Below, piece by piece: positions 1 to 64,000 of a DNA stretch of 64,000 bases (positions within the stretch are counted from its first letter, which is position 1; each line of letters opens with the position of its first letter). The translations under genes were made by a program, and so were the position numbers. The notes beneath the pieces are model-generated. The model did no database searches and had not been told where the DNA came from. It saw only the letters and a list, made by a program, of their open reading frames with translations. The stretch lies in assembly GCF_022559585.1 (NCBI RefSeq), contig NZ_CP087114.1, positions 1,157,095-1,221,094 on the forward strand. Direction: 5' to 3'. The stretch comes from Bartonella machadoae (GTDB lineage: Bacteria > Pseudomonadota > Alphaproteobacteria > Rhizobiales > Rhizobiaceae).

Positions 1-1748
1 AGGTTTATTCCTGCCGAAATTAGCCCCTGTAAAGCGGCATAAGCATAAACCCTACAATCCAAAGCCTCGTTTCTTGCTTTCTCACTTTTTTGCCATTCAA
101 TGCGCTTGAAGCCTTTAAAATATTTGATGACTTTTCTTTCAGCCGTGAGCTGGTCAAAATATTCTCGATCAAGGCTTTTATGAAAGTGTGTTGCACCAGC
201 CCCCGATGCTTCAGGACCGGATTTTTTTAATCGTGCCGTGATAATATCTTTTGCCGCATCAACACCAACAATATAGAGATTAATCTGTCCTTTATTGTTT
301 CTGCTTGGACGGCGTGGCCATACCGCACGCCATCCCGCCTGTCCCTTAATCCCCCAGATGCGTCGTCCTTCACGGGGGCGTACATAATTGTAAACGGCTT
401 GTGTATGTCCACCACCGGTATCAATACAAGCCGCTGTTATTCTGATGCCATCTTTGTAACCAGGGTGTGACCAACGTCTTGCCAGATATTCATCCAGTTG
501 GTCCCAGACTTCAAAAGAAGACGGATCACCAGGAATGATGTGATAATCAATGTGCCAGCTTTCTTCACCACGCCCCCATCCAACCACTTCAAGCTCTAAG
601 CGGTCGTTTTGCACATCGATGCCGGCGGTCAATAACACGGCTTGCGGCGGTGCAATGGGATAATCTTCGCGTTTTGCATAGAGGCTATCAGGATCAACAA
701 CTTCACCTGTTCTGTCCTCCCATGGCTCTCCAAGCACTGTATTAACAAAAGGTTGCAAAAGCGCTGGATCATCTTTCGCTTCTAAAAACTCTCTTGCGCA
801 TTCTCCCCACGTTAGCCAAGGTGAATAGAGTGCCGAAATATGATAAGAGCGTAAATTCGGTCTCGTTGATTCACTCGTAGGAACCCAGCACGCGCCTCTT
901 TCCTCACTCATAAGATCGGTTTTTCTGTGCTCGGCATGTTCATGACCACAATGGGCACAAACAAAAACAGCTTTTTCGGGGGCTCCTTTCGGCCACTTGA
1001 TTTGCGACCAAACAATGGGCTGTAGAACCCCACACTTATCACAAGGGACATTGTAATATCTTTGATCACCAAGCACGAAATCTTTGGCAATACGGCTTGT
1101 GTCACGGTGTGTTGGCGTGGACAATTTAAAAATCTTTCTCTGCACAAAGGTTGAGGTACGCTTTTCGGCAATCATCACAGGATCACCTTCGTTATCCACA
1201 CTGAGAGGATAGGCATCAACTTCATCCAAAATCAGATAACGAATAGGCATGGAACGCAAACCAGCAGCACTGTTTGCTCCTGTAAGCATCAATGCTCCCC
1301 CATCAAATTCTTTCGAAAACATTGTATTTCCGCTGTCACGTGCACGGGCAGGGGCAATGCGTTCACTTAAAACAGGGCTTGCCATAATCATTGGATCAAG
1401 ACGCGTTTTTGACAGTTTCTTCGCGGTCTCGACAGTAGGCATTACATAAAGAGCGGGTCCCGGACTATAGTGAATAGCATAACCGCAGAAGTTCAATCCT
1501 GCTTCAGACATTCCAATTTGCGCTCCTTTCATGACAATTGTTGTTTCAATTGGCACATAAGAAGAAAGGTTATCCATGATTTCGCGCAAATAAGGGGTAC
1601 GCTTTGTTCTCCACAATCTAGGCTCTGCACTTGCTACGGTGCTAAGGTATCTATTCTTATCCGCCCATTGCGAAACCGTGTACGGTGGATCTGGTTGTCG
1701 TGCGTCATTGGCATTGGCGAAAAATTCTTCGATTGCATTTTCATCCAT
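1..1748 (-). CDS. Phage terminase large subunit (GpA family), 3' end beyond window
   Basis: The ATP-driven motor and nuclease that packages phage DNA into proheads. The reading frame is open from an ATG at 1748 to the window edge (about 582 codons), so the C-terminus is not seen. The N-terminal ATPase shows a Walker A variant KGAQIGMSE near residues 74-82 and a Walker B LILDEVDAYP near 172-181. A two-CxxC zinc-knuckle-like segment (CDKCG, later CAHCGH) follows, then the nuclease-type acidic motifs GIDVQNDRLE and CIDTGGG. The start overlaps the terminase small-subunit gene by 8 bp, as expected for a translationally coupled small-large pair. An alternative ATG at 1744 leads into another, short frame. 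This gene orients the structural module leftward, out of the window. Confidence 0.95.
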   Translation of the reverse strand, partial: MDENAIEEFFANANDARQPDPPYTVSQWADKNRYLSTVASAEPRLWRTKRTPYLREIMDNLSSYVPIETTIVMKGAQIGMSEAGLNFCGYAIHYSPGPALYVMPTVETAKKLSKTRLDPMIMASPVLSERIAPARARDSGNTMFSKEFDGGALMLTGANSAAGLRSMPIRYLILDEVDAYPLSVDNEGDPVMIAEKRTSTFVQRKIFKLSTPTHRDTSRIAKDFVLGDQRYYNVPCDKCGVLQPIVWSQIKWPKGAPEKAVFVCAHCGHEHAEHRKTDLMSEERGACWVPTSESTRPNLRSYHISALYSPWLTWGECAREFLEAKDDPALLQPFVNTVLGEPWEDRTGEVVDPDSLYAKREDYPIAPPQAVLLTAGIDVQNDRLELEVVGWGRGEESWHIDYHIIPGDPSSFEVWDQLDEYLARRWSHPGYKDGIRITAACIDTGGGHTQAVYNYVRPREGRRIWGIKGQAGWRAVWPRRPSRNNKGQINLYIVGVDAAKDIITARLKKSGPEASGAGATHFHKSLDREYFDQLTAERKVIKYFKGFKRIEWQKSEKARNEALDCRVYAYAALQGLISAGIN

Positions 1749-2301
1749 TATTCGTTTCTTGCAAGATTTCTAACTCCGGAGAATGAGGATCATGAAAAGG
1801 CACTGGAATGTTAACCGCCTCAAGCAAAGCTGTTCTCATATAATAATCAATGGCACCAATAAGGCTCGCAGCATCACATCCCACTTGTGCTGCAATGCTT
1901 GCACCGAAACGGTGAGGAAACTTCAACATGGCATCACGGTGTGCTCTTCCAAATTCACGCGCCGCCTTTTTCATTTCTTCACGGTCAACCGTTGTTTCGC
2001 GTAACTTTTCTAGAGCAATCTTCTCTCTTTCAAGCGCAACTTGCATTCGCTCCAATTTGATCTCAAATTCATTGGCTGCTTTTGCGGAATCCTGTTTAAT
2101 TCGTGTAGATTTCTGATGAGTTTTCTTAGTAGGATTCTCATTCCATATCGCTGTTGCAAGAGCTTCATTGACAGAACCATCTTCAAAAAGAGCAGCATCA
2201 AATTTGCCTGTTTTTATTCGAGAAACCACCGCATTATGCGACACGCCCATCTTCTTGGCAAAAGCGCGAACCGAGAGACCCTCACGATGCTTTTTGTTCA
2301 T
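1741..2301 (-). CDS. Phage terminase small subunit (Nu1-like)
   Basis: A 186-residue protein placed directly upstream of, and overlapping, the terminase large subunit. It would recognise the phage packaging site and recruit the large subunit. Residues about 9-28 look like a helix-turn-helix (LSVRAFAKKMGVSHNAVVSRI). The central part (about 65-110) is a charged alpha-helical, coiled-coil-like segment, as in Nu1/GpNU1 oligomerisation regions. The C-terminus (AAQVGCDAASLIGAIDYYMRTALLEAVN) is the likely partner-binding end. Function is inferred from position and architecture rather than from strong motifs. Confidence 0.8.
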   Translation of the reverse strand: MNKKHREGLSVRAFAKKMGVSHNAVVSRIKTGKFDAALFEDGSVNEALATAIWNENPTKKTHQKSTRIKQDSAKAANEFEIKLERMQVALEREKIALEKLRETTVDREEMKKAAREFGRAHRDAMLKFPHRFGASIAAQVGCDAASLIGAIDYYMRTALLEAVNIPVPFHDPHSPELEILQETNNG

Positions 2302-2375
2302 TCAAAATTTCTCCTTGCCTTCTTCTATGCTCTAAGAAGTAAGACGGCGTATCAGGAAAACCAAATATTTTGTGG

Positions 2376-2412
2376 TTGAAATTAAACTTCAATTGTATTA
2401 CATTGCAATACA
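2376..2412 (+). promoter_or_regulatory. Promoter and palindromic operator of the dinJ-yafQ pair
   Basis: TTGAAA at 2376-2381 and TACATT at 2399-2404 are separated by 17 nt. The -10 lies inside an inverted repeat, TGTATT (2394-2399) and AATACA (2407-2412). This is the arrangement expected for autorepression by a ribbon-helix-helix antitoxin. A GAGAGGAG ribosome site follows before the ATG at 2434. Confidence 0.5.
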
Positions 2413-2433
2413 GTTAAGAGAGGAGAAATCATC

Positions 2434-2697
2434 ATGGCTACCAGTCGCATGGTGCAAGCGCGTGTACCAGAAGAGATCCAAAATGTCGCTAATCAAGTTA
2501 TTCAAGCCTCTGGTTTATCGGTGAGTGATGTTGTGAGAGTGTTGATGACGCGTATTGCGCAAGATAAAGCTATTCCGTCCTTTTTATTTCAACCCAATGC
2601 AGAGACCATAGCGGCTTTTACTGAATTAGACGAAGGCAACTTAAAAAAGTTTAATTCTGTAGACGAATTATTTGATGATTTATATGCGGACGATTGA
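2434..2697 (+). CDS. dinJ: Antitoxin of RelB/DinJ family
   Basis: An 87-residue antitoxin. The N-terminus (MVQARVPEEIQNVANQVI, then GLSVSDVVRVLMTRI) has the ribbon-helix-helix pattern of DinJ/RelB: a beta strand followed by two helices, with the DNA-binding strand near residues 6-11. The acidic C-terminal tail (DEGNLKKFNSVDELFDDLYADD) is the typical toxin-wrapping segment. It precedes and overlaps a YafQ-like toxin by 14 bp. It should neutralise the toxin and repress its own promoter. It is carried as a cargo or stability module next to the terminase genes, on the opposite strand. Confidence 0.9.
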   Translation: MATSRMVQARVPEEIQNVANQVIQASGLSVSDVVRVLMTRIAQDKAIPSFLFQPNAETIAAFTELDEGNLKKFNSVDELFDDLYADD

Positions 2698-2965
2698 ACG
2701 TACCACTATCTTTAAACGTGATTTTAAGCGTGAAATGAGAGGGCGATATCGGCATCTTTTAGAGACTGACTTGCGCCAAATTATTGCAGCATTAGCAAAT
2801 GATCAACCTTTAGAACCTCGACATCATGATCATGCATTAACTGGAAATTGGAAAGATTATCGAGATTGCCATATTCGACCTGATTTGGTTTTGATTTATC
2901 GATTAATTGGTCAAGATAGACTTATTTTGGTGCGTCTTGGTTCTCATTCACAGCTTAATCTGTAG
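2684..2965 (+). CDS. yafQ: YafQ-type mRNA interferase toxin
   Basis: A 93-residue RelE/YafQ-superfamily ribosome-dependent endoribonuclease, started at the ATG at 2684 inside the end of the antitoxin gene. Family signatures are visible: DHALTGNWKDYRDCHIRPDLVLIYRL in the core matches the E. coli YafQ region containing His50, His63 and Asp67, and GSHSQL near the end matches the His87 region. The E. coli terminal Phe91 position is Leu here, and Trp68 is also Leu. The toxin is probably functional but this is untested. Confidence 0.88.
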   Translation: MRTIERTTIFKRDFKREMRGRYRHLLETDLRQIIAALANDQPLEPRHHDHALTGNWKDYRDCHIRPDLVLIYRLIGQDRLILVRLGSHSQLNL

Positions 2966-2980
2966 GTGTAATTAACATCC

Positions 2981-3005
2981 TCCCCACTTTTGAAGTGGGA
3001 AGGGA
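2981..3005. repeat. Hairpin repeat (CCTCCCCACTTTT family), copy 1
   Basis: CCCACTT at 2983-2989 pairs with AAGTGGG at 2993-2999. It lies between the convergent yafQ and the 92-residue gene, so it may end transcription from both sides, but no strong T-run follows. The left half is the same as at 4539-4556. Confidence 0.5.
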
Positions 3006-3016
3006 TATGTTTTTAC

Positions 3017-3295
3017 TTAAGCAACCTTTTTAATAGGTTTTTCCCAATTCGGCTGGTAAGCTTTTAAAAAAGGATCTATCGCTGCGGGAAACTCTGAAGC
3101 TCCAAAGTCTGTAAGAACTGCTAAAATCTTTGTAATATTGGGCACTTCATCTTGAAGTTTCAAAATCAAAGCGTTTTCTACTATGCCCATAACCTCAACA
3201 AGTGCTTTACAGTCCTTATCTCCAATGCCTTGATGGTTAGAAAATTGAGATAGTACCATCCACAAATCGCATAAAAAATTGGTATCTACCTTCAT
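3017..3295 (-). CDS. Small prophage protein coupled to antirepressor (copy 1)
   Basis: A 92-residue protein of unknown function. Its ATG at 3295 overlaps the TGA of the upstream antirepressor (ATGA, 3292-3295), so it is translationally coupled. It is a clear paralogue of the gene at 4587-4865: both share FLCDLW near the N-terminus, ALILKLQDE in the middle, and a C-terminus ending in PIKKVA. The predicted fold is mostly helical, with no signal peptide or membrane segment. Constant pairing with an AntA-KilAC gene suggests it assists or modulates the antirepressor, which is inference only. Confidence 0.75.
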   Translation of the reverse strand: MKVDTNFLCDLWMVLSQFSNHQGIGDKDCKALVEVMGIVENALILKLQDEVPNITKILAVLTDFGASEFPAAIDPFLKAYQPNWEKPIKKVA

Positions 3296-4023
3296 TGCAC
3301 ACCTCCAAAGATTTGTTCTCTCAAGCAAGCCAATCCTCTGGATGTGATTTTTGTTGAAGGGAGCACCTTTTCTGTACCATCCGGTCTTTGAATTGTGATA
3401 GCAGGGCAATCCATGAGACCTTTTTTGATTTTATCCTGATAGGGTAACAAAGGAGCACTCGGAGCCCGTCGATAGACCCAATCATGTTTACGCAAGTAAT
3501 CGGTTAGATCTTTTGGTCGTATTTCTAACATTTTTGCAGATTCAATCAAACCAAACAGACCATCAGAGCGTTTTAAACCATCAAGTGCTTTGGCTTTGGG
3601 TTCTAACTCTGCAATTATGATGTCTTTACGTTCATTTTCGTTTTTTAGATGTGTTAAGACACCTAACATCACTTGAGGACTTGAGTAGTCAATCTGTGGT
3701 GTTGTTACCTGCTTTGCAAGTTTTTCACACTCAATAAAGTACTCTCTTGCTTGGTGCCCTTTTTCATTACGCTCAATCATGGCAAGGTGTTTAGCCATAT
3801 CTAACGTGAGAGCATAATCTTTAGAAGGACGTCCACCTGAACTTTCGCTCAAAAAAGAGCAAAAGTCATATCCTTCCTTAAATTTACAATCTTGAATGCG
3901 TCTGATAATCCAATCTTTAAAACTGGTTTTCACTTCCAAAAATGCATGTAGCTCACGTGCGTTGACTGTTTGAACAGTTTCCTGATCAATAACCCGTTCT
4001 TTAATTTCTATAAGAGTGTTCAT
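3292..4023 (-). CDS. Phage antirepressor, AntA + KilAC domains (copy 1)
   Basis: A 243-residue antirepressor. The N-terminal AntA/AntB domain (about 1-105) includes VQTVNARELHAFLEV, FKDWIIRRI, the LTLDMAKHLAMIERNEKGHQAREYFIECE block and the linker to [12 protein letters not shown]. The C-terminal KilAC (ANT) domain (about 125-243) contains KRSDGLFGLIESAKMLEIRPKDLTDYLRKHDWVYRR and GLMDCPAITI. Such proteins bind and inactivate prophage CI-type repressors. The KilAC part is almost identical in DNA to the neighbour at 4862, indicating recent duplication or gene conversion, while the AntA halves differ. It sits behind a structured leader (4024-4269) that would control translation. Confidence 0.9.
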   Translation of the reverse strand: MNTLIEIKERVIDQETVQTVNARELHAFLEVKTSFKDWIIRRIQDCKFKEGYDFCSFLSESSGGRPSKDYALTLDMAKHLAMIERNEKGHQAREYFIECEKLAKQVTTPQIDYSSPQVMLGVLTHLKNENERKDIIIAELEPKAKALDGLKRSDGLFGLIESAKMLEIRPKDLTDYLRKHDWVYRRAPSAPLLPYQDKIKKGLMDCPAITIQRPDGTEKVLPSTKITSRGLACLREQIFGGVQ

Positions 4024-4269
4024 GTGAACTCCTTATCGTTAGATGTTTTTCATTGACACTCTAAAGAGAGTGCCGGGCGCTGAAAAACACGGCGATAAGT
4101 CCGTCGTTACACTTTTCCCAAAAAGGTATTGTATAGTGTAACCACACCCGACAAAATCACTATATGCTACAAAGCATGTGATGAGTCAAAGTTTTTAAAT
4201 TTCGGCGGGAAGAGATTATTTCGGTAATCTATCCGCTTATCGTTCGGTGTTTTTCAGGCACCTGATTCG
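4024..4269 (-). ncRNA. Structured RNA leader of antirepressor, copy B (candidate translational switch)
   Basis: Conserved leader between promoter and antirepressor ATG. In transcript sense, P1a TGAAAAAC (4249-4256) pairs with P1b GTTTTTCA (4081-4088). P2a CGATAAG (4236-4242) pairs with P2b CTTATCG (4093-4099). The same two strands recur near the start codon as TGAAAAAC (4045-4052) and CGATAAG (4032-4038), the latter overlapping the AAGGAG ribosome site (4029-4034). P2b/P1b can therefore pair either with the 5' strands, leaving the ribosome site free, or with the 3' strands, masking it. Internal hairpins match copies A and C with compensatory base changes. Confidence 0.8.
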
Positions 4270-4297
4270 AAAATATATATTACAGAAATAATGTCAA
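4270..4297 (-). promoter_or_regulatory. Promoter of antirepressor leader, copy B
   Basis: On the minus strand TTGACA (4292-4297) and TATTTT (4270-4275) are 16 nt apart. The -10 abuts the conserved CGAATCAGG that begins the leader, as in the other two copies. Confidence 0.6.
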
Positions 4298-4335
4298 GTA
4301 TCTTTCAATAATTTTTGTCTTTAAATAATCATATA

Positions 4336-4393
4336 TTGTACAGTACACATATTGAAATCGTTATTTATCAATGCGTTATGTGTACAATGTACA
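4336..4393. promoter_or_regulatory. Probable repressor operators upstream of antirepressor promoter
   Basis: TTGTACAGTACAC (4336-4348) and TGTACAATGTACA (4381-4393) are built of the same GTACA half-sites as the cI/cro region (14282-14354) and the promoter at 15.1 kb. They lie 40-100 bp upstream of the antirepressor promoter. Binding by the S24 repressor is inferred. Confidence 0.5.
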
Positions 4394-4544
4394 GTCAATT
4401 TGAAAAGTTCTAACGCTAGCGATAGTTCGCGCTGTCCTGCCCCGCAACACTCCCAACCCGCTGGAAAGTACCTTTTGCATTGATTTTATTGTATTTTTTC
4501 TGGAATAGAAGAGACATGATTGGTAGTTTTCTTTTAATCAACAT

Positions 4545-4570
4545 CCTCCCCACTTTTGAGAACGGGGAGG
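4545..4570. repeat. Hairpin repeat (CCTCCCCACTTTT family), copy 2
   Basis: CCTCCCC (4545-4551) pairs with GGGGAGG (4564-4570), downstream of the second 92-residue gene in its reading direction. It is probably a transcription-termination or mRNA-end hairpin. The rest of 4400-4540 shows no gene. Confidence 0.5.
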
Positions 4571-4586
4571 GGAGTCTTGTTTTCAC

Positions 4587-4865
4587 TTAAGCAACTTTTT
4601 TAATGGGGTTGTCCAAATCTGGTTCGTAAGCTTTCAATAAAGGCTCCATAATTGGAGGAGGTTTTAAAGTCCCAAAATTTGTAATCATTGCCAAAATCCT
4701 GAGTGCATTTGGTGATTCATCTTGAAGTTTTAAAATCAAAGCTTTTTCTATTGCATCCATGGTTTCAATGAGAGCATTAAAAGCCTTATCTTCAACATCA
4801 TCACGATCAGAAAACTGAAACAACGCCATCCACAAATCGCATAAAAAATCGATACTGGTATTCAT
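4587..4865 (-). CDS. Small prophage protein coupled to antirepressor (copy 2)
   Basis: A 92-residue paralogue of 3017-3295 with the same length, the same FLCDLWM and ALILKLQDE segments and the same PIKKVA end, but a diverged middle. The ATG at 4865 overlaps the stop of the antirepressor at 4862 (ATGA). The function is unknown. The repeated ATGA coupling to an antirepressor in both units argues that the pair works together. Confidence 0.75.
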   Translation of the reverse strand: MNTSIDFLCDLWMALFQFSDRDDVEDKAFNALIETMDAIEKALILKLQDESPNALRILAMITNFGTLKPPPIMEPLLKAYEPDLDNPIKKVA

Positions 4866-5605
4866 TGCACACCTCCATGGATTTGTTCTCTCAAGCAAGC
4901 CAATCCTCTGGATGTGATTTTTGTTGAAGGGAGCACCTTTTCTGTACCATCCGGTCTTTGAATAGTGATAGCAGGGCAATCCATAAGACCTTTCTTGATC
5001 TTGTCCTGATAGGGTAACAAAGGAGCACCCGGAGCCCTTCGATAGACCCAATCATGTTTACGTAAGTAATCGGTTAAGTCCTTTGGTCGTATTTCTAACA
5101 TTTTTGCAGATTCAATCAAACCAAACAGACCATCAGAGCGTTTTAAACCATCAAGTGCCTTTGCCTTGGGTTCTAACTCTGCAATTATGATGTCTTTACG
5201 TTCATTTTCGTTTTTTAGATGTGTTAAGACACCTAGCATCACTTGTGGACTTGAATAATCAACCTGTGGTGTGACTACCTGCTTTGCAAGTTTTTCACAT
5301 TCGATAAAGTACAAACGAGCTTCTCTACCTTTCTTATTGTTCTCAAGCATAGAAAGTTCTTTTGCTACACTTAAGGTGAGATAATAGTCTTTACGATTAT
5401 GACCACCTCTGCCTTTGCTCCCCAAAATCGGGGAGCAAACAAAGTCTTGATTTTCTAATAAATTATATTTGTTGATACGGTCAGTAATCCAAGTAGAGAA
5501 ATCTTTTCCTATTTCCAAAAAAACATGTAACTCACGAGCATTCACCGTCTGAACGGTATCTCCATCAATAGTGGTTTGATTTATATTAATTAAATATTGT
5601 GCCAT
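4862..5605 (-). CDS. Phage antirepressor, AntA + KilAC domains (copy 2)
   Basis: A 247-residue antirepressor. The AntA domain (about 1-108) carries VQTVNARELHVFLEIGKDFSTWITDRI and the LTLSVAKELSMLENNKKGREARLYFIECE block. It is clearly diverged from copy 1, including an insert around SKGRGGHNRKDYY. From the linker [12 protein letters not shown] onward the KilAC domain is nearly identical to copy 1. Its own leader (5606-5852) precedes it. Two antirepressors with different N-termini and one C-terminus suggest binding of different repressors through the variable half, or recombination between homologous prophages. Both explanations are inference. Confidence 0.9.
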   Translation of the reverse strand: MAQYLININQTTIDGDTVQTVNARELHVFLEIGKDFSTWITDRINKYNLLENQDFVCSPILGSKGRGGHNRKDYYLTLSVAKELSMLENNKKGREARLYFIECEKLAKQVVTPQVDYSSPQVMLGVLTHLKNENERKDIIIAELEPKAKALDGLKRSDGLFGLIESAKMLEIRPKDLTDYLRKHDWVYRRAPGAPLLPYQDKIKKGLMDCPAITIQRPDGTEKVLPSTKITSRGLACLREQIHGGVQ

Positions 5606-5852
5606 GATTTGGCTCCTGTGTAATTAAAAGTTTTTGATTCAACATCTCGTAAGAGTGCCGGGTGCTCAAAAACACGGTACACAGTCCGTCGTTATGCTTT
5701 TCCCATAAAGGGTATTGTATAGCATAACCACACCCGACAATGCATTATATGCGTGTAACATATAATGAGTCAAAGCTTTTAATTGGCGGAAAAAGATTGT
5801 TTCGGCAATCTACCCGCTGTGTATTTAAGGCGTTTCTGAGGCACCTGATTCG
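5606..5852 (-). ncRNA. Structured RNA leader of antirepressor, copy C (candidate translational switch)
   Basis: Same architecture as copies A and B. In transcript sense, P1a is TCAGAAAC (5832-5839) and P1b is GTTTTTGA (5666-5673). The downstream copy of P1a is TCAAAAAC (5630-5637). P2a TACACAG (5817-5823) pairs with P2b CTGTGTA (5678-5684). The 3' copy TACACAG (5616-5622) overlaps the AGGAG ribosome site (5613-5617), 7 nt before the ATG. The 7-mer differs from those of A and B, yet all three positions match within this copy. Confidence 0.8.
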
Positions 5853-5882
5853 ACAATAGACATATTGGTGCCATCTTGTCAA
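5853..5882 (-). promoter_or_regulatory. Promoter of antirepressor leader, copy C
   Basis: Minus-strand TTGACA (5877-5882) and TATTGT (5853-5858) with an 18-nt spacer, directly abutting the leader start CGAATCAGG. This is the same layout as the promoter at 16441-16470. Confidence 0.65.
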
Positions 5883-5927
5883 GAAAGAAAAATATAGTAT
5901 GGCATGCATAGGCGTAGCTTAAGAACA

Positions 5928-6509
5928 TTATTTCTTTTTCTTGTTAGCAGCATATTTTTGACGGTCAAGTTGTCTCTGTATATTGGCAATTAATCTCTCA
6001 TTGGCATATTGTGTAATAGTATTTGCAATTTCTGGCTTGGACATTACCCCAGCAATTGAGGGTCCTTCTTGTTTTGCAATGGGGAATTGATCACCATCGG
6101 CTCTTTGAAAAACATTATTGCCCATTTTTAATTCAACACGCTTTGGAAAACTCCCACCTCGAATAAAAGCATGAGGTAAGATTTCTTTTTTGCCAAATAT
6201 TGTGTAGGTCACACCATGTTTTGTTTCTCTTGCTTTAAAAAATTTAAGAGGTATCGGTGTTCCAGAGCCAATGATATCTGTCTCGAGAAGCTGTGCTGTA
6301 GCCTTGCCTTTAATATAAACACCTTTCTTGATACGCTTTGATTTTGCTGATGTAAGTTCAGAAACTTTCTTTTCGGCAAAACGCTCCACTTGTTTTGCTG
6401 CGGTATTTACAGCGTTACGCAAAGCCCAATTCAGGCGTGGTGCTTGAAGATTTGTAAAGGTATCTTTCATTTGTTGAAGATACCATTTTTGGTGGATAAT
6501 TAATTTCAA
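5928..6509 (-). CDS. Prophage minor tail protein Z (GPZ family)
   Basis: A 193-residue protein resembling phage minor tail protein Z, a tail-assembly component. Features seen: an N-terminal helical region with LNWALRNAVNTAAKQVERFAEKKVSELT, a basic segment KSKRIKKGVYIKGKATAQLLETDI, a PHAFIRGG motif around residue 110, and a lysine-rich end. It is a structural (late) gene isolated among early and lysogeny genes, which marks the prophage as mosaic or rearranged. It is only 3 bp downstream of the 6513-6833 gene, so the two form one short operon. Confidence 0.75.
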   Translation of the reverse strand: MKLIIHQKWYLQQMKDTFTNLQAPRLNWALRNAVNTAAKQVERFAEKKVSELTSAKSKRIKKGVYIKGKATAQLLETDIIGSGTPIPLKFFKARETKHGVTYTIFGKKEILPHAFIRGGSFPKRVELKMGNNVFQRADGDQFPIAKQEGPSIAGVMSKPEIANTITQYANERLIANIQRQLDRQKYAANKKKK

Positions 6510-6512
6510 CTT

Positions 6513-6833
6513 CTAAGCCTTTTTTGGAGTAGATGTTGCTGTCTTAGAAACTTTAGATGTTTTGGTTTGTTTGGGTGTGGTTTCCTCTACCACTGCTTCA
6601 GTTGATGTTTGGACATTTTCATTTTTTTCTTTCTCAACCTTTTCACTTGTCTTATCAGGCTTTGCATTTGTTTTGCTTTCAACAAAAGGTTTTGCAGCAT
6701 TGGCACGCTTGAGACGAGCATAGAGTTGATTTGAAACCTCAACAAAAGGGGTATTTTGTGTAGAAGGTTCAAAACGAACGGTGCTTTTATTGTCGCCAAC
6801 GACACAGATTGGTTTAGTGATGACAGCTTTCAT
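6513..6833 (-). CDS. Hypothetical prophage protein with low-complexity T/K/E tail
   Basis: A 106-residue protein. The ATG at 6833 is chosen because AGGAG sits 5 nt upstream; a longer start at 6869 lacks a ribosome site. The first ~55 residues look folded (MKAVITKPICVVGDNKSTVRFEP). The rest is a Thr/Lys/Glu/Ser-rich disordered tail. It lies directly upstream of the tail protein Z gene, so a head-tail or tail-assembly role is possible. I do not recognise the family. Confidence 0.6.
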   Translation of the reverse strand: MKAVITKPICVVGDNKSTVRFEPSTQNTPFVEVSNQLYARLKRANAAKPFVESKTNAKPDKTSEKVEKEKNENVQTSTEAVVEETTPKQTKTSKVSKTATSTPKKA

Positions 6834-7182
6834 TATTGCTCCTTTTGAGGAATGATTTAATGACATCATGCGTCAAATATTGATGTTTACACTGTGAAAA
6901 ATGGACAAGCCAGAATTACCAAGAAAACCGAGCTCTTTAGCCCTGTTTCAGGTCTATATTTTACTAAATTTTTAGGGAACATTTTTGAATTTTAGACGCA
7001 ATACGACTAGTGCAGTATTGTCATTAAATAGGATTTTTTACACGATGTCAACAGAAAAAATCATCATCTAGTATTTTTTTATTTTTTTGATCAAAATCTG
7101 GTGTTTTTAGAAAGCGTTATTTATTTTCCTTAAATACAACATTTGTGTTGTGTTAAAACATTTTAGATGTTATATTATTATA
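6834..7182. other. Intergenic region between divergent prophage units
   Basis: About 350 bp, AT-rich, between the leftward tail genes and rightward hicAB. It must hold both promoters, but I cannot assign hexamers with confidence. No gene is seen. Confidence 0.5.
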
Positions 7183-7365
7183 ATGAACAGTCAAGAATTG
7201 AAAAGATATCTTACAAAGCATGGTTGTAGTTTTACTGCAGGGAAGGGTGGACATTTGCTTGTAAAGCGCGGTTCTAAAAAGTCTGTTTTACCTATGCATG
7301 GTACACGTAAAGAATTAGGAACAGGATTAGTTCAGAAGATTCTTAAAGATCTTGGTCTAAAATAA
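7183..7365 (+). CDS. hicA: HicA-type mRNA interferase toxin
   Basis: A 60-residue HicA toxin with a double-stranded-RNA-binding-domain-like fold. It starts at MNSQELKRYLTKHG at the ATG at 7183. The conserved catalytic His lies in GKGGHLLVKRG (about residue 25), followed by VLPMHGTRKELGTGLVQKILKDLGL, the standard HicA C-terminal pattern. The longer upstream start at 7150 has no family support. It is followed 20 bp later by hicB, the usual toxin-first order. Confidence 0.9.
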   Translation: MNSQELKRYLTKHGCSFTAGKGGHLLVKRGSKKSVLPMHGTRKELGTGLVQKILKDLGLK

Positions 7366-7385
7366 GCTTGAATATGGAGGTGCAA

Positions 7386-7808
7386 ATGAAATATGCAATA
7401 AAATTTATCAAAGATGACAATGATACTCTTCTTGTCATCTCTAAAGATTTTCAGGAATTTATTACCTACGGTAACGACGAAAAAGAAGCTTTAGAACAGG
7501 CTAAAAATGCCCTTTTAACAGTTATTATGGGGCGTTTCCAAGATCGTGAAGTTGTTCCTTTGGGAGCGTATGATGCTATCTATCCTTTTGTTGAAGTCTC
7601 TTCATTAGTGACTTTAAAAATTGCAATACATAACGCTATGATTGAAAAAAACTTACGTAAAGCTGATCTTGTACGTCTTTTAGAACTTCACCCAATACAA
7701 ATTGATCGATTGTTGGATTTAAATCACGCAACAAAGTTAGACGCTTTAGAATCCACTCTTCTTACTCTTGGAAAAGAAGTTACCATTCATATTCAAGATG
7801 CCGCTTGA
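7386..7808 (+). CDS. hicB: HicB-type antitoxin
   Basis: A 140-residue antitoxin. The ATG at 7386 is chosen because GGAGG lies about 6 nt upstream. The N-terminal half (MKYAIKFIKDDNDTLLVISKDFQEFITYGNDEKEALEQAKNAL) is the HicB partial RNase H-like fold that covers the toxin. The C-terminal half (VTLKIAIHNAMIEKNLRKADLVRLLELHPIQIDRLLDL) is a helix-turn-helix DNA-binding domain of XRE type for autoregulation. It is the second toxin-antitoxin pair in this prophage. Confidence 0.9.
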   Translation: MKYAIKFIKDDNDTLLVISKDFQEFITYGNDEKEALEQAKNALLTVIMGRFQDREVVPLGAYDAIYPFVEVSSLVTLKIAIHNAMIEKNLRKADLVRLLELHPIQIDRLLDLNHATKLDALESTLLTLGKEVTIHIQDAA

Positions 7809-7811
7809 CAA

Positions 7812-8354
7812 CTACCGGTTTTGCACAAAATGTTTGTGAAGTGCATCAAGTACAATACAGAGTGAATTAACAAGATGCGGTAGCATTTGATCTTCTATAA
7901 CAAGATATTGTAATGCGGCATAAAAATTGTGTTGGCGATATAGATATTGTGCTTCTTTTATTGCCTCTTGCATATTTAAAAACCGCTCTGTAGTAAGTTT
8001 TACCCATTTTTCTCTTGCACCATCATCAGAAGTTGTAGGCATTTCATCATAAACAGCATTAGGTAACGCTTTTGCACAGAGGTAATTGTTTTTCACTTCA
8101 AGATATTTTTGTGCAGCCTCATACTGATCTTGAGTAAGTTGACCTTGTAAATAAAGCCGCCCGATATAGGTACCAGCAAGTGGATTTTTGGCATCTTCTA
8201 TGGACAAACCAAAGCGTTTAGCACGCATTTCTATTGCCAATTGATCAACAGGTTCACGCGGTGTTTTTGCTCTTGAGATGCGTCCATTTGGTTCTCTTAC
8301 ACATCCCTTAATTCGGGGACGCCCACGTTTTGCTCGTTTCTTTTTCTTTGTCAT
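7812..8354 (-). CDS. Hypothetical prophage protein with basic N-terminus
   Basis: About 180 residues. The N-terminus is very basic (TKKKKRAKRGRPRIKG), containing an AT-hook-like GRPR. The rest is helical, with repeated Tyr/Gln-rich helices (LYLQGQLTQDQYEAAQKYLEVKNNYL). The start is uncertain: ATG at 8354, or a TTG at 8363 immediately after the ssb stop; neither has a clear ribosome site. It is transcribed with ssb upstream, so a DNA-replication or packaging accessory role is possible. Family not recognised. Confidence 0.6.
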   Translation of the reverse strand: MTKKKKRAKRGRPRIKGCVREPNGRISRAKTPREPVDQLAIEMRAKRFGLSIEDAKNPLAGTYIGRLYLQGQLTQDQYEAAQKYLEVKNNYLCAKALPNAVYDEMPTTSDDGAREKWVKLTTERFLNMQEAIKEAQYLYRQHNFYAALQYLVIEDQMLPHLVNSLCIVLDALHKHFVQNR

Positions 8355-8363
8355 ATTTTTCAA

Positions 8364-8816
8364 TCAGAATGGAATAGCATCATTGACAGGTTTTCCATAA
8401 TCAGCAGCTCCTGAAGTAGCAGCATAACTTTGAGCAGTGACCGGTAAAGGGGTAGGGGATGCAGGTTGGTCTTTCTTTGCATCAAGTAAATACAATTCAC
8501 CTTTGAATTGTGGCAAGACAATCTCTGTTGCAAGATGTTCACCACCATTTCTATCTTTCCATTTGCGGGTTTGTAATTTACCTTCTACATAGACCTTTGA
8601 ACCTTTATTGAGATATTGAAGAGCAATTTTTGCCAGATGTGGATTAAAAACCACAACAGAATGCCATTCCGTTTTGTCGACTCTTTTATTGGTTGCCTTA
8701 TCAGTATAGCTCTCAGAAGTAGCCATACGAAAATTGACCACCTCAGTACCATTATTCATTGTTTTGCTTTCGGGATCAGCCCCCAAATGCCCAATTAAGA
8801 TCACTTTATTCAGCAT
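8364..8816 (-). CDS. ssb: Single-stranded DNA-binding protein
   Basis: A 150-residue SSB. The OB-fold occupies residues 1-110 (MLNKVILIGHLGADPESKTM, WHSVVVF, GSKVYVEGKLQTRKW). A short flexible linker leads to the C-terminal tip ending DAIPF, close to the canonical DDDIPF that binds recombination and replication partners. It would protect single-stranded DNA during phage replication and serve the ERF/YqaJ recombination pair encoded farther right. Being phage-borne, it is additional to any host ssb, which is not in this window. Confidence 0.93.
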   Translation of the reverse strand: MLNKVILIGHLGADPESKTMNNGTEVVNFRMATSESYTDKATNKRVDKTEWHSVVVFNPHLAKIALQYLNKGSKVYVEGKLQTRKWKDRNGGEHLATEIVLPQFKGELYLLDAKKDQPASPTPLPVTAQSYAATSGAADYGKPVNDAIPF

Positions 8817-9039
8817 GTTTTTTTACCTTAAATTTGCACCTTTTTTATACATATAAAATTTTAACATGATTTGTATATTTTTTTTCAATCAATTCAAAAG
8901 GATATTATTGTTTTTTAACATATTAAATTATGTTTTATAGCACTCTTTAAAATAAAGATCGATTGATACAGGTGCATGGTGTATAGTATCAAGTTCTAAG
9001 AGTTAATATCTACTCTGTCCTAAACCCCACTTAGCTTCT

Positions 9040-9306
9040 CTAGTTTTTAAGCTTTTCAAAAGACAAAACTTCTATATAGGTTTTGTAGTTCTTATGGTAA
9101 CCAAAATATCGCATACCATCGTTTGTTTTAGTTAAATCCAAAAACCTGCAAGATCTTCTCATACTTTCAGTTAAATCGCAGACAATATAGCAAAATCCAG
9201 GAACATTTTGAGATGGTGGTATTGGACATCCATCCACTGTGAAAGCCTCACCTTTACGAACTTTTTCTAAATAATCAAAAACATGCGTAACTGGGCTTTT
9301 ATCCAT
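9040..9306 (-). CDS. Hypothetical small prophage protein
   Basis: An 88-residue soluble protein, MDKSPVTHVFDYLEKV at the start, with four cysteines. No family is recognised. The reading frame upstream is open for a further ~20 codons without an ATG, and a separate small frame (9359-9460) lies just upstream. The two may be parts of one older gene. Confidence 0.45.
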   Translation of the reverse strand: MDKSPVTHVFDYLEKVRKGEAFTVDGCPIPPSQNVPGFCYIVCDLTESMRRSCRFLDLTKTNDGMRYFGYHKNYKTYIEVLSFEKLKN

Positions 9307-9358
9307 TGGGTCTATTTCATTTTCTGTTGGTTGTTCGATATTTACGATTATAATGGAT

Positions 9359-9460
9359 TCAATCAGTTTTTATAAAACCATTATTTTTTTTCAGATGGAC
9401 CTCAAGCATATCAAGGAGAAACTTAGTATCTCCATCAGATTGAGGTGTTAATTTGTTCAC
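9359..9460 (-). CDS. Possible small ORF with good ribosome site
   Basis: A GTG at 9460 is preceded by AGGAG at 6-nt spacing and opens a 33-residue frame (MNKLTPQSDGDTKFLLDMLE at the start). It is short and unrecognised, and may be the intact 5' end of a gene whose remainder is the 9040-9306 frame. Confidence 0.3.
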   Translation of the reverse strand: MNKLTPQSDGDTKFLLDMLEVHLKKNNGFIKTD

Positions 9461-9510
9461 TGAAGTCTCCTGTATAGATAACGAAAACTCTATCAAAATC
9501 GGAAATTTTA

Positions 9511-10026
9511 CTATGGCTTTTTAATGGAGCACTGTAGTGTGTAAATAGATATATTTATCAAACTGCGTGTACGCAAAATAAGAAAGAATACACAAACTAA
9601 AAGAGAATACCAAAGAGCAATATCTGAGTACCAAAGTACACTATCCAATGAAAAAGAAAAATTATGTTCCACGTACTGAGAAATGACGGGCAAAGAAACC
9701 GTTTCTTTATAACTATTTGGAAAAAGTAAAACGACAAGTGCTAAAGTTATGAGCTTTAAGAGCCTATGCATATATTGTTGTAAATCACGTGTTAATCTCT
9801 GCCAACCTGTTGTATTGCCGCATCTATATTTTGGATTATTTTGCAATTCATAAGGAATATGAGAATTGCATAAAATTGCAAAAACAATTGTTACTATTAC
9901 CAAAGAAACAGACGCGAATGTCAAAATAGTCTGAATAAAGTCAATATTTTTTCTTATTCCTAAAAAACATAAAAATATAAAACTTATAACGCCCAACAAG
10001 GCTCTTAGCTGCTTATCTGTAAACAT
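9511..10026 (-). CDS. Small integral membrane protein, prophage
   Basis: About 171 residues with four probable membrane segments: LLGVISFIFLCFLGI, ILTFASVSLVIVTIVFAI, LLKLITLALVVLLF, and IALWYSLLVCVFFLIL. The ATG at 10026 is preferred because CAGGA lies 8 nt upstream; a second ATG is at 10032. It overlaps the end of the preceding gene (10013-10462) by 14 bp, so they are co-transcribed. Function unknown; superinfection exclusion is one guess for a lysogen-expressed membrane protein. Confidence 0.6.
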   Translation of the reverse strand: MFTDKQLRALLGVISFIFLCFLGIRKNIDFIQTILTFASVSLVIVTIVFAILCNSHIPYELQNNPKYRCGNTTGWQRLTRDLQQYMHRLLKLITLALVVLLFPNSYKETVSLPVISQYVEHNFSFSLDSVLWYSDIALWYSLLVCVFFLILRTRSLINISIYTLQCSIKKP

Positions 10027-10462
10027 ATTCATTTCCTGTGTTTTTTGATAATTTTTTGATCTCTCTGTTAATTTCATCTATGAGGGGTTCAAGGTTGAGA
10101 ACGCTTTTAGGCACAGCACCACCATATAGCCATGCTTTCACTTGCGCTTTGGTACTGTAATCTGCGTTTTCTGGTATTTCATGATATTGACCACCATCAA
10201 ATTCCTCATATTCTCTTGCACCATCTTCATATTCATAAAGGTTATAAAAATACTCTGTAACCCCTAATCCCCATGGGGCATGCCCTCTTGCTGTTGCAAC
10301 AAATTTTTTTTGCGGTTGTTTACGCTTTGTTAAAAACAAATCTTTGAAAATTTTCATGTTTTTAGTCCATAATTTTACCAATTGGTCTATTTGCCCCAAA
10401 ATTGACTGTAGGGTCTCTTTTTGTTGATTTAAACGCATATCAAATTGCAAAATGATCAGCAT
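10013..10462 (-). CDS. Hypothetical prophage protein
   Basis: 149 residues. The N-terminal third is a predicted coiled coil (LNQQKETLQSILGQIDQLVKLW). The middle is Tyr/Glu-rich (YFYNLYEYEDGAREYEEFDGG) and the C-terminus is helical. No recognised family. It lies between the 206-residue protein (10469-11089) and the membrane protein, in a leftward operon with replication genes. Confidence 0.55.
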   Translation of the reverse strand: MLIILQFDMRLNQQKETLQSILGQIDQLVKLWTKNMKIFKDLFLTKRKQPQKKFVATARGHAPWGLGVTEYFYNLYEYEDGAREYEEFDGGQYHEIPENADYSTKAQVKAWLYGGAVPKSVLNLEPLIDEINREIKKLSKNTGNEYVYR

Positions 10463-10468
10463 TTTTCA

Positions 10469-11089
10469 CTATTTTGCTGTCTTATCTTTAGTGCCCTTTA
10501 AAGCTTCACTCAGCTCTGCTTCAAGCTTTTCTACACACTCTGGTGTTAAAGGCGGCTCTTTTCTTTTGTCCTCTATCTCAGGTCTTTGAAGGTACCTAAG
10601 TATTTGATCAATATTTATGCGTATACCGTTTTCAACCTCTTCACAGTAACGATAAAAATCTGCTGTTGATGGCATAAAAGTTGCGTTTAAACCTTCTGCT
10701 TTGCCTTTCAAAGCGTTCTTTGTTGCCGTTTGCAATGCCCAGCTGCTTATTCCGTCAAGGGTATAAAAATACGCAAGTGCTGTTGCCTTTTCATCGCATT
10801 CCAATGATCTTTTGAGGCCATTCGACAACACAAGATACGTTGTTTGGATTTCCTCTTCCGTTGCTTTTCTCTCAAGCTTTTTTAACGCATCATTGGCTAA
10901 TGAAGTAATTATCTCCGCTTCTGCAATCGAGGGTTTTTGTCCCTGTAACCAAAGGAATGGTAGTTCTTTCGTCATTCTCGAATAAAAACTTGTACGCACT
11001 GTCTGAATTTTTGATATCGGACATGTAGCGTGCAATTCGATAAGTTTGGCTGCGTTGTTGTCTTGTGTTTTCAAGGATTGGTTTTCCAT
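10469..11089 (-). CDS. Hypothetical prophage protein, replication operon
   Basis: A 206-residue, mostly helical protein. The ATG at 11089 has AGGTGG upstream. No catalytic motif is seen. It follows a replication-initiator-like gene and its first ~200 bp are shared, in another frame, with that gene's 3' end. By position it could be a helicase-loader or replication partner (lambda O/P logic), which is inference only. Confidence 0.6.
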   Translation of the reverse strand: MENQSLKTQDNNAAKLIELHATCPISKIQTVRTSFYSRMTKELPFLWLQGQKPSIAEAEIITSLANDALKKLERKATEEEIQTTYLVLSNGLKRSLECDEKATALAYFYTLDGISSWALQTATKNALKGKAEGLNATFMPSTADFYRYCEEVENGIRINIDQILRYLQRPEIEDKRKEPPLTPECVEKLEAELSEALKGTKDKTAK

Positions 11090-12068
11090 AATTACCACCT
11101 ATTTGATTAATTTTATGATCTTTTGAGTTTCTAATCCAATTGCGCCATGTTGCTTGCCAATCAACCTTGGTTGCATCCTTGCCTGTCTTGGCTTTCCAAT
11201 AATCTCTAAACTTTGCGATTTCGATTTTCACGCGCTCTGGAGGCAAGCCCTCTGCAATTGCGAAATCGTAATCCGGTTCAAAATCGTCTGGTAATCGACA
11301 ACCACGATTGGTTTGAGAGCGCTTGGCTTTTTTTGGAATGTTTTCTTGCTCGTGAATGGGAGGTTTATCCTCTGCCACCGTTTCGATTGCATCTGCTCGC
11401 TTTTCGCAATCATGATCTTCTGAAGGCTCGTCAACCTGTTCGTTTGTTTCTAAATCTTCAAAATCAATTTCTTTTTTTGCTAACACGATAGTGTTAGTTT
11501 TTTTATTATAACTGTTAATGTTAGTGTTATTGTTTATGTTATATATATAGGCATCATCAAGCATATCATAAGCATCATGCTTAGCATCCTTAAGTATACT
11601 TTTAGCATCATGCTTAACAACTTTAGCATCATTTTTAGCATAATTTTCAGTATTTTCAGGGGCTTTAGCATGATCACAAGCATCATTTTTATGTTTTTCC
11701 CATCTTGCTATTGCTGCTTTTTGTGCTCTCTCTGATAATCTCTTTGATCGAGATGTTTTTGATACCTTATCTAAATTCCCATTAGAATTGTTGAATTCTT
11801 CTTCAACATCTAAATTCCATAAGCGACCATCTTCCAGACGTATGATATGCCCCATACTTAATAAAACGTCTAAAGCTTTCACAAATGTTTTTACTGAATA
11901 ACCAGTGTAATGGGCTAAAACTTTAAGATTGTTTACAAGGGGCTCTCCAGTGTGCAACATTTGCAACCGCAGGCGCATATAAACATTACCTTCAATTGAA
12001 GGTAAACAAGCGAGATTAATTACCCACTTGTCTGCAAACAGCCTCGTCCACGGTAATTTACTAGACAT
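10890..12068 (-). CDS. Phage replication protein, DUF1376-like N-terminus / DnaT-like C-terminus
   Basis: About 392 residues. The N-terminus (about 3-95: PWTRLFADKWVINLACLPSIEGNVYMRLRLQML) resembles the winged-helix DUF1376-type domain of phage replication initiators. The centre (about 110-250) is low-complexity, with Asp/Ala/Lys repeats such as KNDAK, KHDAK and KHDA, then acidic. The LPDDFEPDYDFAIAEGL to WQATWRNWIRNS region (about 260-320) is like the C-terminal DNA-binding domain of DnaT-type proteins. The final ~65 codons overlap the downstream gene by 200 bp and may be a read-through extension. Start at 12068 because AAGGGG lies 6 nt upstream. Confidence 0.7.
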   Translation of the reverse strand: MSSKLPWTRLFADKWVINLACLPSIEGNVYMRLRLQMLHTGEPLVNNLKVLAHYTGYSVKTFVKALDVLLSMGHIIRLEDGRLWNLDVEEEFNNSNGNLDKVSKTSRSKRLSERAQKAAIARWEKHKNDACDHAKAPENTENYAKNDAKVVKHDAKSILKDAKHDAYDMLDDAYIYNINNNTNINSYNKKTNTIVLAKKEIDFEDLETNEQVDEPSEDHDCEKRADAIETVAEDKPPIHEQENIPKKAKRSQTNRGCRLPDDFEPDYDFAIAEGLPPERVKIEIAKFRDYWKAKTGKDATKVDWQATWRNWIRNSKDHKINQIGGNYGKPILENTRQQRSQTYRIARYMSDIKNSDSAYKFLFENDERTTIPLVTGTKTLDCRSGDNYFISQ

Positions 12069-12537
12069 GCGCATCCCCTTCTTTCATTAAATATAAAATT
12101 GCTAAAGCATCCGCTTCATTATCATCCTTAGGCTCGTGTCCCTTTGCACACATCGCCTTAATTATCTCTTCTTTTGAGGCATTCCCCTTCCCCGTCGTTT
12201 CCTTCTTTATGGTGCCAACAGGGATGCCTTCATAAGGTATCTGATGATGTTCACACCATTTTGCTAAGGTTGCTAACAAACCACCGTAGACATGCGCCGC
12301 ATCAGTACCAACATGACGGCGCACCTCTTCAAAATACACGGCATCAATACTACCCGCTGTTACTTTCATTTCTGTAAGCCATTGCTTAAAGCGCAAATAA
12401 CGCATCCCACCGCCTTCAAAACGGCGTGATTGAAAATTGACCGTTCCACTAAAGATGTGACCATCCACACCACGTATCGCCCAGCCTGTTTTGGTACCTA
12501 GATCAAGGCAAAGAATGGTTGGTGCGTTAGTGATCAT
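12061..12537 (-). CDS. RuvC-like Holliday junction resolvase
   Basis: A 158-residue RNase-H-fold resolvase of the phage RuvC-like group. Acidic catalytic motifs are present: CLDLGTKTGWA (Asp near residue 11), YFEEV (near 69-73) and the C-terminal DDNEADALAILYL pair. It would cleave branched phage DNA before packaging. It overlaps the start of the replication protein by 8 bp, in one leftward operon. It is shorter than host RuvC (about 170), as in other phage versions. Confidence 0.88.
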   Translation of the reverse strand: MITNAPTILCLDLGTKTGWAIRGVDGHIFSGTVNFQSRRFEGGGMRYLRFKQWLTEMKVTAGSIDAVYFEEVRRHVGTDAAHVYGGLLATLAKWCEHHQIPYEGIPVGTIKKETTGKGNASKEEIIKAMCAKGHEPKDDNEADALAILYLMKEGDAHV

Positions 12538-12666
12538 AATCCCCCCTTAAGGCTGTTGTGTATTTATACGTGCGCTATGACAGAGTGCGTTGCGATTGGC
12601 TGTCTTGAAAAAATGTTTGTAAAAAAGTAACCTCTCAACGATTCGAAAAAAGTGGGGAGGGGAAAG

Positions 12667-13443
12667 ATGCAAGAATGGATAAAGATATTTCTTACAGGTT
12701 TTCTGTCATTTGCCGGATCACTTTTAGTAGCGCTTATTTTAAGAAATAAAGACCGTAAAGAAGCGGCTAAGATCCGCAAAGATGATTTAGAAAAAGCTGC
12801 AAAAAAACGAGAAGAAGATAGAGAATGGATAACCAAGCAATTTGCAGAAAGCCAAGAACAGACGATAGCCCTTAAAGAGCAAGCAAAATCGACAAAAGAT
12901 CTTGCCAAATGGTCAGAAGAACATATTAAAATTTTGTTAGATAATAAAAGAGTAGAGGATTTAGGAACGCCACCTTCCATATATATAACTGGACCCCATT
13001 TGCCAACAATGGGCAAGTGGACGCTTCTTTGTTTAAAGATAAAAAACAGTGCACAAACTACCATCCACGTTTTAAATATAAAGCTAAAAGATGGTTCTCG
13101 CTTTATTCTTGGATATGGCATCAGATATAAACGTGGAGAAAAATGGCGGCAAATGCAATCACCATATGTTAATTCTAATGCCAAACCAAAGTCACACACA
13201 ATATCATCCGGATACTGTGATAAAGCAAAGAATTTTCGAACGGGACAAGAAGTCGATGTTAATATTCCTATAGATCCCTCAGAAGATAAGTACACAACAA
13301 TAGGGATTGTTGTGGCAGCGCGTGAAGAAAATATAAAAGACCAAGTTACTTTAATCATTACCCACACATCCCCACTGCAACCAGAAACAACAATGACTGT
13401 AACTACACAAACCAACCTCATAGACTTTAAAAAATTGGATTAA
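12667..13443 (+). CDS. Membrane-anchored hypothetical protein (prophage accessory gene)
   Basis: A 258-residue protein. The ATG at 12667 follows a GGAGGGG ribosome site that is itself part of the CCTCCCCACTTTT repeat in reverse orientation. One N-terminal membrane helix (about 5-26: WIKIFLTGFLSFAGSLLVALIL), then a highly charged coiled coil (about 27-85), then a beta-rich domain with ITGPHLPTMGKWTLLCLKIKNSA. Topology suggests a cytoplasmic or periplasmic domain tethered to the inner membrane. It is rightward inside a leftward cluster, so it is probably an independently expressed accessory (moron-like) gene. Function unknown. Confidence 0.65.
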   Translation: MQEWIKIFLTGFLSFAGSLLVALILRNKDRKEAAKIRKDDLEKAAKKREEDREWITKQFAESQEQTIALKEQAKSTKDLAKWSEEHIKILLDNKRVEDLGTPPSIYITGPHLPTMGKWTLLCLKIKNSAQTTIHVLNIKLKDGSRFILGYGIRYKRGEKWRQMQSPYVNSNAKPKSHTISSGYCDKAKNFRTGQEVDVNIPIDPSEDKYTTIGIVVAAREENIKDQVTLIITHTSPLQPETTMTVTTQTNLIDFKKLD

Positions 13444-13462
13444 TTCACTTAGGCAAACATTT

Positions 13463-13879
13463 TTATGCATCATCTATTAATTCGATTTCTTCTTTTCTTT
13501 TTTCGATGAGGTCATCCCTTAAGATATCAAGCTTATTTTTGACTGAGACCATAAACAAGATCAGCCCATTTAAGCGATAAAAAGATGACAACTCTTGAGA
13601 AAAATAATTATCAAACCAATCCGTAAAAGCTTGCGTAAACACAGATGAAAACCATTGATCAAAGTCATCGTACGGCAATAACGGAAAATAATTTCTATCA
13701 TCACGCACAAAAATACTACACAGCGTACAAACAAGAGAACTTTTTGATGAGGGATCTATGCTTGTTTCATGTGTACTATGAGGCGAGCGGACACTACAAT
13801 ATATGTCTTTCTGTCCAATCTTATTAACAAGATCAATCAACTGGACTTTGCTTATAGTGATATGTGGTTCATCTATCAT
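13463..13879 (-). CDS. Hypothetical prophage protein
   Basis: 138 residues, no recognised family, no membrane segment. Aromatic-rich centre (FDQWFSSVFTQAFTDWFDNYF) and a charged C-terminus (EKRKEEIELIDD). It lies immediately downstream of the Cro-like gene on the same strand and is probably in the early leftward transcript. Confidence 0.5.
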   Translation of the reverse strand: MIDEPHITISKVQLIDLVNKIGQKDIYCSVRSPHSTHETSIDPSSKSSLVCTLCSIFVRDDRNYFPLLPYDDFDQWFSSVFTQAFTDWFDNYFSQELSSFYRLNGLILFMVSVKNKLDILRDDLIEKRKEEIELIDDA

Positions 13880-13896
13880 CTCTTAATCTTTCTTCT

Positions 13897-14271
13897 TTAA
13901 GAGTGTGAATGGTGCTGTTGGTGTTTGTTATTATCTATGGAAGAAACAATATAAGAAGATGTTCCTGTTTGTGATTTGTTTTGTGCACTAACTTTCTCCA
14001 CTAAATGAAGCGTATCTTTTTTTTGTTTTGTCATTGGACGAATAACCATATGAGATTTACTTCCATAATTGTGAAGGAACCACTCTAGTGTAACCCAAGA
14101 TAAACCTTTAGTTTTGGACAACTGAATAATTATGTTCCAATATTTTGGAGAAATACTATTGCGGTCACGCATTTTACGTGCAGCCTCATAGCTACAACCA
14201 ATTTCCTTTGCAAATTGGCGTATAGACCCCCAAGATTCAATCAAACTTTTGACACAAAAATTATTAACCAT
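13897..14271 (-). CDS. Cro-like helix-turn-helix regulator
   Basis: 124 residues. The N-terminal helix-turn-helix (about 10-45: SIRQFAKEIGCSYEAARKMRDRNSISPKYW) resembles the Cro/YdaS-type DNA-binding fold. The C-terminus is a low-complexity Ser/His tail. It is transcribed divergently from the S24 repressor, with GTACA-type operators in the 83-bp gap. This is the lambda cI/cro layout, so this protein probably commits the phage to early lytic transcription. Confidence 0.7.
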   Translation of the reverse strand: MVNNFCVKSLIESWGSIRQFAKEIGCSYEAARKMRDRNSISPKYWNIIIQLSKTKGLSWVTLEWFLHNYGSKSHMVIRPMTKQKKDTLHLVEKVSAQNKSQTGTSSYIVSSIDNNKHQQHHSHS

Positions 14272-14281
14272 GACAATAACA

Positions 14282-14354
14282 GTACATTACGTACAATTTA
14301 AAATCAAGATAAAATCGTACACAATGAATTAAAAAAATAGTGGATAATGTACAG
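14282..14354. promoter_or_regulatory. cI/cro divergent operator region
   Basis: Three GTACA-type sites: GTACATTACGTAC (14282-14294, palindromic), CGTACACAATG (14316-14326), AATGTACAG (14346-14354). The last one ends at the repressor ATG at 14355. GATAAT at 14343-14348 is a possible -10 for the repressor, which would put the transcript start at or next to the ATG. Confidence 0.55.
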
Positions 14355-14972
14355 ATGACTTATTTGCCAAAAGATAGACTTAAAATAGCACGCAAGAATG
14401 CTGGGTATGCAACACCAAGTGAAGCTGCACGTGCTATACCAGCTTTGAATCAAAATACCCTAATTAGTCACGAAAATGGAAATCGTGGCATCTCACGCCA
14501 AATAGCAGAGCTATATGGACAAGTATTTAATGTAGATCCGGGATGGATTTTGTATGGCGAGTCTCCTCAAGAAAATCCTAGCCTCAATATAAGTATTCCT
14601 CTCATTTCATGGATTAGTGCCGGAGAGTTAAGCGAGCAGGATGGAATAATGGATTTTTCAGATTATCCTATGACAGAGGCTGTTAATCTTCCCGCCGGTG
14701 AATGGATTGCTTTACGTGTAGATGGCGCATCTATGAATAAAATTAGCCCTCCAGATTCTATAATATTTGTAAATATGCGAGATAAAAAACTTGTTCCTAA
14801 CGCCTGTTATGTAATAGCAGATGAATCTGGTCAAGCGACATATAAAAGATACAGGCCTAATGATAATCCTCCTTTTCAGCCCGCTTCATACGATAAGACT
14901 ATAAAAGCCCCAAAACTTGAAGGTGCTATCTCTATAATAGGTCGTGTACGACGCACTATTCTTGATATGTAA
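14355..14972 (+). CDS. Prophage CI-type repressor, XRE HTH + S24 (LexA) peptidase
   Basis: 205 residues from the ATG at 14355; a GTG at 14340 would add five. The N-terminal XRE helix-turn-helix (about 6-60) includes RLKIARKNAGYATPSEAARAI and LISHENGNRGIS. The C-terminal LexA-type domain has an Ala-Gly cleavage motif (ISAGELSE, about 89-90), the catalytic Ser in VDGASMNK (about 126) and the catalytic Lys in ATYKRY (about 164). It maintains lysogeny and should self-cleave with RecA after DNA damage. The four antirepressor genes nearby are its likely antagonists. Confidence 0.9.
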   Translation: MTYLPKDRLKIARKNAGYATPSEAARAIPALNQNTLISHENGNRGISRQIAELYGQVFNVDPGWILYGESPQENPSLNISIPLISWISAGELSEQDGIMDFSDYPMTEAVNLPAGEWIALRVDGASMNKISPPDSIIFVNMRDKKLVPNACYVIADESGQATYKRYRPNDNPPFQPASYDKTIKAPKLEGAISIIGRVRRTILDM

Positions 14973-15090
14973 ACGCAGATACCGTCAGCAAGTTCTGATG
15001 AGTTTGATTGATTTCTAATAATAAACTTCAGATTTTTGATTCCCTAAATTATGTAGTGATTCGTAATTTTTTATTTTTTTGAAAAAAATA

Positions 15091-15132
15091 GTACATTATG
15101 TACTTGACAATGTTTAGTGCATATTGTACTAA
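15091..15132 (+). promoter_or_regulatory. Repressor-controlled promoter
   Basis: TTGACA (15104-15109), 17-nt spacer, TACTAA (15127-15132). The palindrome GTACATTATGTAC (15091-15103) abuts the -35 and TTGTACTAA overlaps the -10. It is a strong promoter embedded in the same operator type as cI/cro. Confidence 0.7.
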
Positions 15133-15187
15133 TATATCCATAAACCAAACACAAGAGATTGCCAAGAGGCATCAGGGAGGGGAAATT

Positions 15188-15559
15188 ATGGATAAGCCAA
15201 TTCTTATTAATTCCAATGAAATTTTATTAGTTATCTGTGATGATGAACACATTGGGCATTCGGGTCCACTTGATGAAAGCCAAGTTTTAGAAATGATTGA
15301 CGAGGCAGATGATGCCATAAAAATCTTTCGCATAAATCCTTCTGAAAACAGTTGTGAAGATATTTCTGAAGATATCGCAGAATCCTATCTTATAGAACGT
15401 GAAGAACAGTGCTTTTACGGAATAATACCTCATGACTTTATTCTACATAGCACAGCATACGGGGTGTTTTTAGACGATATCGAACAGCGTGAATATGAAG
15501 ATAAAATGTACGGTACTTATGAAGAGCAACACCGTTTGCGTCTTTGTGACGTGATTTAA
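15188..15559 (+). CDS. Hypothetical acidic early prophage protein
   Basis: 123 residues, strongly acidic (many Asp/Glu, e.g. [14 protein letters not shown] and [20 protein letters not shown]). The ATG at 15188 has GGGAGGGG 7 nt upstream. It is the first gene after the repressor-controlled promoter and is followed by an intrinsic terminator. Small acidic early proteins can be DNA mimics or inhibitors, but nothing in the sequence proves this. Family not recognised. Confidence 0.6.
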
Positions 15560-15568
15560 ATTTCTAAG

Positions 15569-15600
15569 GGCGTTTTTAAAAACGCCTCCTTTTCTTTCTT
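15569..15600 (+). terminator. Intrinsic terminator
   Basis: Perfect palindrome of GGCGTTTTT and AAAAACGCC (15569-15586) followed by a T-rich tract to 15600. It ends the short transcript of the acidic protein before the Rha-KilAC antirepressor. Confidence 0.8.
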
Positions 15601-15629
15601 TCAAATATTATCACAAATGGAATACAGGC

Positions 15630-16358
15630 ATGCATAATCTTGTCACAACAGCAGAAAGTACTTTTAAGAACGAAGCTATTCAAACCATGTCGAGTCGTGA
15701 AATTGCAGAATTGTGTAGTAAACAGCATGCACATATTATGCGTGATATTCGACAAATGTTAGGAGAATTGTACCCTGAAGGGGGTCAATCCAAATTTGGA
15801 TCGACCTATTTAGACACACAAGGTAGACCTCAAAATTGTTATAATCTTCCCAAGCGCGAATGTTTAATCCTCGTCTCAGGTTACAGCACAGCATTACGAG
15901 CAAAGATCATAGATCGTTGGCAACAATTAGAACAGCAAGTAATGGCACCGCAAATCGATTACTCTAGTCCACAAGTCATGTTAGGGGTTTTAAATTATCT
16001 CAAAAATGAGAATGAACAAAAAGACAATATGATTGCAGAATTAAAACCAAAGGCAATGGCTCTTGAAAGTTTACAGCGCCATGAGGGTCTTTTCGGTCTT
16101 ACTGAAGTTGCTAAAATACTCGAAATGCAACCAAAACAGTTCATTCTCTTCTTACAGCAAAAGGGTTGGGTCTATCGACGCATGGCAAATGGGCATCTGT
16201 TGCCTTATCAAGACAAAATCCAAAAAGGTCTGATGGATTGTCCTACCATCACTATTCAAACGTCTGGCGGAATAAATAAAGTCATTCCTTCAGCAAAAAT
16301 CACAACAAAAGGCATTGGTGTGCTTTCTCAAGAACTTAAAAGACAAAGCATGCATTAA
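15630..16358 (+). CDS. Phage antirepressor, Rha + KilAC domains
   Basis: 242 residues. The N-terminal Rha-type domain (about 15-110) has [40 protein letters not shown] and [19 protein letters not shown]. The linker [12 protein letters not shown] is shared with the AntA paralogues. The C-terminal KilAC domain (about 125-242) has [33 protein letters not shown] and [10 protein letters not shown]. It is thus a different N-terminal module on the same C-terminal module. Unlike the AntA genes, no structured switch leader precedes it; only an intrinsic terminator lies upstream. Confidence 0.9.
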
Positions 16359-16370
16359 GGGGTGACCATC

Positions 16371-16439
16371 ATGGAAAAGAAATATAAGCGGTTTGATAAA
16401 ATAAACCTAATTTATTTACGTGGGTTTGCTAATTTTTTA
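16371..16439 (+). pseudogene. 5' stub of a YdcK-like gene
   Basis: ATG at 16371 opens MEKKYKRFDKINLIYLR, matching the start of the beta-helix gene at 17801 (MEKKYEFTDEIDIVYRR). The match ends where the antirepressor promoter and leader begin, as if a leader-antirepressor unit was inserted or recombined here. Onward translation through the leader is not credible as a gene. Confidence 0.45.
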
Positions 16440-16440
16440 T

Positions 16441-16470
16441 TTGACAAGATAATGTCATTATGTCTATTGT
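16441..16470 (+). promoter_or_regulatory. Promoter of antirepressor leader, copy A
   Basis: TTGACA (16441-16446), 18-nt spacer, TATTGT (16465-16470), directly followed by CGAATCAGG, the conserved leader start. Confidence 0.65.
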
Positions 16471-16715
16471 CGAATCAGGTGCCTCAAAAACACCTTAAGC
16501 AAACAGCGGATAGATTGCCGAAACAATCTTTCTTCCGCACATTAAAGACTTTGACTCATTCTATGCTACACGCATATAATGATCCCGTCGGGTGTGGTTA
16601 TGCTATACAATACCCTTTATGGGGAAAGCATAACGACGGACTGTTTGCCGTGTTTTTGAGCACCCGGCACTCTTTTAGAGTGTCAATCAAAAACGTCTAA
16701 CAAACAGGAGTTCAC
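16471..16715 (+). ncRNA. Structured RNA leader of antirepressor, copy A (candidate translational switch)
   Basis: P1: GGTGCCTCAAAAACAC (16478-16493) with GTGTTTTTGAGCACC (16650-16664). P2: CAAACAG (16500-16506) with CTGTTTG (16641-16647). P3: AGATTG/CAATCT (16512-16517/16524-16529) inside CGGA/TCCG. A small hairpin TATGC/GCATA (16562-16576). P4: CCGTCG (16585-16590) plus TTATGCT (16598-16604) with AGCATAA-CGACGG (16627-16639). The P1a and P2a cores recur as TCAAAAAC (16687-16694) and CAAACAG (16701-16707), the latter overlapping the AGGAG ribosome site (16706-16710), 5 nt before the ATG. The 3' closing strand can therefore choose between the 5' strands and the ribosome-site strands. Confidence 0.82.
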
Positions 16716-17117
16716 ATGAACACTTTAATTAAAATATCAGAAAAAGTTATTGATCAGGAAACAGTTCAAACGGTTGATGCACGTGAATTGTACACGTTTT
16801 TAGAAGTCAACTCTAAATTTGCAGACTGGATTGTACGTCGTATTAATGAATATGGATTTTTGGAAAATCAAGATTTTGGTTTTACGTTTCTCAAAAATGA
16901 GAAACGTAAAAATGTTATAAGTAAAGAATACCACCTTACCTTAGACATGGCGAAAGAACTTTCTATGGTTGAGAGAAATGAGAAAGGCAGGCAAGCTCGT
17001 CGTTACTTTATTGAGTGTGAAAAGAAACTAAGAAACCAAGCTGTTGATTATAATGGGGTCACGACCATCACGAATAACAAAACGCCATTGGGTTGCCAAT
17101 TCACGGGCTTGTTTTAA
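16716..17117 (+). pseudogene. Truncated AntA antirepressor (copy 3)
   Basis: The AntA domain is intact for about 107 residues (VQTVDARELYTFLEV, ADWIVRRINEYGF, LTLDMAKELSMVERNEKGRQARRYFIECEKK). The frame then runs into an antisense integrase fragment near 17035 and stops at 17117, so the KilAC domain is missing. The intact upstream leader and promoter suggest the truncation is recent. An isolated AntA domain might still act, but loss of function is more likely. Confidence 0.8.
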
Positions 17118-17297
17118 AGAGACATCTCTTAAAGCACCCAAGCCCATCTCACGACGCCGCCCGTGAATGGTATATCGATAAATCCATTGAGCACCCCCAT
17201 CTTTACGCTTATGAAGTACCAAGCCGGCACCATCATTATATTTGCCAGCCCCCAATGTTGCGACAGCCCTTGCATTAAGACGATTCATTAAAGGCAT
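17028..17297 (-). pseudogene. Integrase N-terminal fragment (DUF4102-type), repeat copy A
   Basis: An 89-residue frame, MPLMNRLNARAVATLGAGKY at the start, with GAQWIYRYTIHGRRREMGLGALRDVSLKQAREL. This is the N-terminal arm-binding (DUF4102) domain of P4-type tyrosine integrases. It ends abruptly inside the broken antirepressor gene. It has no catalytic domain. It is unrelated in sequence to the intact integrase at 20758. It is the best preserved of four copies. Confidence 0.8.
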
Positions 17298-17464
17298 TTT
17301 TACTCCTTTCTAAATGTTTTCTATCCACACGTTAATCCCACTTTTGATGTGCAAAGGGATGGTTTTTATTGATTCAAGATAAGCAGGTTTGAAATGAGAG
17401 AATCTTACAATATTCGGGAGTCTCATTCAACATGCAAAACGATAAATTATCTTTATAAATCAAC
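17298..17464 (-). repeat. Upstream half of integrase-fragment repeat, copy A
   Basis: In minus orientation this begins TTGATTTATAAAGATAATTT and includes CCCGAATATTGTAAGA, matching the plus-strand blocks at 22709, 23779 and 30203. It is the original 5' region of the fragmented integrase. Confidence 0.7.
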
Positions 17465-17668
17465 GTGTTATCTAATAATGATACACGCTTTGATTTACCA
17501 AGCCATTGGGAGGGTATGAATGCTGGTGAAAAAGTTTTGTATTTTTTAGGCCCAATTCATATGCGCCTTATTGATGCTTTTAGAGTAGACGAAGAAAACA
17601 GGCAATACAAAGCTTTAATTAAAGAAGCTAAACAGGTGTTAGCAAGATCTATCGTGAAAGCTGCTTAG
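17465..17668 (+). CDS. Hypothetical prophage protein, probably 5'-truncated
   Basis: A 67-codon frame from a GTG at 17465; an internal ATG at 17516 gives 50 residues. The sequence LPSHWEGMNAGEKVLYFLGPIHMRLIDAFRVDEENRQYKALIKEAKQVLA looks like a real helical protein. Its beginning coincides with the end of the integrase-fragment repeat, so the native N-terminus was probably replaced. It may be what remains of the partner gene of the broken antirepressor. Family unknown. Confidence 0.45.
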   Translation: MLSNNDTRFDLPSHWEGMNAGEKVLYFLGPIHMRLIDAFRVDEENRQYKALIKEAKQVLARSIVKAA

Positions 17669-17681
17669 TTTATAATGTCAT

Positions 17682-17706
17682 CTCCTCGTTTTTAAAGGCG
17701 GGGAGG
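17682..17706. terminator. Hairpin, probable transcription end
   Basis: CTCCTCG (17682-17688) pairs with CGGGGAG (17699-17705, one G-T pair) just after the stop at 17668. It resembles the other CTCC/GGAG hairpins of the prophage. Confidence 0.45.
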
Positions 17707-17731
17707 TGGTCAATATCACACAGCCTTCTAA

Positions 17732-17800
17732 CAACAACCCTTTTAACACAAGCGTGATTCACGCAACAGGTGAGTTGCACGCTAATGAAGGAAATAAACC
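17732..17800 (+). promoter_or_regulatory. Repeated 5' leader with GCGTGATTCACGC palindrome, copy 1
   Basis: AGCGTGATTCACGC at 17751-17764, 36 nt before the ATG at 17801. Next comes GCAAC...GTTGC, which together with AGCG/CGCT can form an alternative hairpin. Nearly the same leader is at 18949-19020 and a diverged one at 20443-20512. Confidence 0.6.
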
Positions 17801-18472
17801 ATGGAAAAGAAATACGAATTTACTGATGAAATCGATATAGTTTATAGGCGTAAGGTTCGCCGTATTCGTGCATTGAAAAACTTTGGTGATATTAAAGCTG
17901 GTGATTTAGGCGGTTTTATAGAGCATGAAGGCAATTTAAGCCATGAGGGGGATTGTTGGGTTGGGGACAATGCTTGTGTTTCTCATAGTGCTAAAGTTTG
18001 CGGTAATGCAAGAGTATTTGAAAAAGCACGCATTGCAGACAGAGCATATATTAGTGACAATGCAAATGTTTTTGGAAATGCTTGTATTGAATCTGAAGCG
18101 TGTATTTTAAATAAAGCAAAAGTTTACGGAAAAGCAGAAGTCTTTGATAATGCTATGGTTTGCGATAATGCACAAGTTTTCGGTAATGCGGTAGTTTGTG
18201 GCAAGTCTCATATTTATGGTTATGCACAAGTTTACAACAAAGCACGCGTTCACGACCAAGCTAAGATTTATGGCAAAGCACGTGTTTACGGTCAAGCCAA
18301 GGTTTATGAGAAAGCACGTGTCTATAATAATGCAGAAGTTTATGAAAATGCAAAAGTTAAGGGTAGGGCAGAGGTTTACGCTCTTGGAAAGATTTATGGA
18401 GATGCATGTGTTTGTTGGAACGCATGTATTGGCGGCAATCAGTCCATCTCAACTGGAGAAAAAACCATATGA
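17801..18472 (+). CDS. YdcK-like parallel beta-helix protein (copy 1)
   Basis: 223 residues. The N-terminal motif VRRIRALKNFGDIKAGDLGGFIEHEGNLSHEGDCWVGDNA is typical of a YdcK-like family found in many prophages. It is followed by about 14 hexapeptide-like repeats of the form [AV]-x-V-x-G/N-x-A (e.g. AKVYGKAEVFDNAMVCDNAQVFGNA), predicting a left-handed parallel beta-helix. The role is unknown. No acyltransferase catalytic residues are evident. It overlaps the next paralogue by 4 bp (ATGA), so the two are co-translated. Confidence 0.8.
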   Translation: MEKKYEFTDEIDIVYRRKVRRIRALKNFGDIKAGDLGGFIEHEGNLSHEGDCWVGDNACVSHSAKVCGNARVFEKARIADRAYISDNANVFGNACIESEACILNKAKVYGKAEVFDNAMVCDNAQVFGNAVVCGKSHIYGYAQVYNKARVHDQAKIYGKARVYGQAKVYEKARVYNNAEVYENAKVKGRAEVYALGKIYGDACVCWNACIGGNQSISTGEKTI

Positions 18473-18948
18473 AAAAATACGAATTTACTGGTGAAACAAT
18501 AGAGGTTTCTAGTAGAACTCTTCGCCGTGTCCGTGCATTGCAAGACTTTGGTGATGTAAAAAAAGGAGATTTAGGCGGTTGGATAGAAAAGGAAAAGAAC
18601 CTCAGTCACGAAGGTAATTGTTGGGTTGGAGGCGATGCTAAGGTTTATGGTGATGCTCAGATTTATGGTGATGCCGATGTTAGCGGCGATACCTATGTTT
18701 ATGGCAATGCCAAGGTTTATGGTAGTGCAAAAGTTACAGGGAGTGCGCACATTTATCAAAATGCACAAGTTTATGATCATGCTACTGTAGCAGGCGCTTT
18801 TTTGAAAAGTGTTGAGATTTTTGGAGATGCACAAGTTTATGATAGTGCTTGCATTTATGACGAAGTCAAGATTTTTAGAAATGCTAAGGTTTGTGGATTG
18901 GCTCTCATTTGCGGAAACACGAGAATTCCTCAAGACATAAAAATTTAG
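18469..18948 (+). CDS. YdcK-like parallel beta-helix protein (copy 2)
   Basis: 159 residues from the ATG at 18469, with GGAG upstream. It has the same N-terminal signature (LRRVRALQDFGDVKKGDLGGWIEKEKNLSHEGNCWVGGDA) and about nine repeats (KVYGDAQIYGDADVSGD, KVYGSAKVTGSAHIYQNA). It is a tandem paralogue of the preceding gene with fewer repeats. Variable repeat number is expected for such tandem hexapeptide genes. Confidence 0.8.
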   Translation: MKKYEFTGETIEVSSRTLRRVRALQDFGDVKKGDLGGWIEKEKNLSHEGNCWVGGDAKVYGDAQIYGDADVSGDTYVYGNAKVYGSAKVTGSAHIYQNAQVYDHATVAGAFLKSVEIFGDAQVYDSACIYDEVKIFRNAKVCGLALICGNTRIPQDIKI

Positions 18949-19020
18949 CAACAAACAACCCTTTTAACACAAGCGTGATTCACGCAACGGGTGAGTTGCA
19001 CGCTAATGGAGGAAAACAAG
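18949..19020 (+). promoter_or_regulatory. Repeated 5' leader with GCGTGATTCACGC palindrome, copy 2
   Basis: AGCGTGATTCACGC at 18972-18985, 35 nt before the ATG of the ERF gene at 19021. Almost identical to copy 1 from AACAACCCTTTTAACACA to the ribosome site. Confidence 0.6.
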
Positions 19021-19776
19021 ATGAATGAACAAAATACGAGCTTAACAGAAGTTGAAAAAACGCAACATTTAGACGTCGAACAAACTGCTATGGAACGCAT
19101 TTTAAATAAAGCATTAGAAAGTGACGTCGACATGGACCGCTTAGAACGTCTTCTTGATTTAAGAGAAAAAGAAATAAAAAGACAGAACCATCAGAGCTTT
19201 ATTCATGATCTTTCGGCTATGCAAATCGAATATCAAACAATCACCAAAAATGCTAAAAACAACCATACTAAGAGTGCATATGCAACCCTTGATCAGTATA
19301 TTGACGCTGTAAAGGACACTCTTGCAAAACACCGCTTCGCTTTGTTTTCTCATATTAAAAATCAAACAGAAAAAAACATTACCATAGAAATAACTCTGTC
19401 TCATCCTTCAGGAAATCAAATCTCAACAGAAGGAACATTTCCAATTGATGGACAAGGAAGCAAAAATAATATTCAATCTCTTGGTTCTACGATTACCTAT
19501 GCACGCAGATATCTGTTAGGCATGCTTCTTAATGTCGCAAGCAAAGAAGACGATAAAGATGGGAATATGCCTGAAAAACCGGCTTTTCCGGAGCAGATCA
19601 ATGAAATCAGAAGACTGATGATACAAACAAAAGCAGAAGAAAAAAAGATACTTTCTTATGCAAATGTCGAAAAGCTTGACGATATCTCTGATCAGAGCGC
19701 GCAAACCATTTTGCACCTTTTAAAAGATAAACAAAATAAGCAAATGGCATCAACACAACAACAAACGGCGGTGTGA
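19021..19776 (+). CDS. ERF-family single-strand annealing protein
   Basis: 251 residues. An ERF (essential recombination function) protein that anneals complementary single strands for phage recombination and genome circularisation. The core (about 50-180) contains MQIEYQTITKNAKNNHTKSAYATLDQYIDAVKDTL and the family signature GSTITYARRYLLGMLLNVASKEDDKDGN. It is followed after 1 bp by the YqaJ exonuclease gene. The pair is a self-sufficient Red-like recombination system. Confidence 0.92.
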   Translation: MNEQNTSLTEVEKTQHLDVEQTAMERILNKALESDVDMDRLERLLDLREKEIKRQNHQSFIHDLSAMQIEYQTITKNAKNNHTKSAYATLDQYIDAVKDTLAKHRFALFSHIKNQTEKNITIEITLSHPSGNQISTEGTFPIDGQGSKNNIQSLGSTITYARRYLLGMLLNVASKEDDKDGNMPEKPAFPEQINEIRRLMIQTKAEEKKILSYANVEKLDDISDQSAQTILHLLKDKQNKQMASTQQQTAV

Positions 19777-19777
19777 T

Positions 19778-20401
19778 ATGGACCAAAGAACAGCAGAATG
19801 GTTTCAAGCAAGATTAGGAAAAGTCACAGCCTCTAATGTTTACAATATCCTCAGTAGAACAGCCAAAGGATTGCCGACAAGCAAATATGAAGACTACAAA
19901 ATCAAACTCATGACAGAACGCTTAACAGGGGAAATAAGCCAATCTTATATAACACCATCTATGCAATGGGGGATTGAACATGAAGAGGACGCCCTGAAAG
20001 AATATGAATTCATTTATGATGCCGATGTCATAAAATGCGGTTTTATACCACATCCTACCATAGAGATGGCAGGGGCTAGTCCTGATGGCTTGATTGGAGA
20101 AGACGGTTTAGTTGAAGTCAAATGTCCACAGTCAACAACGCATCTTCGTTTTTTTATGTATGACGAGATTAAACCTGAATACATAGCGCAGATGCAATTC
20201 CAAATGGCTTGTACAGGGCGCAAATGGTGTCATTTCATTAGCTATAATCCACAATTTGTAGGCAGATCTACTGGTTTGAGAATGAAAGTCAAACGCATCC
20301 ACCGTGATGATGAACAAATTGAACAGCTTACTAAAGCAGTCGAAGTCTTTTTAGCAGAAATAGAGCAAGACATGGAGCAGATCTTGACAAAAGCTGCTTA
20401 A
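19778..20401 (+). CDS. YqaJ-like phage exonuclease (PD-(D/E)XK)
   Basis: 207 residues. A lambda-exonuclease/YqaJ-type enzyme that resects double-stranded DNA to give the single strands used by the ERF protein. The nuclease core is visible: RTAEWFQARLGKVTAS near the start, the GIEHEEDALKEYE helix, and SPDGLIGEDGLVEVKCP holding the D...ExK catalytic triad (about residues 107-121), then YIAQMQFQMACTGRKWC. The stop is followed by a strong GC hairpin. Confidence 0.92.
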   Translation: MDQRTAEWFQARLGKVTASNVYNILSRTAKGLPTSKYEDYKIKLMTERLTGEISQSYITPSMQWGIEHEEDALKEYEFIYDADVIKCGFIPHPTIEMAGASPDGLIGEDGLVEVKCPQSTTHLRFFMYDEIKPEYIAQMQFQMACTGRKWCHFISYNPQFVGRSTGLRMKVKRIHRDDEQIEQLTKAVEVFLAEIEQDMEQILTKAA

Positions 20402-20407
20402 CCCTAT

Positions 20408-20435
20408 GGGGGTGCTCTCTCCTCCCAGCACCCCC
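20408..20435 (+). terminator. GC-rich hairpin after recombination genes
   Basis: GGGGGTGCT (20408-20416) and AGCACCCCC (20427-20435), 9 bp, loop of 10. No T-run follows, so it may be a pause or mRNA-stability hairpin rather than a full intrinsic terminator. Confidence 0.5.
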
Positions 20436-20442
20436 GCCCTCT

Positions 20443-20512
20443 CACAACAACTTTCAAGAAATGCGTGATTCACGCTACAGGGCAAATTGTACCTAAATTA
20501 AGGGGAATAAAC
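20443..20512 (+). promoter_or_regulatory. Repeated 5' leader with GCGTGATTCACGC palindrome, copy 3
   Basis: GCGTGATTCACGC at 20463-20475, 37 nt before the ATG at 20513. Only the palindrome and the upstream CAACAAC are kept from copies 1 and 2. Confidence 0.5.
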
Positions 20513-20755
20513 ATGGGACACCGTCCACCTACTATAACACAACCTGCTATTGCACGTGCTTTAAGAGAAGCCAAAAAACAAGGAGCAGAGGTCGTAGAAA
20601 TCAAACCTACCGGTGAAGTACTTATTCATATCAATAAAATCACACCTCCAACAAACATGGATAATGCTTATAGCATTGATGATTTTCCTCCGCTTGAAAA
20701 TGAAGAATCTAGTACTAAGAAAATTTGTCGTCCTGTCGACGATATAAAGTTTTAG
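20513..20755 (+). CDS. Small prophage protein preceding integrase
   Basis: 80 residues, MGHRPPTITQPAIARALREA at the start, then KKQGAEVVEIKPTGEVLIHI. The ATG at 20513 follows AAGGGGA. It ends 2 bp before the integrase ATG, so they share a transcript. The position is that of an excisionase or integrase modulator, and the N-terminal helix could bind DNA, but no xis signature is clear. Confidence 0.6.
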   Translation: MGHRPPTITQPAIARALREAKKQGAEVVEIKPTGEVLIHINKITPPTNMDNAYSIDDFPPLENEESSTKKICRPVDDIKF

Positions 20756-20757
20756 CC

Positions 20758-21801
20758 ATGCCAAAACGTCGTCCACCACATCTTGTTCGTGAACGAACGC
20801 GCCATGGGAAAATCATATGGTATGTTCGTATTGGTCACGGACCACGATTTCGCATTGAAGGAACCTACGGAACACAAGAGTTTGTTGACAATTATACAGT
20901 TGCTATTAAACAAGCGCAAAGTGGCTCATCAAAAAATACGAAACGCACCACACTTACAGAAGGCTCTTTTGATTGGCTGTTGCATCAATATTTACAAAGC
21001 ATGCAATGGCATAATCAATCAGAATCAACCAAAAAAGTTAAATATCGAATCCTGAACAATGTTTCTAAACATATTGGCGACCGTGCTTATAAAAGTATAA
21101 AAAAACAACATATCCTTGATGCCGTAGACAGAAGACGAGAGACCCCAGCCGCGGCTAAGCATTTTTTAACGGCTCTAAATGGTCTTTTTAATTGGGCAGT
21201 TGATAATGCTCTTTTAAATATAAATCCTGCCTTGAGTGTTAAAGCACCAAAAGCTTTTAATACAGAGGGATTAGCGCCATGGTTAGAAGACGATATTGAG
21301 AAATACTATCATCGCTGGAAATTAGGAACGCATGAACGTGTTTGGATTGACGTTCTTCTGTACACCGGCTTGCGTCGTGGTGATGCTGTTCGCATTGGTT
21401 GGAAAGATGTTAAAGAGAATATCATTCACTTAAAAACAGAAAAGAGCCAATTTAAAACAGATGTTTTTCTACCCATTTTGCCTGAATTAGCAGAAACTCT
21501 TAAAATTGGTCCTATTGGAAATGAAACGTTCATTTGTAGAAAAAGCGGAAATAAGCTTGTCAAAGAAAGTTTTGGTAACCTGTTTCGTGAGGCATGTAAC
21601 GCTGCAGGAATAAAAAAATCAGCCCATGGCTTAAGAAAGTTAGCAGCAACACGCGCTGCTAATGCTGGTGCTACAGTTTCACAAATGAAAGCGCTTTTTG
21701 GCTGGACAGAAGATAAAATGGCATCGCTCTATACTAAAACGGCGGATAGAAAACGATTAGCTATAGAAGCCATCAAAAAGCTTCAAAAAGGTTCGGGATA
21801 G
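20758..21801 (+). CDS. Phage tyrosine integrase
   Basis: 347 residues. N-terminal arm-binding domain (RRPPHLVRERTRHGKIIWYVRI), a SAM-like core-binding domain (about 60-160) and the catalytic domain. Catalytic residues are recognisable: Arg in YTGLRRGDAVRI, His and Arg in HGLRKLAATRA, and the nucleophile Tyr in MASLYTKTADRKRL. It should mediate integration and excision. The attachment site is not identified. The 3' end is repeated in inverted orientation at 21960-22156. Confidence 0.95.
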   Translation: MPKRRPPHLVRERTRHGKIIWYVRIGHGPRFRIEGTYGTQEFVDNYTVAIKQAQSGSSKNTKRTTLTEGSFDWLLHQYLQSMQWHNQSESTKKVKYRILNNVSKHIGDRAYKSIKKQHILDAVDRRRETPAAAKHFLTALNGLFNWAVDNALLNINPALSVKAPKAFNTEGLAPWLEDDIEKYYHRWKLGTHERVWIDVLLYTGLRRGDAVRIGWKDVKENIIHLKTEKSQFKTDVFLPILPELAETLKIGPIGNETFICRKSGNKLVKESFGNLFREACNAAGIKKSAHGLRKLAATRAANAGATVSQMKALFGWTEDKMASLYTKTADRKRLAIEAIKKLQKGSG

Positions 21802-21977
21802 ACAGGAAAATAAGTTAAAAGAATCAGAGGATTCAAAATTCCCTAACGTCTCTATAATACCTTGATTTTATTAATATATAGCGCAACTGTCGGGATCGCC
21901 ATATCTAAGTAGAATGAGTAGGTTATAGAGAAGTTAGGTAGTTGTAAATCTTTTGTTCGTTTAACTTATTTTCCTGT

Positions 21978-22156
21978 CTATCCCGAACCTTTTTGAAGCT
22001 TTTTGATTGCTTCTATGGTTAATCGTTTTCTACTCGCCGTTTTAATAGAGCGATGCTGTTTTATCTTCCATGCATTCTAAAAATGCTTTCATTGATGAAA
22101 CTGTAGCACCAACATTAGCTGCGCGTGTTGCTGCTAACTTTCTCAATTCATGCACT
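21978..22156 (-). pseudogene. Inverted, decayed copy of the integrase 3' end
   Basis: The reverse complement matches the last ~170 bp of the intact integrase (AAGTTAGCAGCAACACGCGC through CTTCAAAAAGGTTCGGGATA). It also continues past the stop through GACAGGAAAATAAGTTAAA to 21960. Substitutions and a lost codon around the catalytic Tyr (CTCTATT then AAAACGGC) break the frame. Together with the intact end it forms an inverted repeat with about 145 bp between the arms. Confidence 0.8.
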
Positions 22157-22706
22157 GTCTTTAATTTCACTACATTGCATATTTTTCAAAGTGGGTTACC
22201 AAAACTCACTTTAATAGAAACGATTTAAAGGATGATTCTCATTTAGAAAAAATTAAAAGTACCTATTTTATTTTCAGTGAAAATAGTATTAATTATGCCG
22301 TTTTAGATTAACTATATCTTATTCTTACAATGTAAGTACATCCATAGAAGGATTTCTACTCTCAATATCTTCACGCGTTTCATGCGGTTAAAAATGCTTC
22401 TCTAATTATCAACCTTTTCTTTAGTTATGGTTGAACTTTTCTGCGTTAAAGGATTTTAATGATTTTATTATTCAAAGCAGACTTTTTCTTTAAGAGAGTA
22501 TTATGAATTACTCAAATATTATCAAATATCGTATGTAGGGAATACACTGCTTATGATATTCCATATAAAGCTACTAACATCAAAATTATTTATATTTATT
22601 TTGCGTATTGCAAATTTGAATTGAAGCAAAGAAGTATTCTCGCTTTAGAAGCTTTGTTGTTATTAGAATAGAAAGATACTGGTTTTTGCATTTTTACAAA
22701 ATAATA
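22157..22706. other. Gene-free decayed region
   Basis: AT-rich, no open frame of interest and no recognisable remnant in my reading. Confidence 0.5.
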
Positions 22707-22708
22707 TG

Positions 22709-23245
22709 TTGATTTATAATGATAATTTATTGTTTTACGTATTAAATTAGCACCCCGAATGTTGTCATTTCATCTCACGTACTTGCACGTCACAAGCAGA
22801 GGGCGTATAGGGGAAAAAACTTTAGAAAGGCGTAAAATGCCTCTTATAAATCGTTTTAATGCAATGGTTGCTGCAACATTGGGGGCGGGCAAAGAGAATG
22901 ATGGTGTTGGCTTTCTCTGTCATAAGCTTAAAGATGGTGGTGCTACAATGTGGCTTTGTCCGGTATACCATTCACGAACGTCGTCGTGAAATGGGCTAAG
23001 ATATATCTTTTACAAAAAACTATGGATATGCAACTAATGGTATTTTATTCTTCGTGAAGGTCGTGTTCCCTAAAGAACGTGACAAATAAAAGCGTGAGGC
23101 AATGCGTATTCTCCATTATTTAAAAGATATTGCTTTAGATACTTTTGAAAGTCGTAAAGCTGAATTAAAAAATGATGGTAAGGATGGAGATTGGTTTTTT
23201 TCCTTAAAAACTTACGTTTTCTCTAAATTTAAGATTTTTTTTACA
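22709..23245 (+). pseudogene. Integrase N-terminal fragment, repeat copy B
   Basis: Starts with TTGATTTATAATGATAATTT and CACCCCGAATGTTGTC. It then encodes MPLINRFNAMVAATLGAGKE, breaks frame near 22985, and resumes as KREAMRILHYLKDIALDTFE and NDGKDGDWFFSLKTYVF up to about 23220. It is the longest of the four copies, reaching into the integrase core-binding region, but has several frameshifts and stops. Confidence 0.75.
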
Positions 23246-23265
23246 AAAAACACAATAAATTCAAT

Positions 23266-23300
23266 ATATTATATTATATTATATTATATTATATTATATT
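23266..23300. repeat. Tandem ATATT repeat
   Basis: Seven perfect ATATT units. A slippage-prone simple repeat directly after integrase-fragment copy B. Confidence 0.85.
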
Positions 23301-23778
23301 ATTTTATATGAATTCTCTTTAGAAACCATGATTTTATACATGATTTAATTGACAATTTTTTATAAACGATTGCCATCTACAAACAGAGCATAAAAAGCAA
23401 ATCATGATGCGAATATTAAGCATGCAAATGAAATGTAAAGCAATTATCATCCATAACAATTTATAAATTTTACAATATGTTTTTAACACAACAAATCGCG
23501 TTTTTAAGAAACAATATCCTTCTTCGATACCAGATGTTGTTGATCAGATGCTTAATTTTTCAGAGAGTGTATTGTTATTTTTAAATGTTTTTTGTTTTTT
23601 ATAGTTTTTCAAGTGATGTTATTTGGTACTTCTATATTGAAAAGCTCATAACCTTCCTTAGTTTTGCATTTAAATATTGTGAAATGAGATTTATGTCTTT
23701 AAATCTACGTACAATAAAATGTCTGCTAGGGCTATTTTAAAATTTTTATAGGAGTACTATGTTATATAATACAATACA
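23301..23778. other. Gene-free decayed region
   Basis: AT-rich sequence between integrase-fragment copies B and C. I see no supported feature. Confidence 0.5.
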
Positions 23779-24030
23779 TTGATTTATAACGATAATTTAT
23801 TGTTTTGCATGTTGAATGAGACCCCCGAATATTGTAAGATGCTCTCATCTCAAATCCTCTTATGTTTAATCAATCATAATCATTTATTTGCACATCATAA
23901 GCAGGGTTATCGTGTGGGTAAAAACTCTAAAGAAAGGCGTAAAAATGCCTCTTATGAATCGTTTAAATATCAAAGGCTGTCACAACATTGGGGGCTAGTA
24001 AATATAATGATGGTGCCGGTTTGTTATAGA
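23779..24030 (+). pseudogene. Integrase N-terminal fragment, repeat copy C
   Basis: The upstream block (TTGATTTATAACGATAATTT, CCCCCGAATATTGTAAGATG) is closest to copy A. The coding part is MPLMNRLN-like, then collapses after CAACATTGGGGGCTAGTAAA, within about 70 bp of the start. It lies about 250 bp from tRNA-Val. Confidence 0.65.
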
Positions 24031-24277
24031 AACGCACCTTTTATTGTGATTTTTTATGCATTAATTTTGTACTCTAAAAAAGCCATATTATAGCTTTAAA
24101 TCAATTTTTAAAAAGTAAAACACTATAGGATAATTCGTTTTTCTAAAAACCTTCCTAAAAGGAATCATGTTTCGTAAGAAATGTTAAAAAATCCTATTCC
24201 CTAACCTTTATTCACGTACCCCGCACCTTAAAAAAACATATGGAGAATCAGTAATCTATATGAAGTTTAAAAGCCTA

Positions 24278-24352
<75 letters not shown>

Positions 24353-24452
24353 ATTCAATGATGTTGCATACACCACATAGAAATACAAACGTCAATGCCT
24401 AATTTAATTTCTGATTGAATTAAGCATAAAAATAATTTAGAAAAATGCTTTT

Positions 24453-24815
24453 TTAAGCTGCTATAAGTATTTTTTCAACCTCATTTACAAGCTCACGTAA
24501 ATGAAACGGTTTAGAAAGTACCTTTGCATCAGGAGGGGCATCACTATTTGAATTGAGTGCAACGGCAGCAAAACCTGTAATAAACATCACTCGTAAATCA
24601 GGATCAATTTCAGTAGCGCGTCGTGCCAGTTCAATTCCATCCATTTCTGGCATTACAATATCAGTAAGGAGAAGAGAAAATGGCTCTTCTTGTAAACGTT
24701 CATATGCGCTAGCACCATTATCAAAATCGGCAACTTCATAGCCTGCACGTTCTAGGGCCTTTGCCAGAAAGCGACGCATATCATTATCATCTTCTGCAAG
24801 CAGGATTCTTTTCAT
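24453..24815 (-). CDS. cpdR: CpdR-type single-domain response regulator
   Basis: 120 residues from the ATG at 24815 (MKRILLAEDDND); the longer frame to 24953 is not supported. It is a lone receiver domain: the acidic pair EDD at 8-10, phospho-acceptor Asp52 in LLLTDIVMPEMDG, and Lys in VLSKPF. In alphaproteobacteria CpdR, phosphorylated by the CckA-ChpT relay, controls ClpXP-mediated proteolysis and cell-cycle progression. Length and sequence match that family well. Confidence 0.9.
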   Translation of the reverse strand: MKRILLAEDDNDMRRFLAKALERAGYEVADFDNGASAYERLQEEPFSLLLTDIVMPEMDGIELARRATEIDPDLRVMFITGFAAVALNSNSDAPPDAKVLSKPFHLRELVNEVEKILIAA

Positions 24816-25498
24816 GAGTATGTTCCAATGGCTCCATTCGTCATAGTTTTTTGCCACATCAATTATACAATAACGAGTATTTATAAAAAAGATGATAAAA
24901 TGCTTATAATTGGAATGAATGGCAAAATGGTTAATTCTTACATTCTTATCCAAAATACAGCATATTAGTTGTTAGTTGGTTAAATTCGAAATGTAGGTGA
25001 CTTTGAAAAAGAAAAGAAGTATTGAGATATTTCAAATGTGATTCATTTCAGCTTCTTATGTTTGTTTGTTTTTTTATTCTAGCTCGAGCTCCTTTATAAG
25101 AATCATGAAATATGCACTTTAAAAAATATCTCTATTGGAAAATCAGAGTGATATCATATTAACTACTACTTTTGAGAAGATTATAGGATAAGGTAGAGCT
25201 TTTTATTGCTGTTTGTATTTTGTATACTTCCGGATATGCGTTACAGATGCACAGAGTGTATTTATAAAACACCCATCCTAAATAGACCAAAAACCATTTT
25301 TATTTAAAATAATATTAATCCTCTATAATAGGTAACTTATGTTGCCAGTAACTATTTTGTTTTTCGTATTAAAATCTCCTTTTTTACAATGAGAATAAAG
25401 GACTATGAAAAGGCTTTTCATATAAAAAAGATCTCTTATAATTATATATTTCTTTCTGTAAAATTGAATTATGATTTTATTAAGAAATATTATTTTAC
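24816..25498. other. Gene-free intergenic region
   Basis: About 680 bp, AT-rich, between cpdR and the hydrolase gene. No supported gene or RNA. Confidence 0.5.
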
Positions 25499-26473
25499 TC
25501 ATCTTTCATTGAGAATAAATGCATCAAATGCAGCCCAAAATTGTTTTTTGTGACTTTCTTCATGCATGATTGTATCGAGATCAGCACCTGTGATGGTTAT
25601 GCTCTCTGTCAAGCGTGTATGTTGGCATAACCGTCGTGTTTCAATGTTATTGGCAATATTATTTTGATTCGCAAGAATAAACAGTGTGGGAATTTGTAAA
25701 TGCCCATGAAGTATATTTTTTTTTATAGAATCAATTGCATTAAGGACTGAAGCCATCCATTGGGATGTTGGGGCTTTGATAAAAGGGACATTGTTTTTTT
25801 GAAGGGGGGGCAATTGCATATTTGCTTGTTTTGTTGTGTGTTCAAGTTTTTTTCCACCTTTAGCGGGTAAAAAACCAAGGCCTATATCAGTAAGAAGTTG
25901 TGTTAATTTATGCTGAAAGCCATTTGTCTTATTGCCCAATGGAGCAAAGAGAGGAGAAACACAGAGCATTCTATTAAATTGATGATTAATGAAATCCAAT
26001 CCGCCAAAAGCTATTAATCCTCCTATACCATAGGTGAGCATATAGTAAGGTGGTGGACAATCACGGTAAACAATCTCTTTAAGAAATACATATAAGTCAT
26101 TGATATCACTGTTAATATCAAAATAATAGTGTCGGTTTTTTTGTTTCTTATTGAATTGTAATTTTTCTCGACCAAACCAATCAAATATTGCTGTAGAAAA
26201 ACCGCGTTTAGAAATTTCATTTATTGGTAATAAATATTTTTCTATAGCATTTGCATAGCTTTCGAGAATAACAATTGTTCCTTTGGTTTTTTTTCTTTCA
26301 GGATATGTTACTACAAAACGAATTTCACGATCCATGGCTATTTTAAGATAGTTGTTATGGATATTAGAAGAAGAGAGAGGACAGTTCGTGGAATAAAGAG
26401 GTGTTTCCAATTGGCATCCTTTACAGTGTATTTTGCAACTTATTGCAAAGTGAAATAACGAGAGGATAGACAT
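25499..26473 (-). CDS. Alpha/beta-hydrolase (lysophospholipase-like), apparently lacking catalytic triad
   Basis: 324 residues, related to rhizobial PldB-type lysophospholipases: N-terminal LYST...P segment, KGTIVILESYANAIEKYLLPINEISKRGFSTAIFDWFG, and AFDAFI at the end. The three catalytic positions look replaced. The nucleophile elbow usually reads GHSxGG, but here it is TYGIGG (Ser to Gly, about residue 150). The usual acid site after the PTL strand reads ILANQNNIANN. The GAxHEI histidine motif reads GADLDTIMHEE. The frame is intact, so this is a pseudoenzyme or a very early decaying gene. The start may be internal, but the LYST segment favours the long form. Confidence 0.75.
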   Translation of the reverse strand: MSILSLFHFAISCKIHCKGCQLETPLYSTNCPLSSSNIHNNYLKIAMDREIRFVVTYPERKKTKGTIVILESYANAIEKYLLPINEISKRGFSTAIFDWFGREKLQFNKKQKNRHYYFDINSDINDLYVFLKEIVYRDCPPPYYMLTYGIGGLIAFGGLDFINHQFNRMLCVSPLFAPLGNKTNGFQHKLTQLLTDIGLGFLPAKGGKKLEHTTKQANMQLPPLQKNNVPFIKAPTSQWMASVLNAIDSIKKNILHGHLQIPTLFILANQNNIANNIETRRLCQHTRLTESITITGADLDTIMHEESHKKQFWAAFDAFILNER

Positions 26474-26547
26474 TTATGTAATGGTGAAAATGATTAAAAA
26501 ACGGTTATGTTGCTTTTCTGTTTTGTTATAAATTCAAACACGAAAGG

Positions 26548-26577
26548 GTTGAAATAGGATAAAACGATTACCAGATA
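26548..26577 (+). promoter_or_regulatory. Possible heat-shock (RpoH) promoter
   Basis: GTTGAA (26548-26553), 17-nt spacer, CCAGATA (26571-26577), upstream of hsp20. Compatible with an alphaproteobacterial sigma-32 promoter but not a perfect match. Confidence 0.4.
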
Positions 26578-26583
26578 AACTAT

Positions 26584-26682
26584 GTGGTCGCCATTTTGGG
26601 ACCGCTGGTTCACAGGTTAAGTTTGCCATTTGGGAGCTTCGTGAATCATTTTATTGTAGTCGCTCTAAAGGAGGGCAATGTT
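26584..26682 (+). promoter_or_regulatory. ROSE-like RNA thermometer in hsp20 leader
   Basis: The leader just before the ATG has TCGCT (26660-26664), fitting the ROSE UYGCU signature, facing the ribosome site. GCTCT (26662-26666) can pair with AGGGC (26672-26676) around loop AAAGG, with several G-U pairs. TTG and CAA extend it. The GGAG ribosome site is thereby held in a weak hairpin, as in rhizobial ROSE elements that melt on heat shock. Confidence 0.6.
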
Positions 26683-27177
26683 ATGCGTCAAGTAGACTTT
26701 TCACCATTTTATCGTTCAACAGTGGGCTTTGATCATCTTTTAAACTGGTTTGATTCCAGAACACAACCAGATGATATTTCTTCTTACCCACCCTATAATA
26801 TTGAGCGTTTAACTGAAGATTCTTATAGAATTTCTATGGCTGTTGCTGGTTTTTCTCAAGATGAAATTGATATCGAAACGCATTGTAATCAGCTGATCAT
26901 TAAGGGCGAGAGAAAGCCTGACAATGATGATAAAGAACGGGAATTTCTTTATCGAGGTATCGCTTCGCGTTCTTTTGAGCGGCGTTTTCATTTGGCTGAT
27001 CATGTTAAGGTGATTGGAGCAGAACTTGGTGACGGACTTCTTCATATCCAGCTTAAAAGAGAAATGCCGGCCGAACTAAAACCAAAAAAGATAACTGTGC
27101 AAACATCATTTTCTGTAAAAAATGATAACAATCATGGTATGCGTAAAGCAAGTTTAGAAACCGAGAAAACGGAATAA
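26683..27177 (+). CDS. Small heat-shock protein (Hsp20 / IbpA family)
   Basis: 164 residues from the ATG at 26683 (MRQVDFSPFYRSTVGFDHLL), with GGAGGG upstream. It has an alpha-crystallin domain (about 35-135): PPYNIERLTEDSYRISMAVAGFSQDEIDIE, LIIKGERK, LYRGIASRSFERRFHLADHVKVIGAEL, DGLLHIQLKRE. ATP-independent holdase that binds unfolding proteins. The ORF extending upstream to 26584 overlaps the thermometer and is not the true start. A perfect terminator follows. Confidence 0.92.
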   Translation: MRQVDFSPFYRSTVGFDHLLNWFDSRTQPDDISSYPPYNIERLTEDSYRISMAVAGFSQDEIDIETHCNQLIIKGERKPDNDDKEREFLYRGIASRSFERRFHLADHVKVIGAELGDGLLHIQLKREMPAELKPKKITVQTSFSVKNDNNHGMRKASLETEKTE

Positions 27178-27204
27178 TTATCAATATCTTAAGAGAGTTA
27201 TGTG

Positions 27205-27232
27205 ACGCGAGACAAGAGTCTCGCGTTTTTTA
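27205..27232 (+). terminator. Intrinsic terminator of hsp20
   Basis: ACGCGAGAC (27205-27213), loop AAGA, GTCTCGCGT (27218-27226), then a T-run. Nine perfect base pairs. Confidence 0.9.
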
Positions 27233-28053
27233 TATTTTTTATTAAAAAGAAGATTTTTTCGAATAAAAATTCTTTATCTTTAATTTATAATCGTTATTTT
27301 ATAATACTTCGTAAACTGAAGAAACGGAGTAGGTTTAAAAAACTCATATTTGCATAATAAAACAATAATTATAATTTGGCATGAGATTTTTACTAAATTT
27401 GTGTGAAATAGATACAGAAAGATTTAGGTAGAAATATGCGATAGTTCTTTGTTTTATGCATGTTTTTTGCCATGAAATTTATTATTTATAAAAGTGTATT
27501 TTGATATCTAAAAATTTAAAAAACATAAAAAATTGTAAAAGAGAGAATTTTTGGGTGAAAAGTAAAAAAAAGTAGAAGGCTTTGTAAGAGCTTTAAAAAA
27601 TTCAAATAAAGAATCAAAATTATACCGAAATGAGCCTAAAAAATATCCGATATATAAAGGTAGTTATTTATTTCTTATAGAGTACATATTATAAGGATTA
27701 ATAATATTTTTATGTATTTATTTTCATAAGGAATTTCTTATAGATTTATTATTTTTATTCAATTGAAAATGATTCCTGTTTTTATAGAAAAAATATAATT
27801 TTTGTATTAACAATTAATATAAATATATTATATATTTATTCATTTAAGTTTTTATAATTTCCTATATTTACTTATGTTATTTTACTTTAAAATAAATTTT
27901 TATTTTTTATAAATAATATTATTTATTTTATCTTACGTGATACAATCACGATTTATGTTATTATAAATGGCGTATTTATATCAATCATTTTATTTACGAT
28001 CCTTTATAAGCATTTAGTTAGATATGGTGGGGAAAATATAAAGGAGAATTTTA
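27233..28053. other. Extremely AT-rich gene-free region
   Basis: About 820 bp with almost no G or C in its second half (27660-27950). No gene, RNA or strong repeat recognised. Likely decayed sequence. Confidence 0.5.
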
Positions 28054-28634
28054 TTGAATATTGCAATTATTTTGGGGTCTATACGCCAACCATCGTTAAC
28101 ACGAACCTTAGCAAATTATTTGGCTGATTGTCTATTATTGCGGGGAACATCACTTCATTGGATTGATTTGCGTGAACAGCCTTTGCCGATTGCTGATCCA
28201 GATTATCATCAGTGTGTAGAGGATAATCCAAGTGCTGTGGTTCGTCAGTTTGTTAAAGAAAACCGCAGCGGTGATTGATGATGTTCATCCTTGCAAGTCC
28301 TCTTTATCAAGGGTCTTATTCGGGTGTTTTAAAAAATGCTCTTGATAATTTGGCTTATGATGCTTTTTTAAATAAACCTGTTGGGCTTATCTCCCATGGT
28401 AGTGCAGCCAAAAAATGCGCACAACCGTGTGAGCATTTATTGTCGGTGGTACGTACACTTTATGGTTATGCGCTACAATGTCAAATTGCTTCGGCCAAAG
28501 AGGATTTTGCATCAGATGATGAAGGTCGTACATGGAAAGTCATAAGTGAAGAAATCCGGACATGTTGTGAACGGCTTGCTAATGAAATGTGCGCATTTTT
28601 AAGCAAAAATGGTGGAGGATATGATAAAAAATGA
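28054..28634 (+). pseudogene. NADPH-dependent FMN reductase, frameshifted
   Basis: The first part (from a TTG at 28054 with AAGGAG upstream) reads MNIAIILGSIRQPSLTRTLANYL, with the GSIR flavin-phosphate motif, and stops at 28278. The second frame continues with FILASPLYQGSYSGVLKNAL, KPVGLISHGS and CEHLLSVVRTLYGYAL to 28634. Together they make a normal ~190-residue NAD(P)H:FMN reductase (SsuE/azoreductase-like fold), so the gene is split by a frameshift near 28265-28280. Confidence 0.8.
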
Positions 28635-30202
28635 TGAGCAATATTATGCTTTAGGGTAGGAAGCCTAGGCTACTTATCCCCTTGTATCAATTGCTAGCAC
28701 TGCAATAAGTGATTATTGCAGAGCGCTTTCTTTTTTATCTGGGATAGATTACGGTATTACAAAATTATATATGTATATTGTTGGATTATTATTGTGCGGG
28801 TTTCATGGGTTCAGTTTTTAGAAGCTAGTAAGGCAATGATAGGGGCTAACATATGCATATTTGTTTGTCGATTCATTCACCTGTCCATACATTTTCTTGT
28901 GTGTTAAGTGAGAGAGCAATTGGCTTTTTTGCTAAAGAATCGTGTGTTTTGCATATTTTTTGTTTCAATGCTTTTGATAAAATGATTGTTGATTGCGCGT
29001 GCAACAACAAGGTTGATTTCATAGCAGTGAAGTGAGTATGAAAAACAACATCAAATGGTTGGTAGTGGTTTACCCATCAGGAGATAAGCCAACAAGTATG
29101 GGATGCAATAAAATGTTGTGCAAATAAAGAAAATTGCAATTATTTGAGACGGTAAACTTCAGAAAGAATTTTTTATTTTTTTGAAAGGTAAGTACTGTTC
29201 TAAAAAAGGTAACATCAAAATCATTTAAGATTTTTACTCAGTTGTAGGAGGGCATATAAGTAGCAGGAATTAATCAAAAAGAAGTATAATTATCTGAGTA
29301 AAAACCGTGTAAGATATGTTTACTTTGATATAATCGGTAAGAAAAAATAACCTTATAAAATGAGGAAGCAGAAATTAAAGAAGAATTATCGATAAACTGA
29401 AAATATAAGGGGTGTTATATATGCTTGGTTTAAATGTGTATTTTTCTGATTCATATGTTCAACTTGTTTCGATGGCATTATATATTTAAAATTAGATGGT
29501 CAAGGATCTTGTGTGCAAGTGTTATTTGTAATGAAGGATTCATTGGTTAATCTGGGATAAAGAGCGATTGAACGCGATAAAATAATTATGATCATGTAAT
29601 TTATGAGAGCTATGTTGAAAAAGATTTGCCCAAAATGTAAATTATGATCTGGATCATACGTTGTTTTTTTAATTACTATAAATCTTTAAAGTTAAAATTA
29701 CACAGCGCTAATAATATTATAGTCTTGACGGGTCGATGTTTTTAGATCGTTTTGGGAAGAGAAGATTTGTTTTGTATTATAAGCTAAGGATTCTAAGAGT
29801 GAATTGGATTTTTTTGTCAAAGAATATTGAAAATTAAAATATGGCAAGGCATATTTTGAAATCCTAGGAATGGGGATAAAATTACTAAAAAAACTGTGAT
29901 CAATTGGTGGAAATCCAGCGTAGGAGAAAAATTATTGTGGGCATGTAAGGGGAGGGTAAAATTATGATTGGGTAAATTATTGGCGCTTTTGGATAAGTCC
30001 TCCTTCAAGAAAATCTTACTTCAAGAATCGGTTTTATTTTAAGGGAAAAACCATATGAAAAAACGGTCGTTGTTTTAAAAGTTGATCTCTCCTTGCTAGA
30101 GATTTAGCATTAAAAATGCTGGTCTTTACTATTATGTTTTCTTCTTAATTTTTTGCATCTGTTCATTTTAGAAAATAAATCGAGTATTTTGCAAGCAGAA
30201 TA
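28635..30202. other. Long gene-free decayed region
   Basis: About 1.5 kb with only short chance frames; I see no recognisable protein, RNA or repeat apart from the integrase-fragment block that follows. Confidence 0.5.
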
Positions 30203-30610
30203 TTGATTTATAATGATAATTCATCGTTTTACGTATTGAATTAGCACCCCGAATATTGTCATCTCATCTCATCTCATCTCATCTCATCTCATCTCATCTC
30301 ATCTCATTTCATCTCGCGTATTTGCATGTCACAAGCAGAGGGCGTGTAGGGAAAAAACTTTAAAAAGGCGTAAAAATGCCTCTCATGAATCGTTTTAATG
30401 CAATGGTTATCGGTTATCGCAACATTGGGGGCGGGGTAAAAAGAATGATAGTGCAGGATGCTCTTTCATAAGTGTAAAGATGGTGGTACAGAATGGCTTT
30501 TTGCTATACCATCTAGGGATGCCGTCGTAAGATAAGAGATTGGGTGCTTTAAGAAATGTTTCTTAAAAAAGCCCGTAAATGTGCAAAACAATGGCGCTCT
30601 ATTTGTATAA
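30203..30610 (+). pseudogene. Integrase N-terminal fragment, repeat copy D
   Basis: Begins TTGATTTATAATGATAATTC with CACCCCGAATATTGTC. It contains an expanded ATCTC repeat, then MPLMNRFNAMV at 30376. The coding match continues in shifted frames (KDGGTEWLF, LGALRNVSLKKARK, QWRSI) to about 30600. Several frameshifts. Confidence 0.7.
30261..30315. repeat. Tandem ATCTC pentanucleotide repeat
   Basis: Nine perfect ATCTC units (30261-30305), then ATTTC and ATCTC. The same position in copy B has only two units (ATTTC ATCTC), so the array expanded in copy D. Confidence 0.9.
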
Positions 30611-30839
30611 AAAGGATGAGATCTGAAATCTTTATTTTACAATTAAAACTGCGTGCTTAATTTTCAAGAGGGTTTTCAATAATCATGTTTTTAAAGTCTC
30701 TTTGAAAAACACGTTTAAATCCTTTAAAATAAATTGGTACAAAATCTCATCTTAAAATGTATGAATCTTGGCGACAAGCTACGGTCATTTTATTCGAAAA
30801 TAGGTACACATCTTATATTAATGTATTTTCTCAGAAAAA

Positions 30840-30916
<77 letters not shown>

Positions 30917-31552
30917 AGCCTGCATAAAACGACTAAACGACTGTTTCTTTAAAGGCAAGAGAAAAATAAACAAAATGAAATCTAAAATATTTTTGTATTT
31001 TTAAAAAAGCTTACAATCGTAAAATATTTTTTTTACTTCAGTTCTTTATTTGTTGAAAAATATAATTAAGTTTACTTCGCTCTCGGATTTATTGATTTTA
31101 TTGCGCGTTTTATGCAGGTGTTTGTTTAGTTATTTTTGATGATTGTGAAGATATAAGGTAAGGTCTATATGCTGCTGATGCATTCTTTTTTGGGGAAATT
31201 GATTGCTTTGAAAGAAAAACGATGCTTTTAAGATTTCTGTTTGTTCATTGAAATTTTTTCAAAACAGTAAGCACATTTTATAAATGTAATGGTAGATTTA
31301 TAATACAGAAGAACTTTGTTAGGGGGGGGATAATTTTTAGAGGGTATTTTCATAGCCCTTGAGAAGAATAAAAAAGAAATATTGAAAATTATATAATCAA
31401 TAAATCCAAATCATCCAATATGAAACTTTTATCATGATAAAAAAGATCAAAATATTTCAATTTATATCTTGTGGTTTGGTTTTTAATATACCAGATAAAT
31501 GTGTATAGTAGATGGAACATTGTCAAAAGTTTTATTGAGCAGAAAAGAGTAA
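30917..31552. other. Gene-free intergenic region
   Basis: About 635 bp, AT-rich, between tRNA-Pro and the HesB/SufA gene. It must hold the latter's promoter; none assigned. Confidence 0.5.
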
Positions 31553-31909
31553 ATGATGAGCCGTTTTTCGGTAATAAATTTGACGGAAGCTGCTGTGAGT
31601 CGTGTTAAAGCGATTATGGATGCAAAAGGGGCGCAGGGTATTCTTATTGGTATAAAAAAAGGCGGTTGTGCGGGGATGGAATATACCGTTACCCTTGTAA
31701 AAGAAGAGGGGGTAGAGGCTGATGTTGTTGAAGTGAATGGCGCTCGTGTTTTTATAGCACATGATGCGGTCTTGTTTTTATTAGGAACACAAGTTGATTA
31801 CGAAGTGACAGCACTTCGTTCTGGTTTTGTATTTAAAAATCCTAATCAAGTTTCAGCATGTGGATGCGGTGAATCAGTAGAGCTCCGTCCTGCCATAAAA
31901 AGTCAGTGA
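31553..31909 (+). CDS. sufA: Iron-sulfur cluster assembly protein, HesB/IscA/SufA family
   Basis: 118 residues. A-type carrier that receives and delivers Fe-S clusters. The three conserved cysteines are present: GGCAGMEYT near residue 40 and the C-terminal ACGCGESV pair. Family length is normal. Starts at tandem ATGs 31553/31556. It stands alone here, not in a suf operon; sufA is the usual rhizobial name, but iscA or erpA cannot be excluded. Confidence 0.85.
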   Translation: MMSRFSVINLTEAAVSRVKAIMDAKGAQGILIGIKKGGCAGMEYTVTLVKEEGVEADVVEVNGARVFIAHDAVLFLLGTQVDYEVTALRSGFVFKNPNQVSACGCGESVELRPAIKSQ

Positions 31910-32002
31910 AATAAAAAGTATAAAGCCAATTGAGTGCTATGATAAGCTTTTTAAGCGATTCGGTAGTCTAATAATTTTTTAGGTTGCTGGAATCTAAATT
32001 TC

Positions 32003-32824
32003 TTATTTCTCAGTTTTAGCTTTATTCCAAAGATCTTCCATTTCACTCAAAGAGGCATCAGTGAGTGTTTTAGATTGCGTGGATAGGTTTTCTTCAATAT
32101 AGTTGAAACGATTTCGAAATTTTTTGTTGGTTTCTTTTAATGCTTTTTGTGGATTAATATTCAAGTGGCGTGCAAGATTAAGCAGGGTAAAATAAAGATC
32201 ACCAAATTCTTCTTCTATATTTAATGTTTTGTTCTCTTTGATTGCTTCTTTGAGTTCAGTGAGTTCTTCTTCGATTTTTGCAAAAAAATGATGATTTTCA
32301 TGCCAATCAAATCCCACTTTGGCAGCTGCTTTTTGTAAAGCGAGCGCTTCTTGTTCTGTGGGCTGAATTTTGTTTACTTTTGTAAGAATGCTTGTTGTAA
32401 AATTGTTTGAGGAACTTGCTTCTTTGCACCATTTTTTCTGTTTAATCTGTTCTGCTTTTTTTATCTGTTCCCATTCTTCTGCTACAAAACCACGTTTTTT
32501 TTGTTCTGCATTTCCAAAAACATGGGGATGACGACGAATCATTTTTGCAGTGATTGCGTAAACAACATCCTCAAAAGTAAAGCTCTGTTCTTCTTGCGCA
32601 ATTGTAGCATGATAGACGACTTGTAAAAGAAGATCACCCAATTCATCGCAAAGATCTGTTCGGTTTTTTCGTTCAATAGCATCGATAACCTCATAAACTT
32701 CTTCGAGCATATAGGGAATAAGGGATTCAAATGTTTGTTTTATATTCCAGACACATCCGTTATGAGGATTGCGTAATGCTTTAACAATTGCGATCAGATC
32801 ATTGATATCTTTTGACGCGATCAT
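32003..32824 (-). CDS. mazG: Nucleoside triphosphate pyrophosphohydrolase MazG
   Basis: 273 residues with two MazG domains. The N-terminal domain has WNIKQTFESLIPYMLEEVYEVIDAI and DELGDLLLQVVYHA. The C-terminal one has KVGFDWHENHHFFAKIEEELTELKEAI and EEFGDLYFTLLNLARHL. The paired EExxE...ExxD acids bind Mg and hydrolyse NTPs to NMP and pyrophosphate, cleaning noncanonical nucleotides. It reads away from the lipid A cluster start and may be its distal member (30-bp gap). Confidence 0.92.
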   Translation of the reverse strand: MIASKDINDLIAIVKALRNPHNGCVWNIKQTFESLIPYMLEEVYEVIDAIERKNRTDLCDELGDLLLQVVYHATIAQEEQSFTFEDVVYAITAKMIRRHPHVFGNAEQKKRGFVAEEWEQIKKAEQIKQKKWCKEASSSNNFTTSILTKVNKIQPTEQEALALQKAAAKVGFDWHENHHFFAKIEEELTELKEAIKENKTLNIEEEFGDLYFTLLNLARHLNINPQKALKETNKKFRNRFNYIEENLSTQSKTLTDASLSEMEDLWNKAKTEK

Positions 32825-32853
32825 TTATGTCTTTCCTATAAATCTTTTATATA

Positions 32854-33786
32854 TCAGTTGTCCCAACGTCTGTGTAACCAGGTCCATTGTCCGGGATATT
32901 CACGTATCCAGCTTTCAACAATATCATTTAATTTTTGTGTAGAAGCAGCTATATCGATTTCATTGTTTTCATCAAGTGGGAGTTTTATACGTTCATACAA
33001 CTCTAAACGATGACGCCCTCCAGCTAAACGGATACAACGCGCTGGGTAAATATCACAATCATATTGTCGTGCAAGTTTTATAATTAAGGGGTTTGTTTTC
33101 AGCGGTCTATTAAAAAATGTTCCTAAAATACCGCGACGAAACTTTTGGTCAACAAGCATGCCGACATTTTTTCCCTCTGCTAATTTGGCTGCTAATGCCC
33201 AAGCAGCACCTGCTTTGGAGGGAACAAGATGTCCCATAGAAGTTTGTCGAGCTTTCAGGACTCGTTTTGCAATATAGGGATTATTAGGGGGTCTAAAGAG
33301 TACTGTGATATTAAGACCGAAACTTTGAGCACATATAGGGAGAAGTTCAAAATTACCAGTATGCGCTGTAAAAAAAATATGCGGTTTTTCTTCATTTTTT
33401 AATCGTTGAAATATTTCGGTACCCTTAACCTCAATGAGGCCTGGTTGTTCTGCATGAGGATCAAAATCAAAGATTTTATCAAGAAAAATATATTCAGCGA
33501 GAAATTGTCCTATATTTTCCCACATTTCTATTGCAATTGTGTGGAGTTCTTTCTCTGTTTTTTCTGGATATGCAGCTCTCAGGTTTGCAAGCGCGATTTG
33601 ATGACGATGGATACGAGGACCAATTTTTTTTGCCAACCAAGAAAAGAAAGAAGTTCCAATGTTCGTAGGAAAAAATTTTAAAATATTTAAAGAACCAATA
33701 AGCAAGCATGCCCATAAAAAATAGAATGATTTTTTTGTTATAATTTTAATGTGATACATAAAAAATTTAATATAAGATTTTATCAT
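32854..33786 (-). CDS. lpxXL: Lipid A VLCFA acyltransferase (LpxXL, LpxL/HtrB family)
   Basis: 310 residues. An inner-membrane acyltransferase of the LpxL/HtrB family that in rhizobia transfers the 27-hydroxyoctacosanoyl chain from AcpXL to lipid A. N-terminal membrane anchor (FYFLWACLLIGSLNILKF), the HX4E catalytic motif in FFTAHTGNFELLP (about residue 140), and a C-terminal WTWLHRRWDN typical of the family. The name follows from its position as the last gene of the acpXL-fabF-fabF-adh cluster. Confidence 0.85.
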   Translation of the reverse strand: MIKSYIKFFMYHIKIITKKSFYFLWACLLIGSLNILKFFPTNIGTSFFSWLAKKIGPRIHRHQIALANLRAAYPEKTEKELHTIAIEMWENIGQFLAEYIFLDKIFDFDPHAEQPGLIEVKGTEIFQRLKNEEKPHIFFTAHTGNFELLPICAQSFGLNITVLFRPPNNPYIAKRVLKARQTSMGHLVPSKAGAAWALAAKLAEGKNVGMLVDQKFRRGILGTFFNRPLKTNPLIIKLARQYDCDIYPARCIRLAGGRHRLELYERIKLPLDENNEIDIAASTQKLNDIVESWIREYPGQWTWLHRRWDN

Positions 33787-33789
33787 AAT

Positions 33790-34818
33790 TTAATCGATTT
33801 TAAGAATAATTTTACCAAAAACATCACGACTTTCCATACGCTTTAAAGCTGTATCAATTTCATCAAATCTAACAATTGTATCAATGATAGGATGTACAAC
33901 ACCTTGTGCCATTTTTTGCATGGCGTTTTGCATATTTTCCATGCGACAGCCAAATGAACCAAATATCTTCAGTTGTTGCTGAAAAAGATGCATGAGGTTT
34001 AGTGGTGCTGTAACTCCAGAAGTAGAACCACAAGTGACTAATCGTGCTCCTCGTTTCATACACAAAAGAGAACCACTCCATGTATCAGCTCCTACATGTT
34101 CAAAAACAACATCTACACCTTTTTTTTGCGTTAATTTGCGGACCACACCTTCAAAACGATCTTTACGGTAATTAATAACGTGATCTGCTCCAAGAGATTG
34201 TGCTTTTGCAATTTTTTCATCGGAACCTACGGTCGTGATAACTGTGCATCCGATATGTTTTGCAAGTTGAATGGCCGCTGAGCCAATACCAGAGCCTCCC
34301 GCCTGTATCAGAATTGTTTCTCCCGTTTGGAGTTTTGCATTATCGAAAAGCATATGTTCGACAGTACCAAAAGTAATTGGAGCGACTGCTGCTTGCAGTT
34401 CATTACATTTTGGAGGAGCGGGGACCAAGAGGCGTGCTGGCAGATTAACAAGTTCACAGGCAAAGCCATCAAGATGGAAACCATAGACGCCTTTTACATT
34501 ACTACAAAGATTGTCACGTCCTTCACGACAAGCTTGGCATATTCCACAGGTCTGTGCTCCATAAATTGAGACGATTTGTCCGAGTTGTAAATTTTTAACG
34601 TTACTCCCGAGTTGTATAACCTCACCGGAAGATTCAGCACCAATTATGAGGGGCATTTTTCTTTTAGCAAACGCCATCCCACGCCAGCCCCATACATCAA
34701 TGTGATTAAGAGCGACAGCTTTTATCTTTACTGTTACTTCATCAGGATTAGGGGGTGGAGGAGGGGCAATATTGGTGATTTCAAGCTGGCGTTCATTTAA
34801 TAATTGTAGTGCACGCAT
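33790..34818 (-). CDS. Zinc-type alcohol dehydrogenase / quinone oxidoreductase of the VLCFA cluster
   Basis: 342 residues, medium-chain dehydrogenase/reductase. GroES-like N-terminal domain with NHIDVWGWRGM and GAESSGEVIQLG, a structural-zinc cysteine set in GAQTCGICQACREGRDNLC, and the NADP-binding loop IQAGGSGIGSAAIQLAKHIG. In rhizobia the equivalent adhXL gene lies between fabF1XL and lpxXL and is thought to serve VLCFA chain processing. Only 3 bp separate it from lpxXL. Confidence 0.85.
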   Translation of the reverse strand: MRALQLLNERQLEITNIAPPPPPNPDEVTVKIKAVALNHIDVWGWRGMAFAKRKMPLIIGAESSGEVIQLGSNVKNLQLGQIVSIYGAQTCGICQACREGRDNLCSNVKGVYGFHLDGFACELVNLPARLLVPAPPKCNELQAAVAPITFGTVEHMLFDNAKLQTGETILIQAGGSGIGSAAIQLAKHIGCTVITTVGSDEKIAKAQSLGADHVINYRKDRFEGVVRKLTQKKGVDVVFEHVGADTWSGSLLCMKRGARLVTCGSTSGVTAPLNLMHLFQQQLKIFGSFGCRMENMQNAMQKMAQGVVHPIIDTIVRFDEIDTALKRMESRDVFGKIILKID

Positions 34819-34883
34819 TATTTTCCCCCTTAAATATATATTGTTTTTAGGTTAAATATACTAACTTTGCTTAGTATGAAAAT

Positions 34884-36158
34884 TTAGCTTTTATATGCTG
34901 TGATAACAAGACTCATATTTTGACCACCAAATCCAAATGAGTTTGATAAAACTGCATTGACAGCAGCTTTACGGCTATGATTAGGAACGACATCTAAAGG
35001 GATGGCTGGATCAGGGTTATCATAATTGATTGTCGGGGGAAGTATTCCCGATTGAATCGTTAAAAGTGAAAAAACAGCCTCTATGGCGCCGGCGGCAGTG
35101 AGTGTATGGCCAATCATTGATTTGTTAGAAGAAACCGGAATATGTTGTAAAATATCACCGAAGACTGTTGATAATGCGAGATATTCCATCTTTTCATTTT
35201 CAGGTGTTGAGGTTCCGTGTGCATTGATATAGTCAATTTCATTGATGGTTATTTGAGCATCATTTAAGGCTTTGCGAACGGCTTCAATTGCTGGAGATGC
35301 GTCAGGCTTTGAGCGTGTACGGTGAAAATCATCTGCTGTCTCTCCGCAACCTGCTAAAATTCCTAAAATTGTGGCATTACGCTCTAATGCGCTTTTCAGA
35401 GATTCAAGAACAAGAGCGCCTGCTCCCTCTGCCATAACAAAACCATCTCTATCACGGCTAAAGGGTTTTGCCGCTTTTTCTGCAGGTTCATTTTGGGTTG
35501 AAAGAGCAGATAATAATGAAAAACGAATAAGAGATTCTGCTGAAACGGAACCATCCGTAGCAATCGTAAGCGCACGATTTGTTTCTCCACGTCGAATAGC
35601 TTCAACACCTAATTGAATAGCTGTTGCACCAGATGCACAAGCGGTAGAAAGTGTAACAGGAAGCCCCTTTGTGCCAAATTGTTTTTGAAGATTTTCTGCA
35701 ATGGCACCAAATTGTGTGGTTTCAAAGAGTTTTTCATGAGAGTTATTACGGCAGATTTCAAGAAGACGTGCATAAGAAGGTTCTCTATTGAATGTTTTCT
35801 CTTGATCAAGGGCAAAACGCGCTGTCCATTCGAGCTCAACAGGAGGAGCTGCTAAAAAGAGTGGTCCATCAAAATTTGTTTTATCAAGAACAGCTTGCGT
35901 TAAAGCTTCTTCTGCTACAATATGAGCGAGTTTTTCAGAGAGGGCTGAAGCGCCAAGCGCACTTTCTTTAAGAAAATCAATGGTTCCAGCGATACATGTC
36001 TTTAATCCCTCAACGGGAAAACGTGTTATTTTATGAATGCCGCTAATACCACTTGTTAATTTTTGCCAATTTTCTTGTTTGCCTTGTCCCAGTGATGTTA
36101 CAATTCCTGCTCCAGTTATTGCGACAAGTGGACGTCCGAGATGATCATCATATTTCAC
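34884..36158 (-). CDS. fabF1XL: Beta-ketoacyl-ACP synthase II-like, VLCFA cluster (FabF1XL)
   Basis: 424 residues from a GTG at 36158, chosen because GGGAG lies about 9 nt upstream; a TTG at 36176 is the alternative. Full KAS catalytic set: Cys in STACASGATAIQLG, His in NAHGTSTPENEKM, and His in NKSMIGHTLTAAGAIEA. It should catalyse chain elongation on AcpXL. The partner subunit-like gene upstream lacks the Cys, suggesting a ketosynthase/chain-length-factor pair. Confidence 0.88.
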   Translation of the reverse strand: MKYDDHLGRPLVAITGAGIVTSLGQGKQENWQKLTSGISGIHKITRFPVEGLKTCIAGTIDFLKESALGASALSEKLAHIVAEEALTQAVLDKTNFDGPLFLAAPPVELEWTARFALDQEKTFNREPSYARLLEICRNNSHEKLFETTQFGAIAENLQKQFGTKGLPVTLSTACASGATAIQLGVEAIRRGETNRALTIATDGSVSAESLIRFSLLSALSTQNEPAEKAAKPFSRDRDGFVMAEGAGALVLESLKSALERNATILGILAGCGETADDFHRTRSKPDASPAIEAVRKALNDAQITINEIDYINAHGTSTPENEKMEYLALSTVFGDILQHIPVSSNKSMIGHTLTAAGAIEAVFSLLTIQSGILPPTINYDNPDPAIPLDVVPNHSRKAAVNAVLSNSFGFGGQNMSLVITAYKS

Positions 36159-36172
36159 TATAGCAATCTCCC

Positions 36173-37348
36173 TCAAACAGCCGTTAGGCGAACTAAACCT
36201 TCAGCTCTCTTTATGCCAATGGTCGTAATAAATGCTTCTCGTACTTCTTCAGAAAAAGGCTTTTCGTGTTCACTTAACGCTGGAAAGCTACGTTTTTTTT
36301 CAACAGAAATGGCAGCAAGAGCAAGCGCTAAAGGAAGTTGCACTTCCCGCAGATAGCCAAACAATGTTGTAACACCGCGGTAAGAAATATCCGCAGCCTC
36401 AAGAGCTCTTTTTTCTGCTTGTGTTACTTCATGAAATCCTGAAGCAGCTGAAATGGTCAAAGTAGATTGCACTGCCATTGTTTTCAACATTGCCCCAATT
36501 GATTCTTCAAGTGGGATTTTTGTTCTATCTGTTTGATCTGTCAGTATCTGATCAATTTTAGCATAAGCACGTGCATTTCGTTTTTCTGCGTGTGCTTTGC
36601 TTTCAAGAACTAAAAAGACAGCGCCAGAACCAGTTATAACGCCGCCGCCAGGGTATTTTTGACGTTCCCAAACTGGTGTCCACCCCCCCCACGTTAAAAG
36701 ATTTCCAAGTTCATGCGCTAACAGTATATCATAACCTTGTGTATTATAGGAGCTTCCAACCAGTGCATGTGTACTCTGTCCTGATCGAATACGAGCTACG
36801 GCAATTTGAAGTGCAGAAAGTCCACATCCTTCTTCTCCCATAAATGTACGAGAAGATCCGGTGACTTTGTGAACGATAGAAATATTTCCAGCTAAAAGAT
36901 TTGATAATTGTGCTAAAAACAAGGTGGGACGAAGTTCCGTCGAAAGGATTGAATTTAACATGGAAGCAGGATCAGCTGTTGTGCGTGCTTGTGAGAGAAT
37001 TTGTGTATCAACGTCAATATCACGTTCTCCCCCACTTGCGGCAACAATCATATCCATTGTTGATGTTAATTGTTCATTATTTTTCATACCTGCATCATCA
37101 AGAGCAAGGCCTGCTGCATAAGTACCAAGGCGTTGCCATGTGCCCATTTGCCGTTGATCACTTTTTTTGGGAATTTGTAAACTCCAATCAATTTCAGATA
37201 ATTGATGGACAGTGTAGGGTGGAAAAGTTGTACAATCAAGATTTGGTGTCACTGTAGGATCATTTAAGAGATTCCAATGATGTTCAACTCCTTCACCCAG
37301 AGAGGTGATAAGTCCTATACCAGTAATGAATACATCTTGATCATGCAT
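36173..37348 (-). CDS. fabF2XL: Ketosynthase-like partner, VLCFA cluster (FabF2XL), no active-site Cys
   Basis: 391 residues of the beta-ketoacyl synthase fold (GIGLITSLGEGVEHHW at the start). Where active KAS has TACxSG, this reads VTGSSRTFMGEEGCGLSALQ, with no nucleophilic Cys in the expected place; the HGT and GH motifs are also not evident. This is like the chain-length-factor subunits of type II polyketide synthases. Encoded directly after acpXL (10 bp) and ahead of FabF1XL. Confidence 0.8.
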   Translation of the reverse strand: MHDQDVFITGIGLITSLGEGVEHHWNLLNDPTVTPNLDCTTFPPYTVHQLSEIDWSLQIPKKSDQRQMGTWQRLGTYAAGLALDDAGMKNNEQLTSTMDMIVAASGGERDIDVDTQILSQARTTADPASMLNSILSTELRPTLFLAQLSNLLAGNISIVHKVTGSSRTFMGEEGCGLSALQIAVARIRSGQSTHALVGSSYNTQGYDILLAHELGNLLTWGGWTPVWERQKYPGGGVITGSGAVFLVLESKAHAEKRNARAYAKIDQILTDQTDRTKIPLEESIGAMLKTMAVQSTLTISAASGFHEVTQAEKRALEAADISYRGVTTLFGYLREVQLPLALALAAISVEKKRSFPALSEHEKPFSEEVREAFITTIGIKRAEGLVRLTAV

Positions 37349-37358
37349 GATGGAAAAA

Positions 37359-37643
37359 TTATTCTGCCTGCTTTAAGGCAACGAGTTCATCAATTTTTGT
37401 ACAAAGGTTTTTAAGAACAAAGTATTCTTCAGTTGTAATGGAACCTTCGTTAACTTCTTGTGTCCACTGTTCTAGTGGAATTTTAATCCCAAAAGCTTTA
37501 TCAATGGCGAAAACAATATCAAGAAAATCAAGGCTATCGATTCCCAAATCGTCAATGGTATGGCTTTCAGGTGTGATTGTGCTGCGATCAATTTCACTAA
37601 TTTCTGCAATAATATCAGCAACTTTATCAAACGTAGAGGGCAA
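37359..37643 (-). CDS. acpXL: Acyl carrier protein AcpXL
   Basis: 94 residues, longer than ordinary AcpP (about 78), as is typical for AcpXL. The phosphopantetheine site is Ser in [15 protein letters not shown] (about residue 37). The C-terminal extension carries [23 protein letters not shown]. It carries the very-long-chain hydroxy acid for lipid A. First gene of the cluster. Confidence 0.92.
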
Positions 37644-37844
37644 TGTACGGTTCCTTATTATAGAGTTATAAATTTAAAATATACGCGCTTGCCTTCTTTT
37701 AGCCTTTTTTTCCTTAAAAAAAAAAGACTCAAAGCAGAATATCATTGCCTTTTCTAATAAGAAAACGCGTTTTTAGTGTTTGAAATACCACACTTCAAGG
37801 TTATTAAAAGGTTTAAAACTTTCTTTGTGTTTCCTTACTTTTCT

Positions 37845-40163
37845 TTATTTTATTATAGAATTTTTTCTATTGGCAGCAAGGACAGCAAGAGCTGTCATAT
37901 TGACAACCCCTCGTGAAGTGACTGAAGGTGTTAGGATATGTACAGGGCGTGAGGCTCCGATTAAAATAGGTCCTACGTGAAGTGCATTGGTTAAATTCTT
38001 TACCAGATTGAGTGTTATATTCGCTGCATCAAGTGTTGGAAAGACAAGCAAATTTGCTTCACCTTTGAGGCGAGAATCAGGGAAAACACGATCACGAAAA
38101 ACTTTGGAAAGTGCAGCATCACCGTGCATTTCACCATCGGCTTCTAAATTTGGATATAATTGGGCAAGAATTTCTGTTGCACGGCGCATTTTTCTTGCAC
38201 TTTCTGTATTTTTTGAGCCAAAGTTCGAGTGTGATAATAATGCTGCTTTTGGTGTTATACCAAATGCTTCAATTTCTTGCGCTGCCAATACGGTCATTTC
38301 TGCTATTTCTTCTGCTGAAGGGTTCTCATTGACGTAAGTATCCGTTAGAAAAAGAGTGCGACGTGAAGAAATCAGCAAACTTACGGCAGAAAAATGACGA
38401 ACATTTGCATCAAGACCAATAACTTGTTCAATTAATTCTAGATGACGTTCGAAACGCCCTTCTAAACCGCAAATCATTGCATCAGCTTCTTCGCGCATCA
38501 CGGCAAGTGCTGCAATCGCTGTTGTTGATGTTCTAACAATTGTTTTTGCAACGTCGGGTGAAACACCGCGTCTTCCTGTGTAGCGAAGAAATAAATTAAC
38601 ATAATCACGAAAACGCGGATCATTTTCAGGGTTTGTCAGTTCAAAATCTATACCGGGGCGAATTCTTAAACCGAAGCGTTTTAGTCTTGCTTCCACGACA
38701 TGTGGACGGCCAATGAGGAGAGGTATTGCTGTTTGTTCTTCAAGGACAATTTGTGCCGCTCGAAGGACACGTTCATCTTCACCATTGGCGTAAATGACGC
38801 GTTTACGTTTTGCTGTTTTTGCCGCAGCAAAAACAGGTTTCATCGTTAAACCAGAACGGAAGACAAATCGATTAAGGATATCATGATAGGCTTCCATGTC
38901 TTCGATCGGCCGCAGTGCAACACCAGTTTCCATTGCTGCTTTTGCAACAGTAGGGGCTATGCGCAGTATTAATCGTGGATCAAAGGGGGAGGGGATCAGA
39001 TACTTTGGACCAAAACTGGGTGGTTTTTTTGAATAGGCACGCGCTGCAATATCTGAAGTTTCTTCACGAGCGAGAGCCGCAATTGCATGAACTGCGGCCA
39101 TTTTCATTTCTTCATTGATTGCAGTGGCACCAACATCTAATGCACCACGGAAAATATAGGGGAAACAAAGAACATTATTAACCTGATTGGGGTAATCAGA
39201 GCGTCCTGTACAGATCATTGCATCTGGACGTATGGAGCATGCTTCTTCTGGCATAATTTCTGGTGTTGGATTAGCAAGTGCTAATATTAATGGGTTTGGA
39301 GCCATTTTTTTCAGGTGTTCAGGTTTTAAAACACCACCTGCTGATACGCCTAGAAAAATATCTGCATTGTCAATAATTTCAGATAAAGTTCGGGCATCAG
39401 TGTCTTGTGCATAACGCATTTTCCAACGATCCATAAGAGTTTTGCGACCTTTATAAACAACGCCCTCTAAGTCGCTTAGCCAAATATTTTCAACTTTTGC
39501 TCCAAGGCGAACCAAAAGATTAATACAAGCCAAAGCTGCAGCACCTGCACCAGAACCAACTATTTTGACATCTTCAATTTTTTTACCAGCTAGATTTAAG
39601 GCATTTAATACCGCTGCTGAAACAATAATAGCAGTTCCATGTTGATCATCATGGAAAACTGGAATATTCATTCGAGAGCGAAGCTTCTCTTCTATTTCAA
39701 AACATTCAGGAGCTTTGATATCTTCGAGGTTAATACCACCAAATGTAGGTTCTAAAGCAGATACCGTTTCTATCATTTGCTCAATATGAGGTGCATCAAT
39801 TTCAATATCAAAGACATCAATATTAGCAAATTTTTTAAAGAGAACAGCTTTTCCTTCCATAACCGGCTTTGAGGCAAGGGGACCAATATTTCCTAAGCCA
39901 AGAACAGCACTTCCGTTTGATATAACAGCGACTAAATTAGAACGGGAAGTATATTGGGCAGCAAGATTTGGATCTTTGTGAATTGCAAGACACGGTGCAG
40001 CGACACCTGGAGAATAAGCAAGCGCTAAATCACGTTGGTTATCGAGAGGTGTTGTTGCTTGTATTTCTAACTTTCCAGGTTTTGGATACTGGTGATAAAA
40101 AAGTGCGGCACTATCAAGTTCAGATTTTTCTAAACTGAAATTACTATTTTGTTTTGTAGACAT
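37845..40163 (-). CDS. maeB: NADP-dependent malic enzyme with phosphotransacetylase-like domain
   Basis: 772 residues from the ATG at 40163. The malic enzyme part (about 1-430) has [52 protein letters not shown] and [16 protein letters not shown] for NAD(P). The C-terminal ~330 residues resemble phosphate acetyltransferase ([39 protein letters not shown]). It makes pyruvate from malate; the PTA-like part is regulatory in known rhizobial MaeB/DME-type enzymes. A TTG at 40178 is an alternative start. Confidence 0.92.
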
Positions 40164-40901
40164 TTTTATGATATCCAAGTTATAGCGTATCTTTATATGA
40201 GTGTTCCATTTACGACAAAGCCTTAATCCACTGCTAGAGCTTAATTTCTCTGACTACACAAATGCAATGTGTGTGAATAAATTTTCCTATATTATTACGT
40301 CAGTTTGATATTTTTTTGTTCGCATTCATGAACAATTTATTTGATATCAGCACAATAATTTTTTCTCCTTAACCGAAATTCATGGAAATTGGTTCGTTTT
40401 TTAATAAGTAAATATTACTGATGGTTACATTACCAAGCAGTTGTTTTTTTTGCAATGCTGGTAAGATATGCAAAAAATAGAAGAGTATTGTTACTCATGT
40501 AAACGGATTGTTATAAATACTTGCTTTATTTATATATTCTACAAGTAAGTGTGTAATTTATAAATCCTAATCTTTTATATTATTTTAAAAAGTTTTTTAT
40601 TGTAGAAAGAATCTATGCCTCAATGCATAAAGATTTATTCGGAAAATCTTTTATTGAGCGTTTTATAAATGTTTTTTTCTATAAGGATTCTGTATAAAAG
40701 ACATGGGTGAGAACTAACAAAAAACAAAAAGAGGCACCATTCTTCCTCTTGTATTTGTTGGTTTGGTCATTGATTATGCTCGTTTGATAGGCGTGTTGTT
40801 TAAAATATTACAGAAAACTGCATATAAATCATCCTCTTAAATTTTAATATACACAAGACTACATAAAAAACGCGCATTATATGATGATAAACTTATATAA
40901 C
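40164..40901. other. Gene-free intergenic region
   Basis: About 740 bp between the malic enzyme gene and the terminator of the coiled-coil gene. AT-rich; no supported gene. Confidence 0.5.
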
Positions 40902-40935
40902 TAAAAAGAGGTGGAAAAATATTTTTTCCACCTCT
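40902..40935 (-). terminator. Intrinsic terminator of the coiled-coil protein gene
   Basis: AGAGGTGGAAAAA (40907-40919) and TTTTTCCACCTCT (40923-40935), 13 bp with a 3-nt loop. In minus sense it is followed by TTTTTAG. Confidence 0.85.
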
Positions 40936-40943
40936 GTTGGTTT

Positions 40944-43900
40944 CTATTGGATGCGACCACTGGCATGAGCAAGCATAGTATAGACTTTTCCAGTATCCGA
41001 TATCAGATATTTTCGAACGGAGTGAGAAAAACCAGAACCGTGGGAGACCTCACGTAAGAGTTTCTCAAAATCCGCAATATACTGATTAACTGAACGTTTA
41101 AAATCAACATCATTCATATATTTTTTCTTAATCATTTCAAACATGTTTCTTCCGTTAACAGTATAAAGACGTTCTGTGATGATATTTTTTTGTCCACGCT
41201 GATAATGATTCCATAGATCAACGACAGCATCGTGGTTAATCGCTTGTAATATCCCTGTTGCCAATGAATTAAGAGACACATTTGCAGGGCGTGGTTTTGT
41301 TTGTACGGCTGTAAAAACAGCATCATCAGGGTATTCATCATGCCAAGTTTCTTCACGCGAAGCTCTTTCTAGAAGATTTGATACCCATTTATTTTGCTTT
41401 TTCTTGCTTTGCTCTTGTTGTAAAATAGGTTTAGGGGGCACAATCTTTTTGATGGCATCAGGAGTAATACTGCCATTTCTCTGCAGTGTTGATGATGTAG
41501 GGAGTGCTGATATGAGTCGCTCATTGGTATTCTTTAGATCAGCTTTTTGTACAATATTTGCTAAGTCCTTTAATACTATAATTTGTTCATTGAGAGCAGC
41601 ACGGATTGTTTGCGTTGTTTCTTTTGTTGTTGCCGGTATTTTTTGGACACTTTCATGAATGTCATTATTAATTTGTGAAAGCTCTAAACGAATCTCATCA
41701 GCTGAACGACGTATATCCTCTGCTGCTCCTGAAAAGCGTGTTGAAGCTTCATTAATCATTTGATTAAGGGACTGTTGGAGTGAATGTGTGGAATTACGTG
41801 CATTTTTGTCAGTACGTTCAAGGGCTAAGCTTAGAACATCTTCATAATGTGCAATGAGTTGATTGATTTCATTAGACTTTGCAACAAGCGCATCGCTTAA
41901 TGCAGAGAGTGTATTATGTTTTTCTTCAAGTGTTATGTTTAATGATTTTTCGGATTGTTCAAGAACGTGAACAGTTTCAGAGAGTGTTTTAGCATGTTCA
42001 CCAAAACTGCTTGTTATATGACCAATTTGTTCAAATGTATTTTGCGAAAGTCCTTGTAGAATCTCAACATTATTATTGAGTGCTTGATTTGATGCGGATA
42101 AATGCTCTGTTACTTGTTGAGTGTTGTGGAAGAAATTATTTGCAGTCTCGTTAAATTGACCATCAATATTTTGAACGGCCGATAATAAAACATTGCTATT
42201 TTCGTGAAAGCTGTAAACGGATTGATTCAATTGTTTTAGGAGAGATGAAACATTATTGACGAGATCCTCCTTTACAGCAGTTACTGCTTGAAGTGTTTCA
42301 GAATTGGTTTGTGTTAAGCTATTCACTAAAGATTCGCTGTGTGCATAAATTCTTTGTTCAACATCTTGTGTTGAGAGGGAAAGTTTTTCACCAATATGCT
42401 CTGTTAAGTAGCCAATTGACTCCGTTGTACTTTGTGCTGCTTGATTTAAATGATTTGTCAATTCAGTGATTTTTTCCACATGTCCTGAAATCTGAGTAGC
42501 TGTTTGATTTTCTACTTCTTCTAAACGATTGCTTACATCAGAAAGTTGGTATCCTAAATTGTTTTTAAGATTCTGCATAGAATGATGAAGAACATTGCAG
42601 CGTTCACTGAGAACTTGCTCAATTGCGGTTGTTGAAGTATGAATTGTTTCATTTAACAATGCTTGTGCGTTCTGACTAGCAGTTGTAAACGCTTCGACGG
42701 TATGCGCTGTTTGCTCAGATAAAACAGACAGAACTTTTTCACTGGTATCATAAACTGTTTGTTTAACATTTGATACAATGCGATTACCAGACTCTAAGAA
42801 AACATTTTCTGCTTTTAAAGCGACATCGGTAACAGACGAAATGATTTGTTCACCTGTAGAAGAAAGAATATCAGAGGCTTTTGTAATTTTATTATGTAAA
42901 TTATCTGTGATGTTATTAACAGAATCCTCTAACGTGAGCCGCATCTTATCAATGTTTGTTTCTAACGCTTGTTGAATTATCTGACTGTGTTCATTATTGA
43001 GCATGATAGATGTTTTTAATGTGTCAGAACGTTCTTCAAGAGCCGATGTTTGCATTGCGATTGTTTCACAAACTTGGCCAAGTTTTTCCGATAAGGTTTC
43101 TTCTAGCGTGGTTGCATGTTCAAAAATCTTATGTGCACGAATTTCTAGATTAGTATCAAATGATTCTATGCGTGTATCAAGGGTTTCAAAGAATGTACCA
43201 CTCGATTGAGAGAGCGTATTTCTTAAAATTTCGCCATGGTTTTCTAAGTTTTTAATATGGCTTTGAACAGTTTCAGTAATAGTCTTGTTGTTGGTAGTAA
43301 TTGCATTTTCAACCAAATCTATCTGTTTCTTTAATGCAACATCAACACGTATATCACTTTTTTCGATGAGATTATGGATCGTTTCCATCCGTTGTTCTAG
43401 TGTACGCGCTTGATCCGCAAGAACTTCGTTGAGAGAAAAACTATTAATAGCTAAAGAATCACGTAGAGCATCAGCTCGTATATCTATATTCCGCGCTTGT
43501 GCTTCTAAAGCTTCTTTTGTTGTATTACAGCTTTGTACAATGACTTCTTGTAGTTTTTCTGTGCTTTGAACTATATTCGCAACATGATTTTCAGCATGCT
43601 GATCAACGATTTGCATATTGTCAACCAAAACTTGTCCAAGGCTTGAAGTGTTTTGAGTTAAGATATCAATTTGATTTTTTAGTGTATCAGCAATTTTATT
43701 TTTTTCTTTATCAAGCATGTCTGCCATCAGCTCTCTTTGATCAGAAAGCTGTAATTTGAAGTCTTTTGAGCGCTCTTGTATGATACCAACAATAGCACTA
43801 TCGACATGTTGAATTTCCTCTCTTAGTCTTTCTTTGCTTTTGTCGATTGCAGAAAGAATAATTTCATGTCCGTTTGTAAATGCTTCGGTAATATCAGTGG

Positions 43901-45506
43901 TTTTTTCTTGAAGATTTTCATTAATTTGCAAGACATGGGACTCTAAGAAATGACCAAGTTTTTCAGCATTATCTTCGAGTATTTGACTACGAGAAATAAA
44001 GGATTCGATGATAGAATCACTGTGTTCTTTAAGAGAAAGATCAACAGTTGCTAAACGGTTTTCAAAAGCTCGAATTGCTTCTGAAGTGATGTTATCAAAT
44101 TTAGAAGAGAGATTGTATGCCTTCTCATCGAGTTGTATGATTTTTTCATCAAAATTTTGCAAAAATTGATTATTACGATTAATAATGGATTCATCGAGCG
44201 TTTTAAATTTTTCACCAACATTTTGGAAAGTCTGCTCTGTTGCAGTTTGTATATGCGCTGCAATGTTAGCGATATGCCTTTCAGCTTTAACTGCTGTTTC
44301 ATTAAAAGTTTTTTCTATTTGTTTTTCATTGTTATCAAAACGTTCTGAAAAACCATCAAAGTTCTTTTCTAATTCGTGAAAGAGCGCCGTGTTTTTTTGC
44401 TGGATTTGCGTTGTGGTTTCGTTAAATTTTTCAACGAGTTGATGTGTTACGCCATCACCTGCATAGGAGAGTTTTGCAACAAGATCTTCTCCCTGTTTTT
44501 GTAAAGTCTGGGAAAGAGTTTGCGCAAGTTTTTCAACATTGGTGACAATTTTAGAGGTCACTAAGCCAAATTCATCACTCAGTTGTTCTTGTGTTCCTTT
44601 AATTGTTGATTGTACGCGGTCAGCATGATTCAAAATGGCTATACGTTCATTGCTCAATTCTTTAATCAATGTGTGAATGCGTGATTCATTCTCAGCATAG
44701 GCTTGTTCTAGATTATGGACTTCTCCTTGTATAATTGCTTCAAGTTCAACAGCACGCCCAAGGGTTCGTTCGATTCCCTCATTCATGGCAGCTACTTCTT
44801 CACGGATGGTTTGCCCTATAGCAAGAGCTTGTTTTTCAGAGATATGTTGTGGCTCACTAAGGCGCTGTGCTGCGTTTGTCATAAGAAGAGCGATATTATG
44901 CAATTCATTTGAGCGTTTTGTTAATTGAGCAATCCCCCAAGAGATAAGAATAGGGATCGCTGTTCCGGCTGCGACTGCTAGTCCTACTGGAGATGTTATA
45001 AAGGTAGTGATATTCGATAAGGAATTGAGCCCAGCAGGGGCTAGTTTATGAGCAACAAAAGCACCTCCTGTTGCCCATAGAGCACTGAGCGCTGTTGTAC
45101 ACCAATAAATTCTGGAGGTAGAGCGCTGTTTTAATAAGTTAAAATTTGCAGGGGCTGTTATATCATCGTTAGCAGGAAAAAGTTTTGTGGACAGTAATGT
45201 CTTATGATCAGTTCCACCTAAAATATCAGGTTTAGGTTGCGAGGCAAAAAGCTGTTCAACGACGGATTCATCAATCACAGCGTTATCATGAATATTGGAG
45301 ACAAGAGTTGAAGTACCATTTTCAGCAAAAATTTCTTCTTCTGCCATTGCGATTTTTTGAATTAATTCATCTACATTAACGACATTTTCAGAATTGTCAG
45401 ATGATATTCCTTCAATTGCAGAGTCATCAAAATCAAAGTTCATAGCTTTTGAGAGAGCTTCTTCAACTTCAATGTCAAATGTTTGTAACTTGGTTCTGCG
45501 TGCCAT
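40944..45506 (-). CDS. Giant membrane-anchored coiled-coil protein
   Basis: 1520 residues. N-terminal acidic region (about 1-110), two membrane segments at about 132-155 (YWCTTALSALWATGGAFVAHKL) and 168-195 (SPVGLAVAAGTAIPILISWGIAQL), then more than 1000 residues of near-continuous helical repeats rich in Gln/Asn/Glu/Thr (apolipoprotein- or kinesin-like in composition). The compact C-terminus (about 1400-1520, NMFEMIKKKYMNDVDFKRSVNQYI) looks conserved. Large rhizobial paralogues are annotated only as coiled-coil or kinesin-like proteins. A structural role in envelope or polar organisation is plausible but unproven. It ends at an intrinsic terminator. Confidence 0.85.
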   Translation of the reverse strand: MARRTKLQTFDIEVEEALSKAMNFDFDDSAIEGISSDNSENVVNVDELIQKIAMAEEEIFAENGTSTLVSNIHDNAVIDESVVEQLFASQPKPDILGGTDHKTLLSTKLFPANDDITAPANFNLLKQRSTSRIYWCTTALSALWATGGAFVAHKLAPAGLNSLSNITTFITSPVGLAVAAGTAIPILISWGIAQLTKRSNELHNIALLMTNAAQRLSEPQHISEKQALAIGQTIREEVAAMNEGIERTLGRAVELEAIIQGEVHNLEQAYAENESRIHTLIKELSNERIAILNHADRVQSTIKGTQEQLSDEFGLVTSKIVTNVEKLAQTLSQTLQKQGEDLVAKLSYAGDGVTHQLVEKFNETTTQIQQKNTALFHELEKNFDGFSERFDNNEKQIEKTFNETAVKAERHIANIAAHIQTATEQTFQNVGEKFKTLDESIINRNNQFLQNFDEKIIQLDEKAYNLSSKFDNITSEAIRAFENRLATVDLSLKEHSDSIIESFISRSQILEDNAEKLGHFLESHVLQINENLQEKTTDITEAFTNGHEIILSAIDKSKERLREEIQHVDSAIVGIIQERSKDFKLQLSDQRELMADMLDKEKNKIADTLKNQIDILTQNTSSLGQVLVDNMQIVDQHAENHVANIVQSTEKLQEVIVQSCNTTKEALEAQARNIDIRADALRDSLAINSFSLNEVLADQARTLEQRMETIHNLIEKSDIRVDVALKKQIDLVENAITTNNKTITETVQSHIKNLENHGEILRNTLSQSSGTFFETLDTRIESFDTNLEIRAHKIFEHATTLEETLSEKLGQVCETIAMQTSALEERSDTLKTSIMLNNEHSQIIQQALETNIDKMRLTLEDSVNNITDNLHNKITKASDILSSTGEQIISSVTDVALKAENVFLESGNRIVSNVKQTVYDTSEKVLSVLSEQTAHTVEAFTTASQNAQALLNETIHTSTTAIEQVLSERCNVLHHSMQNLKNNLGYQLSDVSNRLEEVENQTATQISGHVEKITELTNHLNQAAQSTTESIGYLTEHIGEKLSLSTQDVEQRIYAHSESLVNSLTQTNSETLQAVTAVKEDLVNNVSSLLKQLNQSVYSFHENSNVLLSAVQNIDGQFNETANNFFHNTQQVTEHLSASNQALNNNVEILQGLSQNTFEQIGHITSSFGEHAKTLSETVHVLEQSEKSLNITLEEKHNTLSALSDALVAKSNEINQLIAHYEDVLSLALERTDKNARNSTHSLQQSLNQMINEASTRFSGAAEDIRRSADEIRLELSQINNDIHESVQKIPATTKETTQTIRAALNEQIIVLKDLANIVQKADLKNTNERLISALPTSSTLQRNGSITPDAIKKIVPPKPILQQEQSKKKQNKWVSNLLERASREETWHDEYPDDAVFTAVQTKPRPANVSLNSLATGILQAINHDAVVDLWNHYQRGQKNIITERLYTVNGRNMFEMIKKKYMNDVDFKRSVNQYIADFEKLLREVSHGSGFSHSVRKYLISDTGKVYTMLAHASGRIQ

Positions 45507-46195
45507 ACTCGCCTCGTACTCTTACAGATGGAAAAGGGATACATTCTCCTCCAGAAATGCCTACATACTAACCATTAATTATTTAGAAAGGAATATGCCT
45601 TAGGCAAAATTTTAAAAACTTATCAAGATAAAGTTAATGCGGTTTCTTTAACCCATTCTAATATGATATAAAACATAATAAAAACAACATATTATTATTA
45701 TCATAATAAAAATAAAAATGCTGTTTACAACTTTCGTTTATTGGAAGCATCATGGGGATTTTGTATTGGAGTAAGGGCAATTTAATGAGAGTTATGCACA
45801 ATATGGAAAGAAATCTGCGGTGTGTAGAGGTCTCTTATCATATTTTATAAAGTGATCATTGCATTGAGTCTGCTCCCCTGACCATTTCTATTGAGTCTCA
45901 ATGAAGAGGAATAAGCCTCTATTATTTCAACACTGTACGTTGTGCATTTAAAAGATATTGGCAAAATCTTAGTATGCAAAAAATGTCCTTTTTTATAAGG
46001 GAAAGAGTGCAATAATTTCGTATGTACTGAGAGGTATTCGTAAACTATTATATTTCAGTTGTCTTGAATCATGTTTGTTGAATATTAAGTTATCTTTTGC
46101 TAAATTTTGAAGCTCCTACGTTGACAATTGGATATTTTTCAGTCGATATGCGTGCACGAGTATTTTATGCAATTCAAGATAAAGGTGTAAGAAAA
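45507..46195. other. Gene-free region upstream of hfq
   Basis: About 690 bp. No supported coding frame. The in-frame extension upstream of the hfq ATG (to 46097) is not conserved in character and is rejected. Confidence 0.5.
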
Positions 46196-46435
46196 ATGGC
46201 AGAACGATCACAACACCTGCAAGATGTATTTTTAAATACAGTGCGCAAGCAAAAAATTTCTCTTACAATTTTTCTTGTAAATGGCGTTAAATTAACGGGT
46301 ATTGTAACCTCGTTTGATAGTTTTTGTGTTCTTTTGCGTCGTGATGGACATGCACAATTGGTTTATAAGCATGCTATTTCTACAATTATGCCCGGACAGC
46401 CTGTACAAATGTTTGAAGGTGAAAGTTCGGAATAA
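46196..46435 (+). CDS. hfq: RNA chaperone Hfq
   Basis: 79 residues from the ATG at 46196 ([20 protein letters not shown]), the usual alphaproteobacterial length. Sm1 motif in [25 protein letters not shown]; Sm2 motif YKHAIST (the family's KHA triad). It pairs small RNAs with mRNAs and is followed by hflX as in most proteobacteria. Relevant here because the prophage carries candidate regulatory RNA leaders. Confidence 0.96.
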
Positions 46436-46492
46436 ACAAATCACTTTAAATTTTAGACCTCTGATCCCATTTTATAAAGTGCTGAGATCATC

Positions 46493-47833
46493 ATGATAAA
46501 TGAAAATGAGAGATTAGGAGGGTTTTCTTCACAGATTGAAAAACAAGTGCGCGCGCTTGTTCTGGTGCCAGTTTTTCGAAAAAACAGTGAGAATGATGCA
46601 AGGATTCGATCAGTCTCTTCTCGAGTCGAAGAGGCATTGGGGTTAGCGTGTGCTATAAGGTTGAAAGTTGTTCATTATGAAGTCGTGCATATCTTTACGC
46701 TCCGTCCGGCAACATTATTTGGAAAGGGTAAAGTAGATGAACTTACCCATTATATAAGTGAAGAGGATATTGCGCTTACAGTTGTAGATTATTTTTTAAC
46801 ACCAGTGCAGCAACGTAATTTAGAAAAATTATGGAATTGTAAAGTTATTGATAGGACGGCTTTGATTCTTGAAATTTTTGGAGATCGTGCACGGACAAAA
46901 GAAGGGGTTTTGCAAGTCGAATTGGCGCATTTGTCTTATCAGAAAAGCAGGCTCGTGCGTAGTTGGACACACTTGGAAAGACAACGTGGTGGAGGTGGTT
47001 TTTTAGGTGGTCCTGGTGAAACGCAAATTGAAGCGGATAGGCGTGTTTTGCAAGAAAAGATTATTCGTATCAAACGCGAATTAGAAACAGTGATAAAAAC
47101 ACGGGCTCTTCATAGAGAAAAGAGAAAAAAAACATCTCATCCTGTTGTTGCATTAGTAGGGTATACCAATGCAGGAAAATCAACTCTTTTTAATCATTTA
47201 AGCGGTGCAAATGTCCTAGCAAAGGATATGTTGTTTGCAACGCTTGATCCCACTTTGCGTAAGGTTATTCTTCCTCATGGAAAAGCTATCCTTTTATCTG
47301 ATACTGTAGGTTTTATCTCTAACTTACCAACGCACTTGATTGCAGCTTTTAGAGCAACCCTTGAAGAAGTGGTTGAAGCTGATCTCATTCTTCATGTGAG
47401 AGATATGTCAGATCTTGATCATCGTGCGCACGCTCAAGATGTTTTAGACGTGCTTTCAAGTCTTGGTATCGATATTGATGATACAGAGCATATCCTAGAA
47501 GTTTGGAATAAAATTGATTTATTGGATGAACATGCATTGAGGGTTTTGCAAACAAGCATGAAAACGCGATTAAATCCTGCAGTCATGGTATCGGCGCTCA
47601 TGAGTGATGGACTTGATCAATTATTAACGGCAATTGAAAAGCGAATTTTTGGAAAACTGCAAAATGTTGAATGTCTTTTACGACCTCACGAAATGTCACT
47701 GATTGATTGGTTTTATGCAAATTCTGGTGAAATAAGGCAAGAAGGGCATGAGGATGGGTCAGTGACCATTAGAGCAGTTATTACCTCTGAAGCAAAAAAA
47801 CAGCTAGATTCTATCAAGCAAAGTATGAATTAA
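46493..47833 (+). CDS. hflX: Ribosome-associated GTPase HflX
   Basis: 446 residues. N-terminal HflX domain with GKGKVDELTHYI; the glycine-rich RQRGGGGFLGGPGETQIEADRR segment; then the GTPase: G1 GYTNAGKST (about 223-231), G3 DTVGF, G4 NKID. HflX splits stalled 70S ribosomes, including after heat stress. 57 bp after hfq and probably co-transcribed. Confidence 0.95.
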   Translation: MINENERLGGFSSQIEKQVRALVLVPVFRKNSENDARIRSVSSRVEEALGLACAIRLKVVHYEVVHIFTLRPATLFGKGKVDELTHYISEEDIALTVVDYFLTPVQQRNLEKLWNCKVIDRTALILEIFGDRARTKEGVLQVELAHLSYQKSRLVRSWTHLERQRGGGGFLGGPGETQIEADRRVLQEKIIRIKRELETVIKTRALHREKRKKTSHPVVALVGYTNAGKSTLFNHLSGANVLAKDMLFATLDPTLRKVILPHGKAILLSDTVGFISNLPTHLIAAFRATLEEVVEADLILHVRDMSDLDHRAHAQDVLDVLSSLGIDIDDTEHILEVWNKIDLLDEHALRVLQTSMKTRLNPAVMVSALMSDGLDQLLTAIEKRIFGKLQNVECLLRPHEMSLIDWFYANSGEIRQEGHEDGSVTIRAVITSEAKKQLDSIKQSMN

Positions 47834-47973
47834 ATTTTTTGAGATATTTTTCTCTCTTTTTTATTAATTGTTACGTTTTTCTTATCGCAGAATAATATGA
47901 CGTAAAATTAAGAGGATAGTTACTACTTTCTCTTAATAAAAAAATATGAAGTATTTTACTGGTTGAAATAAAA

Positions 47974-49752
47974 ATGAGTCTTAAAGGTAAGAAAAGACTG
48001 TTTGTACACACGGTCATACGCAATATTTTTGTCGTTTTGCTGTTAGCGGCGTTGTGTACATTTTCCATTTGGATGTATTACTTCATTCAGCCACGGATAT
48101 ATCGAGCAAGCTTGACTTTTTCATTCTCTGATTCTGTAGGAAAGCCATTACCAACGGATAAACAAAACAATATCCTTGCCTTGCTCTTTTCACAGCCTAT
48201 GTTTCTAAGGAATTCAAGCTTACAGAGTTTTTCTTCAGATTCTGCTCAGCAGCAAGGTTTTCATGACAATATTCGTTTATCTCGTAATGGCGATTTTATC
48301 AATCTTGCTTTTGAAGCGGAAACTTCTCAAGCTGCCCAGCATGGATTGGAAACTTGGTTTTCTGCATTTTCACAAGCAATTATAGAACAGAAAAAAAAAT
48401 CATTGCTCATGCAACAGCAGGTTGGTCAACAATATGGTAAGACTGAGATATCTCATATCGTGCAGGAATTTTACGCATCTGTTGATTCTTTTATTTATGA
48501 CAATGTAAGGAAAAAAGAGCTTCATGATCTTTCTATACAATTAACACAAGCCGCTTTAAAACGTATTCATTTAACAAGTTTAAATTCAACTATTAATATG
48601 ATGCGCGAAAATGGACAGTCTTTATTGTCTTTATCCTTTATTACAGATAATGCGATGGTTTCTGCACTAGAATCTAAGCGTGACCTTTTGGAAACACAAA
48701 GAGCGCATATGGTTGCGCAATTAGGGTGGACACATCCTCAAATTAAGGCAATGACGGCAGAATTAGAGGTGATTTCTCATCAGTTAGAGAATAAAATTTT
48801 ACAGATTATTCATCAAGTTCATTCAGATGAGGTTATTGCAACGGAATTTGAAAAACAGCTCAAAAAAAGAATGAGCTTTTTTGTAAAAGATCAGTCTCAA
48901 TCTTTGAAACAAATGTTTGATGAGCTTGAAAATAAAATAACAACAGTTATGGATGCGCAAAATAAAGGGATGAACAAAACCTCTTCTTTGTTGCAGAATA
49001 TAAAGATTCACGTCGTTGCACCAACAACAGTTGTTCCTCTTTCTTTTATGGAGCTTTATGGAAAAAGTGTTATTATTAGCCTCTTTGCGAGCTTAATTAC
49101 TTTGTTAGGCGGAATGTTGTTTTTTTATCGACGCTCTGAAATAAAATCTGAAATAAAAAAAGATCAACCAGAAGAAGATCATCTTAAAAATAATGAAGGC
49201 GCTTTAATCTCTAAGAAAATAAAAAATTTTGAATCTTTTATTACAATAGAAGGATTGTCCGATTTTTTGCAACGTCGTACTTCAACAGTTATTTCCATAA
49301 TTGGAACAGAAGCGGCAAGAACGGCAGCAAAACTGTCTTTACATCTTATAAAAGAACGCAAAACAATTTTATTGGTAGATATTTCTGGTCAACAAATAGA
49401 GAAAGTTATTGGTCCCCATCGCGGAATGAGTGATATTTTAACGAAAAATGCCCAGTTGCATGATGTTATTTATCGCGATTATGATACCGGCGTTGATATT
49501 CTTCCTCAAGGGTTAACAAGTGCTGTTTGTGCACAAAATTTTTCAAATGAGATTCCTCATCTCTTACAAGAATTTAAAAAAGAGTATGATTTTATTATTT
49601 TAGAAATGGCGAGTGAACCCAAATATGGATTTGATCAATTTGCGGAGCTCACAGACTATTATATTTGTAGTCTTGCTCTTAACGAACAGGATTGGATGAT
49701 GCAAATGGTGGATAAGTTTCCAAAAACTGTTTATCGTGTGGTTGCGTCGTAA
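47974..49752 (+). CDS. Wzz/BY-kinase-like polysaccharide co-polymerase, kinase motifs missing
   Basis: 592 residues. N-terminal membrane helix (about 16-38: IFVVLLLAALCTFSIWMYYF), periplasmic coiled-coil chain-length-determinant region, second membrane helix near 355-380 (VIISLFASLITLLGGMLFFY). A cytoplasmic C-terminal domain follows, with the BY-kinase fold pattern (VISIIGTEAARTAAKLSLHL, ILLVDIS, RGMSDILTKNAQLHDVI, DYDTGVDILPQG, EYDFIILEMAS). The P-loop position reads GTEAARTAAK instead of GxxxGKT, so ATP binding is doubtful. No polysaccharide genes are adjacent. Possibly a structural remnant of an ExoP-like protein. Confidence 0.8.
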   Translation: MSLKGKKRLFVHTVIRNIFVVLLLAALCTFSIWMYYFIQPRIYRASLTFSFSDSVGKPLPTDKQNNILALLFSQPMFLRNSSLQSFSSDSAQQQGFHDNIRLSRNGDFINLAFEAETSQAAQHGLETWFSAFSQAIIEQKKKSLLMQQQVGQQYGKTEISHIVQEFYASVDSFIYDNVRKKELHDLSIQLTQAALKRIHLTSLNSTINMMRENGQSLLSLSFITDNAMVSALESKRDLLETQRAHMVAQLGWTHPQIKAMTAELEVISHQLENKILQIIHQVHSDEVIATEFEKQLKKRMSFFVKDQSQSLKQMFDELENKITTVMDAQNKGMNKTSSLLQNIKIHVVAPTTVVPLSFMELYGKSVIISLFASLITLLGGMLFFYRRSEIKSEIKKDQPEEDHLKNNEGALISKKIKNFESFITIEGLSDFLQRRTSTVISIIGTEAARTAAKLSLHLIKERKTILLVDISGQQIEKVIGPHRGMSDILTKNAQLHDVIYRDYDTGVDILPQGLTSAVCAQNFSNEIPHLLQEFKKEYDFIILEMASEPKYGFDQFAELTDYYICSLALNEQDWMMQMVDKFPKTVYRVVAS

Positions 49753-49895
49753 ATGTCGTAAGCTACGAATGACACGTTTTAATGCTGTGCTTGTCTTCTC
49801 ATAAAGTTGTAGTACATATTAAAAATACTAAGATTGATAATGTTTAGATTTTGAAATGAATTGTGTGGTTGGAGAGAAACGTGGGGCAATTAGAG

Positions 49896-50972
49896 ATGAC
49901 AGTAAAAAAATTGAACGATAGTATTTTAACATCATTGCAAAAGAAAAATCGAAAACAAATTCAGGTGTGGCTTTATTCTATTTTGTTGTTGTGTTTGGCT
50001 ATTGTTTTAGTGGGCGGGGCTACCCGTTTGACAGGATCAGGGCTATCTATAACAGAGTGGAAGCCAATTCATGGTGTCATTCCACCGATTGGTGTAGAAC
50101 AATGGCAGGAGGAATTTTTAAAATATCAACAGATAGCGCAATATAAGCTCCTTAATCGCGATATGACATTGAGTGCTTTTAAGACCATTTTCTGGTGGGA
50201 ATGGGCTCATCGTGTTCTTGGGCGTCTAGTTGGTCTTGTGGCTTTATTCGGTCTTATTTGGTTTTGGGTGACAAAACGTATTGAAAAAAATATTTTGTTT
50301 CAGCTTGCCGTTGTACCAATTCTTATTGCTCTTCAAGGCTTTATTGGTTGGTGGATGGTGGCTTCAGGCATTGGTCAGAGTAATTTGACAAGTGTCAGCC
50401 AATATCGTTTGGCATTTCATCTTATAACAGCGTGTTTTGTTATTATTTTTGTTACTTATTTAGCACGAGGACTCGCGCATTATTCAGAAAAACCAGCAAA
50501 TCAAAAGGTTCAGTCTTTTGCTGGTTGGCTTGTTATCCTCATTTTAATTGAGATTTATCTGGGTGCTTTGGTAGCAGGGCTCCATGCTGGAAAAGTTTAT
50601 AACACATGGCCCCTTATGGATGGTCAGATCGTTCCTGATGGATTATTGCAGCATAATCCTGTTTGGATCAATTTCTTTGAAAATCCTTTGACTGTTCAAT
50701 TTATTCACCGTTTTTTTGCTTATTTTTTATTTATTACAGCAGTTATTCATACTTTATATGTGCAAAGGAATGTTCCTCATTCAACCCATTCTCGTCGTGC
50801 GTTTGTTCTATGTATTATGATAACCATTCAAGCAATGTTGGGTGTTCTCACATTATTACATGAAGTCCCCATAAGCTTAGGGCTTGTTCACCAAAGTGTT
50901 GCCTTAGGTGTATTGTGTTTTTCAGTTGCACATTGGCGTGCAACAAAAGGGGCATATCCTGTTGTTGAATGA
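49896..50972 (+). CDS. ctaA: Heme A synthase CtaA
   Basis: 358 residues from the ATG at 49896; a GTG at 49881 with GGAGAG upstream would add five. Eight-helix membrane protein that oxidises the C8 methyl of heme O to make heme A for cytochrome aa3. Signatures: VGGATRLTGSGLSITEW, the first heme-ligand pair around WEWAHRVLGR and FHLITACF, and the second around VQFIHRFFAYFLF and LVHQSVALGV. Conserved GLHAGKVYNTWPLMDG loop. Confidence 0.95.
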   Translation: MTVKKLNDSILTSLQKKNRKQIQVWLYSILLLCLAIVLVGGATRLTGSGLSITEWKPIHGVIPPIGVEQWQEEFLKYQQIAQYKLLNRDMTLSAFKTIFWWEWAHRVLGRLVGLVALFGLIWFWVTKRIEKNILFQLAVVPILIALQGFIGWWMVASGIGQSNLTSVSQYRLAFHLITACFVIIFVTYLARGLAHYSEKPANQKVQSFAGWLVILILIEIYLGALVAGLHAGKVYNTWPLMDGQIVPDGLLQHNPVWINFFENPLTVQFIHRFFAYFLFITAVIHTLYVQRNVPHSTHSRRAFVLCIMITIQAMLGVLTLLHEVPISLGLVHQSVALGVLCFSVAHWRATKGAYPVVE

Positions 50973-50992
50973 AATTTGTCTCCAGAGAAGTT

Positions 50993-51928
50993 TTAATACT
51001 CTGAAAGCATGAGGTTGAGATTTTGAACCGCAGCTGCAGCCGCACCTTTTCCTAAATTATCTAACAGAGCACAGAGGTTGAAAATTCCTTCATGTTCATT
51101 GCCAAACACAAATAGTTTCATTCCATCTTTATGTGCTAAACATTCAGGATTGAGTTTAGTAAGAGCCTCTGTTTCCTCTTGTGAGGCAACAGATATAATG
51201 TTTTGTCCACTGTAATGGTTTTCAAGAATCTCACGTAAATCAGAACAATTTACTGATTTTGTCAATAGATGGCGATGAAGTGGAATATTTACAATCATTC
51301 CTTGAGGAAAACGACCAACACTTGGTAAAAAAATGGGGGTGTGATTGATTTGTCCATAGGTTTTAATTTCTGGCACATGTTTGTGTTCAAGATTGAGACC
51401 ATAGATAAAATAATTGTCCAAAACTTCATTTTGATGAGATTGGTTTTCCATTTGTGCAATTAATTGTTTTCCACCACCCGTATAGCCGGATATTGCGTTA
51501 ATTGATATAGGATAATAAGCATCGAGCAGGCCTGCTTCACGGAGTGGCCGAATCAAGCTAATTGCGCCGGTAGGATAACAGCCAGGATTGCTTACATAAT
51601 GAGCGGCTTGGATACGTTCTTTTTGTCCTGCAGTCATTTCAGGGAAACCGTAGACCCAATTTGGTGCAACACGGTGGGCTGTTGAGCTATCAATAATTCT
51701 AATTTTTTTATTATTTTTAAGCCAATGAACTGTCTCGCGTGCGGCATCATCTGGAAGACATAAGATAGCAATGTCAGTTTGATCAAGACAGTCTCGCCGA
51801 ATATTAATGTTATGTCGCTGTGTATGATCAAGAGAGAGTAACTGAAAATCTACACGCTCGGCTAATCGTTTTTGTATTTGTAATCCGGTGGTTCCATGTT
51901 CACCATCAATAAAAACTTTCGTTACCAT
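50993..51928 (-). CDS. argC: N-acetyl-gamma-glutamyl-phosphate reductase (type 2 ArgC)
   Basis: 311 residues, the short type 2 form. NADP-binding start VFIDGEHGTTGLQI, catalytic Cys in VSNPGCYPTGAISLIRPL (about residue 115), and FLPSVGRFPQGMIVNIPLH. Third step of ornithine/arginine synthesis. No other arg gene is in the window. Convergent with ctaA, 20 bp apart. Confidence 0.93.
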   Translation of the reverse strand: MVTKVFIDGEHGTTGLQIQKRLAERVDFQLLSLDHTQRHNINIRRDCLDQTDIAILCLPDDAARETVHWLKNNKKIRIIDSSTAHRVAPNWVYGFPEMTAGQKERIQAAHYVSNPGCYPTGAISLIRPLREAGLLDAYYPISINAISGYTGGGKQLIAQMENQSHQNEVLDNYFIYGLNLEHKHVPEIKTYGQINHTPIFLPSVGRFPQGMIVNIPLHRHLLTKSVNCSDLREILENHYSGQNIISVASQEETEALTKLNPECLAHKDGMKLFVFGNEHEGIFNLCALLDNLGKGAAAAAVQNLNLMLSEY

Positions 51929-52266
51929 TCTCTTTGCCTATTTTCCTTGAATTAATTTTTTTTGTCGTATTCTTCTTCTCCTATTATCAATTGTTTTAAA
52001 TTATTACCAATTTAAATGATAGTCATTAAATTATTGAATTTCCTAAGATTATAGATCTTTTTGTTTATAAAAATATGAGAGGGAAGAAAAAACTTGTCTC
52101 TGTTTTGCTTCTTTTTGTGGGGAAGATGTCTTTTTGTTTATAGATCAAAGAAATAAAGTAAATGTTTGCATCATTTTTAGATGAAAGTGGATGAAAATAT
52201 TTGGTTTGCACGGTTTGCTGTGTTATCGTTTAAATACTTTATTTTTTAATGTTAGGAATGTGTTTT
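51929..52266. other. Intergenic region between divergent argC and glyA
   Basis: About 340 bp. It holds an AT palindrome, TTTAAAT and ATTTAAA around 51995-52018, of unknown meaning. No gene and no recognised riboswitch. Confidence 0.45.
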
Positions 52267-53580
52267 ATGATTCAACAAGAAAACGACACACAAAAGCGCT
52301 TTTTTAATGATAAATTACAGATTGCTGATGGTGCAATCTTTGAGGCAATTAGGGGAGAATTTGAGCGTCAACAACATGAGATTGAGTTGATTGCTTCAGA
52401 AAATATTGTTTCAAGAGCGGTTCTTGAAGCACAAGGGTCAGTCTTAACCAATAAATATGCGGAAGGTTATCCAAGAAAGCGCTATTACGGTGGTTGTCAG
52501 TTTGTTGATGTTGTTGAAGACTTAGCAATTGAACGCGCAAAACAGCTTTTCGGTGCTGCTTTTGCGAATGTTCAGCCTAATTCTGGTAGTCAGATGAATC
52601 AAGCCGTCTTTTTAGCTTTACTCCAGCCGGGTGATACATTTATGGGGTTGGATTTAAATGCTGGTGGTCACCTCACACATGGTTCACCGGTCAATATGTC
52701 AGGAAAATGGTTTGATGTTGTTTCCTATGGCGTGCGTCCAGAAGATCAAATTCTTGATATGGAGGAAGTTGAACGACTTGCAAAAGAACGCAAACCAAAG
52801 CTTATTATCGCAGGTGGTTCATCTTATCCTCGTCTATGGGATTGGAAAAAATTCCGTGAAATTGCAGATGAAATCGGTGCTTATTTCCTCGTTGATATGT
52901 CTCATATTGCTGGTTTGGTTGCTGGTGGTGTTCATCCTTCTCCTGTTCCGCATGCGCATATTGTAACGACGACAACACATAAATCGCTACGAGGTCCGCG
53001 TGGGGGATTGATATTAACAAATGATGAGTCTTTAGCCAAAAAAATGAATTCAGCGATTTTTCCAGGTCTTCAAGGTGGTCCTTTAATGCATGTGATTGCG
53101 GCTAAGGCGGTTGCATTTGAAGAGGCTTTGCATCCTTCTTTTAAAAGTTACAGCGCTCATGTTGTTGCCAATGCAAAAGCTTTAGCAAAAACATTACAGA
53201 GCAATGGTTTTGATATTGTTTCTGGTGGGACAGACAACCATTTACTGTTGGTTGATTTACGCTCCAAGAATGTGACAGGAAAACGTGCTGAATTGGCTTT
53301 GGGAAGGGCGCATATTACTTGTAATAAAAATGGTGTTCCTTTTGATCCTGAAACTCCCTCTATAACATCAGGAATTCGTTTGGGGTCACCTGCTGCGACG
53401 ACACGTGGTTTTTCAGAAAAAGAGTTTATTCAAGTTGGCGAACTTATTTCAGAAGTTCTTGATGGTCTTAAAGGATCAAAAGGTGATGAAGAAAATCATG
53501 CAGTTGAAATGGCTGTTAAGGAAAAGGTAAGAGACATAACCAATAAATTTCCTCTTTATTCTTATCTTACTGCTTGTTAA
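52267..53580 (+). CDS. glyA: Serine hydroxymethyltransferase
   Basis: 437 residues from the ATG at 52267, with AGGA upstream. PLP enzyme interconverting serine and glycine with tetrahydrofolate. The PLP lysine is in [17 protein letters not shown] (about residue 240); other signatures are [25 protein letters not shown] and [11 protein letters not shown]. First of the glyA-nrdR-ribD-ribE-ribH-nusB order typical of Rhizobiales. Confidence 0.97.
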
Positions 53581-53593
53581 GGATACAAAAAGG

Positions 53594-54076
53594 ATGCGTT
53601 GTCCTTACTGCCAATGTGAAGATACACAGGTGAGGGATTCTCGTCCTGCAGAAGAGGGGGCGGTTATTCGCCGCCGCCGAGTCTGTTCTGTTTGTGGTGG
53701 TCGCTTTACAACTTTTGAACGTGTTCAGTTGCGTGAGCTCTTGGTTTCTAAAAAAAGTGGGCGGTGTGAGCTCTTTGATCGTGATAAATTAATGCGATCA
53801 GTTGAGATAGCTGTGCGTAAACGCAACATTGATCCAGACTATATTGAACGAGCCGTTTCTGGTATTGTCCGTCAACTCGAGAGTTTAGGAGAACCAGAGA
53901 TTGCTTCAGAAAAAATTGGCTGTCTTGTGATGGAAGCATTAAAAAGCATTGATGATATTGCTTATATTCGTTTTGCTTCTGTCTATCGAGATTTTCGTAA
54001 TGCAAGCGATTTTCACGATATTATAGACGAGTTGTCAAAGGGTGTAACGGATACAGAATCTCGTTTTGATGAATAA
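53594..54076 (+). CDS. nrdR: Transcriptional repressor NrdR
   Basis: 160 residues. N-terminal zinc ribbon ([17 protein letters not shown] ... [16 protein letters not shown]) and an ATP-cone (about 49-139, [19 protein letters not shown]). Represses ribonucleotide reductase genes in response to (d)ATP. 13 bp after glyA; overlaps ribD by 8 bp. Confidence 0.96.
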
Positions 54077-55196
54077 AAAATTACAAGATGAGCGGTTTAT
54101 GGCCGCTGCTATCCGTTTAGCAGAACGTCATGTTGGTCTTACAGGTGAGAACCCTTCGGTTGGTACGTTAATTGTGCGAAACGAGGATGGTGCAGGGGCG
54201 TCCATTGTGGGCTATGGTGTAACAGCCATTGATGGAAGGCCTCATGCTGAGGTGCAAGCTTTGCGCATGGCTGGGGCTTTAGCCTACGGTGCTACTGCTT
54301 ATGTGACTTTAGAGCCTTGTTCGCATTATGGTAAAACTTCACCCTGTGTAAATGCTCTTATTGATGCAGGTATTTCACGGGTTGTTATTGCTTTGACTGA
54401 TCTAGATAAGCGCGTTGATGGTCGTGGGATTGCTCTTTTACGTGCGGCTGGTATTGAAGTGGTTGAAGGCGTTTTAGCTGAAGAAGCTTTTGAAGCGTTA
54501 TGTACACATTGGTGTATAAGGAGGTTACAACGCTGTGCTGTTACTTTGAAAATGGCAATTTCTGCTGATAATGGTGTAGGAAAAAAGGGGCAGGGAGGAA
54601 TCAAAATTAGTGGAATGATTTCTCATACCCATACGCATATTTTACGTGCTCAGAATAATGCTATTCTCGTTGGTATTGGTACTATACTAGCGGATGATCC
54701 TCAATTGAATTGTCGTTTGCCAGGGATGGAAATGCGTTCGCCCATACGTATTATTTTGGATGCAGATTTATGTATCCCTCTTGATGCAAAAGTTGTTCAA
54801 ACAGCAACAAAAATTCCTACATGGATTATTTGTGATAAAAACCTTGCACAGAAAAGCAAAAAAACATTATTGGAACAGTATGGTGTTTCTGTGTATTCGG
54901 TAACAATGGATGATGGTTGTATGCAACCTGTTGCTCTTTTACAGATGCTTTATCAACGTGGAATCAATAGTGTTTTACTTGAGGGAGGCGTAAAGACAGG
55001 GGAAAAATTTTTAAATTCTGGCTGTGTGGATCATTTGGTATGCTTTTATGCTCCCGTTATTTTGGGAAAAAATCGTATTGAAGCTCCTCATTTTGGAAAT
55101 TATCTCTCGCAATTCCATAAGGTTGAAACAAGAATGTTTGGAAATGACCGTTTTTATAAATGGAGGCGTAAGACATTATGTTCACAGGGATTATAA
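54069..55196 (+). CDS. ribD: Bifunctional riboflavin deaminase-reductase RibD
   Basis: 375 residues from the ATG at 54069. The deaminase domain (1-145) has the zinc motifs HAEVQAL and [11 protein letters not shown]. The reductase domain (about 150-375) has [28 protein letters not shown] and [13 protein letters not shown]. Converts the GTP cyclohydrolase II product to the ribityl pyrimidine. Overlaps ribE by 19 bp. Confidence 0.96.
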
Positions 55197-55795
55197 CGGA
55201 TATCGGTTATGTTGAAGATATCCACTCTTTAAAAAAAGGGGTCCGTTTAAATATTTCTACGCATTATGCACTGAAGAGTTTAAAAATTGGTGCATCAATT
55301 GCTTGTTCAGGAATTTGTTTGACTCTCGTTGAGAGAGGATCAAAAGACGCGAATACGCGCTGGTTTGTTGTGGAAGCCTGGGAAGAGGCTTTGCGTTTGA
55401 CGAATCTTGCACAGTGGACAAAAGGAACTTACATTAACTTAGAGCGTTCCCTTCGATTAGGCGATGAAATGGGGGGGCATTTGGTTTCTGGTCATGTTGA
55501 CGGCTTGGCTGAAATCATTGACCAAAAAAATGAAGGGGATGCCGTTCGTTTTTTTCTACAAGTTCAAAAACAATTTGTCCCTTTTATTGTAACTAAAGGT
55601 TCTATTGCACTCAATGGCGTCTCTTTAACTGTTAATAGTGTTGAGGATTGTATTTTTGATGTCCTTATTATTCGTCATACATTTGAAATGACAACTTGGG
55701 GGCAAGCTAAAATTGGCGATCATGTCAATTTAGAAATCGATCCATTGGCTCGTTATATTGCAAAGTTTTCTGGTTTTAAAGGGATAGATGTGTAA
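55178..55795 (+). CDS. ribE: Riboflavin synthase alpha subunit
   Basis: 205 residues, two lumazine-binding repeats: [15 protein letters not shown] ... GASIACSGICLTL and LGDEMGGHLVSGHVDGLAEI ... GSIALNGVSLTVN. Dismutates two lumazines into riboflavin. Normal family length. Confidence 0.96.
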   Translation: MFTGIITDIGYVEDIHSLKKGVRLNISTHYALKSLKIGASIACSGICLTLVERGSKDANTRWFVVEAWEEALRLTNLAQWTKGTYINLERSLRLGDEMGGHLVSGHVDGLAEIIDQKNEGDAVRFFLQVQKQFVPFIVTKGSIALNGVSLTVNSVEDCIFDVLIIRHTFEMTTWGQAKIGDHVNLEIDPLARYIAKFSGFKGIDV

Positions 55796-55877
55796 GTTAA
55801 AAGTTTGTTGCAGCTCTTAAAATTTTGCACTGTAGAAGTCTAGATTTTTTGATTAATTTTTCTTATGGAATTTTGTT

Positions 55878-56336
55878 ATGATGAAAGAGGCACGTAAAAA
55901 AATGCATCTATTGATTGTTGAGGCGCGTTTTTATGAAGGGATTTCTGATGCGCTTCTTGCAGGTGCAGTAAATGCTTTGCAAAAAGCTGAAGCAAGTTAT
56001 GATATTGTAACAGTTCCAGGAGCATTAGAAATACCAGCAGCAATAGTCTTTGCTGAAAAAAATAGTAAGGTATCTTATGATGGTTATGTCGCTCTTGGCT
56101 GTGTTATTCGCGGTGAAACGTATCATTTTGAAATTGTTGCGAATGATTCTTGTCGTGCATTAATGGATTTAACTGTTCATAAACACTTGGCTATTGGAAA
56201 TGGCATCTTAACTGTTGAAGATGAAAAACAAGCATGGGTGCGTGCCAAACAGGATGAAAAAAATAAAGGTGGTTTTGCCGCTAAAGCTGCTTTATGTATG
56301 ATCGCTCTGAAAAAGAAATTTGGAGAGAGTCATTAA
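55878..56336 (+). CDS. ribH: 6,7-dimethyl-8-ribityllumazine synthase
   Basis: 152 residues. Lumazine synthase; signatures [31 protein letters not shown] (active-site His) and [16 protein letters not shown]. Followed after 2 bp by nusB. Bartonella and relatives can have two lumazine synthases; only this one is visible. Confidence 0.95.
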
Positions 56337-56338
56337 AT

Positions 56339-56809
56339 ATGACTGAGACAAAAGACCAATATTCTTCGCGTGCAGCCAATAAACGTGGAGCAGCAAGACT
56401 CGCTGCAGTTCAAGCGCTTTATCAAATGGATATCGTTGGTTCTGGAGTTATGGAAACGGCAGCTGAATATAAGGCTTATCGTTTAGGAAAAAATATTGAT
56501 GGAGATCAGTATCTTGATGCCGATTTTCAATGGTTTTTGGCTATTATAACGGGCGTTGTAAAAGATCAAAAACAACTTGATCCGATGCTTCATCAACAGC
56601 TTTCTGCTGAATGGTCACTTTCACGTCTTGATTCTATACTCCGTGCAATTTTGCGTGCAGGCTTATGGGAGTTGATCAACCGTCAAGATGTGCCTGTTGC
56701 TGTTGTTATGAGTGAATATGTTGATATAGCAAAAGCGTTTTTTGAAGGCGATGAGCCAAAACTGGTTAATGCGGTTCTTGATAGCATGGCCAAAAAAATT
56801 CGCTGCTAA
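56339..56809 (+). CDS. nusB: Transcription antitermination factor NusB
   Basis: 156 residues from the ATG at 56339. All-helical Nus[39 protein letters not shown], and [19 protein letters not shown] followed by PKLVNAVLD. Acts with NusE (S10) on boxA of rRNA operons. Confidence 0.95.
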
Positions 56810-56828
56810 AAAATTTCCGCAAGCCCAG

Positions 56829-56864
56829 CACTCTCAGAACTGGTAACGATTAGCTCTGAGAGTG
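56829..56864. terminator. Bidirectional hairpin between nusB and bamE
   Basis: CACTCTCAGA (56829-56838) and TCTGAGAGTG (56855-56864), 10 perfect base pairs with a 16-nt loop, between convergent genes. Confidence 0.6.
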
Positions 56865-56892
56865 ATAGAATTGCATATAGTCTCGTTATAAC

Positions 56893-57381
56893 CTAATTAT
56901 GCGTTGGCAAATTTGCAGGACCTTTAATAATTTGTATCAAGAAAGGCTGCTCTTTTGTGGCGGTTGGGGTTGTTTGTGTGATAAAATCAAACACCTGTCC
57001 ATTTTGTAGACCATAATGTGCTATTTTAGAAACTTGGTTATTCTTATTGAAATAAATAGCCAAAACTTTACGGTCAATAATTTTTGTTTTCATAAATTGC
57101 ATCGCACGATAGCGCGTTTGTGAGATATAATAGAAGACCTCATTATCATATTTTGTTTTTAGAGAAGGCGTTCCTAAACTTAAAATAACTTGCTCTTGAC
57201 TTGAACCAACGGAAACAGAACTAAGAGCATCTTTATCAAGGACGTAACCTTCTTGATACGTCTGGCTTGTCCCTGAAGAGTTAAGAATACTACAACCCGA
57301 AACTGCTATTATGCTTGCTATTGACAGACTCATTAATAATTTACGCTTGACCAAGACCGCTATGTGGGACATTTGAAACAA
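56893..57381 (-). CDS. bamE: Outer membrane assembly lipoprotein BamE (SmpA/OmlA)
   Basis: 162 residues. Lipoprotein signal with lipobox VSGC (Cys30), then the SmpA/OmlA domain: DKDALSSVSVGSSQEQVILSLGTPSLKTKYDNEVFYYIS. Component of the BAM machine inserting beta-barrel proteins. A TTG at 57381 is supported by AGGAG at 6-nt spacing; an ATG at 57372 is the alternative. Confidence 0.88.
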   Translation of the reverse strand: MFQMSHIAVLVKRKLLMSLSIASIIAVSGCSILNSSGTSQTYQEGYVLDKDALSSVSVGSSQEQVILSLGTPSLKTKYDNEVFYYISQTRYRAMQFMKTKIIDRKVLAIYFNKNNQVSKIAHYGLQNGQVFDFITQTTPTATKEQPFLIQIIKGPANLPTHN

Positions 57382-57587
57382 TGATATCTCCTATCACTTA
57401 GATTACGAAAAAAGGCAACCTCAAGTTTTTCCTCATTTTAGCTTAATCTGCCTAGCTTACATTGAGCTTCCCTGTTATAAAGTAAATTATGCCATACAGA
57501 GCTGCTTTAGAAAAGAAAAAAATGAATGGAATGTACATTGGCTCAATAAAATTGCTGTACATGCCACCCTCTATTCGGGAGACCTTA

Positions 57588-58145
57588 ATGAATGTTCAAA
57601 ATATTCCTCAAATGACATTTGCTTTGGCATATCCAATATCAGTCCGTTCTTTGCCTGCTAAGGGTATAAGGGTTTCTATTTGTGCAAACCAGCAAGAGTG
57701 CACTCATTTGGCTAAGAATCACGATTTGGTTGAAGTAAAATCTTGTGAGGGAAAATTTCATATTTTTCCGTGGAAAAAGCGCGGGGTACGTATAAAGGGG
57801 CTATTGCGGGCTCGTATAATACAGTTATGTGTTGTCACATTAGAGCCATTAGAAAATATTCTTCGTGAAAATATTGAGATTGTTTTGCTTCCTGAAAATT
57901 CAAATTTGATGAAGCCAAAAGTACCAGAGGATACAGGAGAGTTGTTTTTAGATGCGGAGGGGCTAGATCCACCAGAAGTCTTTTACGGTGATAAGATTGA
58001 TATTGGTACCGTTATGGAAGAATTTTTTGAGTTGTCTATTAATCATTATCCACGCAAAGAGGGGGTAGAGATGCATAGGATTGCAAATTTAGAAAAAATT
58101 GAACAAAAGTTATCACCATTTTCTGTTTTAAAAAGTTGGAAGTGA
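57588..58145 (+). CDS. DUF177 (YceD-like) protein
   Basis: 185 residues from the ATG at 57588, with GGAG 7 nt upstream; the frame extends to 57489 but that part is not family-like. DUF177 members are linked to 23S rRNA accumulation and often precede rpmF; here plsX follows instead. C-terminal LFLDAEGLDPPEVFYGDKIDIGTVMEEFFELSINHYPRK matches the family's conserved acidic-GxxIDLxxxxxExLxLxLPxxP pattern. Confidence 0.85.
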   Translation: MNVQNIPQMTFALAYPISVRSLPAKGIRVSICANQQECTHLAKNHDLVEVKSCEGKFHIFPWKKRGVRIKGLLRARIIQLCVVTLEPLENILRENIEIVLLPENSNLMKPKVPEDTGELFLDAEGLDPPEVFYGDKIDIGTVMEEFFELSINHYPRKEGVEMHRIANLEKIEQKLSPFSVLKSWK

Positions 58146-58303
58146 TTATAAAAACATAAAAAAATTATCTATTGTATAGCATTATAAAAACAGTATTTTC
58201 TGCAGAGTTCTTTTTGCGTGGTATGTTTTTTGTGGTTGTTCAATAGCAAGAAATCATAATATGCGTTTAAAAGCGCAAATAAAAAAATGTAGGATATGCA
58301 AGC

Positions 58304-59374
58304 GTGATTAGAATTTCTGTGGATGTAATGGGCGGTGATTATGGTCCGGAAGCGACTATTGCAGGAGCAGCAATTGTACAAAAATATTTGCCAAATATTT
58401 ATTTTCTGTTTTATGGGGTAGAGGAAGTTGTTATACCGGTTTTAAAAAAATACCCTTCTTTAGCTTCTGTTTCTCATTTTTATCCTACAGAAAGTTATAC
58501 GCGTATGGATGAAAAGCCAAGCCAAGCACTGAGAAATGGACGTGGTAAATCATCAATGTGGTATGCAATTGAAGCTGTGAAAAATGGCGATGCTGATGCT
58601 TGTGTTTCTGCGGGAAATACAGGTGCACTTATGGCAATGTCTTATTTTTGTTTAAAAATGATGGCAGAGGCTGAACGTCCTGGAATTGCTGGTATTTGGC
58701 CAACACTTCGCAGTGAAAGTATTGTTTTAGATATTGGAGCAACGATTGGTGCCTCTGCTAATCAGTTGGTTGATTTGGCAGTTATGGGGGCAGGTATGTT
58801 TCGTGCTCTCTATCATACTGAAAGGCCAAGTGTTGGTCTCTTAAATGTGGGTGTTGAAGAGGTTAAAGGTCTTTATGAAATTAAAAAGGCCGGAATGATA
58901 TTACGCGAAGTGCATTTAGAAGGACTAGAATATAAGGGATTTGTTGAGGGTAACGACATTGGTAAGGGAACGGTAGATGTTGTTGTAACAGAAGGGTTTT
59001 CTGGTAATATTGCTTTAAAAACCGCAGAAGGGACTGCGCGACAGATAGCGGAGATTTTAAACTCCGCTATGCGTAGTTCTTTTTTTTCATCTCTCGGTTA
59101 TTTTTTATCGCGGAGTGCTTTTCGTACGCTGAAACACAAAATGGATCCAGATAGGGTAAATGGTGGGGTATTATTGGGATTAAATGGTGTTGTGATCAAA
59201 AGTCATGGGAGTGCAAATTCTAAAGGTTTTGCTTCTGCTATCCGCGTTGGTTATGAGATGGTTCATAATGGACTTTTAAAAAAAATAACGGCTGATTTGC
59301 GACGGTTCCACGAGAATAAAGAAACACTTTTTGATCAAGAAGGTGAAGAAATAATAAATGAGAAGAGATTATGA
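58304..59374 (+). CDS. plsX: Phosphate acyltransferase PlsX
   Basis: 356 residues from a GTG at 58304. Makes acyl-phosphate from acyl-ACP for phospholipid synthesis. Signatures: [16 protein letters not shown] at the start, [13 protein letters not shown], and [18 protein letters not shown]. First of the plsX-fabH-ihfA-merR block. Confidence 0.96.
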
Positions 59375-59424
59375 TAAGATTTTGTAATATAAGTACAAAA
59401 TGTAACAAAAAAAGGTGGGGATAA

Positions 59425-60399
59425 ATGATTCGATCGGTTGTGCGTGGTGTAGGAAGTGCCTTGCCAAAAAAAAGCTTATCTAATGATGAGATTGCGAAAT
59501 TTGTTGAAACATCACATTCATGGATTGTGCAGCGTACAGGTATACATCAACGCTATATTGCCAATGAAAATGAGACAACTGTTTCTTTAGGAATTGAGGC
59601 TGCGCAAGCAGCACTTATCAATGCCGGTCTAACAGTAAAAGATATTGATTGTATTCTTTTAGCAACCTCAACACCAAACCGTACTTTTCCTGCTTCTGCT
59701 GTTGAAATTCAGCATGCTTTGGGAATGAGTCATGGATTTGCTTTTGATATTCAGGCTGTTTGCTCTGGTTTTATTTTTGCTTTAGCAACAGGAGATGCTT
59801 ATTTACGCTGCGGAGCAGTTAAAAGAGTTTTAGTTATCGGATCTGATACTTTTTCTCGAATTGTAGATTGGAAAGATCGCACCACATGTGTTTTATTTGG
59901 TGATGGTGCAGGCGCTGCTATTTTAGAAGCACGAGAAAATAAGAGTGATATAGCGCTTGATCGTGGTATATTGGCTACAAAATTGCGCTCTAATGGTGCG
60001 TATAGAGATAAGCTCTATGTTGATGGTGGGCCTTCGACAACACAAACAACGGGTTATTTACGTATGGAAGGACGAGAAGTTTTTAAATACGCAGTTGGTA
60101 TGATAACCGATGTTGTTGATGATTGTTTTGCTGCTGCTGGTATAGATGCTTTACAATTAAATTGGTTTGTGCCTCACCAAGCCAATAAACGTATTATTGA
60201 AGCATCGGCTAAAAAATTAGGAATTGCTATCGATAAAGTTGTGATTACTGTTGATCAACATGGTAATACATCTGCGGCATCAGTGCCTTTGGCACTAACA
60301 ATGGCTGTTCATGATGAAAAAATTAAAAAAGGAGATCTCGTTATGTTAGAAGCTATGGGTGGTGGATTTACATGGGGAGCAACTCTTATTCGTTGGTAG
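59425..60399 (+). CDS. fabH: Beta-ketoacyl-ACP synthase III
   Basis: 324 residues. Initiates fatty acid synthesis from acetyl-CoA and malonyl-ACP. Catalytic Cys in [13 protein letters not shown] (about 112), His in [10 protein letters not shown] (about 250), and Asn in [15 protein letters not shown] (about 280). 50 bp after plsX. Confidence 0.96.
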
Positions 60400-60476
60400 A
60401 TTGTAGTCGCTTGACCATATTTGAATAAAACGTATAAGTCATTTTGTAATTTTTAATTTTTAAATAGGTGGTTATA

Positions 60477-60791
60477 ATGACAAGTAAAACAGTAACGCGT
60501 GCAGATTTAGCGAGCGTAGTTTGTAGAAGGGTAGGCTTGTCACATACTGAATCAGCAGCCTTGGTAGAGTTGGTTTTGGATGAAATTTGCAATTCCCTTG
60601 TGAGAGGTGAGGCCGTTAAACTTTCTTCTTTTGCAACCTTTCAAGTTCGTAGTAAAAATGAACGTGTTGGACGCAATCCAAAAACCGGTATTGAAGCGCC
60701 TATCCCGCCACGACGTGTTGTAACATTTAAGGCTGCTAATGTCCTTAAACAAAGAGTTTTGGATTCGCATCGTGTGAGACAAAAAACATAA
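60477..60791 (+). CDS. ihfA: Integration host factor alpha subunit
   Basis: 104 residues from the ATG at 60477. HU/IHF fold: [51 protein letters not shown] and the beta-arm [13 protein letters not shown] with the DNA-intercalating Pro. DNA bending for recombination, including phage integration. Confidence 0.94.
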
Positions 60792-60983
60792 CATCAATAA
60801 ATGCTGTTATAATCTTTGATATTTGTAAAAAAAATTGAGTAGATTGGCTTTTATATTCTGTTTTATACAAAAGGCTTTTTATTTTTAGAGTATAGCCCTA
60901 TTTTTGGCTCATCTTGTTGAGAAATTAAAAATTGATGAGACATTGTGGAAACATTCGTATTGTTTTAGATAAGGTGTTGCAAA

Positions 60984-61487
60984 ATGGATAAGAGCTCTGA
61001 TGCCTTTCGCACAATTAGCGAAGTCGCCGAGTTGTTGGAGATTCCGCAGCATGTCTTGCGATTCTGGGAGACGCGTTTTCGGCAGATAAAACCAATGAAA
61101 CGTGGTGGAGGCAGGCGCTATTATCGTCCGACGGATATTGATTTGCTCAATGGTATTAAGCAGTTGTTATACGATCAGGGGTATACCATAAAAGGTGTGC
61201 AGCGCCTTTTGAAGGAAAATGGTATTGCTTTTGTTACTGCATTTGGTAATGGTGATCTTGATGCTATGAATGTTGTAATAGAGAAGAAACAGGTCGGACA
61301 ATCTTTTGAAAATTCTCATAATAAACCTAAAAAATCTTCTTTTGGGCTTTTGAGTTTTATGAGGAATGAGGAAGAATCATCTGTTGGGTCTGTTAATACA
61401 CATAAAGACAAAACCGATAAAGCATTGTTGCAGGAAACACTGTTTGAATTAATTGAATGTAAACGCACCCTTGACAGGGTACGATAA
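60984..61487 (+). CDS. MerR-family transcriptional regulator
   Basis: 167 residues. N-terminal MerR winged helix (about 8-75): [55 protein letters not shown]. The C-terminus is variable and has no metal-binding cysteines. The gene is conserved after ihfA in Rhizobiales; its regulon is unknown to me. Confidence 0.88.
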
Positions 61488-61518
61488 CAATAATCCTTTT
61501 TATTTTTTTGCGTGTTTT

Positions 61519-63495
61519 TTAGGTATTTATTAATCGCTGCAAATCTGGCGGTGTCGCTTCCTTCGTGAGTTGCTTAACTGCTTCTTCTGTAGACAAGGGA
61601 ATTTGATCTGTGCTTCCTAAGCGGCGCATATTTACGCTATTCGTCTCAGATTCACGTTTGCCGCATACCAAAATTATCGGAACTTTTTGTAAAGAGTGTT
61701 CACGTATTTTATAGTTAATTTTTTCATTACGAAGATCTAATGTTGCGGAAAGCCCAGCAGCTTTAAGTTTTGCTGTTATTTTTTTTGCATATTCATTTGC
61801 TTCGGATGTAATTGTTGCTACGATGATTTGTTCAGGGGCAAGCCAAAGTGGCATATGTCCAGAAAAATTTTCGATTAATATACCAAGAAAACGCTCCATT
61901 GATCCAAAAATAGCGCGATGGATCATAACAGGTTGGCGTTTTTCTGAATCTTTATCAATATAAAATGCGCCAAAACGTTCAGGGAGATTAAAGTCTATTT
62001 GTGTTGTTCCACATTGCCATTCGCGACCGATAGCATCTTTTAATGTATATTCAAATTTTGGACCATAAAATGCACCTTCACCTGGGAGAATACTGGTTTT
62101 GATTTGTCCGGCAAATTTTGTTTCAATAGTTTTGAGAACGGATTTCATGATATTTTCTGCATGATCCCATAACGCATCAGATCCGACTCGCTTTTCTGGA
62201 CGTGTTGAAAGCTTAAGGCTGATTTCTTTAAAACCAAAATCAGCATAAGTTGATAAAATTAAATCATTAATATTGAGGCATTCATCTTCTAACTGTTCAT
62301 CTGTACAGAAAATATGTGCATCATCTTGTGTAAAGCCGCGTGCGCGCATAAGACCATGAAGAGCCCCCGAAGGTTCATAACGATGGACAAGACCAAATTC
62401 AGCAAGCCTCATAGGCAAATCACGGTAAGATTTTAAACCATGTTTAAAAATTTGTACGTGACCAGGGCAATTCATTGGCTTAAGAGCATAAACAGTTTCA
62501 TTATCCCAATCCTCAGCAGCTGGAATTGTTTTGAACATATTCTCCTTATACCATCCCCAATGCCCAGATATTTCCCAAAGTGATCTATCGAGAACTTGTG
62601 GTGCATTCACTTCAGCATATTGATGATCATCTAGACGCCTACGCATATAGTTGAGCAAATTTTGGAACATTTTCCAGCCTTTTTTATGCCAGAAAATCAT
62701 TCCTGGCCCCTCTTCTTGGAAATGAAATAAATCCATTTCACGTCCTAAGCGGCGATGATCACGTTTTTCAGCTTCTTCTAGTATGTGTAGGTAAGCTTTT
62801 AAGTCATTTTCATTGGCAAATGCCGTGCCATAAATTCTTGTGAGCATTGGGTTATTGGAATCACCACGCCAATAAGCTCCTGCGACTTTCATCAGTTTAA
62901 AAGCATTGCCTATTTGCCCAGTAGATTGCATGTGTGGGCCACGGCAAAGATCAAACCAATCACCTTGATAATAAATTTTTAAATCTTGGTTTTCAGGAAT
63001 GCTATCAATAAGCTCTACCTTATAAAGTTCGCCCTTTTCAGAAAAAACCTCTCTTGCTTTTTTACGAGACCAGATTTCTTTTTTGAAAGGTTTGTTGCGT
63101 TGAATAATTTCACGCATTTTTTTTTCAATAACCGTGAGATCATCCAATGTAAAAGGTTGTTGGCGTGCAAAATCGTAATAAAAACCATTTTCAATAACAG
63201 GACCAATTGTCACTTGTGTGTCAGGAAAGAGTTCTTGTACTGCTTCAGCTAACACATGTGCACAATCATGACGGATGAGTTCAAGAGCACGTGGATCTTC
63301 TCGGGTAATGATTTCTATTTGACCAGATTGTTCTAATGGATCTGATAGATCTCGAGTGATTCCGTTAAGGCTATAGGCGACTGCTTTTTTTACAAGTGAT
63401 TTAGAAATGGTTTCAGCCAATTCTAAGCCAGTCATTTTGCTAGGATAATCACGTTTTGAACCATCAGGAAAAGAAAGAGAAACAGAACAAGACAT
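61519..63495 (-). CDS. thrS: Threonyl-tRNA synthetase
   Basis: 658 residues. TGS domain (about 1-62), editing/SAD domain with [16 protein letters not shown], class II core with [44 protein letters not shown] and the motif 3 region [17 protein letters not shown], then the anticodon-binding domain (about 555-650). A small hairpin (CCGC/GCGG near 63517-63532) lies in the leader, meaning unknown. Confidence 0.97.
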
Positions 63496-63613
63496 AAAAC
63501 ACCCTTTTACTCCAATTCCGCTAACGGTTGCGGATGGTTTCCTGAAAACTAAATTATATTTAATTTAAAGCTTATAGACTTTTTTTATCAATAGGCATGG
63601 AAAAAGAAAAGAA

Positions 63614-63967
63614 TTATTTATCGTGTTTTGTAGAAATTTTCCAGTAACGCCAAGGTTTATAAAAACAACAACTCTTTTCGAGAGAGGGCGGGACTGGATC
63701 AAATCCATATGTTCCAAATGGACCACAACGTAGGATACGAAAAAATCCCATCCATGCACCAGCCCATAGTCCGTGGCGTGCGATTGCTTCATAAATATAT
63801 TCTGAACAGGTCGGTGCATGACGACATTGGTTTCCTATAAGGCTGGAAAGTGTTATTTGATAAAAACGGATCAAGAAAATACCCAATAATCGTCCAGGTG
63901 TTTTTCGCCAAGACCCCTTATAATTTCGCGTTTTTCTGTTTTTTTGTCGGGACTGTAATGTGAGCAT
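63614..63967 (-). CDS. yidD: Membrane protein insertion efficiency factor YidD
   Basis: 117 residues. YidD core RFYQITLSSLIGNQCRHAPTCSEYIYEAIARHGLWAGAWMGFFRILRCGPFGTYGFDPVP, with the three conserved cysteines and GxDPVP end. Helps YidC-type insertion. Has a basic N-terminal extension. Starts immediately after the stop of the preceding frame. Confidence 0.93.
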   Translation of the reverse strand: MLTLQSRQKNRKTRNYKGSWRKTPGRLLGIFLIRFYQITLSSLIGNQCRHAPTCSEYIYEAIARHGLWAGAWMGFFRILRCGPFGTYGFDPVPPSLEKSCCFYKPWRYWKISTKHDK

Positions 63968-64000
63968 TTATTTTTCCTCAATTTGTTCAATACAATCTAT
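63968..64000 (-). CDS. 3' end of an upstream gene, cut by window edge
   Basis: Ten sense codons (IDCIEQIEEK) and TAA directly abut the yidD ATG. In Rhizobiales a NifU/IscU-like scaffold gene often precedes yidD, which would fit, but ten residues cannot prove it. Confidence 0.35.
   Translation of the reverse strand: MDCIEQIEEK

Follow-up and report, generated by a model that had tools for sequence, protein, structure and literature searches.

A probable C4-type antisense RNA cassette that would gate translation of a prophage antirepressor in Bartonella machadoae

Several small RNAs linked to phage antirepressors or to Bartonella regulators provide a background for the locus described here. 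C4 is an antisense RNA of phages P1 and P7 that acts in trans and confers superinfection immunity. It is a precedent for the gating of an antirepressor (PMC5320573). In the phage P1 record, putative a1 and b1 sites are annotated, followed by the C4 RNA and then by a2 and b2 in front of icd and ant. Rfam places C4 (RF01695) and c4-a1b1 (RF03163) in the same clan, CL00128. A precedent for a decoy-like activator is IsrK (RF01394), encoded at the 5′ end of an antirepressor operon in the Salmonella prophage Gifsy-1, which opens translation in trans, raising that of the anrP antirepressor about 140-fold through mutually exclusive pairings (PMC4825925). IsrK works via a short leader ORF (orf45), and the accessible part of that report does not mention an RF02221-like core (PMC4825925). 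Against the isrK model, whose cut-off is 50, the a1/b1 stretch of P1 fell short at 35.1 bits. RF02221 (sRNA-Xcc1), which is assigned to no clan, was described in Xanthomonas as an sRNA for which many targets are predicted, and was mapped there as an 88-nt species (PMC2996969); it was also reported in integron cassettes upstream of symE (PMC12444791). The accessible text of the two papers treats it as a virulence or integron sRNA and mentions neither a decoy nor a ribosome-site target (PMC2996969, PMC12444791). A search of the open-access literature by title or start of the abstract, a scope outside which subscription papers mostly fall, returned no link between RF02221 and C4. In Bartonella itself, Tu et al. 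(2016) reported Brt RNAs upstream of HTH (trp) genes. They counted 34 copies in B. tribocorum CIP 105476, and 9 in B. henselae Houston-1 that lie within 277 kb (PMC5387305).

We analyzed positions 16471-16715 of a 64,000-nt stretch of Bartonella machadoae DNA (contig NZ_CP087114.1; the whole stretch is called the window, and all coordinates refer to it). Sequence comparison and predicted folds suggest, with a probability of roughly 0.87, that this locus is a C4-type antisense cassette gating translation of a prophage antirepressor. The layout of its sequence, its predicted structure and the three-way covariation of its pairing elements are directly supported. The cassette would consist of three modules with a common code (Table 1): a 5′ decoy, with a1 followed by b1, that imitates the target; an antisense RNA of about 90 nt whose b′ sits in the loop of a hairpin and whose a′ is single-stranded; and the target itself, with a2 followed by b2 on the ribosome site. 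The repeated CAAACAG, the CTGTTTG complementary to it and the TTGACA box all lie where the initial annotation had placed them, and TCAAAAAC, reported just before the gene, occurs there and again inside P1. P1 and P2, the helices that had been drawn as closing the leader, are both closed in its minimum-energy fold. For the 260-nt leader, the predicted folding energy is -81.8 kcal/mol (z -6.58), a value that none of 200 shuffled versions equalled.

Table 1. Positions of the features of the antisense cassette and of the two further cassettes in the window.
Feature	Position	Strand	Details
Leader promoter-like site, TTGACA-18-TATTGT	16441..16470	+	10/12 consensus positions
Decoy site a1 (TCAAAAAC)	16484..16491	+	within small hairpin GGTG...CACC, 16478-16493
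Decoy site b1 (CAAACAG)	16500..16506	+	followed by CGG
Decoy 3′ hairpin (P3 of the initial annotation)	16506..16538	+	
Internal promoter-like site, TTGACT-18-TATAAT	16551..16580	+	11/12 consensus positions; 6 nt upstream of the antisense core
Antisense RNA core, RF02221-like, about 90 nt	16587..16676	+	outer stem 16587-16594 with 16661-16668
Antisense loop b′ (CTGTTTG)	16641..16647	+	
Antisense single strand a′ (GTTTTTGA)	16652..16659	+	
Small hairpin between core and target (CACTCTTTTAGAGTG)	16668..16682	+	
Target site a2 (TCAAAAAC)	16687..16694	+	
Target site b2 overlapping ribosome site AGGAG	16701..16710	+	CAAACAG at 16701-16707
Gated gene, AntA-domain antirepressor	16716..17117	+	133 aa; no KilAC match
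Second cassette	5616..5823	-	b1 5817-5823, b′ 5678-5684, a2 5631-5637, b2 5616-5622; no exact a1; code CTGTGTA; gene 4862-5605 (AntA + KilAC, 247 aa)
Third cassette	4032..4256	-	a1 4250-4256, b1 4236-4242, b′ 4093-4099, a2 4046-4052, b2 4032-4038; code CTTATCG; gene 3292-4023 (AntA + KilAC, 243 aa)

The order of the elements is the one annotated in the P1 record. By eye, P1 C4 also follows the same plan, with an outer stem that encloses two hairpins, b′ in the loop of the second and a′ in the strand that comes next; as seen by eye, CGG likewise follows the b1 seven-mer of P1, the annotated 8-base b1 including the C. As in C4, a′ and b′ are complementary to a2 and b2, b2 lies on the ribosome site of an antirepressor gene, and copies of the target, a1 and b1, are present upstream. 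Several differences were noted. The first inner hairpin, a conserved AUACAAUACCC/GGGG hairpin of the core (AUACAAUACCC...GGGGAA), stands here in place of the UUCG hairpin of C4; unlike in C4, a strong promoter-like site immediately precedes the core of this copy; and the small gene icd lies between b2 and ant in P1, whereas here the antirepressor gene follows b2 directly. The Rfam C4 model gave no match at E 10 in 16350-16800, and at its gathering score it matched none of 19 wider loci scanned, 18 of which matched RF02221. Membership of the Rfam C4 family, as judged by the model, is rejected, and because the model matches neither this locus nor the 19 wider loci, the likeness to C4 is limited to layout and logic; common descent appears likely rather than proven.

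The internal promoter-like site matches the consensus better than that of the leader (11 versus 10 of 12 positions); of the 63 Bartonella copies aligned, 38 have TTGACT in its place and 28 have TATAAT. The hairpin or dyad at 16562-16576, previously labelled P4, overlaps the -10 box of this site. This dyad keeps its pairing across copies and may act as an operator for a repressor or as a hairpin in the RNA. A scan of 16300-16760 revealed no intrinsic terminator between the core and the gene.

The short antisense RNA would arise from the internal promoter, from cutting of a longer transcript, or from both. Acting in cis or in trans, it would block ribosomes by pairing with the a2 and b2 sites on the antirepressor mRNA, and the resulting lack of antirepressor translation would keep the prophage silent. 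By contrast, a transcript from the leader promoter would carry the decoy, which would pair with the antisense part and leave the ribosome site free. Promoter choice and the decoy:antisense ratio would thus set the gate, and the likely trigger would be an RNA, whether through promoter firing, through how much decoy is made, or through an antisense RNA of another prophage that matches. In the predicted fold of the short RNA (16587-16676), b′ is unpaired at 0.83 and a′ at 0.99, and the predicted 5′ decoy fragment leaves a1 largely free (0.87 unpaired). In the long leader transcript the decoy is predicted to pair with the antisense part, with the ribosome site unpaired at 0.67 (0.62 for the target stretch alone), whereas in the internal-promoter transcript the antisense part is predicted to pair with the target, with the ribosome site unpaired at 0.28. 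Two ideas of the initial annotation are supported, namely that alternative pairings free or mask the ribosome site and that an RNA layer would lie on top of the repressor.

To assess the two pairings in evolution, we used an alignment of 63 Bartonella copies, 3 target-less copies of 66 having been left out. The 5′ (decoy) pairing was present in 95.7% of cells with 191 double-change cells, and the 3′ (target) pairing in 90.8% of cells with 176 double-change cells, some rows of the latter being one base off. The decoy helices reached a covariation score of 0.470 (shuffled mean 0.115; best slid version 0.084) and the target helices one of 0.443 (shuffled mean 0.142; best slid version 0.077). Further pair types showed no excess over shuffles, the observed value being reached by 389 of 500 shuffles for the decoy and 260 of 500 for the target, and the number of target-helix pairs with a double change was reached by 66 of 500; one of five measures failed to beat the shuffles for the decoy pairing and two of five for the target pairing. 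Both helices covary, indicating that the two mutually exclusive pairings of one strand, described at the outset, are real, and both exclusive states have evidently been kept together in evolution, as judged from the sequences. Covariation was also seen in the core stems, helix H2 aside, in the hairpin of the decoy and in the one that overlies the internal -10 box.

An alignment-free test compared the loop 7-mer (CTNNNNN) with its exact reverse complement in 30 distinct copies from the genome of the window. The complement was found in the 5′ leader of 27, at the ribosome site of 26 and at both places in 25; when one copy per loop was kept, both sites matched in 17 of 20, whereas permuted loops averaged 0.84 and never exceeded 5. 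The sample was then enlarged, among the matches listed, by 30 loci from the RF02221 search and 60 places spread over genomes, giving 115 distinct Bartonella copies after 5 cut by the end of a stretch and 6 lacking the motif had been left out. In this sample the exact decoy was present in 104 copies and absent in 11, the exact target was present in 101 and absent in 14, and both were present in 94. The 104 units with a target (at most one mismatch) carry 37 distinct loop 7-mers and 77 loop-plus-a′ codes, and the variable b positions amount to 1.5 bits each versus 0.31 elsewhere in the core. No part of the cassette varies more than the pairing elements, and these change together. Repeat homogenisation or gene conversion could add to the three-way identity.

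Variable a and b elements would give each cassette its own specificity. In a simple two-site energy sum, the cognate target was the best one for 27 of 29 codes of the same genome, and 9 of 812 non-cognate pairs came within 1 kcal/mol. The exact two-site target of the 16471-16715 copy occurs once in its own genome, and each of the two further window cassettes, both on the minus strand, has its own loop code.

Two folds that are stable and exclusive would also suit a leader acting in cis only, which would flip between a decoy-paired (on) and a target-paired (off) state upon binding of a ligand or protein or in response to heat, with no RNA acting in trans. We regard such a leader as improbable, considering that the antisense part is a self-standing fold with its own promoter-like site, that it resembles the 88-nt Xanthomonas RNA (PMC2996969), that 11 of the 115 Bartonella copies keep it without a matching target alongside (several of these run into the promoter region of another unit), and that no pocket was identified. 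The initial annotation had proposed a riboswitch, thermosensor or protein-sensing leader. This part of its interpretation is not supported, the shared strand probably being the active part of a compact antisense RNA. We reject a ligand, heat or protein sensor as the first reading, since variation in the cassette is concentrated in the pairing blocks, which covary, and since no pocket was identified. Its observation is confirmed and its interpretation partly supported.

Analysis of the window with Rfam at the models' own cut-offs returned only two tRNAs. At a relaxed threshold, 16587-16676 matched RF02221 over the whole length of the model (positions 1-87 of 87; 50.1 bits, E 4.4e-8), missing the cut-off of 53 bits by 2.9 bits; matches to the mir-223, SNORD101, Yar_1 and mir-1231 models were taken as chance. 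The same genome gave 41 BLAST matches to the leader and 43 matches to RF02221, the best copy scoring 57.1 bits. Across the genus, the covariance-model search called for in the initial annotation found RF02221 at E 0.001 in 50 of 71 Bartonella genomes, its own included, and above the cut-off in 38, whereas none of 14 control genomes matched. BLAST of the leader gave no match in phages and 5 plasmid records, all from Bartonella.

We then scanned viral contigs and named bacterial genomes for the conserved ATACAATACCC...GGGGAA motif and obtained at least 201 anchors from 120 viral and 116 genome stretches, edge-cut and duplicate anchors being left out. The wider set comprises 165 of 201 anchors among the matches listed, 36 having failed the outer-stem or hairpin rule; about 20 of the 165 listed loci are Bartonella-like by motif. 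Among these 165 listed loci, the loop matched a site just before a start codon over at least 6 bases in 104 (control 4.1%) and over at least 7 bases in 79 (control 0.95%), a′ had a downstream match of at least 6 bases in 69.1% (control 12.7%), and an upstream decoy matched over at least 7 bases in 81 (control 3.0%). Loop matches of fewer than 5 bases were seen in 40 of the 165 listed loci, which are either mis-parsed loops with a visible target or target-less or chance anchors. Because the matches of the loop to the ribosome site and to the decoy are far above the controls in these loci, the RF02221 family is probably C4-like.

For the 81 decoys of the wider set listed, CGG followed the decoy in 77 (8.5% at a random place), a1 lay at most 45 nt upstream in 62 (3 with the a′ of another locus), and a run of five T preceded the core in 68, a figure that has no control. 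On account of the CGG, the nearby a1 and the T run, the decoy looks like a separate module that may have a terminator to itself. With regard to the RNase P processing of C4 at the 5′ end of its outer stem, an RCC end, which is RNase P-like in sequence only, follows the stem in 90 of the 151 scorable wider loci listed and in 26 of the 63 aligned Bartonella copies; here the end is ACU.

Antirepressor-type domains were the commonest matches among the 112 downstream proteins of the wider set listed: Bro-N in 20, P22_AR_C in 15, Rha in 14, KilA-N in 12, P22_AR_N in 11 and AntA in 11, one protein possibly counting repeatedly. In the genome of the window, 29 downstream proteins included AntA in 11, Rha in 4, KilAC in 10 (overlapping) and a YdcK beta-solenoid in 12; since AntA or Rha was found in 15 of the 29, antirepressors account for a little over half.

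Direct and inverted repeats crowded within 250 bp, with a dyad over the internal -10 box, might alternatively be read as mainly DNA-level repeats, kept alike by gene conversion or serving as protein binding sites, with no RNA function. This is highly improbable, given that in many of the wider loci listed the variable element directly precedes a start codon and also occupies the loop of a hairpin, and that the core stems covary. Least probable of all is that the cassette belongs to the Brt family and acts as an attenuator for the downstream regulator: both are multicopy RNAs of about 200 nt (194-203 nt for Brt) with a stable fold, upstream of small regulator genes in one genus (PMC5387305), but a different RNA that precedes an HTH gene numbers 34 copies in one Bartonella genome and, in another, 9 within a span of 277 kb, and on plasmid pBGR3 it adjoins, and is divergent from, a copy like 16471-16715. 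The Brt link raised initially is therefore not borne out and Brt identity is rejected, as the copy numbers that fit Brt belong to that other sequence, and since these counts equal those of Tu et al., Brt is very probably that HTH-linked RNA.

If the C4-type reading holds, RF02221 acquires a testable function, that of an antisense RNA against the ribosome site of antirepressors with a matching decoy, and becomes tied to the textbook C4 RNA of P1. The at least 77 two-site RNA codes found in one genus would form a natural library for the study of specificity, crosstalk and prophage immunity. A resident prophage with a matching antisense RNA could also silence this antirepressor when it arrives on an incoming prophage. 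For the 11 target-less units, the loop recurs in complete units elsewhere in 10 cases and the full code in 8, a recurrence expected in part because the units share one code pool, and these units fit either decay from complete units or retained immunity. A bolder and rather doubtful idea is that RF02221 represents a second, widespread C4-like class with a hypervariable two-site phage-immunity code, of which genomes such as this one would keep dozens of versions, and in which target-less units would be stored immunity against invaders' antirepressors of the same code. Were it true, the stored forms would be units of decoy plus antisense part, placed in tandem before a complete unit or in Xanthomonas loci. 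At two Xanthomonas RF02221 loci (L220 and L228), inspection by eye showed a decoy with a strong terminator-like hairpin and a T run behind it, and no obvious target site at the next gene.

The product of the gated gene matches the AntA domain, in agreement with its initial naming as an antirepressor. The two closest copies (L002 and L003) encode proteins of 175 aa that also have AntA only, without KilAC, and KilAC is kept in scanned copies of 239-247 aa. Because the gated gene is short (133 aa, AntA only), this copy (16471-17117) may be decaying; its three sites still match exactly. An ORF on the minus strand (17028-17297) overlaps the end of the antirepressor gene. Prophage markers around the locus include an S24-type protein (14340-14972), a Rha/KilAC antirepressor (15630-16358) and, further on, ERF and YqaJ recombination genes. 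This second antirepressor lies immediately upstream of the cassette, and the BLAST matches included no RNA copy before it.

YdcK-like beta-solenoid genes stand behind the RNA in 12 of the 29 copies of the same genome (for example among L024-L039). The window contains two such genes (starting at 17801 and 18406; 17801-18948), where the leader gave no BLAST match. On pBGR3 (L315:518-1723), two multicopy regulatory RNAs lie face to face: a probable Brt RNA and its HTH gene diverge from a cassette copy that has a beta-solenoid gene.
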